Source of the DNA: Methanobacteriota archaeon
GTDB lineage: Archaea; Halobacteriota; Methanomicrobia; Methanomicrobiales; Methanoculleaceae
NCBI GenBank assembly: GCA_016841955.1
Contig: JAENYE010000002.1
Span: 189,344-253,343 of the forward strand
Length of the DNA: 64,000 nucleotides
Direction: 5' to 3'
The position numbers and the translations under genes were made by a program. The first letter of the stretch is position 1; each line of letters begins with the position of its first letter. Positions 1-64,000 of this stretch are shown piece by piece. The notes under the pieces are model-generated. The model was given only the letters and a program-made list of their open reading frames with translations, did not search any database and was not told where the DNA came from.

Positions 1-1
1 G

Positions 2-484
2 TTTTACCAGGAGAGAAAGAACGACCTGCTCAGACTGAGAGATGCCATCAGGCAGCATGGTTACCTCAATGCATGCATATCAGAAGACTTAGACGATAGA
101 CCCCAAGAATTACGAAATCCGTCGGACCCCATATACGATCGTCGCTTAAGCATGCAGCTGATCGATCGGAGTGTGGCTCATGTCTTCGTCCTTGCAATGC
201 CTGAGGACAGCGAACCGGCCAACCTGATACAATCCGTCTCAATGGAACTGGAAAGACTCACCGCTCTCATGGATCACGGAATAAAAGACCATCAGGATGT
301 CATGCTTCTTGTCCAGGATGGGCTTACCGACAGCATCGCAGGGAGCGCCGGAAACGTATGCAAGGGGCTGATTGCCGAAAAAGAGTATGAATGGGATATC
401 GAATACTATACGCGGATTGATACCACCTTCAAACCGACGATCAACTTCTGTTATCGGTGTATTGAAAAGCAGTGGGACCTATAA
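2..484 (+). CDS. Hypothetical protein, 5' end outside window
   Basis: The frame is open from base 2 to the TAA at 482-484, so the visible 160 residues are the C-terminal part of a longer protein. I do not recognise the family. The visible part has an alpha/beta look: a hydrophobic strand (VAHVFVLAMP), a helix with SVSMELERL, then another strand (DVMLLVQDG) and an acidic, Cys-containing C-terminus (INFCYRCIEKQWDL). This resembles Rossmann-like folds such as the nucleoside deoxyribosyltransferase or TIR-like group, but no motif settles it. An ATG at 152 could give a 110-residue protein, yet the open upstream frame argues for the longer reading. Base composition is less GC-rich than most of the window. 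Confidence 0.6.
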   Translation, partial: FYQERKNDLLRLRDAIRQHGYLNACISEDLDDRPQELRNPSDPIYDRRLSMQLIDRSVAHVFVLAMPEDSEPANLIQSVSMELERLTALMDHGIKDHQDVMLLVQDGLTDSIAGSAGNVCKGLIAEKEYEWDIEYYTRIDTTFKPTINFCYRCIEKQWDL

Positions 485-623
485 CGAACCCATCCCGGGA
501 TGATCTGAGGAGCCTTGATGAGACCGAGGCCCACCGCATAGCAGGCCTTCAAACCCTCCGGTCACCGATAGTATCGGACTGATGGAACAGGACGACCCCT
601 CCCTCGACTGGAGAAGATAATCC

Positions 624-1523
624 TCAAACAAAGCCGCCCTCTTCCATCAGACGGGCGGCATTTCTCAACCCGTACGCATCCAGAACCATAAACGCACCCG
701 CCATGAGCACGATCCCGGCGAGCAGGAGGATGAGGAGATCAACCAGCCCCTCAGGCAGGGTAACGGCGAGAATCCCGAGAGCCAGCGAACTTACGCCCAG
801 CCCGGACGTATACCAGAAGCCGTTCGGTAAATTCCCTCTCTCCCGAACCACCCGGAGCAGCGTGACAACAGCACTGGAAAAGAACCAGATCGCGAGGAGC
901 AGCAGAATGAGGACGAGGTACAGTTCCCAGAAGACGAACAAAAAAACCCCTGCGCCCGCCACGACACTCCCCCGGACGATGTCCTTGTTCGCATGCTCTT
1001 TCCTGTCCCTCTGCCGGATGCCTTTAACGATCGTGAGGAGACCGAGAAGGAGAACAAGGGAAGGCAGGATTACTGCAAAGAAGGGTGTAATGTCATAGAA
1101 TGCCAGGAAGAGGAGGATCGTGGCTATCGCCCACAGGAGCGCTCCAAGGCCCATCCGGAACCTCCAGCTCATCTGCTGATCTAGAAGACGCTGCAGAGGA
1201 TCTCTCCGTGTTGCGTCTTTGGCCGTTACGAGAATGGTCTCCATGGTGTCGTGCACCATGAGGACCAGGGGGGCGTCGTCGATCAGGTGCATGAGGGGGT
1301 TCTTCTCGGGGTCGTATCGGTCCATGTGGACACGGTACTCCGACACCGTCTCGTGGGCATGGTACTGCCCTCTCCTGTAACTGGCGATGGTATCGGGGCT
1401 CGGCACGTTGATGGCCGACCGTTTCCAGTCCGGCTCAAGCGGCTCGGTCACCACAGCCTTCGGGACGATTACCTGATAAACCCCCTGGTGCAGTGCATCG
1501 AGAAACGACTCAAGCGTGCTCAA
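624..1523 (-). CDS. Six-helix membrane protein with soluble N-terminal domain (DUF308-like)
   Basis: 299 residues. Residues 1-118 are soluble; about 122-284 form six hydrophobic helices in three hairpin pairs, the pattern of the DUF308/HdeD family. The start is TTG, chosen because an excellent purine-rich ribosome site (GGAGGAGAGAGG) lies immediately upstream. The downstream neighbour on the same strand (1851-2399) is an HdeD-like protein, so the two may share a role in membrane stress, but 327 bases separate them and they need not be one transcript. The soluble domain has no motif I recognise. Function unknown. Confidence 0.75.
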   Translation of the reverse strand: MSTLESFLDALHQGVYQVIVPKAVVTEPLEPDWKRSAINVPSPDTIASYRRGQYHAHETVSEYRVHMDRYDPEKNPLMHLIDDAPLVLMVHDTMETILVTAKDATRRDPLQRLLDQQMSWRFRMGLGALLWAIATILLFLAFYDITPFFAVILPSLVLLLGLLTIVKGIRQRDRKEHANKDIVRGSVVAGAGVFLFVFWELYLVLILLLLAIWFFSSAVVTLLRVVRERGNLPNGFWYTSGLGVSSLALGILAVTLPEGLVDLLILLLAGIVLMAGAFMVLDAYGLRNAARLMEEGGFV

Positions 1524-1850
1524 CCTCTCTCCTCCTCACCGTCTTGTTTCATTCTCAAGATTCTCTGATACTGCTCAAGTTGTCTCCCTAAAGGATTGGT
1601 GTCCGATCTTACCAGCGGCCGGGTAATTACACAATTTCCGGGGTTAATCGTATGAAATCGCCTGCATACAACGAATTCCCGCGTCCGCCCCCTCGTTCCC
1701 CGGCCGGAGATGGGTATGGATAATAGCGCGTTTGGGGGTATGAATATAGCGCATTTTCGTGGAGCCCTCGCTCCTCAATGCTCCTGCTGTTGCGCCACCG
1801 ATGAACGCAAGGGAAAATAGGGGTGGTCCAGACAATCGCCCCCTTGTCCG
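1524..1850. other. Intergenic region, 327 bp
   Basis: No convincing gene. Leftward and rightward open frames here are shadows of the HdeD-like gene's reading. It carries the ribosome site of the upstream TTG-start gene (around 1525-1540) and an imperfect 24-bp-period direct repeat at 1713-1756. Confidence 0.5.
1713..1756. repeat. Imperfect tandem duplication, two units
   Basis: GGTATGGATAATAGCGCG at 1713-1730 is followed by GGTATGAATATAGCGC from 1737, a period of 24 bases. It is AT-rich and lies between two leftward genes. It could be a duplicated TATA-like or operator element; only the repetition itself is certain. Confidence 0.4.
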
Positions 1851-2399
1851 TCACCGCAGCCGGAATGCCAGGAAGATCGCCGCGATGCCTCCCACGACCG
1901 CGAAGATTGCCACGATCAGGACCAGGGCCGCTGCCGAGATCAACGGGTGGGTGAGGATGAGGATACCGAAGATGATACTGAGAACCCCCAGGATGCCCGC
2001 TCCCCATCCGCCCCCTCTGAAGGCCTGAACCAGGTGTACGGCACCGATGACCAGACCCCAGACTCCGATGAAGATGGCAAAGATTGCCGGAAGGAGGAGA
2101 GCGGAATACAGCGGATAGGCAAGAACAAAGAGACCGGCGAGGAACGCCAGGATCCCTGAGAGGAGTTTCCATCCCCATCCTGTACGATCGATGAAAACGC
2201 TGAAAAATGCGAATATCCCGCTGATAAGCCAGTATACTCCGATGAACGTAATGATGACCAGAAGCGTAGGGCCCGTCCAGAAAAGGAGGAGAATGCCAAG
2301 TAGCAGTGCGATAATCCCGTCGAGCAGCACGAGCCACCAGGGGAAGTACTCGATCGCGGCGGGCAGTGCGCCGCCGCGTATGCCTGTCTCATCTGTCAT
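1851..2399 (-). CDS. HdeD family (DUF308) membrane protein
   Basis: 182 residues, almost all membrane: six helices in three pairs with short loops, the HdeD/DUF308 layout. In enterobacteria HdeD is linked to acid resistance; in archaea the role is unproven. Start chosen at the ATG at 2399 (MTDETGIRGG) because the earlier GTG at 2429 overlaps an archaeal TATA box (GTATAAATACC region, 2414-2428), implying a short or absent leader. Later it is followed, on the same strand, by the related six-helix protein at 624-1523. Confidence 0.85.
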   Translation of the reverse strand: MTDETGIRGGALPAAIEYFPWWLVLLDGIIALLLGILLLFWTGPTLLVIITFIGVYWLISGIFAFFSVFIDRTGWGWKLLSGILAFLAGLFVLAYPLYSALLLPAIFAIFIGVWGLVIGAVHLVQAFRGGGWGAGILGVLSIIFGILILTHPLISAAALVLIVAIFAVVGGIAAIFLAFRLR

Positions 2400-2413
2400 G
2401 ACGACACCGGGGA

Positions 2414-2438
2414 GGGTATTTATACTCACATATAATCA
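2414..2438 (-). promoter_or_regulatory. TATA box region for the HdeD-like gene
   Basis: On the minus strand GAGTATAAATACC lies about 20-25 nt before the ATG at 2399, and a second AT-rich stretch (ATTATATG) lies just upstream. Either would give a very short leader. Confidence 0.5.
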
Positions 2439-2742
2439 TTTTGCATGCACTGCGCCTCCGGAAGATTGAACGGGTTGATGCCTCTGTTCCCGTGTGAATC
2501 CCGAAGCGAGCGAATCGCATCACCTCCGCGTGTTGCCCTGCATGTCTGGAAGAATGCATTCGGCAGCTCGCCGGTTTCACGCGGTGCAAAGAGGCCTTCG
2601 TTCTCCCGGATTGCCGAAGATGCACGAGAGCATGGAACGACATGCTCCGGGGCAAGGTTCATATATCCAAGTGCGTATCGTATGGCGCATTGGGATTGTA
2701 AAACTCCGGGACTCATCCCTTTCCCGGCATTCGGGTGGAACG

Positions 2743-3282
2743 ATGGAGAGATCTAAGGCAATTGACGGAATCCGGAGGGGGTTCAGGGCAATCGCCATCG
2801 CTTTCGTTTTCGCCACCCTGATTCCCTTACTCCTCGGGCTTGCTCTCTCGGTTCCGATCGGGAGAGTGTTCAGTCTGATCATCTCCACACTCCTTCTCCA
2901 GGCAAATGCCGCTTTCGTCGGTGTGGGGTTCGGTTTGAATCCCGTGTTCATCCTGGTCGTCATGACAGCCGTGGAGCTCGGGATCGTCCTCGCCATCTAC
3001 GAGATCCTGGACACATTTGCCGAGCAGTCGGAGAGGGTCCAGCGTTTCACGAAGAGCACGGAAGAGAAGATGAAAAAATATCCTCTTTTGTGGAAGTATG
3101 GAGCAGCCACACTCATCGTTCTTCCCGCACTCCCGGTGATCGGCCTCTACTCCAGCGTCGTCATCGGGTGGCTCCTCCGCTGGAACAAGCTCCAGTCGCT
3201 CTTCTTCGTCACGCTGGGATGGGTTCTTATCACTAGCTTCCTTCTGCTTGTGGCCCTTGGGTTCGTCCAGCTGATCTTTTAG
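2743..3282 (+). CDS. Small multidrug export family (COG2426-like) membrane protein
   Basis: 179 residues. Hydrophobic segments near residues 17-40, 42-65, 68-90 and two near 125-178, with a charged stretch (EQSERVQRFTKSTEEKMKKY) between. The PALPVIGLYSSVVIGWLLRW segment resembles the conserved glycine-rich core of the PF06695 small multi-drug export family, a name assigned from weak evidence. Start at ATG 2743 has GGTGGAA 5 nt before; the frame is open further upstream to 2494 but lacks good signals and membrane-protein character there. A substrate cannot be told from the sequence. Confidence 0.7.
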   Translation: MERSKAIDGIRRGFRAIAIAFVFATLIPLLLGLALSVPIGRVFSLIISTLLLQANAAFVGVGFGLNPVFILVVMTAVELGIVLAIYEILDTFAEQSERVQRFTKSTEEKMKKYPLLWKYGAATLIVLPALPVIGLYSSVVIGWLLRWNKLQSLFFVTLGWVLITSFLLLVALGFVQLIF

Positions 3283-3474
3283 TCTGGACGGCAGGGTTCT
3301 CCGGAATGGTGAAAAACCCGGAAAAGCACCTGTTCCGTCTCAAGAGCGGTGCACCGGCCGGACACCGTCCGCCTGTCACGGAGCGGCGCAATCTTGCGGT
3401 TGACGATTCAGAAAAGGCCTCTGGTCGGTGCGAAAAACGGGATTTTATTAGCAATCATGATGAGTTTATAATTA

Positions 3475-4737
3475 ATGGTACTGCCGTACAGAGATAGATC
3501 CGAAAGGAGTAAAGAGGACGAAATCCCGGAAATGTCTCCTGATGAATTTTCTCAAAATGTCATAAAGTCCCTGACCGAAGCGGAAAAGATCATCAGCACA
3601 GCAGAAGATGATTTAAGGCGCCTTAATGAGACGAAATGGAGCCTTAAATATACATCTCTCATTCTTGTAGCAGCAATAGTAGCCAATCTGGGGCTCCTGC
3701 TCCTATTTACCGGACAATTTTATCTGTACTGGATTATGGCATCGTTCACATTCCTGATGGTGAATCCCTTTCTTACCATGCTCCCGACCGATATGGATGA
3801 TTTAAAGTCATACATAGGATACGCCAGGGATCTAAAAAATCGTGAGAGAAAGAGCCGGGACGAGATCGAATCCGGTGAAAGCTCTAGAATTAGCGATAGC
3901 AGCATTGCTGATAAAACGGAGACACTCAAAGGACTCTCGAGGCAGAGGAGATATCTATACGAACTCGGGTGGAATCTGTTCTTTATGAACTGTCAGCCGC
4001 TTGCCCCGGGTTTTCTTGTACTCTTCGCCCTCTCCTCGGTATTTGCGTTTGCAGGATGGGTTATTAACGGCGAATTTGAGTCGTACTCCTCCATTATCGT
4101 TATAGTCCAGTCTGCTGCAATTATTATATTCTATACTGCGATTGTCCATGTACAGCCGTATTCACGCGGCTTTTTTACGGGAATGCTTGGCGTGCATTCC
4201 AGGTTCAAAGAGAGATACGAGGAGGCCTGGAGTCAGGGATTAAAATATGCACTCACTGCAGTCGTACTCGTAATTGTCACCGGAATAATCTTTATTGCGG
4301 CAATTTTTCTTCCCGGATTTACCTATAACAGTTTTAAATCTGCCGAAGTCGATATTCATATCGGAGCTGGAACATTTGCTCTCATTTTCCTGACGCAGAT
4401 GATATTTGTAAGGCATCTCCAGGGAAAATACAGCAGGAGACTCGTACATTCGCTCTTAAAATCAAAAATCGAGACGATTCGGGGGGAAGTACTTCCGGCC
4501 GTTTCAAACCTCGGATCAGGGTCGCTGAGCGATGGTGTGACTCCTCAGATGCAGGACGACCTGGAGAAGATTAATCTCGATCTAATCCGGCATCAGATGC
4601 TTAAAATCGATTACAGGTCACTATTTGGGTATTTCCCGGTCTGCCTGATAAATCCGGATATCGGTGCCATAATGAACATTTCCGGGAAGACGGATAGTAA
4701 TCGTAGAAGGATTAAAACGGGCGAGACGGTAGAGTAA
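3475..4737 (+). CDS. Multi-pass membrane protein of unknown function, AT-rich
   Basis: 420 residues. Residues about 20-55 look like an amphipathic or coiled segment, then helices near 60-80 and 85-105, a charged cytoplasmic stretch (115-155), and further helices near 180-205, 210-235, 260-285 and 295-315, ending in a soluble tail of about 100 residues. I do not recognise the family. Codon use is visibly unlike its neighbours, rich in A/T third positions (ATA, TTA, AAA), which suggests recent transfer. The ATG at 3475 follows TATA-like ATTTTATTAG closely; an alternative ATG is at 3532 (MSPDEFSQN). No gene partner is obvious. Confidence 0.7.
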   Translation: MVLPYRDRSERSKEDEIPEMSPDEFSQNVIKSLTEAEKIISTAEDDLRRLNETKWSLKYTSLILVAAIVANLGLLLLFTGQFYLYWIMASFTFLMVNPFLTMLPTDMDDLKSYIGYARDLKNRERKSRDEIESGESSRISDSSIADKTETLKGLSRQRRYLYELGWNLFFMNCQPLAPGFLVLFALSSVFAFAGWVINGEFESYSSIIVIVQSAAIIIFYTAIVHVQPYSRGFFTGMLGVHSRFKERYEEAWSQGLKYALTAVVLVIVTGIIFIAAIFLPGFTYNSFKSAEVDIHIGAGTFALIFLTQMIFVRHLQGKYSRRLVHSLLKSKIETIRGEVLPAVSNLGSGSLSDGVTPQMQDDLEKINLDLIRHQMLKIDYRSLFGYFPVCLINPDIGAIMNISGKTDSNRRRIKTGETVE

Positions 4738-4875
4738 ATCTCCGTAATACTCCAAGTTGAGCCTGCAATGACGAATCAGATGCACTGGTCCTGGCAATGG
4801 GAGAATTTTGCGACGTCATGATCCCCGACCGTCCGAAAAATAGGGATGTTCCTGGAAGGGAATATCAGGCGGGGG

Positions 4876-6084
4876 CTATTTTTCTCTTCCCGCAAGCAGC
4901 ACCATTGCGGTCAGAAGAGCAACTATGCCGATAATTGTTCCGAACCCGGGCACAGGCACTTTTTCTGTACCGCCGACATTCTCCTGTGCATAGACGAGCT
5001 CCCCGTGGAACGACGGGAAGTGCGTTTCAACCCACACCATTCGATCGCCGTCCAGGGACAGGTGGTCGGCCTGGCCGTCCACCGAAATTTTTTCAACCGT
5101 TCCGGTCTCCGGGTCACAGAGGAGGATTGTCGAACCCGGCGTATTCTCCGAATAAATCCATCCGATTTGTTTTCCATCGGTAAACGGTGAAGAAACGTCC
5201 AGACTCTTCCCGTCTTCGGCCGGTGTTTTCGAAGATTCTGAAAAAGCCCCTGTCGCAGGGTCGAGACGTTTCGTCTCTCCCGTCGAGATGAGATAGAGAT
5301 ACGGTTCGTCAAACATCCCTTTGTCAGGACCCTCGAAGTTGACGGTATGCCTGAGGTAGATCAGGTAATCGCCGCCCAGCGCATAGGCTCCGACGTCGGA
5401 GCCGGATTCGTTCCCGAAGACATTGCGAAATACCGTTGTGTTCGCTTTGGTCTCGAGAGAATACACGTAAAGACCTGCAGAATCCAGGTATGCAATATGG
5501 TCGCCGTCAAAGAGAACGCCAGCAGGATCGATGATCGGCAGCTCGCAGACCTGTTCGCTCTTCCCTGTGCCGATATCATAGAGGAAGATCCGGACGTTGA
5601 ACGAATCCTCGGATTCATTCAGCCAGATGACCCGTCCACCGTCGATTTTGGGCCACTCTGCGGTGCCCGGAGTATCGATGATCTCCAGAGAACCGTTCCG
5701 GAGCGAGTACAGGTACACCCGGTTCGGCGCAGTGCTGGTTTCGTTCGTCTCGAAGTCCTCAACGGGGGTTTCGAACCATACTGCGTACTCCCCAGATATG
5801 TCAGGCCCGGTTACCGTCATATTTGCGGACGGGCTGCCGATGATCTCTTGTTCATCGGTCTGTATTGCATAGAGGTATATTCTGTTCTGCGACTGGTCGA
5901 TCCCTTCCGCCCCTCCGAGAAATATGATGTATTCCCCGGAGATCGTTCCTCCCAGAGCATTGGTGGTGTTTTCGGAGACACTCGTTGTCACCCACCCGGG
6001 GTCTGCCGAGACGGGGGTTGCACACAGGATCAAAGCAATGAATATCGCCGGGATGCAGACGGCAGTGAGGAACTTCACACGCAT
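4876..6084 (-). CDS. Exported beta-propeller protein with PGF-CTERM-like tail
   Basis: 402 residues. Signal peptide at 1-27 (MRVKFLTAVCIPAIFIALIL start). The body repeats a blade pattern of the TolB/WD40 type (GEYIIFLGG, GEYAVWFE, GRVIWLNE, DHIAYLDS, GDYLIYLRH, GKQIGWIY, DRMVWVET), seven times or so, fitting a beta-propeller outside the cell. The C-terminus has VPGFG, a hydrophobic helix and a short basic end (GREK), as in PGF-CTERM proteins, which archaeosortase A is known to process and lipid-anchor in haloarchaea. No archaeosortase lies in the window. Ligand unknown. A TATA-like AATAAAGTTTT on the minus strand at about 6108-6119 suggests a near-leaderless message. Confidence 0.8.
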   Translation of the reverse strand: MRVKFLTAVCIPAIFIALILCATPVSADPGWVTTSVSENTTNALGGTISGEYIIFLGGAEGIDQSQNRIYLYAIQTDEQEIIGSPSANMTVTGPDISGEYAVWFETPVEDFETNETSTAPNRVYLYSLRNGSLEIIDTPGTAEWPKIDGGRVIWLNESEDSFNVRIFLYDIGTGKSEQVCELPIIDPAGVLFDGDHIAYLDSAGLYVYSLETKANTTVFRNVFGNESGSDVGAYALGGDYLIYLRHTVNFEGPDKGMFDEPYLYLISTGETKRLDPATGAFSESSKTPAEDGKSLDVSSPFTDGKQIGWIYSENTPGSTILLCDPETGTVEKISVDGQADHLSLDGDRMVWVETHFPSFHGELVYAQENVGGTEKVPVPGFGTIIGIVALLTAMVLLAGREK

Positions 6085-6357
6085 GGTTTAAAGTGTCTTT
6101 CTCCCCAGTGAAAACTTTATTGCTCTGAATCTCCCGGATTGAATCCGTAAAAGAGGAATCAGGGCATTATCTGTATAGGTTGCAGGCTCGGTCGGGCAAG
6201 ATCTTTTGCTCCCGGCGTTCGGTGCCGCTGACGCCCTTATTCGCTCGCTGCGGGCGTTACCGTCACCCTTCGTTCAGGTCTTTCACCTCGCCGAACCGGT
6301 CGTCCGTCGCCGGGCCATGCGGTTCGGCATAACCCGTACGCTTCTCCGCCGCCGACC

Positions 6358-7812
6358 ATGCCCTTTAACCGTTTTCACGAGAATACACCCCCGATGAACG
6401 AGCGATCCGGTCCGGCTCCCCGCCGCATCTTCAGAACCAGATCCGTCCGGCAGCTGGTGGAGAGAGCGGAAGGAGAGCATGCCTTAAAGCGGGTGCTGAA
6501 CCCGTTCGAGCTCGTCCTGTTCGGCATCGGGGCCGTCGTCGGGACGGGCATCTTCGTGATCACGGGGGTTGCCGCGGCGAACTTCGCCGGCCCCGCCCTC
6601 TTCGTGTCGTTCGTCATCTCGGGTATCGTATGCCTCTTCGCCGCCCTCTGCTACGCGGAGTTCGCAGCGATGGTGCCGGTTGCAGGAAGCGCCTACACCT
6701 ACAGTTACGCATCTCTCGGGGAGATCTGGGCCTGGATCATCGGATGGGACCTCTTCCTGGAGTACTCGGTCGCCGTTGCCGCCGTCGCCATAGGCTGGTC
6801 CGGCTACGTCGTCAACCTCCTCCGGGAACTCGGGATAACGCTTCCCGCTGCCCTGGTGAACCCTCCGGGGGTTGCGGGCGGGCTCATAAACCTCCCCGCG
6901 ATCCTGATCATCGCCGCAATCACCGCCCTGCTCATCCTCGGGGTGAAGGAGAGCGCCCGGATAAACGCCGTAATCGTCGCGATCAAAGTAGCGGTCATCC
7001 TCCTGTTTCTGTACCTGGGGTTCAACCGCATCGACCCGGCGAACTGGGACCCGTTTCTGCCCTTCGGGTGGGACGGCGTCATCACCGGCGCGGCCATCGT
7101 CTTCTTCGCTTATGTCGGGTTCGACGCGGTCTCCACCACGGCCGAGGAGGTCAGAAACCCCCAGCGGGACCTGCCGATCGGGCTCCTGGGCTCGCTCCTC
7201 ATTGCCACGGTGCTCTACATCGCGGTCTCCCTGGTACTCACCGGCATCGTCCCCTACACGGAGTTGAACGTCCCCGCACCGGTCGCCTTCGCCCTCGACC
7301 GGATCGGCATCCCCTGGGGGGGAGCGCTCGTCTCCGTCGGGGCGCTCCTCGGGATCACTTCGGTGCTGCTCGTGCTCCTCTTCGGCCAGACCAGGATCAT
7401 CTTCGCGATGTCCCGCGACGGACTGCTCCCTGCGGCCTTCCGGAAGGTGCACCCGGTCTTCCGGACGCCGGTGAACGTCACCCTGCTTGTCGGCCTGGTC
7501 ACCGCCGCCATCAGCAGCCTCCTCCCCCTGGGATCGGTTGCAGAACTGGTCAACATCGGGACGCTCGCCGCTTTCATCATCGTCTCGGCCGGGGTGATCG
7601 TGCTCCGGCACACCCGGCCCGAGACGCCCCGACCGTTTCGTGTCCCGTTCGTGCCGGTGATCCCGCTCCTGGCGATCTTCTCCTGCGGTTACCTCATCGT
7701 CGCCCTGCCGACCGTCACGCATCTTCGGTTCGTGATATGGCTCCTGATCGGGCTTCTCGTCTATTTTGCCTACGGAAGCCGCCGGAGCGGCATGGTAGAA
7801 GATACTGCGTGA
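6358..7812 (+). CDS. APC superfamily amino acid permease (cationic amino acid transporter type)
   Basis: 484 residues with about 12 transmembrane helices. After a basic N-terminus, NPFELVLFGIGAVVGTGIFV (residues 44-63) matches the first helix of APC permeases, whose GxG segment binds the amino acid backbone, and FFAYVGFDAVSTTAEEVRNP is the strongly conserved helix 6/loop of the CAT subgroup. Likely a proton- or gradient-driven amino acid importer; substrate unknown. Two starts are possible, 6358 and 6394, neither with a clear ribosome site. It stands alone between a leftward gene and a convergent acetolactate synthase gene. Confidence 0.9.
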   Translation: MPFNRFHENTPPMNERSGPAPRRIFRTRSVRQLVERAEGEHALKRVLNPFELVLFGIGAVVGTGIFVITGVAAANFAGPALFVSFVISGIVCLFAALCYAEFAAMVPVAGSAYTYSYASLGEIWAWIIGWDLFLEYSVAVAAVAIGWSGYVVNLLRELGITLPAALVNPPGVAGGLINLPAILIIAAITALLILGVKESARINAVIVAIKVAVILLFLYLGFNRIDPANWDPFLPFGWDGVITGAAIVFFAYVGFDAVSTTAEEVRNPQRDLPIGLLGSLLIATVLYIAVSLVLTGIVPYTELNVPAPVAFALDRIGIPWGGALVSVGALLGITSVLLVLLFGQTRIIFAMSRDGLLPAAFRKVHPVFRTPVNVTLLVGLVTAAISSLLPLGSVAELVNIGTLAAFIIVSAGVIVLRHTRPETPRPFRVPFVPVIPLLAIFSCGYLIVALPTVTHLRFVIWLLIGLLVYFAYGSRRSGMVEDTA

Positions 7813-7916
7813 GATCGCAGGACAGAGCGGATCTAAAAACCCGTGGCTCACGGACACCGATGCCGCCCGGATTGCGGGGGAAAAAAGAATGGGGTGGTTT
7901 CGCCCGGCACCCTCGT

Positions 7917-9596
7917 TCAGCCCGCACCGGGATCGATCATCGCATCGATCGCCGCGCCGGGGGGGACCATCGGGAAGACGTTCTCCTCCCGCTCGATCCT
8001 GAAATCGACAAGATAGGGTCCGGCATGCTCGAGTGCGTTTGATAACGCCCTCTTCACGTCCTCGCCTGCCTCAACCGTCTCACCCTCGATACCGTAGGCC
8101 CGGGCAATTTTTGCAAAATCCATCGGGGGAAGGTCGGTGCAGGCATACCGGCGGTCATAGAAGAGCTCCTGCCACTGGCGGACCATGCCGAGGTACCGGT
8201 TGTTCAGAACCAGGATCTTGACGGGGATGGAGTACTGGGCGACTGTCCCGAGCTCCTGGATGTTCATCTGGAGGCTGCCGTCCCCTGCGATGACACAGAC
8301 CGTCTCGTCCGGACGGGCGAAGTGCGCCCCCATCGCCGCGGGAAGGCCGTAGCCCATGGTCCCGAGCCCGCCGGACGAGATCCACGTCCGGGGCCGCCTG
8401 AAGCAGTAGTGCTGCGCCGTCCACATCTGGTTCTGCCCGACCTCGCTTGCGATGATGCCGGTGCCGCCGAGGAGCGAACAGAGATCCCTGATGATCCGTT
8501 GCGGACGGAGGCCGCCGTCGGTCGGGCAGCGGAGAGGGTGCTCCTCCTTCACCCGCGATATCCTCCTGATCCAGGCATCGCGCTCCCTCCTCTCCTGCAT
8601 AAGCCCGAGCATCTCCGCCAGCACGACCTTCGCATCGCCGACGATGGGGATATCGACCGGCTTGTTCTTCCCGATCTCGGCCGGATCGATATCGATGTGC
8701 ACGATGGTAGCATCGGGTGCGAAGGTCTCGATCCGTCCGGTGACCCTGTCGTCGAACCGCACGCCGACCGCGAAGAGGAGGTCGCACTCCGTGATCGCGG
8801 CATTCGCGTACCTCGTCCCGTGCATCCCGGGCATGCCGAGGTTGAGCGGGTGATCCCCGGGGATGACGCCGAGCCCCATCAGGGTCGTCGTCACCGGGAT
8901 GAGCGAGGTCTCCGCGAGTGCGACGACCTCCGGGGAGGCCCCCGAGGCCACGACCCCGCCCCCGGCGTAGATGACCGGCCGCTCGGCCTGTGCGATCGCG
9001 GCGACGGCCTTCTCGATCTGCATCCGGTGCCCTTGAATAGTCGGGCGGTAGCCCTTTCGGGCGACCGGTTCCGGGTGCTCGCCGTCGTGCTCGATCCGCG
9101 TTTCAAGAACGTCGCGCGGCAGATCGATGAGGACCGGCCCGCACCTCCCCGTCCGGCTGATGAAGAACGCTTCCCGGACGATCCCGGCGAGGTCCTCCGT
9201 TCGTTTGACGAGGTAGTTCTGCTTGGTAACGGGAGCGGTGATACCGGTGATGTCCGCCTCCTGGAAGGCGTCGTTCCCGAGGGACGTCGTCGGAACCTGG
9301 CCGGTCAGCGCAACCATGGGCACCGAGTCCATGTACGCGGTCGCGATACCCGTGACGAGGTTGCAGGCTCCCGGCCCGGATGTCGCAAGACAGACCCCGG
9401 TCCTGGCGCTCGCGCGTGCGTAGCCGTCTGCCGCATGCGCTGCCGCCTGTTCGTGCCGGACCAGGACGTGCCGGATGGCCGAGTCGTAGAGTTCGTCGTA
9501 GACGGAGAGGACCGCCGCACCGGGATACCCGAAGAGTGTCGTCACCCCCTGCTCGGCAAGTCCTTCGAGCAGAATGCCCGCACCGGACTTCAGCAT
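7917..9596 (-). CDS. ilvB: Acetolactate synthase, large (catalytic) subunit
   Basis: 559 residues, the usual length. It condenses pyruvate with pyruvate or 2-oxobutyrate in branched-chain amino acid synthesis, using thiamine diphosphate. Visible: GYPG (23-26), catalytic Glu49 in RHEQAAAHAADGYAR, SGPG (73-76), the FAD-region RFDDRVTGR (281-289), and the TPP/Mg motif GDGSLQMN at 438-445 with NN at 465-466. Start at ATG 9596 has GGTGG 5 nt before; an upstream extension to 9716 lacks family similarity. No regulatory small subunit (ilvN) gene is next to it, unlike most archaea. A TATA box sits about 250 bp upstream, implying a long leader. Confidence 0.93.
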   Translation of the reverse strand: MLKSGAGILLEGLAEQGVTTLFGYPGAAVLSVYDELYDSAIRHVLVRHEQAAAHAADGYARASARTGVCLATSGPGACNLVTGIATAYMDSVPMVALTGQVPTTSLGNDAFQEADITGITAPVTKQNYLVKRTEDLAGIVREAFFISRTGRCGPVLIDLPRDVLETRIEHDGEHPEPVARKGYRPTIQGHRMQIEKAVAAIAQAERPVIYAGGGVVASGASPEVVALAETSLIPVTTTLMGLGVIPGDHPLNLGMPGMHGTRYANAAITECDLLFAVGVRFDDRVTGRIETFAPDATIVHIDIDPAEIGKNKPVDIPIVGDAKVVLAEMLGLMQERRERDAWIRRISRVKEEHPLRCPTDGGLRPQRIIRDLCSLLGGTGIIASEVGQNQMWTAQHYCFRRPRTWISSGGLGTMGYGLPAAMGAHFARPDETVCVIAGDGSLQMNIQELGTVAQYSIPVKILVLNNRYLGMVRQWQELFYDRRYACTDLPPMDFAKIARAYGIEGETVEAGEDVKRALSNALEHAGPYLVDFRIEREENVFPMVPPGAAIDAMIDPGAG

Positions 9597-10010
9597 GCAA
9601 CCACCCGGGAGAAGGCGCCGGACCCCGACGAGTCGTCGAAACGGTTCCTGATCGGGAGACGTCCGTAGCCGGGAGGCAGGAACATGCAGAGAGCCGTAAA
9701 ATTGTCGTTCGAACACTTCAGCGGAACAGAGTCCGACTGGTTACAAATCCTTTCCGCTGTATGCCGGATGAGACGAATACAGCGGCTGTACAAAACGATC
9801 CGTCATGGTTGTCCACCACACCGGAGTGTATGCATTCCGGGGATATAAATAAACCTGGAACTGCCCGCCGGCGCTGAACCGTCGTCCGGGTTCTGACGTT
9901 AGTGTTCAGCCGGCACCTCCGGCCGTATGTCGAACGGAAGGTCGTCTGGTGGAGGCGTGATGACCTCTTCCTTCAGGCATATCCTCTTCTAAAGAGTTGT
10001 ACGGAAGGAA
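9597..10010. other. Intergenic region with long leader of the acetolactate synthase gene
   Basis: 414 bp between the ilvB start and the stop of the leftward exporter gene. It contains the TATA box at 9843-9853 and a leader of roughly 220 nt. A 67-codon frame (minus, 9793 to 9590) ends in a TGA that overlaps the ilvB ATG; it shows no run of Ile, Leu or Val codons and I do not call it a gene. Confidence 0.45.
9841..9856 (-). promoter_or_regulatory. TATA box, probable ilvB promoter
   Basis: Minus-strand GGTTTATTTATATCC is a good archaeal TATA element. Predicted start of transcription is near 9815-9820, about 220 nt before the ilvB ATG. Confidence 0.5.
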
Positions 10011-11450
10011 TCAATCCTCAGCCTCCCCCACCGCACCCCCCTCCCGGATCCGCATCGTCAACGCGATCATCCCGATGATGAACAGGACTCCGACCAGGAA
10101 CGCGTGGTCGAACCCGATCTCCAGCTCGGCGATCGGGTGGAGAAAGTGGATTGCCCCGGTGGTCCCTGCCGGCTCGTCGCCCCGGATCCAGCGGTCGAAG
10201 ATCGTCTCGAAGACGACGATGCCTATCATGGAGGCAAGGTACCGGGAGAAGTACCAGAACGACGACGCGGCTCCCTGCAGTTCCCCCGGCGTCGAGGTGA
10301 GGATGAGCCGGAGGTTCGGCGGCGCAAAGAGCCCCATCGAGATGCCCCGGAAGACGAGGGCGAGGATGATGACGGATAGGGCAATCGTGTCGTCAAAGAT
10401 GACGAAGACGGAGACGAAGATGAAGAGGAATACCCCCGCAAGGGTGCAGAGCCGGCGCGAGCCGATATAGTCGGAGAGCGTGCCGGAGACCGGACCGGTG
10501 ATCACGATGAGAAGCGAAGGGGCGAGGAGCAGAAGCCCGGTAAAGCCCGTGGAATACCCTTTGACCAGCTCGAGGTACATCGGGACGAGGTAGGTCATCC
10601 CCGACAGCACGAGCCGGTTGAGCATCGCGGCGGCGATCCCGATCGAGAACGCCCGGTTCTTCAGGAGCCCGAACTGAAGCAGGGGCACCGGCGTGCGCCG
10701 TTCCCGGGCGATGAAGATCCCGGAGAATACAAACGAGAGGGCGAGCGCGGAGAGGACCGGAAGGGACGTCCAGCCATGCCCCTCCCCAAACGAGAGCGCG
10801 GCGGTGAAGAGCCCCGCAGCGAGGACGACCAGCAGTGCTCCCGCGAGATCGAACTCCCCCCGCGTCATACGCCGGCCGGCATCCCGGGGGACGAAGAGAT
10901 ACGCGATGACGACGGCACAGATCCCCACCGGCACGTTGAGGTAAAAGATCCACTCCCATGAAAGGAAGTGGAGGATGATACCGCCGAGGCCGAACCCGGC
11001 GGCAAGACCGAGGGCGTTTGCCGCGGAGAGGTAGCCGAGCGCCCTCCCCCTGACCTGCTCCGGGAGCGAGACCGAGAGAAGCGCCGGGCCCGTTGCCGTG
11101 ATCATCGCGCCGCCGATCCCCTGCAGGGCACGGAACAGGATGAGCCAGAGAAGGCTTGGCGACGCACCGCAGAAGAACGAGCTCGCGGTGAAAAGGGCAA
11201 ACCCCGCAACGAAGATGTTCTTCTTCCCCATCACGTCCCCGAGGCGCCCGAAGGGGATCAGGAACCCGGTGACGGCGAGCAGGTAGGTTATCAGGACCCA
11301 GGAAGCCTCGCTGGTCCCCACGTCGAAATGCCGGGAGATCGAGGTGAGGGAGAGGATGACGATGCTTGAGTCCGTGGCCCCCATAAAGGAGCCGAGTACG
11401 ACGGCAGCAATGATGAGGCCTCGCGCGGTCGTTTCGCGTAACCTGCTCAC
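10011..11450 (-). CDS. MFS transporter, DHA2 (14-helix EmrB/QacA) family
   Basis: About 479 residues from the GTG at 11450, or 502 from a TTG at 11519; neither has a strong ribosome site, and I prefer 11450 because the first helix then begins a few residues in. Family motifs: DSSIVILSLTSISRHF (motif D1 region of helix 1), GRLGDVMGKKN (motif A, loop 2-3), RALQGIGGA (motif B), and a 14-helix layout. Such proteins expel drugs, dyes or metabolites by proton antiport. It ends about 414 bp before the ilvB start on the same strand. Substrate cannot be predicted. Confidence 0.88.
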   Translation of the reverse strand: MSRLRETTARGLIIAAVVLGSFMGATDSSIVILSLTSISRHFDVGTSEASWVLITYLLAVTGFLIPFGRLGDVMGKKNIFVAGFALFTASSFFCGASPSLLWLILFRALQGIGGAMITATGPALLSVSLPEQVRGRALGYLSAANALGLAAGFGLGGIILHFLSWEWIFYLNVPVGICAVVIAYLFVPRDAGRRMTRGEFDLAGALLVVLAAGLFTAALSFGEGHGWTSLPVLSALALSFVFSGIFIARERRTPVPLLQFGLLKNRAFSIGIAAAMLNRLVLSGMTYLVPMYLELVKGYSTGFTGLLLLAPSLLIVITGPVSGTLSDYIGSRRLCTLAGVFLFIFVSVFVIFDDTIALSVIILALVFRGISMGLFAPPNLRLILTSTPGELQGAASSFWYFSRYLASMIGIVVFETIFDRWIRGDEPAGTTGAIHFLHPIAELEIGFDHAFLVGVLFIIGMIALTMRIREGGAVGEAED

Positions 11451-11599
11451 AATCGATCGGTACAGCTCTTTCGGGATTGCTCTTCTGGCTGCCGGTTTTA
11501 ATCGGTCCGGGAGGAGCAAGGGGGCCGGCGACGCCGCGTAACGGCCGGAGTTATGGGATGCTGCCCATGGCCGTCACGGTAGCGAACGTCCCGGCCCCG

Positions 11600-12283
11600 T
11601 CACGCGTCTATCTTTTCCGCGAGTCCGACCCGTTCCCGGATCTGCGACCGATACCATTCGATGATCTTCTGGATGATATCATAACCCGTCCCCCTCAGGC
11701 GATACGATACCGCGGACTGGCTTGTGCCGATCCGGTCCCCGATCTCCTTCTGCGTGAGCCCCGCGAGCGTCAGCATCACGGCTTCGGCCTGCCTCTTCGT
11801 ATACCCGTCAAGCATCCTGTCCAGGACGTCGCAGAAGATCGGCAGCGCCGTATTGACATCCCCCCAGGGGGTCGTTACGATGATGCCACGCCCGGCTTTC
11901 TTCATAGCATCCAGTTCGAGGCCGGAGAGCCGGAATGCCTCGCCATCCCCCTCTCCGGCCGAACCGTCGCCCGGCAGGTAGCGGACGGTTCCAATCCCGA
12001 CCGCAATCCTTGCGTCCAGCCGGAGAGCGCTGTTGTCGCGATCGAACCCGGCGATGAGCTTGAGGCGCAGGAGGATTGCATCTTCGAGCGCCCCCTCCGG
12101 GTTTGAAGAGACGCCCTGAAAACTGTCTCCGCGGAATATCGAGAACGGCGCTGTGTAGTCCTTCCCGATCTCTGCCAGCGTATCCTTCAGGCGGCGCATA
12201 CACTCTTCACCGTATGCATTTTTGATATCCCGGGAGCGGACCAGATCCCCCGTGAGGACTGCGTAAACTCCTCTTTCCGTCAT
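11600..12283 (-). CDS. SatD family protein with C-terminal helix-turn-helix
   Basis: 227 residues. The N-terminal TGDLVRSRDI (11-20) and FRGDSFQG (50-57) motifs are those of the SatD family, whose bacterial member was linked to acid response in streptococci; fold resembles a nucleotide-cyclase-like domain, role unknown. Residues about 160-210 form a sigma-region-4/LuxR-like HTH (LTQKEIGDRIGTSQSAVSYR). A DUF3307 membrane protein gene lies just upstream on the same strand, a pairing known from many genomes. Four copies of an ACTCATA-like motif lie in its upstream region, so self-regulation through the HTH is plausible (inference). Confidence 0.85.
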   Translation of the reverse strand: MTERGVYAVLTGDLVRSRDIKNAYGEECMRRLKDTLAEIGKDYTAPFSIFRGDSFQGVSSNPEGALEDAILLRLKLIAGFDRDNSALRLDARIAVGIGTVRYLPGDGSAGEGDGEAFRLSGLELDAMKKAGRGIIVTTPWGDVNTALPIFCDVLDRMLDGYTKRQAEAVMLTLAGLTQKEIGDRIGTSQSAVSYRLRGTGYDIIQKIIEWYRSQIRERVGLAEKIDA

Positions 12284-12325
12284 GGCGCCATCGTCGTCTT
12301 CTCTTCAAGGTTCGTTGTCGGCAAT

Positions 12326-12340
12326 CTTATATGAATATAT
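12326..12340 (-). promoter_or_regulatory. TATA box for the SatD-like gene
   Basis: Minus-strand ATATATTCATATAAG, about 45-55 nt before the ATG at 12283. It is flanked upstream by the reiterated motif at 12343-12407. Confidence 0.5.
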
Positions 12341-12342
12341 CC

Positions 12343-12407
12343 ACTCATACAACAATAATATAAGTGATATTGCTCATGAATTAAACTCATAAATGTATTT
12401 ACTCATA
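12343..12407. promoter_or_regulatory. Reiterated ACTCATA motif, candidate operator array
   Basis: ACTCATA occurs at 12343-12349, 12385-12391 and 12401-12407, with a variant GCTCATG at 12372-12378, all in one orientation within 65 bp of otherwise AT-rich DNA between the DUF3307 gene's stop and the SatD-like promoter. This is far more often than chance would give. The obvious candidate reader is the HTH of the adjacent SatD-like protein, but that is inference. Confidence 0.55.
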
Positions 12408-12487
12408 AAGAGGCGCACAGGTATCTTCATTCGTATTTCAGGCATCCACGCCCGGCAACCCCCCGACCGGGGTTGGAACCGGACGAT

Positions 12488-13372
12488 TCACATCCGGGAT
12501 GGTTGAAGGAACTCCGATAGATACCGGATGAACTGCTCGATCCCTCCCTGGTATACCAGGTAACCGGCGGCCGCCCCGATAAGGACCGCAACTGCGAAGC
12601 TCACCATCGTTCCTACGATGATGTACTCCGATCTCTTCGTGTCGTTGATCCTGAAAAGCCCTTTTGCCGCTATGAGGAATCCAATCGCCGTATACTCGTT
12701 CACCAGGATGAACGTCACGATCAGGACCCGCTCGACATATCCAATCAAACGGCCGGCGTGGTCCAGCCCGCCTTCTTCCGAAGTGTCCATATCCTTTCGC
12801 CAGGACCGGATGACGCTGCCGACCAGCATCCCGCCGGGCCGGAGAACCAGAAGGAATGCAATGATGACAATCCAGACCCTGATCATCTCAACCGGGCTGC
12901 CGAACGGGTAGGGAACCGGGGTCTCTGACGAGAGCAGCACCAGAACGATGAACAGAAACACCAGGTGGGCGACAAAAAGCCACCCTGCAGGCTCGAATAC
13001 TACGCCCTTGTCATCCGGATCTCCCCCACGGTGCATCTTCTTTCGAAGACCCGCCATCCAGCAGGGCAGCACGCCGTCGATGACGAAGTGCGCGACCGCA
13101 ACAAGGATGAAAGCGTACAGCAGGGTGCTCCGGAACTCGGGAAGAAGCCCCGGGAGAGACGACGGGTCTTTCAGGACGAATATGACGTTCCAGAGGTTGG
13201 CAAAGAGAAACGTCAGTAGTCCGGCCGCGAAGGCATGGTACGCCAGGTGCCTGGAGCGCCAGCCGTCCCGGGACCGATCCTTCACCGATGCTCCGGACCG
13301 GAGAACAAACTCCACCAGTAAGTACGCGAGAAAGAGGCGAAGGAAGAGTTCGATGGCGTGGGAAATTTCCAT
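12488..13372 (-). CDS. DUF3307 domain membrane protein
   Basis: 294 residues, about seven hydrophobic helices. The N-terminal half carries the DUF3307 pattern: an early helix (LFLRLFLAYLLVEFVL), HLAYHAFAAGLLTF (a His-containing helix near 43-56) and ILVAVAHFVIDGVL (about 91-104). Function of the family is unknown. It precedes the SatD-like gene by 204 bp on the same strand, a recurrent association. A minus-strand TATA (TTCTTAAATAAG, 13440-13451) lies about 70 nt upstream. Confidence 0.82.
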   Translation of the reverse strand: MEISHAIELFLRLFLAYLLVEFVLRSGASVKDRSRDGWRSRHLAYHAFAAGLLTFLFANLWNVIFVLKDPSSLPGLLPEFRSTLLYAFILVAVAHFVIDGVLPCWMAGLRKKMHRGGDPDDKGVVFEPAGWLFVAHLVFLFIVLVLLSSETPVPYPFGSPVEMIRVWIVIIAFLLVLRPGGMLVGSVIRSWRKDMDTSEEGGLDHAGRLIGYVERVLIVTFILVNEYTAIGFLIAAKGLFRINDTKRSEYIIVGTMVSFAVAVLIGAAAGYLVYQGGIEQFIRYLSEFLQPSRM

Positions 13373-13439
13373 TGGGGTCAGGTAACTATTCTTCTGAGAT
13401 CCTACATTACTTCTTCTATTCGCCCTGGAGGGATACGGA

Positions 13440-13451
13440 CTTATTTAAGAA
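13440..13451 (-). promoter_or_regulatory. TATA box for the DUF3307 gene
   Basis: Minus-strand TTCTTAAATAAG in an AT-rich stretch, about 70 nt before the ATG at 13372. Confidence 0.45.
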
Positions 13452-13619
13452 GTTATTATTATTGAATCTCCCGGGAAATCCATTCATCCGAAATCCAGGG
13501 GATGGGTGCTCATCATGAGGGGCGCGCCGGGAAGTGAGTCCCCGAAAGGGCTCGTCACTCCCGGAGAGTGCCGCAGACCATCGGTATTTCCACGAGGGCC
13601 CCCGAACCGCCCGCAGCCC

Positions 13620-14711
13620 CTACACTCCCACCGATTCCGCCACCCGCACGAGTTCGTCTTTGCCGAGCATGCCGGCCGTGATCTGGTGGGAGTATTCAGC
13701 GTCACGCCAGCGAATCTGGTCCCTCCCATCGGTGGAGACGTATTCGGCCTCCCGGCCATCGGCGAGGGTGACCGTCTCAGGCGTGCCGGGGAGCACCTTT
13801 TCCTTCCGGTAGGGATCGTACAGCCGTTTCACGACCTCCAGTTCGCCGGTGCCGTTCGTGAACCGGAGCGTGGTATAGCCACCGGGGAGGTGCACCCCAT
13901 CGGCGAAGGCATACCCCTCCGGGAGGTAGGACGGCATCTCCGCACCACAGCGCCGGGCGCCGTCGATGCTCGAGAGGAAGAGCGGCGTAATCGCAGCCGT
14001 CGGCATCGGCCGGACCTCGACGCCTGCCGGTGGATCGAAGGCGAAGAGGTCGTCCGGGAGCCCGGTGTTCGCCGAGAGACCGGTATATTCGGCAGAGAGG
14101 ATCAGGTTCCCCTCTCTGCCGTACATCTCCACGCCAAGGAGGAGCCAGGTTTCGGCGTCGATCCATGCCCTGCAGCGGTACACCGCCTCCCGGTAGCGGG
14201 TGGGCGCCTCAAAGAGTTTTGATCCACCCGCAACCTCAAGGATATAGGCGTTCCGGCCGCCTATGGTCTCGCTGCCCCGGTACGAAGCGTTCTGCTCAGC
14301 AAGCGACTCCGCGACCGTTTCGGCATATCCCCGGACTTCCTCCGCCCAGCCGGGGTAGGGCGACCCGGAGAAGGCGGCCTGTATATACGGGCCCGCGACC
14401 GTCAGCGCCGTCTGCGTCGCCGGGTCATAGCGCCACTTCCGGGTGCCGTTCGAGACGACGACCGTCCCCGCGAGGTCCGCGGGCTCGAGGTACTCGAGCC
14501 GGTAACTTTCGGGGCCTTTCTGGAACAGCCTGACGGTGACGTTCTCGGAACCGGCCGTTATCGCTACGGTGGCGGAGAAGTCCGTCGCCTGCTCTTCTGC
14601 CGCGATGAACCGGGCGGCGATCTCGTCCGCTGGCGGCGAATCCGCGACGGTGTCGAGGCACCCGGCGGTGCAGGCGATGACGAGGAGGATCGCGATTGCT
14701 AAATGCTTCAT
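13620..14711 (-). CDS. Lipoprotein with LolA-like fold and DUF4367-like C-terminal domain
   Basis: 363 residues. Lipobox IACTAGC at residues 13-19 after a hydrophobic signal indicates lipid anchoring at Cys19. Residues about 25-235 resemble the LolA/LppX/sigma-E-regulator fold (RLFQKGPESYRLEYLEPADL, NGTRKWRYDPATQTA, WIDAETWLLLGVEMYGREGN). Residues about 245-363 (PSYLPEGYAFADGVHL, FTNGTGELEVVKRL) look like DUF4367. Such proteins are thought to bind lipid or sense the envelope; no ligand is known here. It is the last gene of a leftward block of exported proteins, 52 bp after its neighbour. Confidence 0.82.
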   Translation of the reverse strand: MKHLAIAILLVIACTAGCLDTVADSPPADEIAARFIAAEEQATDFSATVAITAGSENVTVRLFQKGPESYRLEYLEPADLAGTVVVSNGTRKWRYDPATQTALTVAGPYIQAAFSGSPYPGWAEEVRGYAETVAESLAEQNASYRGSETIGGRNAYILEVAGGSKLFEAPTRYREAVYRCRAWIDAETWLLLGVEMYGREGNLILSAEYTGLSANTGLPDDLFAFDPPAGVEVRPMPTAAITPLFLSSIDGARRCGAEMPSYLPEGYAFADGVHLPGGYTTLRFTNGTGELEVVKRLYDPYRKEKVLPGTPETVTLADGREAEYVSTDGRDQIRWRDAEYSHQITAGMLGKDELVRVAESVGV

Positions 14712-14763
14712 CGGCAGGCCACCCCCGTCACGATAAGGAGCAGCCCGATGAGCGGACCGGTCT

Positions 14764-16437
14764 TCATCCCCGCCTCACCCCACGGCGCAGGAGCTTGATA
14801 CTGCAGGCGACAATCGCCGCGAGCGCCCCGAACCCCGGGGCGCGGGCGGGCGGCGACGCCCGGCCGTTCTCCCCGAACGACCGGGTGGTGCCGGCAAGGA
14901 CATACCCGCCGTCGGCCGTCGCCGCAAGAGCCGAGATGGTATCGGTCGCATCTCCACCGAACTGATGCGTGGAGGTGACGTTTCCGGTATGATCCACAAG
15001 CACCAGCCACCCGTCATGCGGCCCTCCGGCGTAGACCGTGCCGGTAATTGCATATACACCCGGAGACGCGACGGCCGACGTGACCTGGAAGACGCCGCCG
15101 GGAGTATCCGGCACCTGTGTCCAGACGGTGCCCCCGCCCCCGCTGATCTTGGCGAGGCGGGCTCTCGGCAGATCGCTTCCCGGAAGGACGGCCCCGCAGG
15201 CGACCAGGTAGCCGACGGCACCCCCGCCGGGCACCTCAAGAACAACCGTTCGGGTGCCGCCGTCCGCGTCGTCGAACGTCCTTGTGCAGACGACCTCTCC
15301 GGACTGGTCGGTCTTGATCAGCCGGAGCGGCACGGCCCCGGAACTCCCCGCCTCCCGTGGGTTCCTCACCGCAGCCAGGTAGCCGTCGTCGATTGGGGTC
15401 CATACGATATCATCCACCATCCCCGAACCGTTGCCCCCGACGAACCGGCTCCACTCCTCCAGCCCGCCCCGGTCGACCCTGACCAGCCAGGCGTTGTCGG
15501 TTTCGGTACGCCCGGTGGTCCTCTTCCCGCCGAGGATGAACCCGCCGTCGCCGGTCAGGTCGACCGTCGAGAAGACCAGGTACTCTCCTTTCACCGAGAA
15601 CGTCCGGCTCCAGATCTCCCGTCCGTCCGGCGCGATCTTGAATACCCAGGTACCGCCGGTACCCTCCTCCGGGGTCCATCCGGCGCCTCCGGCGACGACG
15701 TAGTTCCCATCATCGGTCTCGACCATATCGAGCGCGCTGTCCCAGTCCGGCCCGCCGTAGGTCTTCCTCCAGACCTCGTTGCCGTCGGCGTCCGTCCGGA
15801 TCAGCAGGGCGTCACGGAATTGTGTGTTGGCGGCGATCAGGTATCCTCCGTCGTCCGTCCGGAGCACCGACGCGACGTCTGCAGCATCCCCGGCACGGTA
15901 GGTCCGGTTCCAGACCTCATTGCCCTGCCCGTCAGTTTTGATCAGCCAGATGGAGAGGTCGTGCCAGGTGACCGGCGTGCCCGTGGGCGTGATGGAATAC
16001 GCCTCCGCCATGGCCCGGGTGATCTCGGCGAGCCTGGCGTTCTCCTCATCGGTCAGGGTCGGGTTCGGGCCCACTACCGGATCGAACGCGATCCGGGTCA
16101 CCGAGCCGTCCGCCGTGGCTTCGGTCTCGTGCTTCACCGGATACTTTCGCCAGATCTCACGCAGAGACTCCTTCATCGCCTCTTTCTCTTCGGCAGAGCG
16201 GGGCGATCGGTCGATGTAGCCGAGCAGGTTCTCCCGTTCATCGTCGGTTCCGACGAGCATGATGTAGTACGGCGTCGCCTGCTTCACCGCGTCGTCGATG
16301 AGGATCCGGTCGACGGGCAGTTCCCCCGGGCTCGGCTCCGGGATCGGTATCGGACGGGAGGTGTCGGTAGCCGTCGCCGGGAGGACGAGCAGGCTGGAGA
16401 GCAGAAGGATGCAGAGGATAGTTCGGATCCGCTTCAT
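14764..16437 (-). CDS. Exported PQQ/Kelch-like beta-propeller protein with PGF-CTERM-like tail
   Basis: 557 residues from ATG 16437 (MKRIRTILCILLLSSLLVLP, a signal peptide). A GTG at 16452 overlapping the upstream stop (GTGA) is possible, but GGAGTGA before the ATG favours the shorter form. From about residue 150, repeats of the type DGQGNEVWNRTYRA...DDGGYLIAANT recur six to seven times, the propeller pattern of large archaeal surface proteins. The C-terminus has APGFGALAAIVACSIKLL then RRGVRRG, a PGF-CTERM-like signal. It overlaps or abuts the preceding PGF-CTERM gene, so the two are co-transcribed. Confidence 0.82.
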   Translation of the reverse strand: MKRIRTILCILLLSSLLVLPATATDTSRPIPIPEPSPGELPVDRILIDDAVKQATPYYIMLVGTDDERENLLGYIDRSPRSAEEKEAMKESLREIWRKYPVKHETEATADGSVTRIAFDPVVGPNPTLTDEENARLAEITRAMAEAYSITPTGTPVTWHDLSIWLIKTDGQGNEVWNRTYRAGDAADVASVLRTDDGGYLIAANTQFRDALLIRTDADGNEVWRKTYGGPDWDSALDMVETDDGNYVVAGGAGWTPEEGTGGTWVFKIAPDGREIWSRTFSVKGEYLVFSTVDLTGDGGFILGGKRTTGRTETDNAWLVRVDRGGLEEWSRFVGGNGSGMVDDIVWTPIDDGYLAAVRNPREAGSSGAVPLRLIKTDQSGEVVCTRTFDDADGGTRTVVLEVPGGGAVGYLVACGAVLPGSDLPRARLAKISGGGGTVWTQVPDTPGGVFQVTSAVASPGVYAITGTVYAGGPHDGWLVLVDHTGNVTSTHQFGGDATDTISALAATADGGYVLAGTTRSFGENGRASPPARAPGFGALAAIVACSIKLLRRGVRRG

Positions 16438-16448
16438 GGGATCAACTT

Positions 16449-17192
16449 TCACTCCTTCCCCCTCTTCCCCGCACGAGCGGCGAGCAGCCCTCCCGAGAGC
16501 GCAAACACGCCCATCCAGGCGGAGAACCCGGGCACGGTCCGGCCCTGCGGCTCCAGCTCCAGGTAGAGCTGGTTGACGGTACCCTCAAAGACGACCTCGC
16601 GGTGCAGGGGGAGGTAGCCGTCCTTCTCGACCGAGACGGTCTGCCCGTAGCCGAACGCGTTCTCTATCAGGTAGCCGCCGTCGTCGGCGGTCTCTGTCGT
16701 CACGGGATACGGTGCGCCGCTCAGCGGGAGCACGGACTCGAACTTCACCGTTGCGCCGGGGACCGGACGGCCGTCGGCGTCCCTCACCGTTCCGATTACA
16801 TAGATCCACGGCGGCGGCGGGATGTCGACGTTGACGTAGACGTTCAGGACCGCATCCGTTGTCTTCCCCAGGCTATCGATCAGGGTCACGGTGATCGTCT
16901 CGTTTCCCTCCGCGACCGGGACAGAGCAGGCAAACTCGGTCCCGTTCCCGCACGACACCTCCCCGGCGCTGCTTGCGACCACCACGTCCCGTATCCCGTT
17001 CGATGCCTCGGCCCTGCCGACGACTTCGGCGCGGGGCGGGACGAGATCGCTCCATATCGTATCGTACTGCTTTGGGGAGGTGACAGAGAGCATCGTCGAC
17101 GTCTCGGATACGGAATCCGCGGCCGTCACCGGGACTGCCGCCGCAAAGAGCAGTGCAAGAATGCAAAGGATCGCCCGAAAGTTTCGTGTCAT
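16449..17192 (-). CDS. Exported protein with carboxypeptidase-regulatory-like domain and PGF-CTERM-like tail
   Basis: 247 residues. Signal peptide at 1-25 (FRAILCILALLFAAAVPVTA). Residues about 55-120 look like an Ig-like fold (AEASNGIRDVVVASSAGEVSC, TITVTLIDSLGKTTDAVLNVYV). Residues about 130-215 match the carboxypeptidase regulatory-like beta-sandwich (VIGTVRDADGRPVPGATVKF, DDGGYLIENAFGYGQTVSV). The C-terminus TVPGFSAWMGVFALSGGLLA plus a basic tail is PGF-CTERM-like. A surface adhesion or scaffold role is likely. Its promoter (17227-17248) shares an 11-base element with that of the PQQ-like gene at 18188-19801. Confidence 0.8.
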   Translation of the reverse strand: MTRNFRAILCILALLFAAAVPVTAADSVSETSTMLSVTSPKQYDTIWSDLVPPRAEVVGRAEASNGIRDVVVASSAGEVSCGNGTEFACSVPVAEGNETITVTLIDSLGKTTDAVLNVYVNVDIPPPPWIYVIGTVRDADGRPVPGATVKFESVLPLSGAPYPVTTETADDGGYLIENAFGYGQTVSVEKDGYLPLHREVVFEGTVNQLYLELEPQGRTVPGFSAWMGVFALSGGLLAARAGKRGKE

Positions 17193-17226
17193 TGCTCAAA
17201 TCCTCAAAAGAGCGATTGGGAAGAAT

Positions 17227-17248
17227 CGTTTATACCCTTTCTGTGCCG
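17227..17248 (-). promoter_or_regulatory. TATA box plus shared CGGCACAGAAA element
   Basis: On the minus strand CGGCACAGAAA, two bases, then GTATAAACG, about 35 nt before the ATG at 17192. The same CGGCACAGAAA-NN-GTATA arrangement occurs at 19822-19843 before the 19801 gene, suggesting common control or an unusually strong BRE. Confidence 0.55.
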
Positions 17249-17268
17249 TCCGTCTCCTTCGCACTTTC

Positions 17269-17461
17269 CGGCAGTCGCAACTCGCACCTGCGGTGCTCAT
17301 GCTCCGGACGTCCCGGCAGTCGCAACTTGCACCTGCGGTGCTCATGCTCCGGACGTCCCGGCAGTCGCAACTTGCACCTGCGGTGCTCATGCTCCGGACG
17401 TCCCGGCAGTCGCAACTCGAAGACCTTCGGTCTTCTCAAACTCCTGCCGTCCCGGCAGTCG
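17269..17461 (-). repeat. Tandem 45-bp repeats of the dispersed hairpin family
   Basis: Three nearly identical 45-bp units (17269-17313, 17314-17358, 17359-17403), a 49-bp fourth unit with a different stem (17404-17452), and the first 9 bases of a fifth. Each unit contains a hairpin: GCACC-TGC-GGTGC in units 1-3, GAAGACC-TTC-GGTCTTC in unit 4, inside conserved flanks. Units differ by single bases. There are no unique spacers, so this is not CRISPR. The fourth and fifth units reach into the 3' end of the gene at 17436-18191 and supply its stop codon. Confidence 0.9.
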
Positions 17462-18191
17462 TTTCATACACGACCCTCTCCGCCAGCGCGATCTCTCGCG
17501 GAGCAAAGACGATCAGCGCCCGGGGGTCCTCTTCGATGCGGGTTGCCGTCCGGTTTTGGTTCTGCGGCTCGCCGCTCATGTCGATGACCACCCTCTCCGG
17601 GATCGGGTAGATCTCGACGGTGTGCCAGACTTCCGGGGTGGCAAAGGAGATCTCCTGTAAGGGGCGGAGCGTGCCGTTCTCGACAGCATAGATGTTCCCG
17701 TAGGTGTCGTCGTAGGTCCGGTTCTGCTCGTGGTAAAAGACCTTCAGGTTCATCCCCCTCTCGCCGTAGGAGATCTCGTTAAACGGGATGCTGTCGACGG
17801 CGGCGAGGACTTCAAGCGGGTGTGCACTGGCAGGCCGGTAATCGAGCCGCTGGGACGAGAGATAGGCGCTCCCGTTTCTGAGGACGAAGGCGGAGTGGAC
17901 CCAGGGCTCTCCTTCCATATCGGCGAAGAAGTGAAACCGTATCACGGTAAACGATCCGTTTGAATCGAAACTCATATCGAGCCTCGCCCCCTTCGCCGTC
18001 CGGTTATCGAACGGAATCTCGCTCTCCATCGCCTCCCAGATCTCGATGAGCGGGGGGTTGTACCGCTCCGTCGGGAGGACGGGGACGGTCTCGTAGTCGA
18101 TCGTCTCGTAGCCGGGCGGGACGTAAGAGGCACGCCAGAGAACGAACGCCACCACGACAACGATGCCGAGCGCAAGCCACCGTGTCCTCAT
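17436..18191 (-). CDS. Membrane-anchored extracytoplasmic protein, unknown function
   Basis: 251 residues. A single hydrophobic N-terminal segment (residues 5-20, WLALGIVVVVAFVLWRASYV) acts as signal anchor; the rest is a beta-rich soluble domain with repeated PSI-blast-invisible motifs (RLDMSFDSNGSFTVIRFHFF, VWHTVEIYPIPERVVIDMSG). I do not recognise the family. It starts with an ATGA overlap on the stop of the upstream PQQ-like gene, so the two are translationally coupled. The last five codons and the stop lie in the hairpin repeat array, which may have replaced the original end. Confidence 0.72.
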   Translation of the reverse strand: MRTRWLALGIVVVVAFVLWRASYVPPGYETIDYETVPVLPTERYNPPLIEIWEAMESEIPFDNRTAKGARLDMSFDSNGSFTVIRFHFFADMEGEPWVHSAFVLRNGSAYLSSQRLDYRPASAHPLEVLAAVDSIPFNEISYGERGMNLKVFYHEQNRTYDDTYGNIYAVENGTLRPLQEISFATPEVWHTVEIYPIPERVVIDMSGEPQNQNRTATRIEEDPRALIVFAPREIALAERVVYETTAGTAGV

Positions 18192-19801
18192 GCGATCGAA
18201 CTCCCGGCGATGAGGTAGCCGCCGTCTGCCGTCCCGATGCCCCGGAGCGAGTAGAGATCGATCTCGATCGGCTGCTCCTGCCGCCAGACCTCGCTGCCCG
18301 CAATGTCCCTACCGACGAGCGTGACGCCCGCATCGGCGGGAGCTATCGAGAGGTACCCGCCCGATGATGAGACCACGACCCCGCCATCGTCATCGACGGC
18401 ATGGTAATCCGTCATATTGCCGTTCTCGTCCAGTGAGAAGAGGTAGCCCTGGTTTGCCCTTTCAACGCCGCCCCAGATATTCTCGGGGAAGGTCGTCGAC
18501 CGGTAGAGGACGGCAAACCGGCCCGGCTCCGTCTCCCGGGCGCCCAGGAGTTCGTCGAGCCCAACGCTTCCGAAATCCCGCTTCCAGAGGACGGTGCCGT
18601 TTTCATCCAGGCGGACCGCCTGGAGATACACCTCGAAATGGTCCCCGACAAAGACGTTTCGCCCCTCTACAAAGACGAGAACGCCACCATCAGGGGCCGG
18701 ATAGATCGGGTGGTAGTCGATACCGCCCGCATCATCGAGCGAAGTCTGCCAGAGCCGCGTGCCGTCGTCACAAAAGCAGGCGACCCGGTCCTCCCACGCC
18801 GCGACGTACCGATCCTCGGCAGGAGCGAGCAGGGAGACGGGTGCCATTCCCTGGCTCTCGTCGACAAAGGACTGCATCCAGACCTGCCTGCCCCCGGCAT
18901 CGACCCGGACGATCCCGGGCGCCTCCGTGGCAACCAGGAACCCACCGCCGGGGACCGGGGCGAGCGCGGTCACGCGGCCGAATCCGATCTCGAACGCCAG
19001 CCGGTCAAGGGAGCCCCCGTCTTCGTCGTAGGTGAGGATATGCACCGTGTTCCCCTCCTGACCGTACTCCGTGACCCCGAGAGCGTAGCCGTCCCGGCAC
19101 TCGGCCAGGACGTCGGGCCGGTCGTAGGCGCCGATATCGGCCCGCGCCTCCCACTCGATATCGCCTGTGGAGGATACCTTGAGAAGCAGGATGTCGGTCT
19201 CCGGTGCGGGTGCGCCGCCGGAGTAGGGCGCGGGAGGGATGATGCCCGCGGCGATTCCGGCCATCGCAAGGAGCGGCGAGACGGCGATGAACGCGACCGC
19301 GACCACCGCAAGCGGGAGAAGGTCCCGGTGCCCATTCGGCCGCTCCGGATCGAGGAACGACGCGACCAGCCCCCCGATCCCGGCGACCAGCATCGCGCCG
19401 CCCACGAGGAGGATTACCTGCCCCCGGGTCGCGATCAGCGACCCGACGAGGTAGGCGGGATCGCCCACGAACAGCAGCGTCCGGGCGGTGATTGCGGCGA
19501 CTGCGCCGGCGAGGACGGCGGAGAGGAACCGGGTGCGTCGCGAGGCGGTGCCGTTGGCGTACGCCGAGAAGAACCCCGCACAGAAGAGGACGAGCAGGAT
19601 CGAGACATACACGTGCGTCATCCCGAACCCCGACAGAGTCTGGTTATAGACGAACGAGCCATTCCAGCAGTGCGAGAGCGCCCCCACCACCCCGAGGAAG
19701 GCTGCCCCGGCAAGAAGCCCGATACCGATCGCAGTGACGACAAGGCGTTGCCGCCCGGGACGAGGCATCGCCGCAGGTGCCTGTTCCCCCGGATCCATCA
19801 T
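18188..19801 (-). CDS. Polytopic membrane protein with extracytoplasmic PQQ-like beta-propeller
   Basis: 537 residues. Residues 1-205 hold five or six helices (VVTAIGIGLLAGAAFLGVVG, VSILLVLFCAGFFSAY, FLSAVLAGAVAAITARTLL, VILLVGGAMLVAGIGGLVAS, LLPLAVVAVAFIAVSPLLAM). From about 215 a repeat pattern begins (LLKVSSTGDIEWEARADIG, VDAGGRQVWMQSFVDES, CDDGTRLWQTSLDD, LDENGTVLWKRDFGS) typical of PQQ-like propellers. The propeller resembles that of the secreted neighbour at 14764, so the block may be a set of related surface proteins. It lies divergent from a membrane-anchored regulator, 138 bp apart. Confidence 0.8.
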   Translation of the reverse strand: MMDPGEQAPAAMPRPGRQRLVVTAIGIGLLAGAAFLGVVGALSHCWNGSFVYNQTLSGFGMTHVYVSILLVLFCAGFFSAYANGTASRRTRFLSAVLAGAVAAITARTLLFVGDPAYLVGSLIATRGQVILLVGGAMLVAGIGGLVASFLDPERPNGHRDLLPLAVVAVAFIAVSPLLAMAGIAAGIIPPAPYSGGAPAPETDILLLKVSSTGDIEWEARADIGAYDRPDVLAECRDGYALGVTEYGQEGNTVHILTYDEDGGSLDRLAFEIGFGRVTALAPVPGGGFLVATEAPGIVRVDAGGRQVWMQSFVDESQGMAPVSLLAPAEDRYVAAWEDRVACFCDDGTRLWQTSLDDAGGIDYHPIYPAPDGGVLVFVEGRNVFVGDHFEVYLQAVRLDENGTVLWKRDFGSVGLDELLGARETEPGRFAVLYRSTTFPENIWGGVERANQGYLFSLDENGNMTDYHAVDDDGGVVVSSSGGYLSIAPADAGVTLVGRDIAGSEVWRQEQPIEIDLYSLRGIGTADGGYLIAGSSIA

Positions 19802-19821
19802 AGTGGGAGCTGGGACGCGAG

Positions 19822-19843
19822 ATTATATACGGTTTCTGTGCCG
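19822..19843 (-). promoter_or_regulatory. TATA box plus shared CGGCACAGAAA element
   Basis: Minus-strand CGGCACAGAAA-CC-GTATATAATC, with the TATA about 25 nt before the ATG at 19801, implying a nearly leaderless message. It matches the element before the gene ending at 16449. Confidence 0.55.
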
Positions 19844-19939
19844 GCTGTCTATCCACAGGCCCCGGTTTCCCCGTACCCGGGCGGTGATGGTCGCCGACAA
19901 AGCGCAAAGGTCAAGAGTCCGCACCGCAATTCCTGTAGC

Positions 19940-20749
19940 ATGCGACGCCGGACGGCTGCCGTACTCCTGATCATCATCCTTCTCGCCGCTCTTCCCATCT
20001 CTGCGGCCGCCACCGGGTACACGGTCAGGCCGGCCGGCGACCACATACCCGACGGCCCGCCCCGGGAACTGACGCCCATCGAGTGGTGGCAGGTCCCGCC
20101 CCAGGTGCTGATAACCAGCCTGCTCATCGGAACCTCCCCCGAACTCCTGGTCGTCGTCAACGTCCTGTTCCTGTTGAACGTCTGGCTCTTCTTCGGCTAC
20201 CGCCGCATCGCAAAACGCGCCGCACTCGAACACGAGACCAGAACGGCGATCTACGACCACATTCGCGCCCACCCGGGCATCCGTCTCGGCACCCTCGCTC
20301 AAGACCTCGGGATAAACCGGGGGACCCTGAGATATCACCTCGGGAAGCTGCAGGAGTTCGGGATGATCGCCACCGCCGCGGTCGAAGGACAGACGGGGTA
20401 CTTCGAGAACCGGCAGAAGTACTCGGTTCTCGAAGAGAAGGTGCTCATCCACCTCCGGAACCGGAACACTCAGGAGATCCTCGCCATCCTGCTGGAGAGC
20501 CCGGGGACATCGCGGCGTGAGCTTGCGGAACGGATCGGGATCACCGCCTCGTCGGTCTCGTGGCATCTGCGGCGGTTAAAGACCGACGGGATCGTGCTCC
20601 AGGAGAAGACGGGGGGAGACGTCCGGTATTCCCTGTCGAGAGAGTCGGCGGCGTTTGTCGAGGAGCGTGCGGGCAGCAGGCCGGCGGGGTCCGTGGATTG
20701 CCGGGACCCCGAGAGGCGTGAGGGGGCGGGCGTCGGGATTGATGGGTGA
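19940..20749 (+). CDS. Membrane-anchored double winged-helix transcriptional regulator
   Basis: 269 residues. Signal peptide at about 1-24, a short outside segment (25-55), one transmembrane helix (58-86, VLITSLLIGTSPELLVVVNV on), then two winged helices: about 95-150 (LGTLAQDLGINRGTLRYHLG) and 168-235 (RRELAERIGITASSVSWHLR). This is the layout of archaeal membrane-bound wHTH proteins related to the ArsR/MarR type. The outer part could sense the envelope. It is divergent from the exported-protein block, which is the natural candidate for its control (inference). The C-terminal 30 residues are disordered and Gly/Arg-rich. Confidence 0.85.
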   Translation: MRRRTAAVLLIIILLAALPISAAATGYTVRPAGDHIPDGPPRELTPIEWWQVPPQVLITSLLIGTSPELLVVVNVLFLLNVWLFFGYRRIAKRAALEHETRTAIYDHIRAHPGIRLGTLAQDLGINRGTLRYHLGKLQEFGMIATAAVEGQTGYFENRQKYSVLEEKVLIHLRNRNTQEILAILLESPGTSRRELAERIGITASSVSWHLRRLKTDGIVLQEKTGGDVRYSLSRESAAFVEERAGSRPAGSVDCRDPERREGAGVGIDG

Positions 20750-20900
20750 GAGCACAAAGGACGGCGTTTTTTGCCCGACCGATGAGACTCGATGCAGGAC
20801 CGCAGCGGTTTTCCAGGGCGGGTACCTTCACGGACCGGGCGAGATCCGGAACGGATATGAATAATTCTCCGGAAACAACCATATTCAGGCTGCGACCACG

Positions 20901-21149
20901 ATGAACCCCTTCCGTATCCGCACCGAACGCCTCGACCTGATCCCTGCCACGCTCCAGATCCTCGAAAGTGACCGGGACGACCGTCGAAAACTCGCCCGCC
21001 TCATCGATGCCGCCGTCCCGGGATCGTGGCCGCCGCCGCTGCTCGACGACGAGACGCTCTCAGAGTTCATCCGGATGACGGCGGAGAACGCCGACCCGTT
21101 CTTCATCACCTGGTACTGGGTACGCGACGACCGGGTCCCAATCGAATAA
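20901..21149 (+). pseudogene. Truncated GNAT N-acetyltransferase
   Basis: 82 residues that match only the N-terminal half of a GNAT acetyltransferase: IRTERLDLIPATLQIL is the opening strand-helix, and DPFFITWYWVRDDRVPIE leads towards the strand before the acetyl-CoA loop. The frame stops at TAA 21147-21149 right there, without the R/QxxGxG/A acetyl-CoA-binding motif. The convergent metallo-hydrolase gene ends at 21157, so there is no room for the rest. Most likely a deletion remnant; whether it is still translated is unknown. Confidence 0.75.
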
Positions 21150-21156
21150 CCGCTTC

Positions 21157-22011
21157 TCAGCCCCCGGTCCCGTAGAGGTATCTCCCGCTGATATCGAGGA
21201 TGTACTCGCCCCGGTAGAACGGATACTTCCCGACCAGGTGCCGCTTTAAGGTCGGGACGTCGTTGCTCGCCGCAAGCGCAGACTTTGCGTCCTCGAGGTA
21301 CCCCGCCATATCCGCGAGCGCCTGCATGTTCGCCGGCAGCCCGTGCCCCGAAAGGACGAAGTCGTACTCCTTCTCCTGGAACCGGCGGAGGTGGGCGAGC
21401 CAGGGGTCCATATCTTTCTGCTGCAGGAAGACGTGGACCCGGTTGTAGACGAGGTCCTGGACGATGAGCACGCGGTTCTCCGGGAGTTCGACGACAAGGT
21501 TGACGCCGGCCTCGGCCCCGTCGACCTTCTCGTAGGCAAGCGTCACGCCGTCGACGGTCTCGGTCCCGGGCCGGACGATGTGCTCCGGCACCACCACCGT
21601 CCCCGTGATCGCGTCGCCGAAGGTCGGCGCGTATGCCTGGATCATGGCCTCCCCGCCACCTCTGATCTGGTCCGCAACCTCTTCCAATGCGTAGATCGGG
21701 GCATCCCTGAAGAATTCGCACCCGAACCAGTGGTCCGGATGGCTGTGCGTGACGATGACGCGGTCGATCGGTTTGCCCAGGCTGTCGGCATACCTGCGGA
21801 ACTCCTCTGCGTGAGGACGGAGAAACTGCGTGTCGATGACGATCAGCCCGTTCTCGGTCTCGAGGATGTGCGAGTTGACGAAGACCGCTGCCTCCGGCGC
21901 TTCGTAGGTATGTATCCTCAGGTTTTCCAGGGGAATAACGGTCATAACCCCGAGCTCGGGCAGAGATCCCGGACGTCTTCGGGGCACCACTTCTACGGTC
22001 TGGGGATTCAT
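21157..22011 (-). CDS. MBL-fold metallo-hydrolase
   Basis: 284 residues. The zinc-binding signature THSHPDHWFG (HxHxDH) lies near residue 90; later metal ligands would be in VQDLVYNRVHV and the LSGHGLPANM region, the latter characteristic of the family. Substrate unknown; quinone-binding or beta-lactamase-like subfamilies are possible. Start at ATG 22011 has GGCGGTG 3 nt before, preferred over the in-frame GTG at 22023. A minus-strand TATA (TACATATAG, 22036-22044) about 28 nt upstream would give an almost leaderless transcript. Confidence 0.87.
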   Translation of the reverse strand: MNPQTVEVVPRRRPGSLPELGVMTVIPLENLRIHTYEAPEAAVFVNSHILETENGLIVIDTQFLRPHAEEFRRYADSLGKPIDRVIVTHSHPDHWFGCEFFRDAPIYALEEVADQIRGGGEAMIQAYAPTFGDAITGTVVVPEHIVRPGTETVDGVTLAYEKVDGAEAGVNLVVELPENRVLIVQDLVYNRVHVFLQQKDMDPWLAHLRRFQEKEYDFVLSGHGLPANMQALADMAGYLEDAKSALAASNDVPTLKRHLVGKYPFYRGEYILDISGRYLYGTGG

Positions 22012-22035
22012 AGCACCGCCCACTGGAAACTCTCT

Positions 22036-22044
22036 CTATATGTA
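22036..22044 (-). promoter_or_regulatory. TATA box for the metallo-hydrolase gene
   Basis: Minus-strand TACATATAG centred about 29 nt before the ATG at 22011. Confidence 0.45.
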
Positions 22045-22197
22045 CCTAGAGGGTGACCCGGGCGGGAAGATCCCTGCAACCCGCCTTGCCTCACCCTCCT
22101 GTGCGGCGCACCGGCCGGCATGATTCCGGGACACCCCACGGAGCCCCGAAACGCGGAGTAAACCCCGGCACTCCGGCAGGACGGAGCCCCGCACAGG

Positions 22198-22210
22198 AAC
22201 ATATATGAAG
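22198..22210 (+). promoter_or_regulatory. TATA box for the Hsp20 gene
   Basis: AACATATATGAAG about 65 nt before the Hsp20 ATG at 22270; predicted transcription start near 22228, leader about 40 nt. Confidence 0.45.
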
Positions 22211-22269
22211 TGTTCGCCCCCTGTGAGCCTGCCGATACTGCAGGTACAGTGAGGCAGGAAGTGGTAACC

Positions 22270-22956
22270 ATGGCATGGAGAAGACCGGCGCGTGAATTCT
22301 GGAGCGAATTCGACACGATGCTCGGAGATATGCAGAGGCAGTTTGGCGAGACGATGGAGCGCCTCTCGGGAGCCGCACAGCAGGCACCCCTGCCCGGCGG
22401 AACCGGGGCGGTTGTCGACGTCCTGGAACACGATACGGACGTCGTGGTCGTTGCCGACCTCCCGGGGGTGGAGAGGCAGGATATATCGGTCCGGCTTCTC
22501 GACCCGAGGACACTGCGGATCACCGCCCGGCGGGAGGAGGCGAAAGAGGAGAGACTGGCGGGATACCACATGCGTGAACGGAGGATCGGAGCGATCTCCC
22601 GGACGGTCTCCCTCCCCACCGACGTCAGGGACGAGGGGGCACACGCCACCTTCAAGAACGGCGTCCTCGAGGTGCGGCTGCAGAAGGTTGCCGAGGCCCG
22701 CGGCAAGGAGATCACGGTGAGCGAAGAGGCCGAGCAGGTCGCGGAGCAGCGGAGAGAGCAGGTGGAAAAAGAGTACCGGGAGGACAGGGAGAAGGTGAAG
22801 CCGTCCGGGTACTTAAGCCCCCGCGACATACAGGAAGCAGCGCAGAAGATCGAGATCGAGGATAGGGGGAGCCCCGAAGAGCAGAAGACGGCCGCAGAGC
22901 TCCGCCAGCAGAAGGAGAGGATGTACGAGGAAGGAAAGAGAAAACTCGCGGGGTAG
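22270..22956 (+). CDS. Hsp20/alpha-crystallin small heat-shock protein with long charged tail
   Basis: 228 residues, against 140-165 for most family members. The alpha-crystallin domain spans about 45-150: VVDVLEHDTDVVVVADLPGV, LRITARREE, ISRTVSLPTDV and the A-x-x-x-N-G-V-L signature as ATFKNGVLEVRL (126-137). Small heat-shock proteins bind unfolding proteins without ATP. From residue 150 on, the tail is about 80 residues of Glu/Lys/Arg/Gln with coiled-coil character, and the usual C-terminal IxI motif is replaced by IEIE at 195-198. Start at ATG 22270 has GGAAGTGG 4 nt upstream; an upstream extension to 22210 lacks similarity. Confidence 0.9.
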   Translation: MAWRRPAREFWSEFDTMLGDMQRQFGETMERLSGAAQQAPLPGGTGAVVDVLEHDTDVVVVADLPGVERQDISVRLLDPRTLRITARREEAKEERLAGYHMRERRIGAISRTVSLPTDVRDEGAHATFKNGVLEVRLQKVAEARGKEITVSEEAEQVAEQRREQVEKEYREDREKVKPSGYLSPRDIQEAAQKIEIEDRGSPEEQKTAAELRQQKERMYEEGKRKLAG

Positions 22957-23033
22957 GCGGCACGAAAAGCCGGCTATGTTGAAATCCTCCCCCAGAGGAC
23001 GAATCACTTCCGGATTATCCATACATCACCAAC

Positions 23034-23102
23034 TCACGCGAAGGCGCGAAGAACGCGAAGGAAACTGTCAACACTCATCTGGACTTCGCGGCTTCGCGTG
23101 AG
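23034..23102. repeat. CACGCGAAG-type inverted repeat
   Basis: TCACGCGAAG near 23034 is mirrored by CTTCGCGTGA at 23092-23101, with internal copies of CGCGAAG. The same elements recur at 55282-55330 and 55417-55500, always between genes. It could form a long imperfect hairpin after the Hsp20 gene. Confidence 0.75.
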
Positions 23103-23181
23103 GCAACATCACCGACCACTATTGGTAACCGGATGTTATCCGGAGGTTGTGGAAAGCATTTTAACAGGGCCGGACAGCCCG

Positions 23182-23922
23182 TCATCCCACGAGGTCCCGG
23201 ATGGCCTCGAACCCCGCCTCGATCGTATCCAGGTAACGCCGGTTGCGCCCGCCCGGATACGGCATACAGAGGAGACGGTTCTCCTCGAAGAGGCTCTCCC
23301 GGAGGTCTCCCGGGATCCCGGTGATCGTCCCGACGCCGGAGAGGGCGCTCGCGTACGGTTCGATCTCGCGAAGGGCGGTGAGCGCCGTATTCCCGAGGGC
23401 GACGACGTATTCCGGGGCGAGATCGGCGATCTCAGGCCTGAGGACCTCCCGGGCGCTCGTCCTGACGAGGTCGTTCGGGATGGCCGCCTTCCGGTTCTTC
23501 CGGAAGACGCACTTGACCGTGTCGACGAGGAAGAAGTTCCTGGCGAAGAGTTCGAGATTCTCCCGGCGCGACCCTCCGTCGAGCCCGAGCAGCGAAAAAA
23601 GGTTCTCAGCGAGCCCTAAGGAGAGCGGCGAGCCGCCACGGCGACACCGCACGTCGTAGCGGTCGTTCCAGAAGTAGGGGTAGTCGGGGCTACGGCAGTC
23701 GCGGGGTCCGGCAACTTCGCGCCGGCCGGCGGACCAGGGCGGGGACTCGGCGACGAAGAGGACCGTTACGCGGCCGGATCTCCGGGCTGCGGCCCCGCAG
23801 GCATCGTGGGGCAGGTGGCCGGGCAGGAGGACGCCGTGGAGGTCCGGGCGCTCGCGCGCGTAGCGGAGGTAGACCTCACGCATCGCCGCGGCGCTCACCG
23901 GCGGGGAATGCCGAAGATCCAT
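23182..23922 (-). CDS. Uracil-DNA-glycosylase-superfamily-like protein
   Basis: About 246 residues. VTVLFVAESPPW (near 50-61) resembles motif A of the UDG superfamily (GEAPG-like with ESPP), YFWNDRY follows as in archaeal UDG-like proteins, and YVVALGNTALTAL (near 172-184) resembles the segment leading to motif B. A role in removing damaged bases is possible but the catalytic residue cannot be fixed by eye. The start at 23922 is uncertain; an ATG at 23883 is also possible. It is divergent from the DEAD-box gene. The open frame continues far beyond, antisense to the helicase, which I regard as non-coding. Confidence 0.65.
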   Translation of the reverse strand: MDLRHSPPVSAAAMREVYLRYARERPDLHGVLLPGHLPHDACGAAARRSGRVTVLFVAESPPWSAGRREVAGPRDCRSPDYPYFWNDRYDVRCRRGGSPLSLGLAENLFSLLGLDGGSRRENLELFARNFFLVDTVKCVFRKNRKAAIPNDLVRTSAREVLRPEIADLAPEYVVALGNTALTALREIEPYASALSGVGTITGIPGDLRESLFEENRLLCMPYPGGRNRRYLDTIEAGFEAIRDLVG

Positions 23923-24007
23923 CCCTGTACGTTCGCTGCGAGGACGGATATCGTTACCGGGCGCCCGACCGGTCCCGGCGGGAGATGCGCGAAACCATGT
24001 AGATGCG

Positions 24008-24017
24008 ACATATAAAG
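24008..24017 (+). promoter_or_regulatory. TATA box for the DEAD-box gene
   Basis: ACATATAAAG centred about 30 nt before the ATG at 24043, implying a leader of only a few bases. Confidence 0.5.
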
Positions 24018-24042
24018 AGGTAGCAACGCCAAGAAGTGGTGA

Positions 24043-25641
24043 ATGGAGAACAATATCACCTTCCAGGAATTCAATATCTCGCAAACGACACTTCGCGCAA
24101 TAGAAGATATGGGCTTTGAGGAGCCCACGCCCATCCAGGTCAGCACAATACCGGCGATACTCGAAGGACGCGACGTGACCGGCCAGGCCCAGACCGGGAC
24201 CGGGAAGACAGCAGCATTCGGCGTTCCGGCGATCGAGCGTGTCGACCCCGACAGCCGGGAGACACAGGTCCTCGTCCTCTCTCCCACCCGGGAACTCGCC
24301 ATCCAGACCGCCGAGGAGTTCGCCCGCCTGGCAAAACATCACCGGGGCATCAACATCCTCCCGATCTACGGCGGCCAGCCGATCGACCGGCAGTTCCGGG
24401 CACTGCAACGCGGCGTCCATGTCGTCGTCGGGACCCCGGGAAGGGTGCTCGATCACCTCGACCGCGGGACCCTCTCGTTCGGCGGGGTGAAGCTCGTCGT
24501 CCTCGACGAGGCCGACCAGATGCTGGACATGGGCTTTCGCGAAGATATCGAGAAGATCCTCGACGAGACCCCGCGGGACCGCCAGACGGTCCTCTTCTCG
24601 GCCACCCTCCCGAAACCCATCCTCGAGATCTCGAAAAAGTTCCAGAAGGACCCCGAGTTCATCTCGGTCGCACGCCGGGAAGTGACCGTCCCGCAGATAG
24701 AGCAGCTCTACCTCGAGGTGCGGAGCAGGGACAGGCTCGAGATCCTCACCCGGTTGCTCGATATGTACGACCCGGACCTGACACTGATCTTCTCGAACAC
24801 CAAACGGGGTGTCGACGACCTGACCACCCACCTCCAGGCCCGCGGTTACTTCGCCGAAGGCCTCCACGGGGACATGAAACAGATCCTGCGTGACCGGGTG
24901 ATGGCGAAGTTCCGTGCGGGGACCATCGACATCCTGGTCGCGACGGACGTCGCCGCACGGGGTATCGACGTCGAGGACGTCGACCTGGTCATCAACTACG
25001 ACGTCCCGCAGGACATCGATTACTACATCCACCGCATCGGCCGCACGGCACGAGCCGGACGCGCCGGACGGGCCGTCACGTTCGTGGGCCCGAAGGAATA
25101 CTTCAAGCTCCGGACGATCCAGAACTACACCAAAATCAAGATCGCCCGCATCCCGCTCCCGACACAGGGAGACGTCGAGGAGAGCCGGACGCGGAAACTC
25201 ATCGACCGGGTACAGCAGGTCATAGACGAGGGCAGCCTCGAGCGTTACGTGAATCTCATCGAACGGATCATATCCGAAGACTACACCTCGCTCGAGGTCG
25301 CCGCCGCCCTCCTGAAACTGGAACTCGGCGGGACCGGGCCGGCCGACAGGGGCCAGGGCCTGCCCCAGGATATCGGGCCGGCCCAGGGGTTGGCTCTTCT
25401 CAGGATCCCGCTCGGGAGAGAGCACCAGATCAGGCCGAAGGACATCGTCGGTGCTCTCGCGGGCGAGACCGGGATTCCCGGCAGCGCCATCGGTGCGATC
25501 AACATCTACGATACCTACTCCACCGTCGACGTGCCCCTCGATGCGGCGGACAGGGTCATCGAGGGGATGAAAGGAAAGACCATCGCAAGGGTCAGGCTGA
25601 CCCGGCCGATCGAGGTCGTCGGAGCGCCGGGCGGGCGGTAA
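24043..25641 (+). CDS. DEAD-box ATP-dependent RNA helicase with DbpA-type RNA-binding domain
   Basis: 532 residues. All helicase motifs are present: Q motif FEEPTPIQ (27-34), AQTGTGKTAAF (motif I), PTRELA (Ia), TPGR (Ib), DEAD in VVLDEADQMLDMGF (II), SAT (III), then FSNTK (IV), ATDVAARGIDV (V) and HRIGRTARAGR (VI). After a helical linker, residues about 450-525 form a small RRM-like DbpA domain (RIPLGREHQIRPKDIVGALA, IGAINIYDTYSTVDVP), which in bacteria binds ribosomal RNA. A role in ribosome assembly or RNA unwinding in the cold is likely. The bacterial-type architecture may reflect old transfer. Confidence 0.95.
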   Translation: MENNITFQEFNISQTTLRAIEDMGFEEPTPIQVSTIPAILEGRDVTGQAQTGTGKTAAFGVPAIERVDPDSRETQVLVLSPTRELAIQTAEEFARLAKHHRGINILPIYGGQPIDRQFRALQRGVHVVVGTPGRVLDHLDRGTLSFGGVKLVVLDEADQMLDMGFREDIEKILDETPRDRQTVLFSATLPKPILEISKKFQKDPEFISVARREVTVPQIEQLYLEVRSRDRLEILTRLLDMYDPDLTLIFSNTKRGVDDLTTHLQARGYFAEGLHGDMKQILRDRVMAKFRAGTIDILVATDVAARGIDVEDVDLVINYDVPQDIDYYIHRIGRTARAGRAGRAVTFVGPKEYFKLRTIQNYTKIKIARIPLPTQGDVEESRTRKLIDRVQQVIDEGSLERYVNLIERIISEDYTSLEVAAALLKLELGGTGPADRGQGLPQDIGPAQGLALLRIPLGREHQIRPKDIVGALAGETGIPGSAIGAINIYDTYSTVDVPLDAADRVIEGMKGKTIARVRLTRPIEVVGAPGGR

Positions 25642-26249
25642 GGGCACACGGAACGGGCCGGCGTCGAGCGGAGCCGGCTCCCCGGATCCCTCTTACCGGG
25701 CCGGTGCAACGCACCGGAGGACTCGAACCGCGCTTGAGGGGCCGCGGAACAGAACCTCCACGCATTCAGAACACTTTTCCAGAAACCGGGACCGTTTCGG
25801 ATGCGAACCGGCGGGAGACCTCACGACAACCCGGGGGATGCGGCGGGATTCTCCGGGGTAGCGGCACAGGTCTCCACCGGGAGAAACGATTATATACCCT
25901 GACGCGTATTCTTCACCGTCGGGGGGTGGTGGCGTCAACTGGTATAGATGCAATCTCTGAATCTTCCGGAGTCTCATCGCCATCGAAAAGATTGAGAATT
26001 ATCTGCCCTGTAACCCGCATATTGACGATACTATATTCACAAGAAGGTGTGCTGCAAAACTCCTGCCCGGGTTTGGCCAGCCATCTGTGCCACCTGCCCT
26101 GCATCAGGGGACGCGACGGGGCAACCCGACCCGAAGCGCCCTCCTCCGGAATCCCGCACGAATCTGCCGGGAGGTAGCGGCCGCGAATTCGCGGCCGCCT
26201 GCTGATGTTATTGAGGCTATACACTCTTTTTTGGTGCGCTTCCTGTCCT
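25642..26249. other. Intergenic region, 608 bp
   Basis: Lies between the DEAD-box gene and the stop of treT, which converge. Open frames here (for instance 25704-26177 plus and 25913-26224 minus) have no recognisable protein character. It contains a GC-rich inverted repeat near 25702-25717 (GGTGC-AAC-GCACC), an AT-poor stretch, and a perfect 22-bp palindrome at 26177-26198. No RNA gene was recognised. Confidence 0.5.
26177..26198. repeat. Perfect 22-bp palindrome with NotI-EcoRI-NotI sites
   Basis: Two GCGGCCGC octamers flank a central GAATTC, and all 22 bases are self-complementary. It sits about 50 bp after the treT stop codon. It could be a transcription end or protein site, or a cloning-linker trace in the assembly. 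Confidence 0.9.
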
Positions 26250-27509
26250 TCAGGTATTCTGAACTACGAGCTCCGCATTCAGCATGTCCAGGTAGTCGGA
26301 GAGGAGACGGGTGATCAGGAAGTGCTGCCTGACGTGCTCTTTGCCGGCCCGCCCGAGCCGCCCCCCGAGTTCCGGGTTCTCCAGGACCTGCCGGATCCTC
26401 CAGGCAAACCCGTCCGTATCGGTCGGCTCGAGGAGGAAGCCGGTCTCGCCGTCCTCGATCTGGAGCGATATGCCCCCGACGCGGGATGCGATGACCGGCC
26501 GCCCCTTCCAGAGCCCCTCGGTGACGGTCAGGCCGAACCCCTCACGGAGCGATTTCTGGAGGATGACGCACGAGACCCGCTGCAGTGCGTTGACCAGCAG
26601 GTGATCCTCGGCGGTGATCAGGATGACGTCGCCGGCGTCGATGAACTCCCGCGCCTTCTCCTCGACCCGCCGGTAGATAGCCCAGCCTTCGGGGTCGTCG
26701 GGAGCCATGCTCCCGCAGAGGACCAGCCTGCAGTCGACGTGCTCGCGCACCCGGGCAAAGACGTCGACGACGCCTTCTGGGTCCTTCCACTTGTCGAACC
26801 GCGAGATCTGGGTGATCAGCGGTTTGTCGATCGGCACGCCGTACTTCGCGAGGAGGCCTGCGATCTCGGCATCGGAGAGGTCGCGGTTCTTCTCCGAGAG
26901 CGGGTCGATCGCCGGCCGGCAGATCCACTGCTCCATCGCCATCCCCTTGCGCCTGTACTCCTCGTGCGAGATGACCATCCGGTCGTAGTCCAGGACGAAG
27001 TCCTTGAGGAACTCCCAGAGGTCCGTGTTCGGGTTCGAGAGGTCGACATGGCACCGCCAGACCCAGGGCTGGGTCTTCCGGTAGAACCGGATCAGGGGCA
27101 GGGGCTGCGGATCGTGGATGACCACCAGGTCGTGGTCGATCGTCATCATCCCGGAGAACGACTCGTTCGTCCGGAGGTAGAGGCCCTTCTCCTCGTCCGA
27201 GAACCCGACCGCCTGTCCCTGGAGCGCGTTGTGGAAGTTCTTGGTGATGGTGAAGAAGTCGCCCTCGCCGTTCAAGATGTTCCACTGTGTCCTGATCCCG
27301 ATGTCGTTCATGAGCGGAACCAGCGAGAGTATCATCTCCGCTACGCCGCCGCTCTGGTACGTCGAGTTCACGTGAAGGACCCGCTTCCCCAGAAGCCCCG
27401 CCGCCTTGCGGTAGATCCCGGAGATGACATCGTCGCCGACGATGGGCCGGTGGTCCTCGAGCGTCCGGCCGTTATCGCAGATGCAGGTTATTCCGTCCAT
27501 GTAGGCCAT
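26250..27509 (-). CDS. treT: Trehalose synthase, glycosyltransferring (TreT-like, GT4)
   Basis: 419 residues, close to archaeal TreT. It belongs to glycosyltransferase family 4: VLHVNSTYQSGGVAEMILSL (glycine-rich acceptor loop, about 44-63), HDPQPLPLI, WRCHVDLSNPN, QISRFDKWKDPEGVV, and the C-terminal EX7E region SLREGFGLTVTEGLWKGRPV. Known TreT enzymes join glucose to NDP-glucose to make trehalose, an osmolyte and stress protectant. Start at ATG 27509 has GGGGAGA 7 nt before; the frame continues to 27569 without similarity. An isolated gene, divergent from the FkbM methyltransferase. Confidence 0.87.
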   Translation of the reverse strand: MAYMDGITCICDNGRTLEDHRPIVGDDVISGIYRKAAGLLGKRVLHVNSTYQSGGVAEMILSLVPLMNDIGIRTQWNILNGEGDFFTITKNFHNALQGQAVGFSDEEKGLYLRTNESFSGMMTIDHDLVVIHDPQPLPLIRFYRKTQPWVWRCHVDLSNPNTDLWEFLKDFVLDYDRMVISHEEYRRKGMAMEQWICRPAIDPLSEKNRDLSDAEIAGLLAKYGVPIDKPLITQISRFDKWKDPEGVVDVFARVREHVDCRLVLCGSMAPDDPEGWAIYRRVEEKAREFIDAGDVILITAEDHLLVNALQRVSCVILQKSLREGFGLTVTEGLWKGRPVIASRVGGISLQIEDGETGFLLEPTDTDGFAWRIRQVLENPELGGRLGRAGKEHVRQHFLITRLLSDYLDMLNAELVVQNT

Positions 27510-27570
27510 CGCAAATCTCCCCCTCAGAGACAAGTCTATTGACTTACTACACAGAGCATCTGTACTCACG

Positions 27571-27590
27571 GATTAATAAATATATGCATG
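27571..27590 (-). promoter_or_regulatory. TATA box for treT
   Basis: Minus-strand CATATATTTATTAATC, about 65-75 nt before the ATG at 27509. Confidence 0.5.
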
Positions 27591-27714
27591 TAAAAATAAT
27601 TCATTTAACCCTGGTTCACCCCGATAAAAGAGATTATAGGTGTTTAATATGGATTCGAAGCATGCATTGTCATGACGGACAAGACGAAAAAGATTAATAA
27701 AGTGACAAAATTCT

Positions 27715-27783
27715 GGACTTCCTGGATGGCGCTCCCCCGGGGAGCGCGGGGGCCCCGCTGAGGCGAAGCGCCACCTGAAGTCC
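27715..27783. other. 69-nt structured element: outer stem with two inner hairpins
   Basis: GGACTTC (27715-27721) pairs with GAAGTCC (27777-27783), and TGGCGC (27727-27732) with GCGCCA (27768-27773). Inside lie two perfect hairpins, GCTCCCC-C-GGGGAGC (27731-27745) and GCGGGG-G-CCCCGC (27746-27758). It lies in the 320-bp gap between divergent treT and the FkbM gene; it may be an RNA element, a small non-autonomous repeat, or a DNA cruciform. Confidence 0.7.
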
Positions 27784-27796
27784 GGGGAGAAACGCC

Positions 27797-27805
27797 CATA
27801 TAAAC
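27797..27805 (+). promoter_or_regulatory. TATA box for the FkbM gene
   Basis: CATATAAAC centred about 30 nt before the ATG at 27831, implying a nearly leaderless message. Confidence 0.5.
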
Positions 27806-27830
27806 CGGAATCCTACCATTATGCGGTGCG

Positions 27831-28472
27831 ATGTATCGAAAGCACGCCGGGAAAACCGGCAGCGAACCCGTGTGTACGCCCCTGTTCACCACTTTCGACG
27901 GCGTAACCTTCAGGAGGATGCCGCCGGAGGCCGACGCCGTCTACGTCGTCGGCGAGTACCGCATCGACGACATCCGGCCGGATGACACCGTCCTGGACCT
28001 CGGGGCCAACGTGGGCGCCTTCTGCATCCGTGCTGCCCGGCACTCAAGGCGCGTGCTGGCCGTCGAACCCGTCCTCACCGAAGCCCTGCGAGAGAACATC
28101 GGGAGAAACGGTGCCGGTGTCACGGTGGTCGACGGTGCGCTCGGCGACGGAGGCAGAGAAAGGATCACCTGGGGAGAGAAGACGCTCACCGTGACGACCC
28201 GTACCCTCGGGGAGTTTGCCGCCATGGCCGGAGGATGCGACTTCCTGAAGTGCGACTGCGAGGGAGCGGAGTGGTCGATCCGGCCCGAAGACCTCGACGG
28301 AGTGCGCCGCATCGAGATGGAACTCCATATGCCGCCGATCGGGGGGCCGATGAACAGGGTGCTCCTCGACTACATCGGGGAGCATTACGATTTTGAGATC
28401 GAACGGATACCCGGCTACGACGTGAAGGGCGTGATGGGGGTCCTGCACGCCGTCCGGAAGAACGGCAGGTGA
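27831..28472 (+). CDS. FkbM family SAM-dependent methyltransferase
   Basis: 213 residues. VLDLGANVGAFCIRAAR (about 54-70) is the SAM-binding motif I, VLAVEPVLTEALRENIGRNG the following acidic loop, and DFLKCDCEGAEWSI (about 139-152) is the hallmark of FkbM proteins (usually LKIDCEGAE). They methylate oxygen atoms, often on sugars or lipids. The FkbM name is secure; the substrate is not. No glycosylation genes lie next to it. An FKBP gene follows on the same strand 132 bp later, apparently with its own promoter. Confidence 0.88.
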   Translation: MYRKHAGKTGSEPVCTPLFTTFDGVTFRRMPPEADAVYVVGEYRIDDIRPDDTVLDLGANVGAFCIRAARHSRRVLAVEPVLTEALRENIGRNGAGVTVVDGALGDGGRERITWGEKTLTVTTRTLGEFAAMAGGCDFLKCDCEGAEWSIRPEDLDGVRRIEMELHMPPIGGPMNRVLLDYIGEHYDFEIERIPGYDVKGVMGVLHAVRKNGR

Positions 28473-28562
28473 CGCCCGGGGACTCCCTCCCCCGCCCCCA
28501 GAAAATCCCTGGAATACCGGGAGATTCCGCCAACCACCGGCAACCCGCGCCGGGCCGGCACA

Positions 28563-28572
28563 CATAAATAGG
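28563..28572 (+). promoter_or_regulatory. TATA box for the FKBP gene
   Basis: CATAAATAGG centred about 37 nt before the ATG at 28605; predicted leader 10-15 nt. Confidence 0.45.
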
Positions 28573-28604
28573 AACCCGGGATCACCACCCGCCGGTGAAG
28601 CAGT

Positions 28605-29060
28605 ATGGCACAGGCAAAGGAAGGCGATACCGTCAAGGTGCACTATACCGGAAAACTGGAAGACGGGACGGTCTTTGACACCTCGAGCGATCGAGCCCCC
28701 CTGGAGTTCACCATCGGCGGGGGGCAGATCATCCGGGGGTTCGAACAGGCCGTGGTCGGCATGGAACCGGGCGATACAAAGACCGCCACTATCCCGCCAG
28801 AAGAAGCGTACGGGCCACGCCGTGAGGACATGACGCTTACGGTGGAGCGGGAACAGTTCCCCGAGGAGATCAACCCCGAACCGGGCCAGCAACTCCAGGT
28901 CCAGCAGCCGGACGGCAGGGCGGCCGTCGTTGTCGTCAGCGACGTCTCGGAATCGACCGTGACGCTGGATGCGAACCACCCCCTGGCCGGGCAACCCCTG
29001 ACGTTCGATATACGGCTCGTGGATATCGTCGGCGCTGCACGGGAGCAGGCAACCGGGTAA
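28605..29060 (+). CDS. FKBP-type peptidyl-prolyl cis-trans isomerase (SlyD-like short form)
   Basis: 151 residues. The FKBP fold opens with GDTVKVHYTGKLEDGTVFDTS (8-28) and has PLEFTIGGGQIIRGFEQAVVGMEPGD (about 33-58), matching the active-site loop residues Tyr, Asp, Phe, Ile. The inserted IF domain (YGPRREDMTLTVEREQFPEE on) is the SlyD hallmark, so the enzyme likely also has chaperone activity. It catalyses rotation at proline bonds in folding proteins. There is no His-rich metal-binding tail as in E. coli SlyD. It converges with PolX, 3 bp apart. Confidence 0.93.
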   Translation: MAQAKEGDTVKVHYTGKLEDGTVFDTSSDRAPLEFTIGGGQIIRGFEQAVVGMEPGDTKTATIPPEEAYGPRREDMTLTVEREQFPEEINPEPGQQLQVQQPDGRAAVVVVSDVSESTVTLDANHPLAGQPLTFDIRLVDIVGAAREQATG

Positions 29061-29063
29061 TCT

Positions 29064-30797
29064 CTAAGACCTCAGTAACCTTTTTAACTCCGAAAGAGGG
29101 CGGGTGTTGACGATCGCGTCCGCCGAAAGCCATCCTCGCCGGGCGGTCGCGACGCCGAACTCCATGTACCGGAGGTTCTCCCGATTGTGTGCGTCTGAGG
29201 CGAGCGAGAACCGGACGTTGTGCTCGCGGGCCGAACGAGCGTTGACGTCGGAGAGGTCCAGCCTGCCCGGGAACGCGTTGATCTCCATAAGGACGCCGAG
29301 CGCTGCCGCGGCATCGAAGACCGCGGCGAGATCGATCCGGTACGGCTCACGCGAGAGAAGTATCCGTCCCGTCGGGTGGCCGATGATATCGACGTGCTCG
29401 TTGTGCATCGCCGTGATGACCCGTTCGGTCATCTCCCCCTCGGACAGCTTGAACCCGGAGTGAACGCTCGCCACCACCACGTCGAGATCCTTGAGAGTGC
29501 TGTCCGGGAGGTCCGGCCTCCCGTCCATGCCGATGTTGCACTCGGTGCCGGAGAGAAGGGTGAAGCCGCCGTCAGCCGCCCGGTTGATCCGCTCGATCTC
29601 GCGCACCTGCTCGGCCAGGCGTTCCGGGGTCAGGCCGCGGGCGATATGGAGGGTCTCTGCATGGTCGCAGATGGCGATGTACTCGTAGCCGAGCGCCTGC
29701 GCCGCCTGCCCCATCTCCTCGATGGAATGGGCGCCCTCGCTCCAGCGGGTATGGACGTGGAGGTCACCCCTGATCGACCCGTAGCCGACGAGATCGGGCA
29801 GGTTCCCGGTCCGGGCGGCCTCGATCTCGCCGCGGTCCTCCCGGAGTTCCGGCTCGATCCAGGCGAGACCAAGAGCCCGGTAGACCCCCGCCTCGTCTTT
29901 CCCCGCGACCGCCCTGCCGCTTGCGAGGTCCACGAGCCCGTACTCGTTCAGCCGCCAGTTCCTCGCGATCGCGAGCTTCCTGAGCGCAATGTTGTGCTCC
30001 TTCGACCCTGTGAAGTACTGGAGCGCAGCCCCAAAATGCTCGTCCTCCACCACCCGGAGATCGACCTGGATGCCGGTCGCGAGCACCACCGAGGTCTTCG
30101 TCGTCCCCCGGACGAGGACCCGCTCGACCCCGGGGAGGGTGGAAAAGACCTCCATCACCTCTTCCGGGTGCGTGGAGGTCGCGAGGATGTCCACGTCCCC
30201 GATCGTCTCCTTCCTGCGGCGGATCGAGCCGGCGAGACTCACCTGCCGGACCGAGGCGAGCGAAGAGAGCCGCCGCTCGATATCCCGGGCGACGGGCAGG
30301 ATATACCCGAGGAGACGCCGCTCTTTTGCGGTCCGGCTCACCCGGATGCTCGCGAGAATGTTCTGCTCGGTCTTCTCCCCGAACCCCGGGAGGTCGCGGA
30401 TCCGGCCGGCCAACGCCTTCGCCTCCAGGTCGTCGACGGTCCGGATACCGAGTTCCCGGGAGAGAGCGATCGCCTTCTTCGGCCCGATCCCCTCCAGCCG
30501 GGTCAGGTGCTGCACGCCCTCCGGGAGTTCCTCGCGCAACGAGGCGAGGTACGCGAGGCTGCCGGTCTCGACAATCTCGCGGATCTTTCCGGCGATACCC
30601 CTACCGACCCCGGGGATCTCGTCAAGGTTACCTTCCCTTGCGACATCGGCGATATCCTCCTGCAGGGTCTCGACTGCCTGCGCCGCCCGCCGGTATGCCT
30701 GCGGTTTGAACCGGACACCCTTGATCTCCAGGAGGTCGGCGACCTCGTAGAGGATCGCCGCGACCTCCATGTTGGTCACCCGTGAAAGACTCTCCAT
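29064..30797 (-). CDS. polX: DNA polymerase X family protein with PHP domain (PolX)
   Basis: 577 residues. Residues about 5-165 hold helix-hairpin-helix motifs (IPGVGRGIAGKI, LEGIGPKKAIALS, LPGFGEKTEQNIL). The nucleotidyltransferase core has LAGSIRRRKETIGDVDILAT (189-207; catalytic Asp201 and Asp203) and IQVDLRVV (third Asp246). Residues about 335-577 are a PHP phosphoesterase (GDLHVHTRWSEG, ICDHAE, SVHSGF, GHPTGR, EINAF, SDAHNR). Repair gap filling with 3' exonuclease activity is expected. ATG 30797 follows GGGAGGTG and the ligase stop by 3 bp, so ligase and PolX form a repair operon. A second, inactive PolX lies at 52960. Confidence 0.92.
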   Translation of the reverse strand: MESLSRVTNMEVAAILYEVADLLEIKGVRFKPQAYRRAAQAVETLQEDIADVAREGNLDEIPGVGRGIAGKIREIVETGSLAYLASLREELPEGVQHLTRLEGIGPKKAIALSRELGIRTVDDLEAKALAGRIRDLPGFGEKTEQNILASIRVSRTAKERRLLGYILPVARDIERRLSSLASVRQVSLAGSIRRRKETIGDVDILATSTHPEEVMEVFSTLPGVERVLVRGTTKTSVVLATGIQVDLRVVEDEHFGAALQYFTGSKEHNIALRKLAIARNWRLNEYGLVDLASGRAVAGKDEAGVYRALGLAWIEPELREDRGEIEAARTGNLPDLVGYGSIRGDLHVHTRWSEGAHSIEEMGQAAQALGYEYIAICDHAETLHIARGLTPERLAEQVREIERINRAADGGFTLLSGTECNIGMDGRPDLPDSTLKDLDVVVASVHSGFKLSEGEMTERVITAMHNEHVDIIGHPTGRILLSREPYRIDLAAVFDAAAALGVLMEINAFPGRLDLSDVNARSAREHNVRFSLASDAHNRENLRYMEFGVATARRGWLSADAIVNTRPLSELKRLLRS

Positions 30798-30800
30798 ACG

Positions 30801-32540
30801 TTACACCTCCCGCTGGCGGCGGAAGATGGCCGCGATCTCGGCGGCCGTCGTCGCCTGCTCGGGGCTCTTCTCATCCCGCCACCGCACGAACCTCGGGAAC
30901 CGCAGGGCGAGCCCCCGCCGCCGCTCCGGGTCCCAGTTGCAGGTATGAACGGGGCTCTCGGTGATCTCGAGCCCCAGCACCTCCACCACCCGGGCCGGCG
31001 CGAACCAGAAGTCGGGCGCCGCCTGCGGGTTCACCATCACCCGCGCCGGTTGCCGGTCCTTTCTCGCACCGGCAAGCCGTCGGGGAAGGTCTGAGAGGTC
31101 AACGTCTGAGAACCCCGTTCCCATGCCGCAGACCGTCTGGAAGAGATCCTCCTCGTGGTTATAGGCGGCACAGAGAACCGAACCGTAGGTCCCGGCCCGC
31201 CTCCCCCGACCGGCATTGGCGCCGACGATGACCAGGTCGAGCGTATCGGAAATCCCGGGGGCATAATCTCTCTTCCACTTGATCCACTGCCACTCCCGCG
31301 CCCCCGCGCGGTAAAACGAGTCCTGTGCGCACGACTTGCAGACGACCCCCTCGAGCCCCCGCTCGATGCAGGCGAGGTAGAACTCCGTGATCCCGTCGGT
31401 ATCTCCCGTTACGATGCGGTCTGCGGGAGAGATGCGTTTATCCCGGCCGAGGACCTCCTCAAGTCTCGCCCGCCGGTCGGGGTAACTCCGGCTGAGGTAG
31501 GACTCACCGTTTGCGTAGAGGAGGTCGAAGGCCCGGTAGGTTGCAGGGATCTCGCCGGCGACCTCCCGGACCCGGTACTTCCGGCGCCGCCGCATCAGCG
31601 TCTGGAAGGGCAGGTAGGTGCCGGTCTCGTGGTCGAACGCGACCGCCTCGCCGTCGAGGATCGCCGTATCGGCCATGACACAGTGCCGGACATGGCGGAC
31701 GATATCGGGATACTGGTGCGTGACGTCGGTCAGCCGCCGCGAGAACAGGGTGACATCGTCGCCGTCCTTGTGCGCCTGGATCCGTTCGCCGTCGTACTTC
31801 TCCTCGACGGCGATGACGGGGGAGCCGATCCGCTCGAGGATCTCCGATATCCGGGCGACCCGCTGGGTGAGCATCGGCCTGATGGGCCGGTGCAGGGAAA
31901 CAGAGATCGCCTGCACCCCGGCAAGGCCCTCCTCCCGGAGCGTCCGGGCCACATGGCCGATGTCGGAGGATATGTTGTAGGCATGTTCGAGGGACGGACG
32001 TCCTGCCTTCGACCCCAGGAACGCTTCCGCCAGCGCATCGAGGAGCGTCATATCCCCGACGCCGAGCCGCATCTCCCCGGCGGCGAGGCGCGAGAGGTAG
32101 CGCCGCTCCGGGGGCGTGGCGGCGGCGAGCAGCCGCGCGAGGCCGCTCTTCTTCTCTTCGATCGAACCCGGGCCGGCTGCACGCGCGATCTCCGAAAGCC
32201 CACGGTGAACGTCGGCGACCGAGAGCGGTCCTCCGGCCGGGGTCTCGATCAGCCGGACGGCGACGTCGCCGTAATCGCCGAGTTCCTGTGCCGCCGCCTC
32301 GACAGACGCAGGGTCGGTGCCGGCCGCAAGGGCGATCGCTGCTGCTGTGGTCCGGTCCCCGATGCCCAGGTTCACCTCGCTGTACCCGGGACCGATCTCT
32401 CCCAGCACGAAGTAGCAGACGATCACGATCTCGTCCGGCGACGCCCCGGCGAGCAGCCGGGCGAGAAGCGCGATCATCTCGTTCCGGGACGATGTCGCCT
32501 CGAGCCTCTCAAAACAGGAGGCGAGGGTTGCAAATTTCAC
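30801..32540 (-). CDS. lig: ATP-dependent DNA ligase
   Basis: 579 residues. Three domains: DNA-binding (1-215), adenylation with motif I EEKYDGERIQ (catalytic Lys248), DGEAVAFD and EGVVCK (motifs III and IV), and an OB domain with WIKWKRDY (motif V). It seals nicks in replication and repair using ATP. Start placed at GTG 32540 (MKFATLASCF), preceded by AGGG; the in-frame GTG at 32558 adds six residues without similarity. PolX follows 3 bp downstream. A TATA-like TTCAAATAGG lies upstream on the minus strand. Confidence 0.93.
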   Translation of the reverse strand: MKFATLASCFERLEATSSRNEMIALLARLLAGASPDEIVIVCYFVLGEIGPGYSEVNLGIGDRTTAAAIALAAGTDPASVEAAAQELGDYGDVAVRLIETPAGGPLSVADVHRGLSEIARAAGPGSIEEKKSGLARLLAAATPPERRYLSRLAAGEMRLGVGDMTLLDALAEAFLGSKAGRPSLEHAYNISSDIGHVARTLREEGLAGVQAISVSLHRPIRPMLTQRVARISEILERIGSPVIAVEEKYDGERIQAHKDGDDVTLFSRRLTDVTHQYPDIVRHVRHCVMADTAILDGEAVAFDHETGTYLPFQTLMRRRRKYRVREVAGEIPATYRAFDLLYANGESYLSRSYPDRRARLEEVLGRDKRISPADRIVTGDTDGITEFYLACIERGLEGVVCKSCAQDSFYRAGAREWQWIKWKRDYAPGISDTLDLVIVGANAGRGRRAGTYGSVLCAAYNHEEDLFQTVCGMGTGFSDVDLSDLPRRLAGARKDRQPARVMVNPQAAPDFWFAPARVVEVLGLEITESPVHTCNWDPERRRGLALRFPRFVRWRDEKSPEQATTAAEIAAIFRRQREV

Positions 32541-32636
32541 GATTACCCTGGTTGTCACTGCCGGGGCCTATTTGAACGTTGCGGTATACGCCCCCCCGGG
32601 GGTCGGCTTTATCATCGGCGGCGATGTGGTAGGTGC

Positions 32637-33947
32637 ATGGAACCCCTGATACGGGTCGAGCCTCCGGGCGAGAAGGCCCTCGGGATACTCCGCCGGGACG
32701 CGGGGGTCATCTCCCGATCGATGATGCGGGAGTATCCCCTCGTGCTGCAGAAGGCCAGCGGCGTAAACCTCTGGGATGTCGACGGGAACCGCTACCTCGA
32801 CTTCGCGGCCGGGATCGCCGTGATGAACACAGGATGGAACCACCCGAGAGTCGTCTCCGCCGTCCAGGAGCAGGCGAAGTACCTCTCGCACGGGGCGTTC
32901 CTGGATTTCTGCTCCGAACGCCCCGTACAGTGCGCCGAAGAACTGGTCGGGTTCCTCCCGGAAGGGCTCGACCGGGTCTACTTCTCCAACTCAGGAGCGG
33001 AGAGCGTTGAAGCGGCGATGAAACTCGCCCGGCACCACACCGGGCGGAACTACTTCATATCGTTCCACCGCGGGTTCCACGGGCGGACCTACGGCGCTCT
33101 CAGTCTCACGGCCGGGAAGGTGATCCAGCGCCGTTCCTTCGGGCCGTTCCTGCCGGTGGTCCACGTGCCCTACCCGGACCCCTACCACCCGCCCGGCGGC
33201 GACCCCGGCACCTGCGACGCCGACGTCGTGGCCTACCTGGAGGAGACGGTCTTTCGCTTCGAGGTCGCGCCTGAGGAGGTCGCCGCGATCTTCGTCGAGC
33301 CCGTGCTGGGGGAAGGGGGGTACGTCGTCCCGCCCCCGGGCTTCCTTCCCCGGCTGCGGCGGCTCTGTGACGAGCACGGGATCCTCCTCGTGGCGGACGA
33401 GGTGCAGTCGGGGTGCTTCCGGACGGGGCGGTTCCTCGCCTCCACGCACGCCGGCGTCGTCCCCGATATCGTCTGCCTGGGCAAAGCGATCGGCGGGGGG
33501 TTGCCGTTCGGCGTCACCGTCGCCTCGGACGAGGTCATGGACTGGCCGCCCGGGTCGCACGCGAGCACCTTCGGCGGCAACAACCTTGCCTGTGCCGCAT
33601 CGCTCGCCGTGATGGACCTTCTCCGTGACGAGGGGTTCGGGGACCGGGTGACGGCCAGGGGCGAGTACCTGGCAAAAAGCCTGCGTGAACTGCAGGAGCG
33701 GCATACGGTCGTCGGCGACGTCCGCGGCCTCGGGCTCATGGTCGGGATGGAACTGGTCCGGGACCAATCAACGAAGGAGCCGGCACGGGACGAGCGGGAA
33801 ACAATCCTCCGGCACGCGTTCGAGCGCGGTCTCGTCCTCCTCCCTGCAGGAGAGTCGGTGATCCGGTTCAGCCCTCCCCTGATCATGGATGAGGAGGATA
33901 TCGATACGGGTATTGATATTCTGGACCGGGTTATGGAGGGGTTCTGA
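32637..33947 (+). CDS. Class III aminotransferase (GABA/ornithine aminotransferase-like)
   Basis: 436 residues with GGTAGGT close before the ATG. PLP enzyme: NSGAESVEAAMKLAR (118-132), HRGFHGRTYGALSLT (144-158), VADEVQSGCFRTG (252-264, Asp254 contacts PLP) and LGKAIGGGLP (Lys283 forms the Schiff base). It converts an omega-amino acid such as ornithine or 4-aminobutyrate to its semialdehyde; in some archaea close relatives are amino acid racemases, so the reaction is not settled. The aldehyde dehydrogenase gene begins 12 bp later, suggesting a two-step pathway with the semialdehyde as intermediate. Confidence 0.88.
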   Translation: MEPLIRVEPPGEKALGILRRDAGVISRSMMREYPLVLQKASGVNLWDVDGNRYLDFAAGIAVMNTGWNHPRVVSAVQEQAKYLSHGAFLDFCSERPVQCAEELVGFLPEGLDRVYFSNSGAESVEAAMKLARHHTGRNYFISFHRGFHGRTYGALSLTAGKVIQRRSFGPFLPVVHVPYPDPYHPPGGDPGTCDADVVAYLEETVFRFEVAPEEVAAIFVEPVLGEGGYVVPPPGFLPRLRRLCDEHGILLVADEVQSGCFRTGRFLASTHAGVVPDIVCLGKAIGGGLPFGVTVASDEVMDWPPGSHASTFGGNNLACAASLAVMDLLRDEGFGDRVTARGEYLAKSLRELQERHTVVGDVRGLGLMVGMELVRDQSTKEPARDERETILRHAFERGLVLLPAGESVIRFSPPLIMDEEDIDTGIDILDRVMEGF

Positions 33948-33959
33948 GGGGTTGATGGT

Positions 33960-35549
33960 ATGCAGGAGTCAGAAAAAGTCACCTATGTTTCGCTTGAATC
34001 GGACGAGAGTTTTCACGGTGAGTACGAGGCCGCACTGCTTGAGATCGAGCAGGAGTTCGGGGAGCGCCATCCGATGTACATCGGCGGACGGGAAGTCACC
34101 GCCCCCCGGGAGTTCGAGGCGAGATCCCCTATAGACCCGGGCATCCTGCTCGGGATTTTTCCCGAGGGCGGAGAGGACCATGCCCGGGAGGGTATCGCCG
34201 CGGCGAACGAGGCTTTCTGGGAGTGGAGCCGGCGGGACTGGCGGGAACGGGTCGCGATCGTCAGGAAGACGGCCGACGCAATCGAGGACCGGCTCTTCCC
34301 ACTCGCGGCCCTGCTGACCTGCGAGGCAGGGAAGACCCGCTACGAGGCCCTGGCGGAGGTCGGCGAGGCGGCCGATATGCTCCGGTACTACTGCGGGATC
34401 TACGAGCAGAACAACGGTTACGTCTTCCCCATGCGCTCCCCGGCGCCCGGAGAGGAGTGCCGGAGCGTCATGCGCCCGTACGGGGTCTGGGCGGTCATCT
34501 CCCCGTTCAACTTCCCCATCGCGCTTGCCGCGAGCATGATCACCGGGGCGCTCCTCACCGGGAACACGGTCGTCTTCAAACCGACGAGCAAGACACCGCT
34601 CTCCGGGGCGACCCTCTACCGGCTCTTTGTGGAGAGCGGGGTCCCTCCCGGTGCGCTCAACCTGGTGACCGGGCCCGGGGGCCCCTTCGGCGAGGTCGTG
34701 GTTGCCCACCCGGACGTTGCCGGGATCGCCTTCACCGGGTCGCGGGCTGTGGGGATGTGGCTGCAGCGGCAGGTTGCCGCGGCGCAGCCCTACCACAAGC
34801 CGCTTGTCGCGGAACTGGGGAGCAAGAACCCGACGATCGTCACCGCGAGCGCCGATATCGGGAAAGCCGTCGAGGGCGTGGCCCGGGCGGCCTTCGGCTT
34901 TGCAGGACAGAAGTGCAGCGCCACCTCCCGGGTCTACGTCCATTCTTCGGTTGCAGAAAGGTTCTTGCAGGCGCTCCGTGACCGGGTGGACCGGATGGAG
35001 GTCGGCGACCCCCGGCGGCGGGAGGTCGCGTACGGCCCCCTGATCGACGACGATGCACGGCTGACCTTCCAGAAAGCGGTCGAGGAGGCGATCGGGGACG
35101 GTGGGAGGCTTGTTGCCGGCGGCGAGGTGCTCGGGGACGGGCTCTACGGCCGGGGCGCCTACGTAAGGCCCACGGTCATCGCCGGCCTCGCGCATGACCA
35201 CCGCCTCTTCCGGGAAGAGCTCTTCGTCCCGGTCCTCCCCGTCGGCACCTTCGAAAGCATTGAGGAGGCCCTCACTTTCGCGAATGCGACGGACTACGGC
35301 CTGACGGCCGGGATATTTACAGAAGATCCGGAAGAGATCGGGTACTTCTTCAACCGGATCCGGTTCGGTGTCGTGTACGCCAACCGGCGCGGGGGGGCGA
35401 CGACCGGGGCCTGGCCCGGCGCCCAGCCCTTCGGAGGCTGGAAGGCGAGCGGATCGACGGGCAGGGGTGCCGGGGGGCCGTACTACCTCCTCTCGTTCGT
35501 CCGCGAGCAGGCGCAGACGCGGGTGACGGAGCCGGCGGGCGGAGGATAA
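33960..35549 (+). CDS. Aldehyde dehydrogenase, similar to P5C dehydrogenase
   Basis: 529 residues, in the 515-540 range of 1-pyrroline-5-carboxylate dehydrogenases. FVESGVPPGALNLVTGPGG and IAFTGSRAVG bind NAD; the catalytic pair is Glu285 in AELGSKNP and Cys319 in FAGQKCSATSR; the AGQKCSA form is typical of P5C dehydrogenases. With the preceding class III aminotransferase it would take ornithine through glutamate semialdehyde to glutamate. Succinate-semialdehyde oxidation is the alternative. The first 30 residues and the Gly-rich end are extensions. ATG 33960 is 12 bp after the aminotransferase stop. Confidence 0.85.
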   Translation: MQESEKVTYVSLESDESFHGEYEAALLEIEQEFGERHPMYIGGREVTAPREFEARSPIDPGILLGIFPEGGEDHAREGIAAANEAFWEWSRRDWRERVAIVRKTADAIEDRLFPLAALLTCEAGKTRYEALAEVGEAADMLRYYCGIYEQNNGYVFPMRSPAPGEECRSVMRPYGVWAVISPFNFPIALAASMITGALLTGNTVVFKPTSKTPLSGATLYRLFVESGVPPGALNLVTGPGGPFGEVVVAHPDVAGIAFTGSRAVGMWLQRQVAAAQPYHKPLVAELGSKNPTIVTASADIGKAVEGVARAAFGFAGQKCSATSRVYVHSSVAERFLQALRDRVDRMEVGDPRRREVAYGPLIDDDARLTFQKAVEEAIGDGGRLVAGGEVLGDGLYGRGAYVRPTVIAGLAHDHRLFREELFVPVLPVGTFESIEEALTFANATDYGLTAGIFTEDPEEIGYFFNRIRFGVVYANRRGGATTGAWPGAQPFGGWKASGSTGRGAGGPYYLLSFVREQAQTRVTEPAGGG

Positions 35550-35585
35550 GGACCTCGAAACCCTTCAAGATGCTCATAACCCCCG

Positions 35586-35606
35586 TTCCGGCAGGGACTT
35601 GAGCAC
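35586..35606 (+). repeat. Partial copy of the dispersed hairpin repeat
   Basis: CCGGCAGGGACTTGAGCACC is the left flank and left stem of the repeat family described at 41.5-42 kb, with no right stem. It lies between the dehydrogenase stop and the next gene. Confidence 0.55.
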
Positions 35607-35656
35607 CGCCGATAACTCAATAAGGGTAGAGTAACTTCCTTCTTCAGAGGGATCGC

Positions 35657-36097
35657 ATGGGTGAGCGCAGGAAGGAATCGGTCGTCGAAGTCCTCGTTTC
35701 AAGAATCATCGGGCTCATCATCTTCCTGATCCTGCTCGGCATCCTGAATATCCTCGCCGGCGCCTACGTCCAGACCCCCATCTTCCTCCAGATCGTCGCG
35801 TTCCTCAACGCCAACCTCGTGCTGCTCATCCTGATCTCGGTCATCTTCCTCATCGGCGACCTCTTCGGCGCCCTCGCATTTCCCCTGAACCTGCCGGGCC
35901 CGATCTTCGGCGCCGTCGGTGCCGTATTCCTGGTCATGTTCCTCTTCCGGCTCTTCTCACTCGTCGGCGAGATCACCGGCGTCGAAGTCTTTGCCCTGCT
36001 CGAGAAGACGCTTGCGCTTCCGGTCTACATACTCGTCTTCACCGTCGTGCTCATCGGAGGATACATCGCGCTCTTTGCGGATCCGCCGTCGGGCTGA
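35657..36097 (+). CDS. Four-helix membrane protein, unknown function
   Basis: 146 residues. After a charged start (MGERRKESVVEV) come four hydrophobic helices: about 14-36, 48-75, 80-105 and 118-140. Phe/Leu/Ile-rich with no polar motif to suggest transport or catalysis. I do not recognise the family. It is convergent with the small gene ending at 36111. A short gene of its own, with an AT-rich stretch (CAATAAGGG) upstream that might hold a promoter. Confidence 0.75.
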   Translation: MGERRKESVVEVLVSRIIGLIIFLILLGILNILAGAYVQTPIFLQIVAFLNANLVLLILISVIFLIGDLFGALAFPLNLPGPIFGAVGAVFLVMFLFRLFSLVGEITGVEVFALLEKTLALPVYILVFTVVLIGGYIALFADPPSG

Positions 36098-36110
36098 GCG
36101 TGAGCGGGGA

Positions 36111-36395
36111 CTACTCGAACCCTTCCGTCTCCTCGAACGTCTTCACCTCGCAGTCCTGCAAACTGCCGGTCTTCGGGTCCACGTGAACCACCACAAAGAG
36201 TTCGTGCTCGCGGCTCTCCCAGAGGGCAAGGGCGGGTTTGTCCTCCTTCGCCCGGAACCCGAGACCCTCGAGACCCTTCCGGATCCCGTCGTAGGTGGCG
36301 TTTGAGACAATCAACTCCCGGACACGGGCCTTCATGGCCTCCTGCTCCTTCCGGTCAATCCCAATTCGTTCGCGCATGCGAGAACCATACCGCAT
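36111..36395 (-). CDS. Small hypothetical protein, paralogue of the next gene
   Basis: 94 residues, charged, one domain: ARVRELIVSNATYDGIRKGL, then LGFRAKEDKPALALW and ELFVVVHVDP. The neighbour at 36467-36751 shows the same plan (LI-S-x-Y-x-IR-x-L-x-L-x-F ... W ... FV), so the pair arose by tandem duplication. Family unknown; the pattern helix-strand-strand may be a small alpha/beta fold. The first ATG at 36395 or the second at 36377 are both possible starts. Confidence 0.65.
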   Translation of the reverse strand: MRYGSRMRERIGIDRKEQEAMKARVRELIVSNATYDGIRKGLEGLGFRAKEDKPALALWESREHELFVVVHVDPKTGSLQDCEVKTFEETEGFE

Positions 36396-36466
36396 ACGCC
36401 CTCATAAACCTGACCCGGCAGGGATGGTTGAGAAGAGGACCAGTCGCGGACAGGGGGAAAAAACCG

Positions 36467-36751
36467 TTACCGGGCATTGTATCCGGCAGATTCCCCCTCA
36501 CGGCATTCCAGGTCTTCGTAGGTTGCCACCCTGTACCCCGCATACCCGCCCCCGAGGTTTATCTGGAGCAGGACGAAGATCCTGAGGTCGGGATGCACCC
36601 AGATCGCGACATCGGCATCATCCTGCTCCGGTATGAAGTTCAACGACCGGAGTACTTCCCTGATATCGGCATAGTCGGGCGTCGACTGGATCATCTCCTC
36701 GATCTCCACCATCACAGCCCGCTGCTGCAGGGTCTCGATCTCTCCAAGCAT
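36467..36751 (-). CDS. Small hypothetical protein, paralogue of the preceding gene
   Basis: 94 residues from ATG 36751, which has GGGGGTGG 1-8 nt before; the longer frame to 36952 lacks matching signals. Sequence: EEMIQSTPDYADIREVLRSL, NFIPEQDDADVAIW, RIFVLLQIN, and a C-terminus EDLECREGESAGYNAR. Aligns by eye with the protein at 36111-36395 (shared positions include S, Y, IR, L, F, D, W, FV). Function unknown. It is divergent from the FHA/kinase/channel operon, whose first gene starts about 210 bp away. Confidence 0.68.
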   Translation of the reverse strand: MLGEIETLQQRAVMVEIEEMIQSTPDYADIREVLRSLNFIPEQDDADVAIWVHPDLRIFVLLQINLGGGYAGYRVATYEDLECREGESAGYNAR

Positions 36752-36960
36752 GCCACCCCCGATCGGTCCCCTCGTATAAAACATGATCCGGGGCCGGATC
36801 CGGATAACAACCGCGTATTCTACGGTGCCGCCCCGGAGCAACGGTCCGGGCGTTACGGTCCGTATAGTCGTGCAGGCGTGGTGGGCCGTTCGGTGACGTG
36901 CACAACCTTCATCAGAGACCTCGTGAAAACATACTGCAACGGAGTCCCGCACGAAAGCCT

Positions 36961-37761
36961 ATGACAGACAACGATGACTCAAGGACGCTGATCCTCGATA
37001 TAGACACAGACGATCTGCATGAACTCTCCGAATACCTGGACGTGCTGAGCAGCAGCACACGCTTAAAGATCCTGAAGGTCATCGAACGAAGGCCAAAAGA
37101 CGTCCGGCAGATCTCGTCCGAGATCGAGACGAGTTACGAGAACACAAAAAAGCACCTCGACAAGCTGCTGAGCATCGGGGTCGTCCGCAAAGAGGCCGGT
37201 CTCTCGCGCCCGACCGCAAAAGGGATTCACCCGGTCTGGAAATACTCGCTCGTGCCCGGGGGCCTCGAAGCGATCACGAGGAGCCTCGGGCTCTTTTCGA
37301 ACCTGAAACTGACGCTCACGGATGCCGTGCTCGCAAAGAAACTCGCCGGTGTTCGGGAGACGCTCTCGGGAGAGTTCGCCGGGCAACCCCCGGTCGTCAT
37401 CCTCCTCGGCGGGGCGGAGGACGGCAGGGTCTTCCCGCTCGGGCACGGCAGCATCGCCATAGGGCGGGCGCACCCGGACGCACCCGGCCTCTCCGGGCAG
37501 GAGATCGTCCTCGGCGAGGAGTACGCGGCGGTCACCCGTGTCTCGAAACCGCACGCCCGGCTCACCCGCCGCCGGGACGGTGCCTGGCTCGTTGAGGACG
37601 GCGGCAGCACGGGCGGCACCTTCGTGAACGGCACGCCGCTTGACCGGGTCACGCGGCGGGAGCTCCACGACGGGGATCTCATCGAACTCGCGAAGGGCGC
37701 GCGGGGAGCAACCCTCGTCTTCGTTGTTCCCGGGGGGGTGCCGGTGCCGGATGCTGCCTGA
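36961..37761 (+). CDS. Winged-helix protein with FHA domain
   Basis: 266 residues. Residues about 22-85 form an ArsR-like winged helix (VLSSSTRLKILKVIERRPKD, QISSEIETSYENTKKHLDKL). Residues about 140-250 are a forkhead-associated domain: IAIGRAHPD (Gly-Arg), SKPHARLTRRRDGAWLVED (the conserved Ser-x-x-His), GSTGGTFVNGTPL and HDGDLIELA. FHA domains bind phosphothreonine, so this may be a transcription factor that answers kinase signals. Its last 11 bases overlap the start of the Ser/Thr kinase gene. ATG 36961 is the start that gives the wHTH at the usual place. Confidence 0.9.
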   Translation: MTDNDDSRTLILDIDTDDLHELSEYLDVLSSSTRLKILKVIERRPKDVRQISSEIETSYENTKKHLDKLLSIGVVRKEAGLSRPTAKGIHPVWKYSLVPGGLEAITRSLGLFSNLKLTLTDAVLAKKLAGVRETLSGEFAGQPPVVILLGGAEDGRVFPLGHGSIAIGRAHPDAPGLSGQEIVLGEEYAAVTRVSKPHARLTRRRDGAWLVEDGGSTGGTFVNGTPLDRVTRRELHDGDLIELAKGARGATLVFVVPGGVPVPDAA

Positions 37762-39118
37762 ACGGGCCGGACGGACGGCCGTCCTGCTCCTGATCTCTGC
37801 CCTGCTCCTCGCCGTCGTCTTTCCCGCCGTCTCGGGCGCGGGAGGACCGCCGGAGCACTCCAGCGCCTCCGCCCAGGGCATCGAGGCTGCCGTCAAGACA
37901 CCGGACGACGATAAGAGCACCCCTCCCGGCCAGAACAACGGCAAGGCCAGGGATACACCGGAAGAGACGCCCACCCCACTCCCCTCGCCCGAAGAGACCG
38001 TCACGCCTGCCGACACCCCGGGAGAAGAGCAGACAGAGGCGACGCCGGAGGCGACGGAAACCGTGACGGCCGGTGATACGCCCGAAGAAAACAGTCGGAC
38101 GGTCACAGATCCGTTCCCCTGGGCAGGGGCTGCCCTGGCCCTCATCCTGCTCGCCGGCGCCTTCGTTCTCGGTATCCGGTACCTGGGGATACCGGGGGAA
38201 GCGGCTACCGGGAGCGAAGCACCGGCGGGCACGACAACCCTCTCCGATGCATACCGGACCGTGCTCTCCCACCCGGCGGGGTTCCCGCCCGAACTTGCAG
38301 AGCGGTACGAACGGGTCGCCTTCGTCGGGAGAGGCGGGCTCGGGCAGGTCTTCTCGGCGGTCAGGCGTGACGACGGCCGGACGGTGGCGGTGAAGATCCC
38401 GGTCACCTACGACGAGGCGACCGGAAAAACCTTCATGAAGGAGATGCGGTTCTGGGAAGACCTCACCCACAAAAATATCGTGGCGGTCTACTCGGTCAAC
38501 ATCCTCCCGGTACCGTTCGTCGAGATGGAGTTTCTGCCCCGGACCCTGGAGCAACTGGAAAAACCCGTCCCTGTGGAGACCGCCGCCCGCATCGTTGCAG
38601 GCATCGCCGCCGGGCTTGCCTACGCCCACGAGAGAGGCGTGATCCACCGGGATATCAAGCCCAGAAACATCCTTCTCGCCGACGACCTGACCCCGAAGAT
38701 CACCGACTGGGGCATGAGCACGACGCTGGCGGCGAGCCGGGATACCAGCGTCGCCGGGTTCACCCTCGCGTATGCGGCCCCGGAGCAGATCGCCCCGGAG
38801 CGGTTCGGCAGGACCGACGCACGGACCGACATCTACCAGCTCGGCGCCGTCTTCTACGAACTGGCGACGGGAAAGGCTCCCAATGCCCGCGAAAGCCTCG
38901 CCGGATTTGCCGGGGCAACCCTCGACGAGCAGCCGGTCCCCCCCGGAGAGATCAACCCGGACTTCGCAAGACTCGACCCGATCATCCTGCGGTGTCTCGC
39001 AAAGGACCCTGCCGACCGTTACCAATCCGCCGGAGAGGTGCTCGATGCGATCGAAACCGTGATGGGGGTAGCCGGCGACACGACGCCGACCGGACCCGCG
39101 GGGGAGGAGAGAACTTGA
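37751..39118 (+). CDS. Transmembrane serine/threonine protein kinase
   Basis: 455 residues. Signal peptide or first helix at 7-30, a Thr/Pro/Glu-rich linker (about 35-118), one TM helix (WAGAALALILLAGAFVLGI, about 121-139), then a kinase domain (about 190-450): GRGGLGQVFSAVRR, VAVKIP (Lys), MKEMRFWEDLTHKN (Glu), HRDIKPRNIL, ITDWGMS (DWG for DFG), AYAAPEQIAP and DIYQLG. All catalytic residues are there; DWG is a known tolerated variant. The linker would be outside, so the kinase may sense the envelope or wall. It overlaps the FHA gene by 11 bases and the channel gene by 4. Confidence 0.92.
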   Translation: MLPERAGRTAVLLLISALLLAVVFPAVSGAGGPPEHSSASAQGIEAAVKTPDDDKSTPPGQNNGKARDTPEETPTPLPSPEETVTPADTPGEEQTEATPEATETVTAGDTPEENSRTVTDPFPWAGAALALILLAGAFVLGIRYLGIPGEAATGSEAPAGTTTLSDAYRTVLSHPAGFPPELAERYERVAFVGRGGLGQVFSAVRRDDGRTVAVKIPVTYDEATGKTFMKEMRFWEDLTHKNIVAVYSVNILPVPFVEMEFLPRTLEQLEKPVPVETAARIVAGIAAGLAYAHERGVIHRDIKPRNILLADDLTPKITDWGMSTTLAASRDTSVAGFTLAYAAPEQIAPERFGRTDARTDIYQLGAVFYELATGKAPNARESLAGFAGATLDEQPVPPGEINPDFARLDPIILRCLAKDPADRYQSAGEVLDAIETVMGVAGDTTPTGPAGEERT

Positions 39119-39795
39119 AGGGCCTTCTCGCCCGGTACCTCGCCCGTGCCAGGGCCATGCAGTTCCACTACCTGCTCGCATCGCTCATCCTCCTGCTCGC
39201 CATCTACCCCTACGTGAGTGCGGGCCCAACCGGGCCGATAGCCCTGAAAGTGCTCTCGTCCTTCGTCCTGATCACCGGGGTCTACGCCGTGAGCTACCGG
39301 CAGCGGCAGGTCGTGATCGCCGTCCTCCTCGCAGTCCCCGCCTTCGGTCTCGGCTGGCTCTACGTCATCACCGGGAATCCCGCACTCGGCAGCGCCGAGA
39401 GCATATTCACGCTCCTCTTCTACGCCTTCACCGCGCTTGTCGGACTCTCGCGGGTGCTCGGGGCACGCCAGATCACCACCGACACCATCTACGGGGCGGT
39501 CTCCGTCTACCTCCTCATGGGCCTCACCTGGGCGACCGCCTACGGCCTCGTCGAGAGCATCAATCCCGGATCGTTCTTCAGCAGCCACACGGACGGCGCC
39601 TTCACCTTTCCCACGTTCATCTACTACAGTTTCGTCACCATTGCGACCCTCGGCTACGGCGACATCACGCCGGTCACCGACCAGGCCCGGTCGCTCGCCG
39701 TGCTCGAGACCGTGAGCGGGACCCTCTATATCGCCGTCCTGATCGCCCGCCTGGTGGCGGCGGCCGGGTGGATGCCGAAGACCGGCCGGGAGTGA
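39115..39795 (+). CDS. Six-helix potassium-type ion channel (Ion_trans_2)
   Basis: 226 residues from a TTG start at 39115, which overlaps the kinase stop (TTGA) and has GGAGGAGAG 5 nt before. Six hydrophobic helices flank a pore loop; FVTIATLGYGDITPVTD carries TLGYGD, a potassium selectivity filter variant of TVGYGD. There is no charged S4-like helix, so it is probably not voltage gated, and no C-terminal RCK domain, so another signal must gate it. Its place right behind a kinase gene suggests control by phosphorylation (inference). Confidence 0.9.
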   Translation: MKGLLARYLARARAMQFHYLLASLILLLAIYPYVSAGPTGPIALKVLSSFVLITGVYAVSYRQRQVVIAVLLAVPAFGLGWLYVITGNPALGSAESIFTLLFYAFTALVGLSRVLGARQITTDTIYGAVSVYLLMGLTWATAYGLVESINPGSFFSSHTDGAFTFPTFIYYSFVTIATLGYGDITPVTDQARSLAVLETVSGTLYIAVLIARLVAAAGWMPKTGRE

Positions 39796-39878
39796 GGCGG
39801 TCCGGAAAACGAGATAAAAACACTCTTTTTCATAATTCCTCCGGTTAAAACTACGAAAATTCTCGTTGTTAAAGCAAG

Positions 39879-39892
39879 ATATTTATTTTCGC
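39879..39892 (+). promoter_or_regulatory. TATA box for the SIMPL gene
   Basis: GATATTTATTTTCG centred about 30 nt before the ATG at 39917, so the leader is only a few bases. Confidence 0.5.
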
Positions 39893-39916
39893 CAAATAAA
39901 GTGATGGTTGATACCT

Positions 39917-40654
39917 ATGCGAGGAAAAGCAGCACTTCTGGGGATCGCCCTGATGGTCCTCTGCGCCGCGGTGATCGGCAACGTCACCGCACAGTTGCCG
40001 GAGGAATCCACAGATAAACTGATCTACGTATCCGGCACCGGCAAAGTGACGACAACGCCCGACCAGGCCGTCATCGTCTTCGCGGTCGAGACCGAGAACA
40101 CCGATGTTAAGACAGCACAGCAGCAGAACGCCCAGAGAATGGACGCCGTGGTCAACGCCCTGAAGAATGCCGGCATCCCGGAGAAGGACATCAGGACCGC
40201 CGGCTACAACATCATCCCGGTGACCGAGAACGACGATAGGCCCCTGACGACCTCCACCGTCAAGTTCTACCGGGTGATCAACACCCTCGAGGTCACGTTA
40301 AACGACGTGAACCGCGCCGGGGAGATCGTCGATCTCGCAGTCGAAAACGGCGCAAACCGGGTCGACCGGTTCTCGTTCACCTTGAGCGACGCAAAGCAGC
40401 AGGAGTTCCGGTCGGAGGCCCTGACCGCCGCGGTAGCGCAGGCACGGGGCGACGCAGACGCGGTTGCTGCAGCCATAGGTAAGACCATCATCGACGTCAA
40501 GGAAGTCAACGTCGGGAACAACTACGTGCCCATGGTTTACGACAACCGCTACACGGGCATGGAGAAGGCGATGGGCGCTGCCGTCCCGACCCCGCTCGAG
40601 GCCGGCGAGATCGACGTGACCGCCACCGTCTCGATCACCTACGTCATCTCATAA
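39917..40654 (+). CDS. Exported SIMPL domain protein (DUF541)
   Basis: 245 residues. Signal peptide (ALLGIALMVLCAAVIGNVTA, ends near 25). IYVSGTGKVTTTPDQAVIVF (about 36-55) is the opening of SIMPL domains, and DAKQQEFRSEALTAAVAQARGDADAVAAAIGK the conserved helix. SIMPL proteins such as YggE are linked with envelope and oxidative stress; the molecular function is unknown. ATG 39917 chosen over TTG 39908 by position of the signal peptide. Own TATA box upstream; not part of the kinase operon as far as visible. Confidence 0.9.
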   Translation: MRGKAALLGIALMVLCAAVIGNVTAQLPEESTDKLIYVSGTGKVTTTPDQAVIVFAVETENTDVKTAQQQNAQRMDAVVNALKNAGIPEKDIRTAGYNIIPVTENDDRPLTTSTVKFYRVINTLEVTLNDVNRAGEIVDLAVENGANRVDRFSFTLSDAKQQEFRSEALTAAVAQARGDADAVAAAIGKTIIDVKEVNVGNNYVPMVYDNRYTGMEKAMGAAVPTPLEAGEIDVTATVSITYVIS

Positions 40655-40788
40655 CCCCTTCTCCCGCCCCTCTTTTTCGTCTGCAGTTCCGGGGTGCTCC
40701 GAACCCCGGACCATTCACCCTCCGGCCTGCCTTATCAGGAAGTATAATCTTCGGGGAGGAGAGACCGAAAGACTGGAGCCTGCTTTTC

Positions 40789-41451
40789 ATGCTCACCATC
40801 ACCGAAGTCTACAACAACGTCCCCTGCCGGGAGGGGCTCACGGCGGACTGGGGGTTCTCCTGCCTGCTTCATGAGGCGGGGCTGCTCTTTGACACCGGAG
40901 AACGCGGCGATGTCCTTCTCGCAAACATGCAGGCGCTCGGCATCGATCCTGCAGGTATCCGGTACCTCGTGTTATCCCACGACCACCACGACCATATCGG
41001 CGGCCTCGCGGCGGTCCTGGCCCGAAATCCTTCGATGGAAGTCTTCGTCCACGACGCCTTCTCCACGCGGACGCTCGGGCTGATCCGGGAGTACACCGAA
41101 CCCCGGATCATCGGCGAGTGGACGGAGATCGCGGACGGCATCGCCGTGACCGGCCCCCTCGGGACCGATATCCGGGAGCAGTCGCTCGCGGTCACCGTGC
41201 CGGACGGCTACCTGGTCGTCACCGGGTGCGCGCACCCCCACATCGGCCGGATCATCGACCGTGTCTCGCAGGAAGGGTCTGTTTGGGGAGTGCTCGGCGG
41301 GCTGCACACCGTCACCGGCGAGGATATCGACGCCCTTGCCGGGGTGGCGTACCTTTCGGCATCGCACTGCACCGATAAGATCGCAGAACTGCAGGAGCGG
41401 TATCCGGAGTCTTTCCGCCCAGGAGGTGTCGGGAAGGTGCACCGGGTCTGA
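40789..41451 (+). CDS. MBL-fold metallo-hydrolase of the COG1237 type
   Basis: 220 residues. LLFDTGERGDVLLANMQALG then SHDHHDHIGGL (zinc motif HxHxDH), VTGCAHPHIGRIID and LGGLHTVT are the conserved marks of the COG1237 group, one member of which (MJ0888-like) makes a pterin precursor of methanopterin; others have different roles, so the reaction is inferred at best. Length is shorter than the usual 250-280. ATG 40789 after ATTTTCATG-like context; the ribosome site is weak. Followed by the repeat field. Confidence 0.82.
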   Translation: MLTITEVYNNVPCREGLTADWGFSCLLHEAGLLFDTGERGDVLLANMQALGIDPAGIRYLVLSHDHHDHIGGLAAVLARNPSMEVFVHDAFSTRTLGLIREYTEPRIIGEWTEIADGIAVTGPLGTDIREQSLAVTVPDGYLVVTGCAHPHIGRIIDRVSQEGSVWGVLGGLHTVTGEDIDALAGVAYLSASHCTDKIAELQERYPESFRPGGVGKVHRV

Positions 41452-41514
41452 AAAAGGGGCGCGTTGGAACCCTGTTCGGGTCTTCGGGCTCGTAATTGAG
41501 GGGGCTGTGACTGC

Positions 41515-41548
41515 CCGGAGTTCGAGCACCGGAGGTGCGAGGTGCGAC
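41515..41548 (+). repeat. Dispersed hairpin repeat, copy with GCACC/GGTGC stem
   Basis: CCGGAGTTCGA-GCACC-GGA-GGTGC-GAGGTGCGA. The stem bases are 41526-41530 and 41534-41538. Left flank CCGGAG-TTCGA and right flank GAGGTGCGA are shared with the other copies. Confidence 0.85.
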
Positions 41549-41559
41549 GGTTCATAGAA

Positions 41560-41597
41560 CCGGAACACGAGAAGCCGTTAGGCTTCGAGGTGCGATG
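41560..41597 (+). repeat. Dispersed hairpin repeat, copy with GAAGCC/GGCTTC stem
   Basis: CCGGAACACGA-GAAGCC-GTTA-GGCTTC-GAGGTGCGA. Stem at 41571-41576 and 41581-41586; same flanks as the preceding copy but an unrelated, still paired stem. Confidence 0.85.
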
Positions 41598-41606
41598 GAC
41601 GGAACG

Positions 41607-41644
41607 CCCGGAGCACGAGAAGGCTGAAGGCCTTCGTTGTGCGG
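41607..41644 (+). repeat. Dispersed hairpin repeat, copy with GAAGGC/GCCTTC stem
   Basis: CCGGAGCACGA-GAAGGC, loop TGAAG, GCCTTC-GTTGTGCGG. Stem at 41619-41624 and 41630-41635. Confidence 0.8.
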
Positions 41645-41713
41645 CAAGCAGAGTGATCAAAGCAAGGAAAATATCACGGTGCAGTGGACCGTGGTAGCAT
41701 CGCCACGCACTGC

Positions 41714-41733
41714 CCCCGCCCCAAGGGGCGGGG
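41714..41733. other. Perfect 9-bp GC hairpin
   Basis: CCCCGCCCC-AA-GGGGCGGGG. A 2-base loop makes an RNA hairpin with this exact loop strained, so it may instead act as a DNA cruciform or reflect a repeat end. Confidence 0.75.
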
Positions 41734-41750
41734 AGCGACTGCCGGAACGG

Positions 41751-41781
41751 CAGGAGTTTGAGAAGACCAGAGGTCTTCGAG
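41751..41781 (+). repeat. Dispersed hairpin repeat, copy with GAAGACC/GGTCTTC stem
   Basis: CAGGAGTTTGA-GAAGACC-AGA-GGTCTTC-GAGT. Stem at 41762-41768 and 41772-41778, the same stem as the fourth unit of the 17.4 kb array, in the opposite orientation there. Confidence 0.85.
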
Positions 41782-41817
41782 TGGGGGTTATGGGAGTCCC
41801 ATTATAAGGGAGAGACA

Positions 41818-41847
41818 GGGGAGGGGGGGGAATACTCCCCCCTCCCC
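41818..41847. terminator. 11-bp G/C-rich perfect hairpin
   Basis: GGGGAGGGGGG at 41818-41828 pairs with CCCCCCTCCCC at 41837-41847, loop of 8. Strong enough to stop or pause transcription; the purine strand could also form a G-quadruplex. No U-run follows. Confidence 0.55.
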
Positions 41848-41966
41848 GTCAGCCCCTCCCCCAGGGGCGATATCCCCTCGGAATTCGCGTCTGGGACGCA
41901 ATCCAAAGTCACGCGTGAGCACCGCAGGCGAGAATCGCAACGGTTCGTGAGTGCGACTGGCGTCCC

Positions 41967-41988
41967 GGCAGGAGCTTGAGCACCGAAG
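41967..41988 (+). repeat. Partial copy of the dispersed hairpin repeat
   Basis: GGCAGGAGCTTGA-GCACC-GAAG, without a matching right stem, preceded by GCGACTGGCGTCCC as between units of the 17.3 kb array. Confidence 0.6.
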
Positions 41989-42022
41989 AACGACGTTCCG
42001 ACAGGAACGACGCTCCGCAGGA

Positions 42023-42057
42023 GCGGAGTTCGAGCACCGTTAGGTGCGAAGGTGCGA
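42023..42057 (+). repeat. Dispersed hairpin repeat, copy with GCACC/GGTGC stem
   Basis: GCGGAGTTCGA-GCACC-GTTA-GGTGC-GAAGGTGCGA; the loop matches that of the copy at 41560 while the stem matches that at 41515. Confidence 0.8.
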
Positions 42058-42105
42058 GAACCGGAGCGTGGCCGGGAGAGGGCTCCAACAAGGCCAAAAA
42101 AGAGG

Positions 42106-42966
42106 TTACTCTTCCTTCCAATTCTTTCCGGCAAACCGCCCCTTCACCTCGAGTCCGTCAGCAAACCAGACGGTGCGCTGGGGGAAGGGTATCTCGATGC
42201 CGTTCTCTTCGAGCGCCTGCTTGATCTTCCAGAGAAGGTCCGTCCGGACATCCCACCAGTTCCGTGCCGGCGCCCATATGTAGACGGTCAGGTTGACGCT
42301 GTTGTCACCGAGGTTATCGACGAAGACGGACGGTGCCGGGCTCTTCAGCGCGAAGGGATGGACCGCGATGACCTCCTTCGCGATCCGGATCGCCTCGTTC
42401 GCATCGTCCTGGTACCGGATGCCGATCTGGTACTCGAACCTCCGGGCTGCATTATGGACGTAGTTGGTGATGTTCGAGGTGAATACCGTCTCGTTCGGGA
42501 TCCTGACATAGATCCCGTCATACGTCTTGACGACGGTCGAGAGGACGCGGATATCCTCGACGCTGCCGCTGACGTCCCCGACGTTGATGTTGTCGCCGAT
42601 CTTGATCGGGTGCTCGAACATGAGGAAGAGGCCGGAGACCAGGTTGGAGACGACGCTCTGGCTCGCAAAACCGATGACGAGACCGGCGATCCCTCCGGCA
42701 ACCAGGAGGCCGGAGAGGTCGAATTCGAGCTGCGGGAGAGCGACGACGAACGCCCAGATTATGATGCCGTAATAGACCAGTTTCGCGAGCAGCTCGCGCT
42801 CGTTCTTGGGCAGCCGCTCCGTGAGGGCCCGTCGGACGTTTGTCGAGACGACCCGCGCGACTGCAACGCCGACCACGAGGATGACGACGAAATACATGAG
42901 GTTACCGGCGGTGATGTCACCGACGCCTATGGGGGTCTCCAGGATCTGGGTCACGTTGAACGTCAC
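42106..42966 (-). CDS. Small-conductance mechanosensitive channel (MscS family)
   Basis: 286 residues. Three helices (about 17-40, 60-85, 90-120), the last one the pore helix with Gly/Ala pattern LSGLLVAGGIAGLVIGFAS, followed by the MscS beta domain signature (FLMFEHPIKIGDNINVGDVS) and an alpha/beta cytoplasmic vestibule. It opens under membrane tension to release solutes after osmotic downshock. Start GTG 42966 overlaps the upstream DUF432 stop (GTGA). That DUF432-MscS pairing suggests the two proteins act together. Confidence 0.9.
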   Translation of the reverse strand: MTFNVTQILETPIGVGDITAGNLMYFVVILVVGVAVARVVSTNVRRALTERLPKNERELLAKLVYYGIIIWAFVVALPQLEFDLSGLLVAGGIAGLVIGFASQSVVSNLVSGLFLMFEHPIKIGDNINVGDVSGSVEDIRVLSTVVKTYDGIYVRIPNETVFTSNITNYVHNAARRFEYQIGIRYQDDANEAIRIAKEVIAVHPFALKSPAPSVFVDNLGDNSVNLTVYIWAPARNWWDVRTDLLWKIKQALEENGIEIPFPQRTVWFADGLEVKGRFAGKNWKEE

Positions 42967-43667
42967 GAGAATCCCCACTCCATCAGGTATCCCCGGTCGA
43001 TCACCGGGATCTTGCGCGCCACACACAGCTCGACGGACTTTACCATGCCGGGCCGGAGCGGGGCGTCGATGAAGTCCGTCTCCGCGAGGTTCGGGCTGAT
43101 GATCTTCATCGTGGCGGCGGTCGCCACGATATCGCCGTAATAAATCTTCATATCGGTGCTGTCAAAGACGACGCACGAGATCTCCACCCACCCGTGGGAC
43201 GTGTTATGGATGGAGAGTTCCATCACCCCCTCGCGGAGAGATTCGGGCGGAGGAACCTCAGTGTATATCTCGCTATGGTACCAGCGGGCGATGACACCAT
43301 TGGTCGGCGTTCCGTAGAGCGTATACTTCTGGGAGCCGAGACCAAAGATATCGAGCACCTCGATGTCTCTTGCCGCCTCCAGGAAGACGCCGATCTCGAC
43401 CGGAAACTTCAGGTAGACCGTCTGGGTGGCCCCGGGCTCAATGACCATGGGAGAGAACTCTATCTGGAGGAAATCCGTGATATCTTTCGGGAGGTTGACC
43501 GGTTCTACCGGGTTGATGACGATCTCGCCCGTCTTTGAGACCAGGATCCGCTCGAACGTCTGCCCTTCGCACCTCCGCCGGTAGGTCAGAAGACCGCCGT
43601 TTCGTTCGGCTTCGACCAGGATGTCGCCGTCTTCACGGTGGAAAGTGCCTTTGTAACGCCCGAACAT
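42963..43667 (-). CDS. DUF432 domain protein
   Basis: 234 residues. The DUF432 family is archaeal, of unknown function. The protein is beta-rich without a signal peptide (FGRYKGTFHREDGDILVEAE, IVINPVEPVNLPKDITDF, VYLKFPVEIGVFLEAARDIE). It precedes the MscS gene with a 4-base overlap, so it is co-translated with a tension-gated channel and may regulate it. A minus-strand TATA (AAGTTAATATTTG, 43690-43702) about 28 nt upstream implies a leaderless message. Confidence 0.87.
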   Translation of the reverse strand: MFGRYKGTFHREDGDILVEAERNGGLLTYRRRCEGQTFERILVSKTGEIVINPVEPVNLPKDITDFLQIEFSPMVIEPGATQTVYLKFPVEIGVFLEAARDIEVLDIFGLGSQKYTLYGTPTNGVIARWYHSEIYTEVPPPESLREGVMELSIHNTSHGWVEISCVVFDSTDMKIYYGDIVATAATMKIISPNLAETDFIDAPLRPGMVKSVELCVARKIPVIDRGYLMEWGFS

Positions 43668-43689
43668 TATCTATGATCTGCAAATACTC

Positions 43690-43702
43690 AAATATTAACT
43701 TA
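43690..43702 (-). promoter_or_regulatory. TATA box for the DUF432-MscS pair
   Basis: Minus-strand AAGTTAATATTTG, centred about 28 nt before the ATG at 43667. TTACTTCAA just beyond it (from 43701) recurs inverted as TTGAAGTAA at 43803. Confidence 0.5.
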
Positions 43703-43844
43703 CTTCAATAGCGTGAACTGCCGGCCGTCGCGTCCCGGCATCCGATCCGGGGAAACCATTTAAATCTATTTTTTATCCGGATACTCGTATTAACTGTGTT
43801 TGTTGAAGTAAACTCCGCTGCTCCAAAGGGGAGCGATCTGGGAA

Positions 43845-43860
43845 GGTATAAATAATAAAT
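43845..43860 (+). promoter_or_regulatory. TATA box for the PAS sensor gene
   Basis: GGTATAAATAATAAAT, predicted transcription start near 43878. Confidence 0.5.
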
Positions 43861-44066
43861 CCACTCGCCGGTATATTTTGCCGAAGATACATGGACATCC
43901 TTTTAAGCGACGGTCCCAGACACTTTTTCAGCGTGTCTGCCCCGGGCAGTAGTAAACGAGGGGCGCCGTACCTGCCGCCATGGAGGATTTAACAGGGCTA
44001 TACGGGAGAGGGGGCCTCTCGCGGCTTTGCGGGGACGAGCGTTGTTCCCGGGTGATGTGTGTGAAG

Positions 44067-45527
44067 ATGAACCATGAAAGAGTCAGGGAGTCCATGAATC
44101 GCAGCCAGATACCCGTGAGTATCTTCGATCATATCCAGCAACCGGCACTCGTCCTCGACTGCGAGGGGCGGGTGGTCATCTGGAACGACAGCATGGAACG
44201 GTACACCGGCGTTTCGGCAGAGGAGATCGTAGGAAAAGGCGACTACATCCATGGGAAAGCGTTGTTCGGCGAGATGTGTCCCACACTGGCGAACTGCATC
44301 CTGACTCACAGCGATGCCGGGAACGACCATTATCGTCTGCTGGCCCGTGAAGGCGAAGAGTTGCTCGCCGAGTCGCGCATCCCCCCGGCATCCGGCAGGG
44401 AGGTTGTCTGTATGGCTGCCCCTCTCTACGACACCACCGGCAGACAGATCGGTGCGGTTGAGACCATCCGGGATACTCCGGAAGAGAGAACGGTCGAAGA
44501 GTTTCGTGGGGCACCGGAGGAGCAGGTGCGGATCCTGGCGAGAACTCTTCCCGACATGATATTCACGCTCAACCGGGACGGCATCTTTACCCAATTCTAC
44601 TGGACCGGTGCCCGGAACCTGGGCGTAGACCCGGAAGGGGTCGTAGGCAAGGCACCCCACGTCCTGTTTCCGGCGGAAGAGGCCGATTTCCTGGTCGGGG
44701 CTGCGCACCGGGTCATCGAGGCAGGAGAGGTGATATCGGAGACCCGGTCGTTTCCGTGGCGCGGTGAGGCGCGGTCGTTCCAGGTCGCCATTCACCCCCT
44801 GCACAACACCTCCGGGAAGATCGTGGCCGCTACCGGCGTCTGCCGCGATATCACCAGGGATCTCCTCTGCGAACGGACCAGCCAGCTCTCCAGCCTCTAC
44901 CTCGACCTGCTCGGCACCGACATCTACAACACCAGCATGGTTGCGGCAACGATCATCGAGATGCTTCGGGAACGGCTCTCCGGTGAGGAGGCGGAACTCG
45001 CTCAACGGGTCAAAAACACGGTCGAGCAGGGGATCAACGTCATCAAAAACGTCGAACTATTAACTACGCTCAACAAACACCGTATCCGCCTGGAACCGAC
45101 CGATCTGGACAGCATCATTCGCAGCCAGATACAGCGGTACGCAGGCATCGATATCAGGTACGAGGGGGGAAGCCACACGGTCTGGGCAAACCCCCTCCTC
45201 GAACATATCGTATCCAACCTGATCAGCAACAGCATCAAGTTCGGCGGCATGAAAGTGCGGATCGAGATCTCCGTCATGGAGACCGCAGAGATCGTGACGC
45301 TCTCCGTCGCCGATACCGGCATCGGCATACCGGATCACTTAAAGCCCAACATCTTCGATCGCTTCAGCCGTGAGGGCAGCAAAACCGCATCCGGGAGCAG
45401 GGGGCTCGGGCTTCATATCGTCAAGACCCTCGTAAACCAGTACGGCGGGCGCGTCTGGGCGGCGGACCGGGTGCCCGGGAAACCGGAGGAAGGGGCGGCA
45501 ATAAAGGTGATCCTGCAGAAGTGTTAG
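44067..45527 (+). CDS. PAS-domain sensor histidine-kinase-like protein lacking the usual phospho-His
   Basis: 486 residues from ATG 44067, which has GGTGAT 10 nt before; an ATG at 43980 would add 29. Two PAS domains: about 12-140 (DHIQQPALVLDCEGRVVIWN) and about 160-280 (PDMIFTLNRDGIFTQFYW). The dimerisation helix reads LYLDLLGTDIYNTSM where relatives have GHDI, so the acceptor His is Thr. The ATPase domain is complete: N-box HIVSNLISNSIKFGG, DTGIGIP, FDRFSREG, GSRGLGLHIVK. No response regulator gene is adjacent. It is soluble; a haem or redox signal in PAS is possible. Confidence 0.88.
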   Translation: MNHERVRESMNRSQIPVSIFDHIQQPALVLDCEGRVVIWNDSMERYTGVSAEEIVGKGDYIHGKALFGEMCPTLANCILTHSDAGNDHYRLLAREGEELLAESRIPPASGREVVCMAAPLYDTTGRQIGAVETIRDTPEERTVEEFRGAPEEQVRILARTLPDMIFTLNRDGIFTQFYWTGARNLGVDPEGVVGKAPHVLFPAEEADFLVGAAHRVIEAGEVISETRSFPWRGEARSFQVAIHPLHNTSGKIVAATGVCRDITRDLLCERTSQLSSLYLDLLGTDIYNTSMVAATIIEMLRERLSGEEAELAQRVKNTVEQGINVIKNVELLTTLNKHRIRLEPTDLDSIIRSQIQRYAGIDIRYEGGSHTVWANPLLEHIVSNLISNSIKFGGMKVRIEISVMETAEIVTLSVADTGIGIPDHLKPNIFDRFSREGSKTASGSRGLGLHIVKTLVNQYGGRVWAADRVPGKPEEGAAIKVILQKC

Positions 45528-45555
45528 GCAGGCGATCCCGAACGCCCTGATTACT

Positions 45556-45569
45556 CAGATATATATCCC
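45556..45569 (+). promoter_or_regulatory. TATA box for the nusA-hisE pair
   Basis: CAGATATATATCCC about 50 nt before the ATG at 45617; predicted leader about 25 nt. Confidence 0.45.
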
Positions 45570-45616
45570 TCCAGCGACTATATCATACCGCATCATTCCC
45601 ATTGGGGACTGCTTCA

Positions 45617-46057
45617 ATGATACGAACCATATGCTTTAAAGAGCGACGATATATCGAAGAGTTGAGAATTCTTACCCGGGCGACCGCACTTGACTGCATC
45701 ATCGACGAGCGCTTCGACCGCATAGTATACCTCATAAAAGAAGGAGATATGGGCCTCGCTATCGGTCGGAAGGGAAACAATATCCGGAAGATGCAGCGGG
45801 TCCTCGGGAAACGTATCGAGATGGTCGAATATTCTCCCGAGATCGAGACGTTCACGAGAAACGTGTTCAAGCCGGCAGATGTCCTCGGTGCCGGGAAAGG
45901 AGACGACGGGAAGCTCATGGTATACATCAATAAGAACGATCTCGGCATCGCCATAGGGAAAGGCGGATGCACCATCGAGAAGGCACGGCTCCTCCTCTCC
46001 CGGTACTTCGATACCGAACTCGGCGAGGTGCTCGCGGGAGAAGATGCCCATGCGTGA
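45617..46057 (+). CDS. nusA: Archaeal NusA-like KH-domain protein
   Basis: 146 residues, the two-KH archaeal form. MIRTICFKERRYIEELRILT precedes the first KH domain (GDMGLAIGRKGNNIRKMQRV, about 44-63) and the second holds NKNDLGIAIGKGGCTIEKAR. It binds RNA and is thought to work in transcription elongation or termination. Archaeal nusA often sits among RNA polymerase or ribosomal genes; here it instead overlaps hisE. The start at 45617 with GGGGACT upstream is preferred over the ATG at 45602. Confidence 0.88.
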   Translation: MIRTICFKERRYIEELRILTRATALDCIIDERFDRIVYLIKEGDMGLAIGRKGNNIRKMQRVLGKRIEMVEYSPEIETFTRNVFKPADVLGAGKGDDGKLMVYINKNDLGIAIGKGGCTIEKARLLLSRYFDTELGEVLAGEDAHA

Positions 46058-46343
46058 CTGGAAAATCCTCGAAGAAGTCTGGCAGGTCATCCAGGACCGG
46101 GCGGAGCACCCGTCGGCCGAAAGTTACGTCAGCTCCGTCCTGACCCACCGGAAGGGGGTCGACAAATCCCTCGAAAAAGTCGGTGAAGAGGCGGTCGAGT
46201 TCATCCTGGCCGCCAAGAACCAGGTCCCGGAGAGGACGGCCTCCGAAGCGGCCGACCTCCTCTTCCACCTCCTGGTGGCACTCAAGGCATCAGGCACCGA
46301 TGTGGCGGACGTGCTCGACGAGCTCGCCGCACGCCGGAAGTAA
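46050..46343 (+). CDS. hisE: Phosphoribosyl-ATP pyrophosphatase
   Basis: 97 residues, the usual single-domain HisE. HRKGVDKSLEKVGEEAVEFI (about 33-52) carries the KxxEExxE-type metal motif, and EAADLLFHLLVAL the second metal pair (ExxD). It removes pyrophosphate from phosphoribosyl-ATP, step two of histidine synthesis. It overlaps nusA by 8 bases, so the two are coupled. ATG 46050 has GGGAGA 8 nt before; ATG 46044 is the alternative. No other his gene lies in the window. Confidence 0.93.
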   Translation: MRDWKILEEVWQVIQDRAEHPSAESYVSSVLTHRKGVDKSLEKVGEEAVEFILAAKNQVPERTASEAADLLFHLLVALKASGTDVADVLDELAARRK

Positions 46344-46379
46344 TTTTGTTCGGGGCGGCCCCGGTACCGGGCAGACCGC

Positions 46380-46826
46380 TCAAAGGTACTCCTTCAGGTC
46401 CACCATCCTCGGGAGATCGTCCTTTTTTACGGCCGCGGTCTCAACGACCGTATCCTCGATCATGATGGGAGCCCGGTAGCGCAGAGCGATGGCTATCCCG
46501 TCGCTCGGCCGGCAGTCCATGATCTCGGTGCGCGATCCCTGTCTGAGAAGGAGTTTGGCGTAAAAGACCCCCTCCTCCAGGGAATCGATGTGCAGGGCAT
46601 CGAGAACTATCTCAAAATTCCGAAAGAGTTCGACGATGAGGTCGTGGGTGATGGGGCGGGGAAGCATCTCACTGTTGAGCGCGTTGCTGATCGAGATCGC
46701 TTCCCAGAGCCCGACGTATATGGGTATCGTGCTGTCACCCCCGGCATCGAGGACGACGGTCGGCGCCGCTCCCATCTCGCTCACCGACATGAACACGCCC
46801 TGCACCCTGCAACTTTGAGCAGTCAT
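46380..46826 (-). CDS. DUF151 / bifunctional nuclease family protein
   Basis: 148 residues. Conserved features of the family: IPIYVGLWEAISISNALN (about 34-51), RPITHDLI, and the C-terminal CRPSDGIAIALRYRAPI. A plant and a Thermotoga member have nuclease activity, the basis of the name; the role in methanogens is unknown. Start at ATG 46826 has AGGTGATC upstream, preferred to 46841. It converges with hisE and is divergent from nothing close. Confidence 0.88.
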   Translation of the reverse strand: MTAQSCRVQGVFMSVSEMGAAPTVVLDAGGDSTIPIYVGLWEAISISNALNSEMLPRPITHDLIVELFRNFEIVLDALHIDSLEEGVFYAKLLLRQGSRTEIMDCRPSDGIAIALRYRAPIMIEDTVVETAAVKKDDLPRMVDLKEYL

Positions 46827-46872
46827 GTGATCACCTGACATGAGCCTTCTGGCGTTTAAACCTTGGGGTCAA

Positions 46873-47913
46873 TCACCGCTGTTTTTTGGCGCGGGCAAGG
46901 AACTCGCGCCGGACAATGACGAGACTCGAGAGCAGGCCGAGGAGGATGTTGAGATAGTAGAGGATCAGCCGCCAGAGGAGGACGAAGACGCCTACGATCG
47001 ACGACGGGATGAAGAGGCTGTAGAGCGACGTGGCGCTGAGTTCCGCAACGCCCGAGCCTCCCGGCGTGAGCGGGACCATCATGATGATGGCGATGACGAG
47101 CTGGACGACGAACGACTCGATGAAGTACGGCGGCTGCCCGAGGCCCACAAGAAGCAGCGATGCGATTGCAAACTCCGAGAACCAGAAGAGTCCCGTGAAG
47201 AGAAGGCCCCATACGAGGCCGCTCTTGCCGTGGTTCACGAACTTGACGAGACCCCTGTTGAAGTTGTCCACCTCCTGGTCGATCGAATCAAGCAGGTGCT
47301 CGATGCGCTTTAAGCGCCAGCGCCGGTCGATCCATCGCGACAGCCCTTTGAGGGCCCGTTTGAGGTAGTCCGGGTTCTTCACCGAGTAGATGAAGACCAG
47401 CACGAAGAGGGTGACGGAGATCCAGGCGGCGTACATCACGAGGCTTAAGCCGCTGAACCCCGAGGTGAGACTGCTCCAGTAGCTGCCGAGGAAGAGTATG
47501 GCGAAGGCCCCGGATGCCCCGAGAACGATCCCGTCGAGGATCCGCTCCATAATGACGACGGCGGTGGCGTCCCCGACCGGGACGCCCGCCCGGTAGAGTT
47601 CGTGGACCCGGACCGGCTCGCCGCCCGCCTGCGACGGGGTGACCGCCGCAACGAGCATGTTCGCCAGCACCAGGTTCAGGCAGTGCCTGAAACGAACCCG
47701 GTACCCGAGCGACCCCGACATTTTCTGGATACGGAGCGCCCAGAACCCGAGCGAGACGATGTGGAGGAGGACGGCGAGAACCAGGTAGAGCGGGTTTACG
47801 CGGCTGAGGTACTCAATCGTCATCTCATCGACGGTGAAGTACAGGACACCGGCCATAACGAGAGTGCTAAAACTGATCGAGACGAGCAGCCACTTCCACT
47901 GAGACCTCTTCAT
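46873..47913 (-). CDS. Flippase-like membrane protein (UPF0104/AglD-type)
   Basis: 346 residues with eight or so helices. The signature NLVLANMLVAAVTPSQAGGEPVRVHELYR (about 80-108; cited in part) and the C-terminal VPLTPGGSGVAELSATSLYS are those of the lysylphosphatidylglycerol-synthase-TM/UPF0104 family. Members are thought to move lipid-linked molecules; the archaeal AglD has a C-terminal relative. Substrate unknown. Located upstream of the DUF151 gene on the same strand, 46 bp apart, so probably one transcript. A minus-strand TATA (CGATATTTTATTAG) lies at 48035-48048. Confidence 0.87.
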   Translation of the reverse strand: MKRSQWKWLLVSISFSTLVMAGVLYFTVDEMTIEYLSRVNPLYLVLAVLLHIVSLGFWALRIQKMSGSLGYRVRFRHCLNLVLANMLVAAVTPSQAGGEPVRVHELYRAGVPVGDATAVVIMERILDGIVLGASGAFAILFLGSYWSSLTSGFSGLSLVMYAAWISVTLFVLVFIYSVKNPDYLKRALKGLSRWIDRRWRLKRIEHLLDSIDQEVDNFNRGLVKFVNHGKSGLVWGLLFTGLFWFSEFAIASLLLVGLGQPPYFIESFVVQLVIAIIMMVPLTPGGSGVAELSATSLYSLFIPSSIVGVFVLLWRLILYYLNILLGLLSSLVIVRREFLARAKKQR

Positions 47914-48034
47914 GCTCTACGCTCCCGGGCCCGGGGCCGGACTTCGCAGACCCGGCCCTCCCGCTCCAGATCGGTATCCGCAGATCTTTTGCGGATTTCG
48001 GGCAATCTCACGCGAAAAAATACCCGAAATTGGT

Positions 48035-48048
48035 CTAATAAAATATCG
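48035..48048 (-). promoter_or_regulatory. TATA box for the flippase-like gene
   Basis: Minus-strand CGATATTTTATTAG about 125 nt before the ATG at 47913; leader about 95 nt. Confidence 0.4.
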
Positions 48049-48148
48049 TGCAGCTACTATTTAACGATGATTTTATCGCAGGTTGATAGAACCCTGGATC
48101 CGCGGGAAAAGGGGCCGACGGGGCCGTGACGTGCTCCCGCGCAGGCCC

Positions 48149-48718
48149 CTACACGGTGAAGAGGCCTCGTTCGCCGGTTATCCTGAACAGGCCCGCCCGG
48201 ATACCGGCATCGAGCCAGGCATACCCGTAGCTGAACCGGGCGAGGGCGCCGGCACGGTCGCCGGCATCAAGGTGTTCTACGCCTTCCGCGTACCAGGAGT
48301 GCGCCGCCGAACGGAGCGACTCCGCCCCCGCATGGAGCGGGCTCGCCTCGTCCGGCCCCGTCTCGACCATGAGAAGAGCGGAATGGAGCATCCGCCGGTA
48401 GCGGCGGGTTTTCTCGTCGAGGTGGGCGCTCTGCGAGTCCGGTATGCACGCGTCCACCTGGTCCGGGGGGTGGGGGGCGAGCGGCTCGAGCAGCCCGAGC
48501 CGCGAGCCTGCGTCAAGCCAGCCGAGCCCGTAGGCAAACCCGGCAAGCGCGTTCACCGGATCGCCCGTCCGGAGAAACACAATCCCGTCGCTGTGGTACG
48601 CCGCAGCCATCTCGACCACCTCGTCGGCCACCCGGTAAAGGAGTGTCCCCTCCGGGACGGCGATCCGGGTCCGGGAAAGTGCCTCCAGAAAGAGGGCACC
48701 GTACTCCTCGAGGGTCAT
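48149..48718 (-). CDS. DUF357 protein with internal duplication
   Basis: 189 residues. Two halves repeat: [20 protein letters not shown]... with [14 protein letters not shown], and [20 protein letters not shown]... with [18 protein letters not shown]357 proteins are helical and of unknown function, usually a single repeat. The gene starts with an ATGA overlap on the stop of dphB, so it is probably translated together with it; a role near diphthamide formation or translation is only a guess from this place. Confidence 0.82.
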
Positions 48719-49467
48719 AGGCAGGCAAAGATCTCCAGGTACTCGCGTTCCATGGGGTGGAGTTCTGCCGGCACGACGAGGATATGGAGCGGGGGCCCGA
48801 AGTCGGTCTCTTTGAGCTTCGCGCCGTCCCCCGCGCGAACCACCGGGTGCTCCGACCCCGCCCGGGCGATGCCGACGTAGAGGGCGGGCGACTCGATGCC
48901 GCGCTTCTCCGCCATCTCCTCGAGGATAGCGATCGCTTCCGGGATGTGCATATAGCGATCCTTCTGGATATCGAGGTAGACGAGCGTATGCAGGTTGAGC
49001 GCGAGGTTTGCCGCAACCGTCTCGACGGGGGCCGTCGGGAACCATCCCCTCGCGGGGAACGGCACCGAACAGGACTTCCCGAACCGGTAGTTCTGCAGAC
49101 CCGAGAGGCCCGAGACCGCGCTCGAGATAGACGAGGCGTGGATGATGGACGTCTCGATCCCGGCGGCGGCGGCCCGCATGCGCAGGTCGGCGTGCGTCGT
49201 CGAGACCATGGGGTCTCCCCCGGTCAGGAACGCCACCCGGCCCCTCGCGGCACAATCGAGGATCTCACGGGGATCCTGTTCGACATCCTCTCGCGCGAGC
49301 ACCCGGATCTCCTTGCCGAAGAACGCCTCCATTCCGGGAACGTCCGTCCCCATCAGCCGCGACGTATACGACTCGAGAAAGACGGCATCGGCGTTTTTGA
49401 CGCATTCAAGGCCTTTGACCGATATATCCCCGAGGTCGTAGAGCCCCAGGCCCACGAACGTCAGCAT
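48715..49467 (-). CDS. dphB: Diphthine synthase
   Basis: 250 residues. [20 protein letters not shown] opens the fold of precorrin-methylase-like enzymes, [15 protein letters not shown] and [14 protein letters not shown] are conserved motifs of DphB. The enzyme methylates a His side chain precursor on elongation factor 2 toward diphthamide using SAM. It overlaps the DUF357 gene. No start signal other than the ATG at 49467 is needed since the family begins here. Confidence 0.95.
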
Positions 49468-49661
49468 GGCCGGCTCACTCCCCGGGCAAACTCAAGGGTG
49501 GAGAGGCACGGCACCGGGGGCGTGGCGCAACCGGGGAACAATCGCAGAAGTTTCATCACCATCTCTCAACTGTCGGTGCTCCATCATCGTAGAAGTAACG
49601 GATCGGGGGAGTCGCCCGGCTGCGGATGCGGGCGGTACGGGAACTCCGTCCCGTCGATTAC

Positions 49662-51512
49662 CTATCCAAGGATACGGAACATCAGGCCTCCGATAAGGAG
49701 GCCGAGGGCGACCGTGTAGAGCGTGATCGCGAGCGTGATCCTGGAGCCGACCTCGCGCAGGAGGACCGTGAGCGTCGCAAGGCAGGGGACGAAGAGGACG
49801 GTCACGACCGCAAAGATGTAGAGCTGGAGGGACGAGAGCACTGCCCCGAGATCGGCGGTGCCCGCGAGGATGGCAAGGGTCTCGAACGCCATCTCCTTCC
49901 TGAGGACCCCGAAGGTGAGCGCCGTCGCCGAGTAGCCGGGGAGGCCGAGGAGGGCCATGGTATAGGGCTCCACTATTGCCTCAAAGAGCGCCATGATGCC
50001 GAAGAACTCGAGCAGCCCGAGGACGACGCTACCTGCAAGGAGGAGCGGCATCGCGATGAAGAGGAATTCGGAGAGGCGCGACCAGGCCTTCTTCAGCACC
50101 AGTTTCGGGTCCGGCCAACGGAGCGGCACCATCTCCATGATCATGCCGAACCGCTCGCCGGGCGCCACGCGGGAGAGGACGAGCCCGGTAATGAGGATCA
50201 GGCCGAAGACGACGGCGTATACGCTGAATGCCGCCCCGATACCGACGAAACTCCCCACAATCCCGGCGATGATGACGGTCCGGGCCGAGCAGGGAACCAT
50301 CGTGACCAGGAACGAGGCGATGATGCGCTCCCGCCGGGAGTGCAGGAGCCGTATGCTCATGATGGCCGGCACGTTGCACCCGAACGCCAGGGTGAGGGGG
50401 ATGACCGCCCCGCCGTGCATCCCGACCCTGTGCATCGCGTTGTCGGCGAGGAAGGCCGCCCGGGTCATGTAGCCCGAGTCTTCGAGGACGGAGATGATGA
50501 CGTAGAAGAGGAGAACGTACGGAAACGCTATCCCCAGGCCCGCCTGGAGCGCGAGCAGGATGGATCTCCCCAGTTCTTCGACCAGGGGAGGCAACCCGAG
50601 CGCGAGGAACGGCTGTAGTACAAATACGTTGAAGAACTCCACGATCAGCCCTTCGAGGAACGATCCCGCGACGAAGACAAAGAGGAGCATCCCGACGAGG
50701 ATACCGAGGAGAATCGGCATCCCGGGGATGAGCCGTGTCAGGATACTGTCCGGGTCGGTCTGGCGGAGGAGCGTCTCCCCCTTTACGGTGAGGTCGGCGA
50801 TCCGGTGAGCGAAGTTGTGCCGGTTGGCCGCGATGATCTGGGCGACCGTCATCCGGTGCCGGGACTCGATCTCGTCGGCGATCGTCCGTGCCGCCTCGAG
50901 CAACTCCGGGTTGTCGCCGAACCCCAGGAGCGCCCGGACGCTCTCCTTCCGGTCGGCGCCGAACATCTTCCCGAGGCTCCGGACGGCTGCCTCCACGTGA
51001 TGGTCGTACGGGATCTCAACCATCGACGGCTGGGAGGCGGCAAGAGCCGCCGGGATGATCCGGTCGATGTTCTTTCCCTGCGACGCCGCCGTCTGGACCA
51101 CCTCGACGCCGAGGATGTCGCGGATCGGGTCGGGGTCGATCTCAATCCCCTGTTTTGCGGCCTCATCGGCCATGTTCAGCACGACGACCATCGGGAGGCC
51201 GTACTCCGCCACCTGAAGGAGCAGGTAGAGGTTGCGTTCCAGGCGTGTGACGTTCACCACCACGATGACCGCATCGGTGTCCTGCTGCTCCAGGAACCGG
51301 CGGACCAGATCTTCCTCGTCCGAGCTCCCTTCCAGCGAGTAGACGCCGGGCAGGTCCACAAGTTCGACCATCTCGCGCTGGAAACAGGTGTTGCCCCGCT
51401 GCAACTCGACGGTGGTCCCGGGATAGTTGCTCACCTCCACCCCGAGGCCGGTGAGCTGGTTGAAGATCAGGGATTTCCCTACGCTGGGGTTGCCGATCAG
51501 CGCAAACCTCAT
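49662..51512 (-). CDS. feoB: Ferrous iron transporter FeoB
   Basis: 616 residues. N-terminal GTPase: GNPSVGKS (G1, residues 7-14), VDLPGVYSL (G3), NMADEA (G4). Then a helical GDI-like region and about eight membrane helices with two gate regions (GYMTRAAFLADNAMHRVGMH; VPCSARTVIIAG). It imports Fe(II). Its ATG at 51512 overlaps the stop of the DtxR gene (ATGA), so regulator and transporter are one operon. There is no separate feoA, since the upstream regulator carries the FeoA-like domain. Confidence 0.95.
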   Translation of the reverse strand: MRFALIGNPSVGKSLIFNQLTGLGVEVSNYPGTTVELQRGNTCFQREMVELVDLPGVYSLEGSSDEEDLVRRFLEQQDTDAVIVVVNVTRLERNLYLLLQVAEYGLPMVVVLNMADEAAKQGIEIDPDPIRDILGVEVVQTAASQGKNIDRIIPAALAASQPSMVEIPYDHHVEAAVRSLGKMFGADRKESVRALLGFGDNPELLEAARTIADEIESRHRMTVAQIIAANRHNFAHRIADLTVKGETLLRQTDPDSILTRLIPGMPILLGILVGMLLFVFVAGSFLEGLIVEFFNVFVLQPFLALGLPPLVEELGRSILLALQAGLGIAFPYVLLFYVIISVLEDSGYMTRAAFLADNAMHRVGMHGGAVIPLTLAFGCNVPAIMSIRLLHSRRERIIASFLVTMVPCSARTVIIAGIVGSFVGIGAAFSVYAVVFGLILITGLVLSRVAPGERFGMIMEMVPLRWPDPKLVLKKAWSRLSEFLFIAMPLLLAGSVVLGLLEFFGIMALFEAIVEPYTMALLGLPGYSATALTFGVLRKEMAFETLAILAGTADLGAVLSSLQLYIFAVVTVLFVPCLATLTVLLREVGSRITLAITLYTVALGLLIGGLMFRILG

Positions 51513-52147
51513 GGTGGACACGACTCCACGATGATCGATGCCGCGATCTCCGGGCTGATGGCGATATCGCACCCTTTCACCCTGACGACGACGGAATTGT
51601 TCGGGAGTTTCCGCCGGATCTGCACGATCTCGCCGGGGAAGATGCCGAGGTCGAGCAGCCTCCGGTGCCGCCGGGGGCCCCGCATCATCGCCACCCGAAC
51701 GGTATCCCCTTCCTTGCAGTCGAGCAGCAACGTAGAGGCGTCCCGCCCCCGGCAGCGTCCCATCCGCCCCGGCGGGGATTGGGCGCCGTCCATGTAGGAG
51801 GAGAGCCGCTCGATGGTCTCGTCGGAGATATCGTGCTCGAGCGTGCAGGCTTCCTTGCTCGCCGCGTCCGCGTCGACGCCGAGCATCTCCGTCAAGAAGC
51901 ACTGGAGGACGCGGTGTTTCCGCGCCACCACCGACGCCACCGACGATCCCTTCTCGGTCAGCCTGACGGCGTCGCCGGTTGCCCGCTCCAGGTAGCCTTC
52001 CTCGACCAGGGAGGCGATGGTCGTCTCGGCGATCTCCCTCCCGGTTCCGAGGGCAGCCGCTATCTCCTGCGACGTCGCCGACTGCCCGCCGTTTTCCGTG
52101 ATCGTGAGGATTGCTTCGAGATAATCCTCAAATGTGGAAGGAAGCAT
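51509..52147 (-). CDS. DtxR/MntR family metal-dependent repressor with FeoA-like domain
   Basis: 212 residues. N-terminal winged helix (FEDYLEAILTITENGGQSAT, about 6-25), dimerisation and metal region (ARKHRVLQCFLTEMLGVDAD, and ACTLEHDISDETIERL with His and Glu ligands), then an SH3/FeoA-like domain at about 140-212 (DTVRVAMMRGPRRHRRLLDLGIFPGE). It most likely senses iron (or manganese) and represses feoB. Directly repeated CTACAA motifs at 52149 and 52167 lie between start and TATA. Confidence 0.93.
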   Translation of the reverse strand: MLPSTFEDYLEAILTITENGGQSATSQEIAAALGTGREIAETTIASLVEEGYLERATGDAVRLTEKGSSVASVVARKHRVLQCFLTEMLGVDADAASKEACTLEHDISDETIERLSSYMDGAQSPPGRMGRCRGRDASTLLLDCKEGDTVRVAMMRGPRRHRRLLDLGIFPGEIVQIRRKLPNNSVVVRVKGCDIAISPEIAASIIVESCPP

Positions 52148-52181
52148 GCTACAATTTCTTTCACTTCTACAAGTTTATGGA
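52148..52181 (-). promoter_or_regulatory. Promoter of the iron operon with direct repeat
   Basis: CTACAATTT at 52149-52157 and CTACAAGTTT at 52167-52176 (18-bp period) precede a minus-strand TATA-like CCATAAACTTG at about 52171-52181, 28 nt before the ATG at 52147. The repeats may be sites for the DtxR protein itself (inference). Confidence 0.45.
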
Positions 52182-52402
52182 TTTGGGTAGTACCACCGGG
52201 ATTCGGGGTGCGATGAGGAGCGGATCCACGCCACTCCATGACAGGGGGTCGAGATCCCGGCCGGGCGTAAGAACGGGGAGTTAGAAGCCTTTCAATTTGA
52301 AATCCTGAGTGGATCGATTAGAATGCTTTTTGGAAACAAATGCTCACACGACGACAACAACCGTTAAGTATCAAAGACGGATTCAAGGAGAAGTGATGTT
52401 GC

Positions 52403-52858
52403 ATGTCGTTGGAAGAGAATAAGGCGATTGTTCGCAGGTTTATCGAGGCCTACAATAACCGAAACCTGGATCTGTTCGATGATTTAGTGGCACCGGATTA
52501 TGTTGACCACACCCATCAACAACAGGGCAGGGAAAGCTTCAAACGGCTCTTTAAGCTGGCTTTCAACGCCTTCCCCGACTGGCATGAAACTGTTGAAGAC
52601 ATCATTGCCGAAGGGGATAGGGTTTGGGTCCGTGTTAAAGCTACGGGGACCCATACAGGCGAATGGAATCTTTCCGGAGTTCCATTACCCCCTACCGGCA
52701 AGAAGGTAGCGATGATGATGGTCTTCATCTGGCGCATAGGCAACGGCAAACTTGCAGAGGGATGGGAAGTCGATGAAGACCTGGATTTCCTCAAACAACT
52801 GGGCGTCATCGAATACACGGAAAAAGGAAAGAAACTCTTTCCGGAAGATGCCGGGTAG
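52403..52858 (+). CDS. SnoaL-like ester-cyclase-type protein
   Basis: 151 residues, one SnoaL/NTF2-like domain: ENKAIVRRFIEAYNNRNLDL (4-23), DYVDHTHQQQGRESFKRLF, AFPDWHETVEDIIAEGDRVW and a C-terminal ISRVEEDLDFLKQLG-like stretch. Members are polyketide cyclases or of unknown use; many are predicted from genome surveys only. Its codon use is more AT-rich than its neighbours, a sign of transfer. AGTGATGTTGC before the ATG at 52403 gives a weak ribosome site. No polyketide genes are near. Confidence 0.82.
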   Translation: MSLEENKAIVRRFIEAYNNRNLDLFDDLVAPDYVDHTHQQQGRESFKRLFKLAFNAFPDWHETVEDIIAEGDRVWVRVKATGTHTGEWNLSGVPLPPTGKKVAMMMVFIWRIGNGKLAEGWEVDEDLDFLKQLGVIEYTEKGKKLFPEDAG

Positions 52859-52959
52859 GGAATGTACCTTCCATGCATGCTCCCTGCCGGCGATGCCTCC
52901 CGCATGCCTGCACCCGGCGAGCATCAACGCCTATATGGTTTCGCGGACGATCGGTGATC

Positions 52960-54642
52960 ATGGAGACCCCGGAGAGGCAGGTCACGAACAGGGATGTTGC
53001 CGAACGGCTCGCGTTCATGGCCCGTCTGCTCGAGATCGCGGGAGTCGACCGGTACCGGACCGGCGCCTACGAGCGGGCGGCACGGCAGGTCGAGCGGCTC
53101 TCCCTCCCGGCCGCCGGACTCGACGAGGAGGAACTTACCCGCATTCCGGGCATAGGAGTCCGGATAGCCGGGCAGATCCGGGAGATCGCCGCTACCGGGA
53201 CGTTCCGGGAACTCGAGGACCTGCAGGCAACCGTCCCCGGGTCGATCGTCGAACTGCTCGGCGTTGCCGGGGTGGGGCCCCGGACCCTGCACACCCTCTG
53301 GAAGAGGCTCGGCATCCTGACCGTGGACGACCTGGAGCAGGCAGTGAAAGGCCACCGGCTCAGGGCGCTCCCGGGGTTCGGCGCAAAGAAGGAGGAGGCG
53401 ATCAAAAGAGGTATCAGGCAGTTCCGGCAGAGGTCGGACCGGATGACCCGCCCACAGGCCGAGGCCGTGCTCGCGAGCGTGGCGGCGCTCTTCCCGGACG
53501 GGGATTACGCGGTTGCGGGGAGTTACCGGCGGGGGTCAAGCACCGTCGGCAGGATCGAGATCGTCGCTACCGGGGACCGGTGCGCCCTCGTAAACAACCT
53601 CGGGGCTGCCGATGCGATCGCCGGCGAGAACGCCGAAGAGGTCTCGCTCTCGCTTGCCGGTGCTGGAGTGAACGTCCGGTTCACCGAACCCGGCCGGTGC
53701 GGCACCGCGCTCCTCTGCGCCACCGGCTCTCGCGGGTTCCTGGCCCGGCTGGGGGAGGTGGCGCTCGCACGGGGATACAGGCTCGCGCCCGACGGCCTTG
53801 TGGACTCTGCGAGCGGCCGCCTGCAGACGTTCGGGAGCGAGGAAGAGGTCTTTGCACTGCTCGGCATGGCGCCCGTCCCGCCGGAGTTGCGCGAGGACCG
53901 GGGCGAGATCGAACTCGCCCTCCGGCACGCCCTCCCCGATCTGGTCGACCTTCACGACGTGCGGGGAGACCTCCACGTCCACACCACCTGGAGCGACGGC
54001 CGCCAGTCGCTCGAGGATGTGGCGGACGCGGGGGATGCCCGGGGCTACGAGTACGTTGTGATCACCGACCACTCCTCGCGAGTGAGCCCGGAGGCCCTTG
54101 CAAAGCAGCAGGCCGAGATCGAGCGAACCAACCGGCGGCACGCCTGCCAGCTCCTCTCCGGGAGCGAGGTGGACATCAAGAGCGACGGCACGCTCGGGTA
54201 CCAAAACAGGGTCCTTGCCGACCTCGACCTGGTGATCGCCTCGGTCCACTCGGGGTTTGCCCAGGACCAGGACGTCCTGACCCGGCGCGTCCTCACCGCG
54301 ATGGAGAACGAGCACGTCGATATCGTCGGCCATCCCACCGGACGCCTGCTCGGCCGCAGATCGCCGTATGCGATCGACCTTGCGCGGGTGACGGCGCATG
54401 CAGCGGAGACGGGGACCGCCCTCGAGATCAACGCGTCGCCCCACCGGCTCGATCTTGAGGATATTTATATCAGGCACGCGAAGAAGGAAGGAGTGAAACT
54501 GGCTGCAGGAACCGATGCCCATAGAATTGGCGAATTTTCAAATATGCGCTACGGCATCGTGCTGGCACGCCGGGGCTGGTGCACCCCGGACGACATCCTA
54601 AATACCCTCCCCCTATCCGGGTTGCTGGAGTGGACGTCGTGA
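52960..54642 (+). CDS. PolX-like protein with inactive polymerase core and intact PHP domain
   Basis: 560 residues. Architecture as in the active PolX at 29064: HhH motifs (IPGIGVRIAGQI, LPGFGAKKEEAIK), nucleotidyltransferase domain, then PHP (GDLHVHTTWSDG, VITDHSS, SVHSGF, GHPTGR, EINASP, TDAHR). But the catalytic site reads AGSYRRGSSTVGRIEIVATG, so the two Asp of DVD are Arg198 and Glu200, and the third Asp is Asn238 (GVNVRF). Polymerase activity is therefore unlikely, while the metal-dependent PHP phosphoesterase looks complete. ATG 52960 follows GGTGATC. The last bases overlap the next gene (GTGA). Confidence 0.88.
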   Translation: METPERQVTNRDVAERLAFMARLLEIAGVDRYRTGAYERAARQVERLSLPAAGLDEEELTRIPGIGVRIAGQIREIAATGTFRELEDLQATVPGSIVELLGVAGVGPRTLHTLWKRLGILTVDDLEQAVKGHRLRALPGFGAKKEEAIKRGIRQFRQRSDRMTRPQAEAVLASVAALFPDGDYAVAGSYRRGSSTVGRIEIVATGDRCALVNNLGAADAIAGENAEEVSLSLAGAGVNVRFTEPGRCGTALLCATGSRGFLARLGEVALARGYRLAPDGLVDSASGRLQTFGSEEEVFALLGMAPVPPELREDRGEIELALRHALPDLVDLHDVRGDLHVHTTWSDGRQSLEDVADAGDARGYEYVVITDHSSRVSPEALAKQQAEIERTNRRHACQLLSGSEVDIKSDGTLGYQNRVLADLDLVIASVHSGFAQDQDVLTRRVLTAMENEHVDIVGHPTGRLLGRRSPYAIDLARVTAHAAETGTALEINASPHRLDLEDIYIRHAKKEGVKLAAGTDAHRIGEFSNMRYGIVLARRGWCTPDDILNTLPLSGLLEWTS

Positions 54643-55229
54643 TCTACCGGTTCTACGAGAAGATCCTTCTCCGGGACCTTCACACGCTCCCGGAACACAT
54701 CTGCTTCATGATCACCGAGCAGGATATGCTCGACGCCCCGGGAAACCTCTACCTTGCCGCCCAGTGGTGCCGCGACCTCGGGATCGGGAGTGCCATGTTC
54801 CACATCAGCACCGCCGATCCGGCCCGGCTGGAACGGTGCCTCCCGATGATCCGCACGGTCTCCTCGATCGCACGCCTGACCCTGCACTACCGGGACGAAA
54901 AGGAGGTCCGCGGGGAAGGCATGGACGTGACGGTAGCTATCGGGAAGAGCGGGCGGGAGGAGATCGCCGACTGCGTGAGAAGGATGGCCGAGAACGGGGT
55001 GGACCCAGGCTCCGTCGACGAAGACCTGCTGGAGTCGTACCTCACCTTCAACTACGAGCCGGACCTCGTCATCAAGACGGGCGGCGACCACCTGACCGAC
55101 TTCCTCATCTGGCAATCGGTCTACTCCGAACTCTTCTTCCTCGACGTCAACTGGGCGCTGCTCAGAAAAGTGGATTTTCTCCGGGCGCTCAGGGACTTCC
55201 AGTCCAGGGTGCGCCGGTTCGGGCGGTAA
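54639..55229 (+). CDS. Small non-canonical cis-prenyltransferase subunit
   Basis: 196 residues from GTG 54639, with GGAGTGG upstream and a GTGA overlap on the PolX-like gene. The C-terminal half matches undecaprenyl diphosphate synthases: PDLVIKTGGDHLTDFLIWQS (about 141-160), YSELFFLDVNW and a closing RRFG. The N-terminal DGNRR loop that holds the catalytic Asp in such enzymes is replaced by CFMITEQDM. It therefore looks like the non-catalytic partner of a heteromeric cis-prenyltransferase, as in animals (NgBR) and, as I recall, Methanosarcina. The catalytic partner lies at 55541-56320. Confidence 0.8.
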   Translation: MIYRFYEKILLRDLHTLPEHICFMITEQDMLDAPGNLYLAAQWCRDLGIGSAMFHISTADPARLERCLPMIRTVSSIARLTLHYRDEKEVRGEGMDVTVAIGKSGREEIADCVRRMAENGVDPGSVDEDLLESYLTFNYEPDLVIKTGGDHLTDFLIWQSVYSELFFLDVNWALLRKVDFLRALRDFQSRVRRFGR

Positions 55230-55248
55230 CGCTTCGGGCTTCGCGTTT

Positions 55249-55272
55249 CGCACCTGCGGTGCTCAAGCTCCC
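55249..55272 (-). repeat. Dispersed hairpin repeat, GCACC/GGTGC stem, reverse orientation
   Basis: CGCACC-TGC-GGTGCTCAAGCTCC; read on the minus strand GGAGCTTGA-GCACC-GCA-GGTGC-G, as in the 17.3 kb array. Confidence 0.75.
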
Positions 55273-55281
55273 TCCGGTCGC

Positions 55282-55330
55282 ACTTCGCGTGAGCTACTTG
55301 CTGGGGATAACAGTACAGCCTCACGCGAAG
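55282..55330. repeat. CACGCGAAG-type inverted repeat
   Basis: CTTCGCGTGAG at 55283 and CTCACGCGAAG at 55320-55330 are exact inverted copies, about 26 bases apart, followed by AACGCGAAGCCGCGAAG. Confidence 0.75.
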
Positions 55331-55364
55331 AACGCGAAGCCGCGAAGGACGATGGTTCGTAGAG

Positions 55365-55394
55365 CCGGAGTTCGAGCACCGTCAGGTGCGAAGG
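55365..55394 (+). repeat. Dispersed hairpin repeat, GCACC/GGTGC stem
   Basis: CCGGAGTTCGA-GCACC-GTCA-GGTGC-GAAGG, preceded by TTCGTAGAG. Forward orientation. Confidence 0.75.
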
Positions 55395-55416
55395 GGACTG
55401 TCAAAACAACCAACCG

Positions 55417-55500
55417 TTCTTCGCGTTCTTCGCGGCTTCGCGTGCGTTGGCAGTGAAGGGAAGTGATACGGGCTCACGCGAAGAGCGCGAAGCCGGAGGA
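55417..55500. repeat. CACGCGAAG-type inverted repeat, second
   Basis: TTCTTCGCGTTCTTCGCGGC with CTTCGCGTG on the left and CTCACGCGAAGAGCGCGAAG on the right, with the AAGGGACTGTCAAAA-like phrase near 55392 that also occurs (GGAAACTGTCAACA) at 23062. Confidence 0.7.
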
Positions 55501-55540
55501 TTCGGGCGATTATTCTTCTCCTAAACCCAACCCATAGCCC

Positions 55541-56320
55541 TCACGAACCCCGGACCACACGCTCCTTAAGAAGCATGCGCTGGTCATAGACCCGCATCGC
55601 CCGCAGGAGATCGATCTTCCTGAACGCCGGCCAGAACGGAGCGCAGAAGTAGACGGCCGACTCGTGGCCGTTCGCGAGCCAGGGGAGGAAGTTGGACGTC
55701 CGGTAGTCGTTGCCGGTACGGATGATCAGGTCGACTGGGGGTATGGACGCTCCCCGGTTGAGATGGGTCTCGACGGTCGCGGGGCTGATGGCCGCGGGAT
55801 CGATGGCACCCTGCCTGACCCCGTCGAGGATAGACCGGGCGGCGTACACGATCTCGTTCCGGCCGCCGTAAGCAATCGCGATGTTGACGGAGTAGTCGTT
55901 GTAGTGCAGCGTCGCCTTCTCCGCCGCTTCGATGGTAAGAAGGAGGTCGTCGGGGAGGAGGGATCTGTCCCCGATCATCTGCACCCGGATATGGTTTTTG
56001 TGCACCCGCTCATCTCTCAGGATCGCGGTGAACTTCTCCCGAAAGAGCGCAAAGAGCGACGCGAGCTCGCTGCTGTCCCTCCGGAAGTTCTCGGTGGAGA
56101 AGGTGTAGAGCGTGATATGCCGCACGCCGAGTTCGCATGCCCAGTCGAGGACCTGCTCCGTGGCATCCGCTCCGAGCCGGTGGCCGACCGTCGTATCAAG
56201 CCCCTGCTCCCTGGCAAACCGGCGGTTTCCATCCTGGATCACCGCAACGTGCCGGGGGATGTGTTTCACCTGCCACTGCAGGTAACGCTCGTAGAGGGGC
56301 TCAATCCTCGATCGCAGCAT
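55541..56320 (-). CDS. uppS: cis-Prenyltransferase, catalytic subunit (undecaprenyl diphosphate synthase family)
   Basis: 259 residues from ATG 56320. HVAVIQDGNRRFA (about 24-36, catalytic Asp30), LYTFSTENFRR (71-81), IAYGGRNEIVYAARSI, and the C-terminal DLIIRTGNDYRTSNFLPW (197-214) are the conserved regions. It makes long cis-polyprenyl diphosphates (glycosyl carrier lipid). The normal C-terminal RRFG-like ending is missing (end is KERVVRGS), the very piece that the small protein at 54639 has. The gene overlaps by 1 base (TGATG) the radical SAM gene before it. Confidence 0.9.
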   Translation of the reverse strand: MLRSRIEPLYERYLQWQVKHIPRHVAVIQDGNRRFAREQGLDTTVGHRLGADATEQVLDWACELGVRHITLYTFSTENFRRDSSELASLFALFREKFTAILRDERVHKNHIRVQMIGDRSLLPDDLLLTIEAAEKATLHYNDYSVNIAIAYGGRNEIVYAARSILDGVRQGAIDPAAISPATVETHLNRGASIPPVDLIIRTGNDYRTSNFLPWLANGHESAVYFCAPFWPAFRKIDLLRAMRVYDQRMLLKERVVRGS

Positions 56321-57330
56321 CAGAGCGGCGTCACCTCGACCACCATGCCACCGTTCGGGTAGCGTTCGACGACGTACTTCCTGCCCGGCAACCCGGCACC
56401 GTGATCGGCAAGCACCCACCACGCCATCTCGATCCTTCCTTCGCAGACCACATAGTCATCCCCGTCAAGGCCCTCCAGGAACTCGTCGACGGCACCCGCC
56501 GCCTCAAGCACCCCGTACACGACCGTCCCGTCATCCGTCACCTCCTCGAACGGACGCGCAGTATTGGCAGCGATCCGCTTTAACCGTTCCCGTAACTGGA
56601 CCGAGTCCTTGAAGGCCGACGAGCAGAAGTGCACTTTGGGGTCGGCCGAGAGTTTCTCCGCCCACTGGCGGGCGCCCAACACAGCGTTATGCAGCCCGTC
56701 GGCGGGCTCGAGCCCGCGTTCGCGCATGGCGCCAGCGCAGGTCTCCCCCCATTCCAGTTCGTTGATGTTGAGGAAATCGAGAAGCGGGAGGGCAGCGGCA
56801 AGGTCCTCGATTCCCGGGAGCGCCGGCACCTCGATGCCGATCAAAAAACCCATCCGGCGGGCGAGGACGGCTGATTTGGCGAAGTCGGTCTCGAGGATAC
56901 GAGGCCAGGATTCGTGGGGCGGGTGCAGCCGGATCTCATCGACCAGCCCCTGCAGGCGCCGGAGCACGGTTTCGTCCGGCGCAAGGCCGGTATAGAGGTG
57001 GGTCTGGTGGTCCGGGCCGAAGTGCTTCTTGAGATGCCTCGCGTACTCCACCACCCGGTCGAGTTCGAGCAGCGGTTCGCCGCCGGTGATACCGGTCCCC
57101 AGAGCGCTCATGCTCTCCGCCACTTCGATGATCTCGGACGGCGACGAGACTCTCCGTTCGTTCGCAAACACTACGTCCCGGCCTTTCCGCTCACGCGAGA
57201 GCGGGCAGTACCAGCAGGTGCGATGACACCGTCCGGTCACGAAGAGGACCATCTTTGCTCCCTGACGGCAGAGGACGCATCCCGGACTCAGGAACCGCCC
57301 GCCGGGGGGTACTCCCGACTCCTGTGGCAT
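56320..57330 (-). CDS. Radical SAM protein (COG2108-like)
   Basis: 336 residues. GRCHRTCWYCPLSRERKG has the CxxxCxxC iron-sulfur motif (Cys35, 39, 42), with a GGEP motif (SAM-binding, GITGGEPLLE) and a second Cys pair, PGCVLCRQGAK (Cys18, Cys21), before it. The COG2108 group is archaeal and of unknown reaction. Start at ATG 57330 is the only one before Cys18; it lacks a ribosome site and a TATA (CATATATACT) is only about 15 nt away, so the start needs checking. The stop overlaps uppS. Confidence 0.85.
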   Translation of the reverse strand: MPQESGVPPGGRFLSPGCVLCRQGAKMVLFVTGRCHRTCWYCPLSRERKGRDVVFANERRVSSPSEIIEVAESMSALGTGITGGEPLLELDRVVEYARHLKKHFGPDHQTHLYTGLAPDETVLRRLQGLVDEIRLHPPHESWPRILETDFAKSAVLARRMGFLIGIEVPALPGIEDLAAALPLLDFLNINELEWGETCAGAMRERGLEPADGLHNAVLGARQWAEKLSADPKVHFCSSAFKDSVQLRERLKRIAANTARPFEEVTDDGTVVYGVLEAAGAVDEFLEGLDGDDYVVCEGRIEMAWWVLADHGAGLPGRKYVVERYPNGGMVVEVTPL

Positions 57331-57442
57331 ATTGTAGTATATATGGGAGTGCGAAGAAGAAAAGGTTTGACGGTCATGGAGGGGGATTCCAGAGGGAACT
57401 GTTTTTTGGAATTCCGAAGTCACCGACTCATCCCGGGGAGCG

Positions 57443-58621
57443 TCACACCAGACCGTCGGGCCCCCTCACCCTTCCCTCGTCCACCAGCTCCGTATAGTCG
57501 TCGAACCAGTAAGCCTCCGGGTTGCTCTTATAGACCAGGAACCGCCCGCGATCCTCCGGGTTTGCCGCCTGGTTGTACTTGAAGTACGTGTATTTGTCGG
57601 TCCTCCCCAGAACCTCAATCTTGCCGGTAGCATGGGAGATCACGAACCTGGCCCGTTTCGCAAGCCCCGAGCAGATCGTTCGGGCCTGCTCAAAGATCCG
57701 GTAGGACTCCTCCACCGGGACCGCAAACGTCCGGTTGCCGGTCGTGGGGCGGCACTGGAATACGTAGTAGGGATTGACACCGATGAACGAGAGTTTATTG
57801 AAGAGCCCGGCGAGCACCTCCGGGTCGTCGTTGATGCCGCGGATCAGGGGCGTCTGGTTCATGACGATTGCTCCGGCATCCTGCAGGAGAGCAACCGCAC
57901 GACATGCGGCGTCGGTCAGTTCCCTCGGGTGGTTGAACTGCGCCATGATGTAAATGCGCTTCTCATCCAGGCTGTAGTCCCGGATCATATCCAGCAGCGC
58001 GGGGTCGTTCGTGATCCGGAAGGGATCGTATGCAGGCATCTTCGTGCCGATCCGGATGATCTCGACGTGATCGATATTCCGGAGCTGGCGGATGATGTCA
58101 AGCAGCCGATCGGTCTCGAGGATCAGGGGATCGCCCCCGGTGAGCAGGACGTTGTTGATCTCCGGATGATCCCGGATGTAGGCAAGCCCCCCGGAGATGT
58201 CCCTATTCACTTCGCGCGCATCCTCGATGAAGAGGCGCTTGCGGAAACAGTAGCGGCAGAGGCCGCCGCAGAGGTCGCTGACCAGCAGGAGAGCGGTCTC
58301 CCGGTACTTGTGCTGCAGCCCCGGCGCCCGGGTATACCGGTGTTCCGATGACGGGTCAAGGTGTCCCCAGGGCTCAAGTTCTTCAACGGTCGGTATGATC
58401 AGCCGCCGGATAGGATCGGTCGGGTCATCCCAGTCAATCAGCGAGAGGTAGTAGTCGTTGGATCGGAACGCAAAGAGTTCCGTCACCTGCGCAAGGTCGG
58501 CACACTCCTCTGCATTGATACCGGGGACCATATCGAGCGATGATATGTAGATCGGGTTTTTAGTATCATTTACCGGGCTCACGGTATCGTCGATCGGGTT
58601 TTGGATATATGTCGTGTTCAT
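57443..58621 (-). CDS. KamA-family radical SAM protein (lysine-2,3-aminomutase-like)
   Basis: 392 residues. CGGLCRYCFRKRLF (Cys118, 122, 125) is the hallmark of lysine 2,3-aminomutases; NNVLLTGGDPLIL is the GGE-like motif, and FNHPRELT and QTPLIRGIND are conserved. Classic KamA has a Lys in PGGGGK near the end that holds PLP; I see no such motif here, so PLP may be absent or bound elsewhere (SHATGK). Lysine aminomutases feed beta-lysine osmolyte synthesis in methanogens, but the partner acetyltransferase gene is not adjacent. Start at ATG 58621 with GGAGGC 6 nt upstream. Confidence 0.85.
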   Translation of the reverse strand: MNTTYIQNPIDDTVSPVNDTKNPIYISSLDMVPGINAEECADLAQVTELFAFRSNDYYLSLIDWDDPTDPIRRLIIPTVEELEPWGHLDPSSEHRYTRAPGLQHKYRETALLLVSDLCGGLCRYCFRKRLFIEDAREVNRDISGGLAYIRDHPEINNVLLTGGDPLILETDRLLDIIRQLRNIDHVEIIRIGTKMPAYDPFRITNDPALLDMIRDYSLDEKRIYIMAQFNHPRELTDAACRAVALLQDAGAIVMNQTPLIRGINDDPEVLAGLFNKLSFIGVNPYYVFQCRPTTGNRTFAVPVEESYRIFEQARTICSGLAKRARFVISHATGKIEVLGRTDKYTYFKYNQAANPEDRGRFLVYKSNPEAYWFDDYTELVDEGRVRGPDGLV

Positions 58622-58820
58622 GGGATTGCCTCCGGATCGACACTCTCCAGTGCAGGATACAATCCGCAACCGTCGGGGACAGCTGCATGAGAGCGGAGAT
58701 CGAGAACGAGACGATCTGCGCAAAGGGTTCATGAGAGTTTCGCGCTCTCATACAGGAAACCGTCGCTCCGACATGCGTCATTGAGTGTCGGATTACGTGT
58801 CGTATCCAAAGGGGTCCTCA

Positions 58821-58835
58821 GAATATTTATATCTT
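58821..58835 (-). promoter_or_regulatory. TATA box, probable KamA-family gene promoter
   Basis: Minus-strand AAGATATAAATATTC, about 200 nt before the ATG at 58621; a long leader if correct. Confidence 0.35.
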
Positions 58836-58900
58836 CGGTTGGGGGTGCAATGCTACAGGAGAATAGCCCGCCGCCCCCATCAAATGCGGTAGACGCCGTA

Positions 58901-59275
58901 TTACTTCTTTTTCTTGGCCATAGAGAGAATGTCCACCACGTATTTTCCTTCCTTCTCCAGTCCGACGACGACCTCGTCTGATCGGGCCAGTTTCTCGATA
59001 TTCAGCTCGTACGAACCGGGACCGATGATACGGATGCTCTCAATCCGCTCGAAGACCTCGATCTCCTCTTTTCGTCGATCCTGCTTGACCTCAAGCACGT
59101 CTTCGCCCGTATCCCGGGCAATCTCGTCGATGGTCTTTTCCTTCAGCACGTCGTCGTGCCGTTCGGCCTCACGGATGTAGAGAAACTTCTTCCCGCCGCA
59201 GCTCGGGCATCCTTTCAGTATCTTCGTCGAACCGTCCTCGAACTCCCTGCCGCATTGCGTACACTTGTGAGGCAT
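58901..59275 (-). CDS. Zn-ribbon protein of the GTPase/DUF2073 cluster (COG3364-like)
   Basis: 124 residues. Zn ribbon CTQCGREFEDGSTKILKGCPSCGGKKF (four Cys, about 5-28), a helical middle (IDEIARDTGEDVLEVKQDR) and C-terminus SMAKKKK. Third gene of a leftward trio with a DUF2073 protein and an Era-like GTPase, conserved in many archaea. As I recall the trio lies by a replication origin in Haloferax; here no Cdc6 is in the window. Function unknown. Confidence 0.85.
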   Translation of the reverse strand: MPHKCTQCGREFEDGSTKILKGCPSCGGKKFLYIREAERHDDVLKEKTIDEIARDTGEDVLEVKQDRRKEEIEVFERIESIRIIGPGSYELNIEKLARSDEVVVGLEKEGKYVVDILSMAKKKK

Positions 59276-59295
59276 ATGTCACCCGTAAGACCCGT

Positions 59296-59664
59296 TCATC
59301 TCGAGGAGGAGACCCATGCGCTGATGAGATCCTTCTCCTTCTTGAGTGTCCTGAGCTGGTTTGCAGGCCCGATCACGGTCAGCCGGGTCTCGGAGCGCTT
59401 CCCCCCGAGGAGTCTCCCCAGAAAACCGTTCGGGGCATCTCTGACGGGATAGGTCTCCATCTCGATTCCGGAAAACCCGTCCGGCGCGATCTCCCGCATC
59501 GTGATCTCGATGAGCTTGCTCTGCTCATCCGGCGCGAGACCCTTCTCCAGGATAACGATGTTCCCTTCCATGACATCGTCGAGGATCAGGCGGATCTTCT
59601 CCATTCCGGTGAGCCGATCCAGACGTTCCGCCGAAATCAGGTCTATCTGTACACCCTGTATCAT
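59296..59664 (-). CDS. DUF2073 domain protein
   Basis: 122 residues from ATG 59664 (MIQGVQIDLISAERLDRLTG), with GGGTGAT 4 nt before. Contains EKIRLILDDVMEGNIVILEK and APDGFSGIEMETYPVRDAPN, typical of DUF2073. Its start lies next to the GTPase stop at 59670 (overlap region TGATGG), so the trio is coupled. No function is known; the company of an Era-like GTPase and a Zn ribbon suggests a nucleic-acid-associated complex (inference). Confidence 0.87.
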   Translation of the reverse strand: MIQGVQIDLISAERLDRLTGMEKIRLILDDVMEGNIVILEKGLAPDEQSKLIEITMREIAPDGFSGIEMETYPVRDAPNGFLGRLLGGKRSETRLTVIGPANQLRTLKKEKDLISAWVSSSR

Positions 59665-59669
59665 ATCCA

Positions 59670-60311
59670 TCACCCGAAATATGACGTCATATTCTCGTAC
59701 AGCTCTTCCACGTTGGTCCCTTCAAGGCCGGATATGGCGATCACAGGGTGCTGGGGAAACGCACTCTTGATCCGCGCAGGAGAAGCGTCGGGGAGATCGT
59801 TCTTGTTCGCGACGATCAGGACCGGGAGCTTCCGGCTCTCGATGATCCCCACGAGCATGATGTTCACCTGCTGGAACGGGTCCAGCGTGGCATCAAGCAT
59901 GTAGATGACGCCATCGATATCCTCACGAAGCCAGTGCATCGCCTCAGCCACGCCCTCGGTCGCCTCCCGTGCCCGCTTGACCGCCTCCTCCTTATCGATG
60001 CCGTACTCGACGAACTCGTTATAGTCGATCTTGGTCGTCACGCCCGGCGTATCGACGATATCGATGGTGATCGAATTGCCGTTCTGGCCTGTGATAGTGA
60101 TATTCTCTTTGCGCCGCACGCGGCGGGTTTCGTGAGGCACCTCGCTGACCGGCCCGACCGCATCACCGACCCAATCCCGCACAATCCTGTTCGCGAGCGT
60201 CGTCTTGCCGGCATTGGGAGGTCCATAGATCCCGATGCGGCAGGTCTGCTTCTTAAAGAGTGCCTTCAAGAACCCCGAGATCTTTTTTTTCGTACGAACT
60301 AAGAACGTCAT
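59670..60311 (-). CDS. Era-like GTPase
   Basis: 213 residues. GPPNAGKTTLANRIV (30-44) is the P-loop, VDTPGV (G3), NKND (G4) and SGLEG (G5-like) complete the set. The start is basic and hydrophobic (FLVRTKKKISGFLKALFK). It belongs to the archaeal Era/Obg-like group linked with DUF2073 and Zn-ribbon genes. It likely hydrolyses GTP to signal on a nucleoprotein partner. The gene lies divergent from the CBS operon; a shared TATA-rich gap of 211 bp is between them. Confidence 0.9.
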   Translation of the reverse strand: MTFLVRTKKKISGFLKALFKKQTCRIGIYGPPNAGKTTLANRIVRDWVGDAVGPVSEVPHETRRVRRKENITITGQNGNSITIDIVDTPGVTTKIDYNEFVEYGIDKEEAVKRAREATEGVAEAMHWLREDIDGVIYMLDATLDPFQQVNIMLVGIIESRKLPVLIVANKNDLPDASPARIKSAFPQHPVIAISGLEGTNVEELYENMTSYFG

Positions 60312-60367
60312 TAAGTTCCCTCAGGTAGGCCAATTTTGCCTATACTTAAGTGAGTTGTGGCACTCAC

Positions 60368-60386
60368 AAATAAATATAATTATATG
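60368..60386 (-). promoter_or_regulatory. AT-rich promoter region of the Era-like trio
   Basis: AAATAAATATAATTATATG in the divergent gap, about 65 nt before the GTPase ATG. Confidence 0.45.
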
Positions 60387-60445
60387 TTCCGTCCGGCGCA
60401 TCCTCCTAATTTTGGAGACAAACGGCAATCCCGGGGTGTGAGAAT

Positions 60446-60457
60446 TCTTTTATACTG
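60446..60457 (+). promoter_or_regulatory. TATA box for the CBS operon
   Basis: TCTTTTATACTG about 70 nt before the ATG at 60523; predicted leader about 45 nt. Confidence 0.5.
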
Positions 60458-60522
60458 TTGAAACCTAGATAGACTTGCACCCGGAGAATTGGCTCAAATA
60501 ACGGCCAGATTAGGAGAATCCC

Positions 60523-61086
60523 ATGATGAATAATAGCGATGCCATCCGTTTTGAGACACGCATACCAGTCAGGGAGGTCATGCAGAGCCATCCAACGACC
60601 ATCGATGTGGGGGAGACAGTCGCCCGGGCGGCGCAGACCATGTGCCGCGACGGGGTCGGCAGTTGTATTGTGCTGCAGAATAACCTGCCCACCGGGATCG
60701 TCACGGAAGAGGATATCAACTGCAAGGTTGTGGCAAAAGACTCAAAACCGAGCAGCGTCTCCGTCAGCGAGGTCATGAGCACCCCGCTGATCACGATCGG
60801 TGCCGACAAACTGGTCGGGGATGCCGCAGCAATGATGGTGAAGCACCGTGTCCGCAGGCTTCCTGTCGTTGAGGACCAGCTGGTTATCGGGATCGTGACG
60901 GTCAGGGATATCCTCACCGTCGCGGCCGAAGTGAACGAACTGCTGGCAGACCTCATCGAGATCAACCGCGAGGAAGAGTACGCCCTGGGAGTCTGCGACC
61001 GGTGCGGAAACATGTCCGACGATCTCTCGCGGGTCGACAACCTTATGCTCTGCCCCGCCTGTCGGGAGGAGGAGCAGTTGCTATGA
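60523..61086 (+). CDS. Two-CBS-domain protein with C-terminal zinc ribbon
   Basis: 187 residues. Two CBS motifs (REVMQSHPTTIDV at about 17-29; SEVMSTPLITIG near 82-93) make one Bateman pair; C-terminal Cys158, Cys161, Cys177, Cys180 (CDRCG, CPAC) form a zinc ribbon. CBS pairs bind AMP, ATP or SAM. First of a series of five CBS genes; GGAGAATCCC before the ATG. A Zn ribbon here may bind nucleic acid or protein (inference). Confidence 0.9.
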   Translation: MMNNSDAIRFETRIPVREVMQSHPTTIDVGETVARAAQTMCRDGVGSCIVLQNNLPTGIVTEEDINCKVVAKDSKPSSVSVSEVMSTPLITIGADKLVGDAAAMMVKHRVRRLPVVEDQLVIGIVTVRDILTVAAEVNELLADLIEINREEEYALGVCDRCGNMSDDLSRVDNLMLCPACREEEQLL

Positions 61087-61838
61087 AGGTGGCCGCAAAC
61101 CTGATGGTGGAGATTCCTACCCTGCGCTACGACGACTACGTCACGAAAGCACGCAGTGTTCTGCGGGACGATGTCTTTCGTGAACTCTACATCGTGGACG
61201 AAAAAAATCGCCTGATGGGCTGTCTCGACATATCCGACGTTCTGCGGGTCATGGACACCAAGTCGAACGTCACCGTCAAAGGTTTCATCAGGGAGGGCGC
61301 CCAGGTCGCCCCGAATACGCCCCTTACGGAGGTCGGCCTCGCCATAATGAATGCCCGTACAAACAGCGCTGCGGTTGTCAATGAAGACGGTACATACCAG
61401 GGAGGGGTGCTCTTCTCCGAACTCTTTCCCGTCCTGATCTCCCGTCGCGAGATCCCCGGCAGGGTCGAAGACGCCATGTCGCGGGAACCCGTCACCTGCG
61501 CGCCGGATGACCCCATATACCGCATCTACAGCCTGATCGTTGCAAGCGGCTTTACTGCGTTCCCTGTGGTGCAGAAGAAAGAGACCATCGGCATCGTCTC
61601 CCGCCGGGATCTCCTGCGCGCCGGAAATGTCCGCATATCGGTGAAAAATCAGGCTGATACCACCGTGGAGCGGGTGATGACGACACCCGTCATCTCGGTG
61701 ACGCCGGATGATTCGCTGGCAACGGCGAGCCGGCTGATGGTCGACCACGACATCAGCATCCTCCCGGTCATCGACGAGAGAAAGAGGCTCGTCGGCGTTA
61801 TCGACCGCCATGACGTCCTCTGTGGCCGCATCCCATGA
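61083..61838 (+). CDS. Four-CBS-domain protein
   Basis: 251 residues, start ATG 61083 overlapping the previous stop (ATGA). CBS repeats near 4-60 (degenerate), 62-120, VEDAMSREPVTCAPDD and VERVMTTPVISVTPDD, so two Bateman pairs. No other domain. A stand-alone nucleotide sensor or an adaptor for another enzyme; the partner cannot be named. Confidence 0.9.
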   Translation: MKVAANLMVEIPTLRYDDYVTKARSVLRDDVFRELYIVDEKNRLMGCLDISDVLRVMDTKSNVTVKGFIREGAQVAPNTPLTEVGLAIMNARTNSAAVVNEDGTYQGGVLFSELFPVLISRREIPGRVEDAMSREPVTCAPDDPIYRIYSLIVASGFTAFPVVQKKETIGIVSRRDLLRAGNVRISVKNQADTTVERVMTTPVISVTPDDSLATASRLMVDHDISILPVIDERKRLVGVIDRHDVLCGRIP

Positions 61839-61877
61839 GGACGTCTCCGGACACTATATTTCCAGAGGAGTGAGACC

Positions 61878-62825
61878 ATGCAACCGAACCCCAATAATTC
61901 AGATAAGAAACCGGCTGACAGGCTCCTGAAGATGCCGGGCAAACGCGACCGCGGACCGGTCGACTTCAAGACGAGAATCGCAGAGCATGAAGGCGAGATC
62001 ATGGCGATCGCCACGAGGGACGTTGTTACGGCACAGCGGACCACAACGATCATCCAGGCGGTCGAGATCATGACCCGGGCAGGGTTCCGCAGGCTGCCGG
62101 TCGTCGATGCGGGAACGCACCGCCTCCGGGGGATCGTGACCGTCAGCGACATCATCGACTTCATGGGTGGCGGCGACAAGTTCAACCTCGTACAGGTGAA
62201 GCATGGAGGGAACTTCCTCGCGGCCATCAACGAGGAACTCCGCGAGATCATGACCCCGCACCTGGTTACCATGCCCGTCGCCGGAAGCATCGCCGATGCG
62301 GTCGATATCATCGTCGACAGGAACGTCGGCGGGATCCCCATCACCGACGCCGAAGGAGAACTGAAGGGTATCGTGACCGAGCGTGACGTGATGAGGGTGC
62401 TCACCACCGAGCACTCGGGCCGCAGGGCGGAAGACGTCATGAAGTCATCGGTACGCGTCACCAGCCCCGACACCCCGATCGGCAACGTCTGCAAGGAGAT
62501 GGTGAAATGCAGGTTCAGGCGGCTCCCGGTCGTTGTGGATGATGTTCTCTGCGGCATCGTTACCGCCACCGATATCATGAGTTATCTCGGGAAAGGCAAG
62601 GCCTTCGAGCAGCTGACGACCGGGGACTCCGCCGAGGTTATGGGGGCGCCGGTACGGTCGCTCCTCTCCGGGGAACTTCACACCACCACACCGGACCGGA
62701 ATATCCACGACATCGCCCTCGAGATGATCCAGCGGCATGTCGGGGCGTTCCCTGTCATAGAGGATTCACGCCTTGTCGGACTTGTGACGGAATACGACCT
62801 TGTGAAGGCATTTGCAGAGGGGTGA
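61878..62825 (+). CDS. Four-CBS-domain protein, second of its type
   Basis: 315 residues. After a disordered, basic N-terminus (1-30), CBS motifs IMAIATRDVVTAQRTT, REIMTPHLVTMPVAGS, EDVMKSSVRVTSPDTP and VRSLLSGELHTTTPDR. Two Bateman pairs, no catalytic domain. It is 39 bp after the former gene and probably in the same transcript. Confidence 0.9.
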   Translation: MQPNPNNSDKKPADRLLKMPGKRDRGPVDFKTRIAEHEGEIMAIATRDVVTAQRTTTIIQAVEIMTRAGFRRLPVVDAGTHRLRGIVTVSDIIDFMGGGDKFNLVQVKHGGNFLAAINEELREIMTPHLVTMPVAGSIADAVDIIVDRNVGGIPITDAEGELKGIVTERDVMRVLTTEHSGRRAEDVMKSSVRVTSPDTPIGNVCKEMVKCRFRRLPVVVDDVLCGIVTATDIMSYLGKGKAFEQLTTGDSAEVMGAPVRSLLSGELHTTTPDRNIHDIALEMIQRHVGAFPVIEDSRLVGLVTEYDLVKAFAEG

Positions 62826-62832
62826 AAAGAGC

Positions 62833-63672
62833 ATGCGTGCCATTGATGTGATGTCCACTCCGGTGTACGTCGTTGCGCCGGCCGATAACGTCGCCTATGC
62901 GCGAAACCTTATGCTGAAGCACCACGTGTCGAGACTCCCCGTCATGGAAGGGGACGAACTCCGGGGCATCCTTACCAAGAAAGATATCGCCTACCGGCTC
63001 AGGCAGACGGAACCGATGTGGCGGCGGCGCCCGATCGACCGGATCCCGGTCAGTATTCTGATGGCACAGAACCCGATTACCGTAGCACCGGAGGCCAGCA
63101 TCCGCGATATCGCAGCCATAATGCTTGATAGGGATATATCCGGACTGCCTGTGGTCGATAACGGCAAGATGATCGGCATCGTGACCAAACTGGATGTTAT
63201 GCGTTCGGCCCGTGTACGCGGGCTCTCTACCCGGGTCGGCGATATTATGGAGGATGCGGTCACGGTCAACCGGTACCACTCGCTGGACCATGTCATCGAC
63301 ACGATAAAGGGAAAAAACGATAAACTTATTGTCGTTAACGACAATGGAAGCCTTGCCGGCATTATTACGGAGAGTAACCTCGCATTTTATGAGTATCAGG
63401 ACGAGCGGACGAACCTGCCCAGAAAAGACGTTACACACCTTCGGAAAGAGGAGCCGGCAGGGCAGAAACGCTTCAGATACGTCGTCGAGGTATCGGCAGT
63501 TGCAGAGGACATCATGAGCCGCCCGGTCATTACCGTCCCCCCTGATGCATCACTCCAGGATGCTGTCGGGTTGATGCTTGCAAACCAGATCAACAGCCTC
63601 GTTGTCGTGGAGGACGATGAGGTCCGGGGTATGCTCAAGAGAGATGATATCATCAAGGAAGTGGCAAAATGA
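62833..63672 (+). CDS. Four-CBS-domain protein, third of its type
   Basis: 279 residues from ATG 62833 (GGGGTGA upstream). CBS motifs IDVMSTPVYVVAP, SILMAQNPITVAPEA, GDIMEDAVTVNRYHS and EDIMSRPVITVPPDA. Two Bateman pairs. Lies 7 bp after the previous stop and overlaps the next gene (ATGA). Confidence 0.9.
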   Translation: MRAIDVMSTPVYVVAPADNVAYARNLMLKHHVSRLPVMEGDELRGILTKKDIAYRLRQTEPMWRRRPIDRIPVSILMAQNPITVAPEASIRDIAAIMLDRDISGLPVVDNGKMIGIVTKLDVMRSARVRGLSTRVGDIMEDAVTVNRYHSLDHVIDTIKGKNDKLIVVNDNGSLAGIITESNLAFYEYQDERTNLPRKDVTHLRKEEPAGQKRFRYVVEVSAVAEDIMSRPVITVPPDASLQDAVGLMLANQINSLVVVEDDEVRGMLKRDDIIKEVAK

Positions 63673-64000
63673 GCGACAGATTTCAGGTACTCGTTAAAGA
63701 CGTGATGGCAAAACCGATCACTATCGCGAAGTCCGCCTTTGTCAGCGAAGCGCTCGAAAAGATGCTCGGTGAAGGCGTCGACCCGCTCATCGTGACCAAC
63801 AACGGCACGGTCATCGGCACGACATCCCGGGCGGCGATCGCCGAGACGCTCGGGAGCAGGAAGACTCACGCGCTGAAGGCCACATCCATCCATGTCGCGA
63901 ACACGGTCGAGGAGAACTTCACCTCCGCATACCCGGACCAGAGCATCGATGTTCTGGTGCCGCTGCTCCAGCACTACAAGCTGATCGTGGTCTTCGATGC
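63669..64000 (+). CDS. CBS-domain protein, 3' end outside window
   Basis: Visible 110 residues start at ATG 63669, overlapping the previous stop. KDVMAKPITIAKSAFVSEAL is the first CBS motif; a second unit follows (GVDPLIVTNNGTVIGTTS, HALKATSIHVANTVEE). The rest lies beyond base 64000. Fifth CBS gene in a row. Confidence 0.85.
   Translation, partial: MSDRFQVLVKDVMAKPITIAKSAFVSEALEKMLGEGVDPLIVTNNGTVIGTTSRAAIAETLGSRKTHALKATSIHVANTVEENFTSAYPDQSIDVLVPLLQHYKLIVVFD

Follow-up and report, generated by a model that had tools for sequence, protein, structure and literature searches.

A probable REP/BIME-like palindromic repeat of two hairpins in Methanoculleus

An intergenic array in a 2.43-Mb Methanoculleus genome is composed of units of approximately 45 bp, each formed by two hairpins in a row, the stems of which change in sequence and retain their pairing. 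The units are inserted mobile elements, for which both empty and filled sites were identified. We put the probability at roughly two in three that this family, which occurs in Methanoculleus and one sister genus, consists of non-coding mobile palindromic repeats of a REP/BIME-like kind. Its units are probably recognised by their folded shape. In the proposed mechanism, recognition would act on a single folded DNA strand and read its shape (a C-G closed GNA or GNYA loop, with GA on either side of each stem) and not the letters of the stem; with these letters unread, compensated steps could alter the stems gradually, or recombination among copies could swap them. The pairing may also be maintained in part by template-switch repair of imperfect palindromes.

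Architecture of the unit and its arrays

The main array lies at 41.5-42.05 kb of the window (the whole 64,000-nucleotide stretch of DNA that was analysed) within the 650 bp that separate two convergent genes (Table 1). The product of the upstream gene is presumably MBL-fold-like, judging from its HDHHDHIG motif, and that of the downstream gene, assessed by eye from the sequence, is taken to be MscS-like. The unit has the form GCGAY-[A]-GGAGNNYGA-[B]-GA, with stems that vary in both A and B; the fuller form of the mobile unit is GTGCGAY-[A]-GGAGNNYGA-[B]-GA. An earlier note on this DNA had assigned one hairpin, B, to each unit, which overlooked hairpin A upstream of it, where stems are exchanged too (for example, CGGTTC, CTGCCG and CGCTCC). 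All four of the B stems that it had named (GCACC/GGTGC, found at two places in the array, GAAGCC, GAAGGC and GAAGACC) were located. The right flank that it had given, GAGGTGCGA or GAAGGTGCGA, is present in three of the five copies, and the other two read GTTGTGCGG and GAGTGGGGG.

A covariance model built from 33 copies in the host genome returned 12 matches in the window at E<=3e-8 with filters off, followed by the next at E=0.05. These fall at 41.5-42.05, 17.3 and 55.25-55.4 kb, where the earlier note had placed the family; the partial copy that it had listed at 35.6 kb is a fragment. The highest-scoring copy in the window is unit 6 (63.5 bits). Unit 4 is nested within a G-rich element of the rPQS type. 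Heptamer-type repeats (TTCGCGTTCTTCGCGGCTTCGCGTGAG) at 23087-23120 and 55290-55500 constitute a third intergenic repeat class, which also hosts hairpin units.

Table 1 Features of the window that relate to the two-hairpin repeat
Feature	Coordinates	Strand	Details
Four units in tandem	17275..17464	-	45-bp period; B stems GAAGACC (one) and GCACC (three)
Unit fragment	35584..35608	+	No model match at E<=10
Empty site at the end of a gene	36458..36522	-	Insertion point 36497/36498; orthologues in G004, G006 and L085 filled
Gene upstream of the array	40789..41451	+	220 aa; orthologues served to fetch the locus in relatives
Unit 1	41485..41541	+	A degenerate; B intact at 41526-41538 (GCACC gga GGTGC)
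Unit 2	41542..41595	+	A 41548-41562 (CGGTTC ata GAACCG); B 41571-41586 (GAAGCC gtta GGCTTC)
Unit 3	41596..41636	+	A imperfect (TGGACGGAACGCCCG); B 41619-41635 (GAAGGC tgaag GCCTTC)
rPQS-type G-rich dispersed element of Methanomicrobiaceae	41670..41880	Not assigned	Approximate extent; G/C hairpin 41825-41842
Unit 4	41733..41787	+	A 41739-41753 (CTGCCG gaa CGGCAG); B 41762-41778 (GAAGACC aga GGTCTTC)
Unit 5	41951..41993	+	Truncated (CGACTGGCGTCCCGGCAGGAGCTTGAGCACCG); from the covariance model
Additional A-type hairpin	41994..42009	+	CGTTCC gaca GGAACG
Unit 6	42005..42056	+	A 42011-42025 (CGCTCC gca GGAGCG); B 42034-42047 (GCACC gtta GGTGC)
Convergent gene downstream of the array	42106..43026	-	
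Lone unit	55241..55283	-	B 55250-55262 (GCACC gca GGTGC)
Lone unit	55347..55398	+	Two G.T pairs in A (TGGTTCgtaGAGCCG); B 55376-55389 (GCACC gtca GGTGC)

Copy number and distribution

The genome-wide covariance-model search that the earlier note had proposed recovered at least 158 copies in the host genome, where scoring covered 150 candidates. Among the other Methanoculleus genomes, 23 of 34 contain at least 60 matches (60-113 each among the matches listed, from 95 scored candidates per genome), and one sister genus contains at least 86 among the matches listed. The remaining Methanoculleus genomes, mostly small or fragmented, contain 0-36, and genomes elsewhere in the order contain 0-9 each, all weak. 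Copy-poor members of the genus (0-14 matches; G002, G014, G018, G019, G021, G023, G024, G026 and G034) are likewise mostly small or fragmented. One array in G020 (L168, approximately 9830-10436; 2,478,101-bp contig) is made up of about ten near-identical units with a 46-bp period, which is a sign of recent tandem growth. Neither of the outcomes that the earlier note had set against its own claim, copies confined to the window or broken stems elsewhere, appeared in the searches of the genome and its congeners.

Pairing and covariation of the stems

The compensatory change in the hairpin stems is real, as the earlier note had proposed. In 148 strong copies from species absent from model building, 94.1% of cells are paired, two-sided changes affect 229 cells, and the covariation score is 0.450, compared with 0.137 +/- 0.008 for shuffled alignments (reached in 0 of 500 shuffles) and at most 0.068 for slid structures; this alignment was fitted to the structure and is hence biased towards pairing, a bias from which the pattern-based tests are free. 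When units were chosen by hairpin A alone, a perfect B followed in 56 of 66, compared with 71 of 7493 background places; several of the ten units without one are B hairpins mistaken for A. The proportion in a larger A-selected set is 104 of 127, and such counts are not independent events, as the copies share descent. The host genome contains 63 occurrences of one B variant (GAGCACCGNNAGGTGC) and none of its reversed control pattern; this difference, together with the excess of B pairing over background places, excludes chance.

Departures from Watson-Crick pairing were counted for hairpin A in a fixed register, in units that keep four or more of the six pairs, giving 44 G.T, 12 A.C and 53 other mismatches. 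The G.T excess derives mostly from the outermost pair (29 G.T versus 4 A.C, with 18 versus 10 at other pairs). A variant of A with a G.G mismatch (GGGCC/GGGCC or TGGCC/GGGCA) is kept in 33 of 151 units, showing that perfect pairing is not required.

The earlier note had left a choice between selection for a hairpin and exchange of stem cassettes. Stepwise compensation through mismatched intermediates and replacement of whole stems or modules both occur. Stepwise forms are represented by CGCTCC/GGAGCG in the window, CGCTCT/GGAACG in G004 and the common form CGTTCC/GGAACG. The first B hairpin of the window is of the GCACC type in the window and in L081 and of the GAAACC type in L083 and L098, between identical flanks; comparison of these orthologous sequences indicates replacement and not stepwise change.

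Stems are the same at sites shared by G004 and G006 (flank identity approximately 88-95%), and in more distant species (flanks approximately 88-90%) the arrays are largely rearranged. Over the main array and parts of both adjoining genes, G006 (L133/L134 joined, approximately 20.0-21.5 kb) diverges from G004 by only about 1-3%, compared with 5-19% in much of the surrounding region. This tract looks like the result of recent recombination; purifying selection on the array was rejected, as the low divergence extends into both adjoining genes. The stems of A and B are weakly linked (z 3.4), so that their assortment is not quite free.

Filled and empty insertion sites

An exact 45-bp unit, GTGCGACTGCCAGAATGACAGGAGCTTGAGCACCGTTAGGTGCGA, lies near the end of a gene in G004, G006 and L085, and its site is empty in twelve other genomes, the host genome included. 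Its junction reads A^G; apart from one ambiguous base the target is not duplicated, and the insertion provides the invaded gene with a stop codon. A 2-bp GA target duplication was considered and rejected as inconsistent between sites. The unit at L135 8446-8495 and in orthologues, close to the end of its gene, takes the place of the C-terminus and provides a stop codon. The array site of the window also varies between genomes, with only a short spacer in 13 of 18 relatives and arrays in 5 of 18, which carry other stems. A composite insertion of 0.5 kb is present in G004 and absent from G006.

The left end of the unit has the consensus GCG(A/G)AG(T/A)(G/A)CGAY and the right end GA(A/G)(G/T). 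Sequence to the left of first units is rich in purines and resembles the unit's own end, and GCG(A/G)AG precedes the unit. Units also occur at recurrent positions within rPQS copies, at many loci, and nesting of units inside other units was observed. The rPQS elements contain unit insertions of 38-39 bp and 91 bp with junctions of a similar kind, and matching empty copies coexist with the filled ones.

Loops, flanks and the folded strand

Hairpins A and B follow a common rule, GA-[stem, usually C-G closed]-GNA or GNYA loop-[stem]-GA. Counts were taken on the unit strand, from hairpins chosen without conditioning on loop or flank. GNA accounts for 59 of 79 triloops, and the tetraloops comprise 25 GNYA, one GNRA and 11 others. 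The closing pair is C-G in 104 of 122 hairpins, and GA flanks the stem on the 5' side in 93 and on the 3' side in 76 of the 122. Comparison hairpins from intergenic regions contain GNA in 18 of 320 and GNNA in 14 of 321 cases, and hairpins in coding sequence also lie outside the rule. On the opposite strand, only 2 of the 79 triloops are GNA.

RNA tetraloops of the GNRA class require a purine at the third position, and in DNA the d(cGNNAg) tetraloop is the GNNA counterpart of the GNA minihairpins and behaves similarly. The 25:1 ratio of GNYA to GNRA agrees better with stable minihairpins of DNA than with RNA tetraloops. GNA loops form extraordinarily stable minihairpins in DNA (Yoshizawa et al. 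1997, as cited in PMC7432603), and the C-GNA-G loop is common to most unit triloops; the minihairpins are a class of chemistry, whereas the two-hairpin unit is a repeat family. The conserved loops and GA flanks favour a hairpin of DNA over one of RNA, and the loop chemistry suggests that the folded form would be single-stranded DNA.

A bolder possibility, offered tentatively, is an archaeal mobile element defined by folded DNA shape, in which any stem would be accepted provided that it forms part of two GA-framed, C-G closed GNA or GNYA minihairpins; the mover might be a novel single-strand recombinase or the replication machinery.

Mutational upkeep and RNA function as alternatives

Pairing could instead be kept up by mutation, without true mobility, if template switching at quasi-palindromes and gene conversion perfected and mixed the stems and ordinary recombination among repeats spread them. 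Hairpins can both arise and persist through compensatory changes that template switching introduces (PMC8794818), and the rearranged arrays, the recombined tract shared by G004 and G006 and the weak linkage of A and B would suit such a process. We nevertheless find this unlikely: it leaves unexplained the clean insertion of a single unit into unique coding sequence and the conservation of loops and GA flanks, and the rarity of inverted loops on the unit strand also stands against it.

A functional RNA element in the 3' ends of transcripts (a terminator, mRNA stabiliser or processing signal), with compensation reflecting selection on RNA folding, gains from the compensatory changes, the G.T excess on the unit strand (mostly from one pair), the ability of the unit to fold well as RNA, and its location. 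With genes called by a codon-usage gene finder written for this analysis, convergent gaps hold 50 of 89 clusters, compared with 184 of all 1002 gaps (OR 5.7, p=6e-14), and divergent, promoter-containing gaps hold 6 of 89, compared with 260 of 1002 (OR 0.21); a second tally gave a similar picture. The clustering between convergent genes that the earlier note had suggested is thus present; this bias is also what insertion tolerance predicts, and by itself it is no indication of function. Against an RNA role, the two strands fold about equally well (folding energy thus does not tell them apart), the tetraloops are hardly ever GNRA, the site of the window is empty in most relatives and one copy is inserted in coding sequence. 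Orientation in tandem-gene gaps is mixed as well (three in the same and three in the opposite direction to the genes in the host genome; 21 and 8 in G020). Since the units were inserted as mobile elements, the fact that they pair is not in itself proof of selection for a function as RNA, and such a role appears rather improbable. Units probably have a mostly neutral effect on adjoining genes and now and then provide one of them with a new 3' end.

Relation to REP/BIME and other known systems

Bacterial REPs and BIMEs comprise GTAG- and CGTC-tagged families, often with more than 100 copies per genome (PMC3733652, PMC2817692). The unit resembles them as a short, high-copy palindrome, mostly intergenic, with complementary stem changes between subfamilies; like BIMEs, it forms mosaic clusters, in which conserved linkers join A and B hairpins and both orientations occur. 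It differs in being archaeal, in alternating two hairpins within each 45-bp unit, in exchanging stems more freely and in the shared loop and GA-flank rule. Neither a GTAG nor a CGTC tag was found beside the stems at either unit end, and a PF01797 search of the host genome revealed no RAYT gene flanked by repeats, as characterizes the GTAG class. The family works like REP/BIME and lacks the tag and the transposase; it is thus a variant of this kind and not a member. The earlier note knew of no named family: the wider REP/BIME class does exist, and no description of the two-hairpin family itself was found in the literature on Methanoculleus repeats or archaeal REPs, of which subscription papers were mostly outside coverage. 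An Rfam scan of the window gave no match at the gathering score.

A true REP/RAYT system with a missed or recently lost transposase would account for the copy number, the intergenic and convergent location, the mosaic arrays and the missing target duplication; CGTC REPs likewise have no dedicated transposase, and REP stems show complementary changes (PMC3733652). It is very improbable in view of the untagged ends and of the distribution of Y1/RAYT transposases, as PF01797 has no match in the host genome (G000) or in 18 of the 22 congeners searched and occurs in the copy-poor G002, G014 and G021 and in just one copy-rich genome, G010. Y1/RAYT was rejected as the mobiliser, because its presence does not follow copy number, and so were reverse transcriptase (3 of 35 genomes) and IS110 (7 of 35), neither of which tracks copy number, and TnpB, which is absent from the copy-rich G020, G025, G032 and G033. 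No mobilising enzyme was found among these four gene families, and no gene family apart from orthologues recurs beside the clusters. A reverse transcriptase domain, rare across the genus, is encoded in the host genome (G000:C9:10365-10934), and the copy-poor G021 and G024 carry 55 and 22 TnpB matches, respectively.

Hairpins are also shared with the miniature elements derived from IS200/IS605, in which the Y1 transposase TnpA recognises hairpins in single-stranded DNA (PMC6006769). Further points of likeness are the junctions, without target duplication beyond the one ambiguous base, and the landing beside sequence that resembles the element's own end; unlike in those elements, the Y1 enzyme is missing from the host genome and from most copy-rich relatives. 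In integron attC sites, which are folded single-stranded recombination sites (PMC6393395), structure is the recognised feature, as it would be here if the proposed recognition by shape is right; the comparison is an analogy, and the IntI integrase, the cassettes and the attC core sites that mark integrons have no counterpart in evidence here.

The G-quadruplex rPQS repeats of Methanomicrobiaceae (PMC8044849) occupy the same genomes and the same tail-to-tail intergenic locations and are nested with the units; the accessible part of that paper contains no description of a two-hairpin unit. The two differ in sequence and fold, and the four G-runs followed by a C-rich tract that define rPQS are absent from the units, which also occur without rPQS. 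That the hairpins are mere components within the larger rPQS element and are carried along by it, as their recurrent positions within it might suggest, is hardly tenable given the coexisting empty and filled rPQS copies, the tandem units at 17.3 kb without rPQS and the lone unit in coding sequence, a stand-alone insertion that largely refutes it.

Implications

REP-type repeats are common in the intergenic regions of bacteria, and comparable archaeal families are little described in the searchable literature. In the hundreds of copies of the Methanoculleus family, for which filled and empty sites can be identified, the sequence of the stem is naturally uncoupled from its pairing. This uncoupling allows a direct test of whether shape is the feature by which palindromic repeats are recognised, and of whether selection or template-switch mutation is the source of compensation. 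It also carries a caution, in that covariation, the usual hallmark of structured RNA, can arise from a mobile DNA hairpin.
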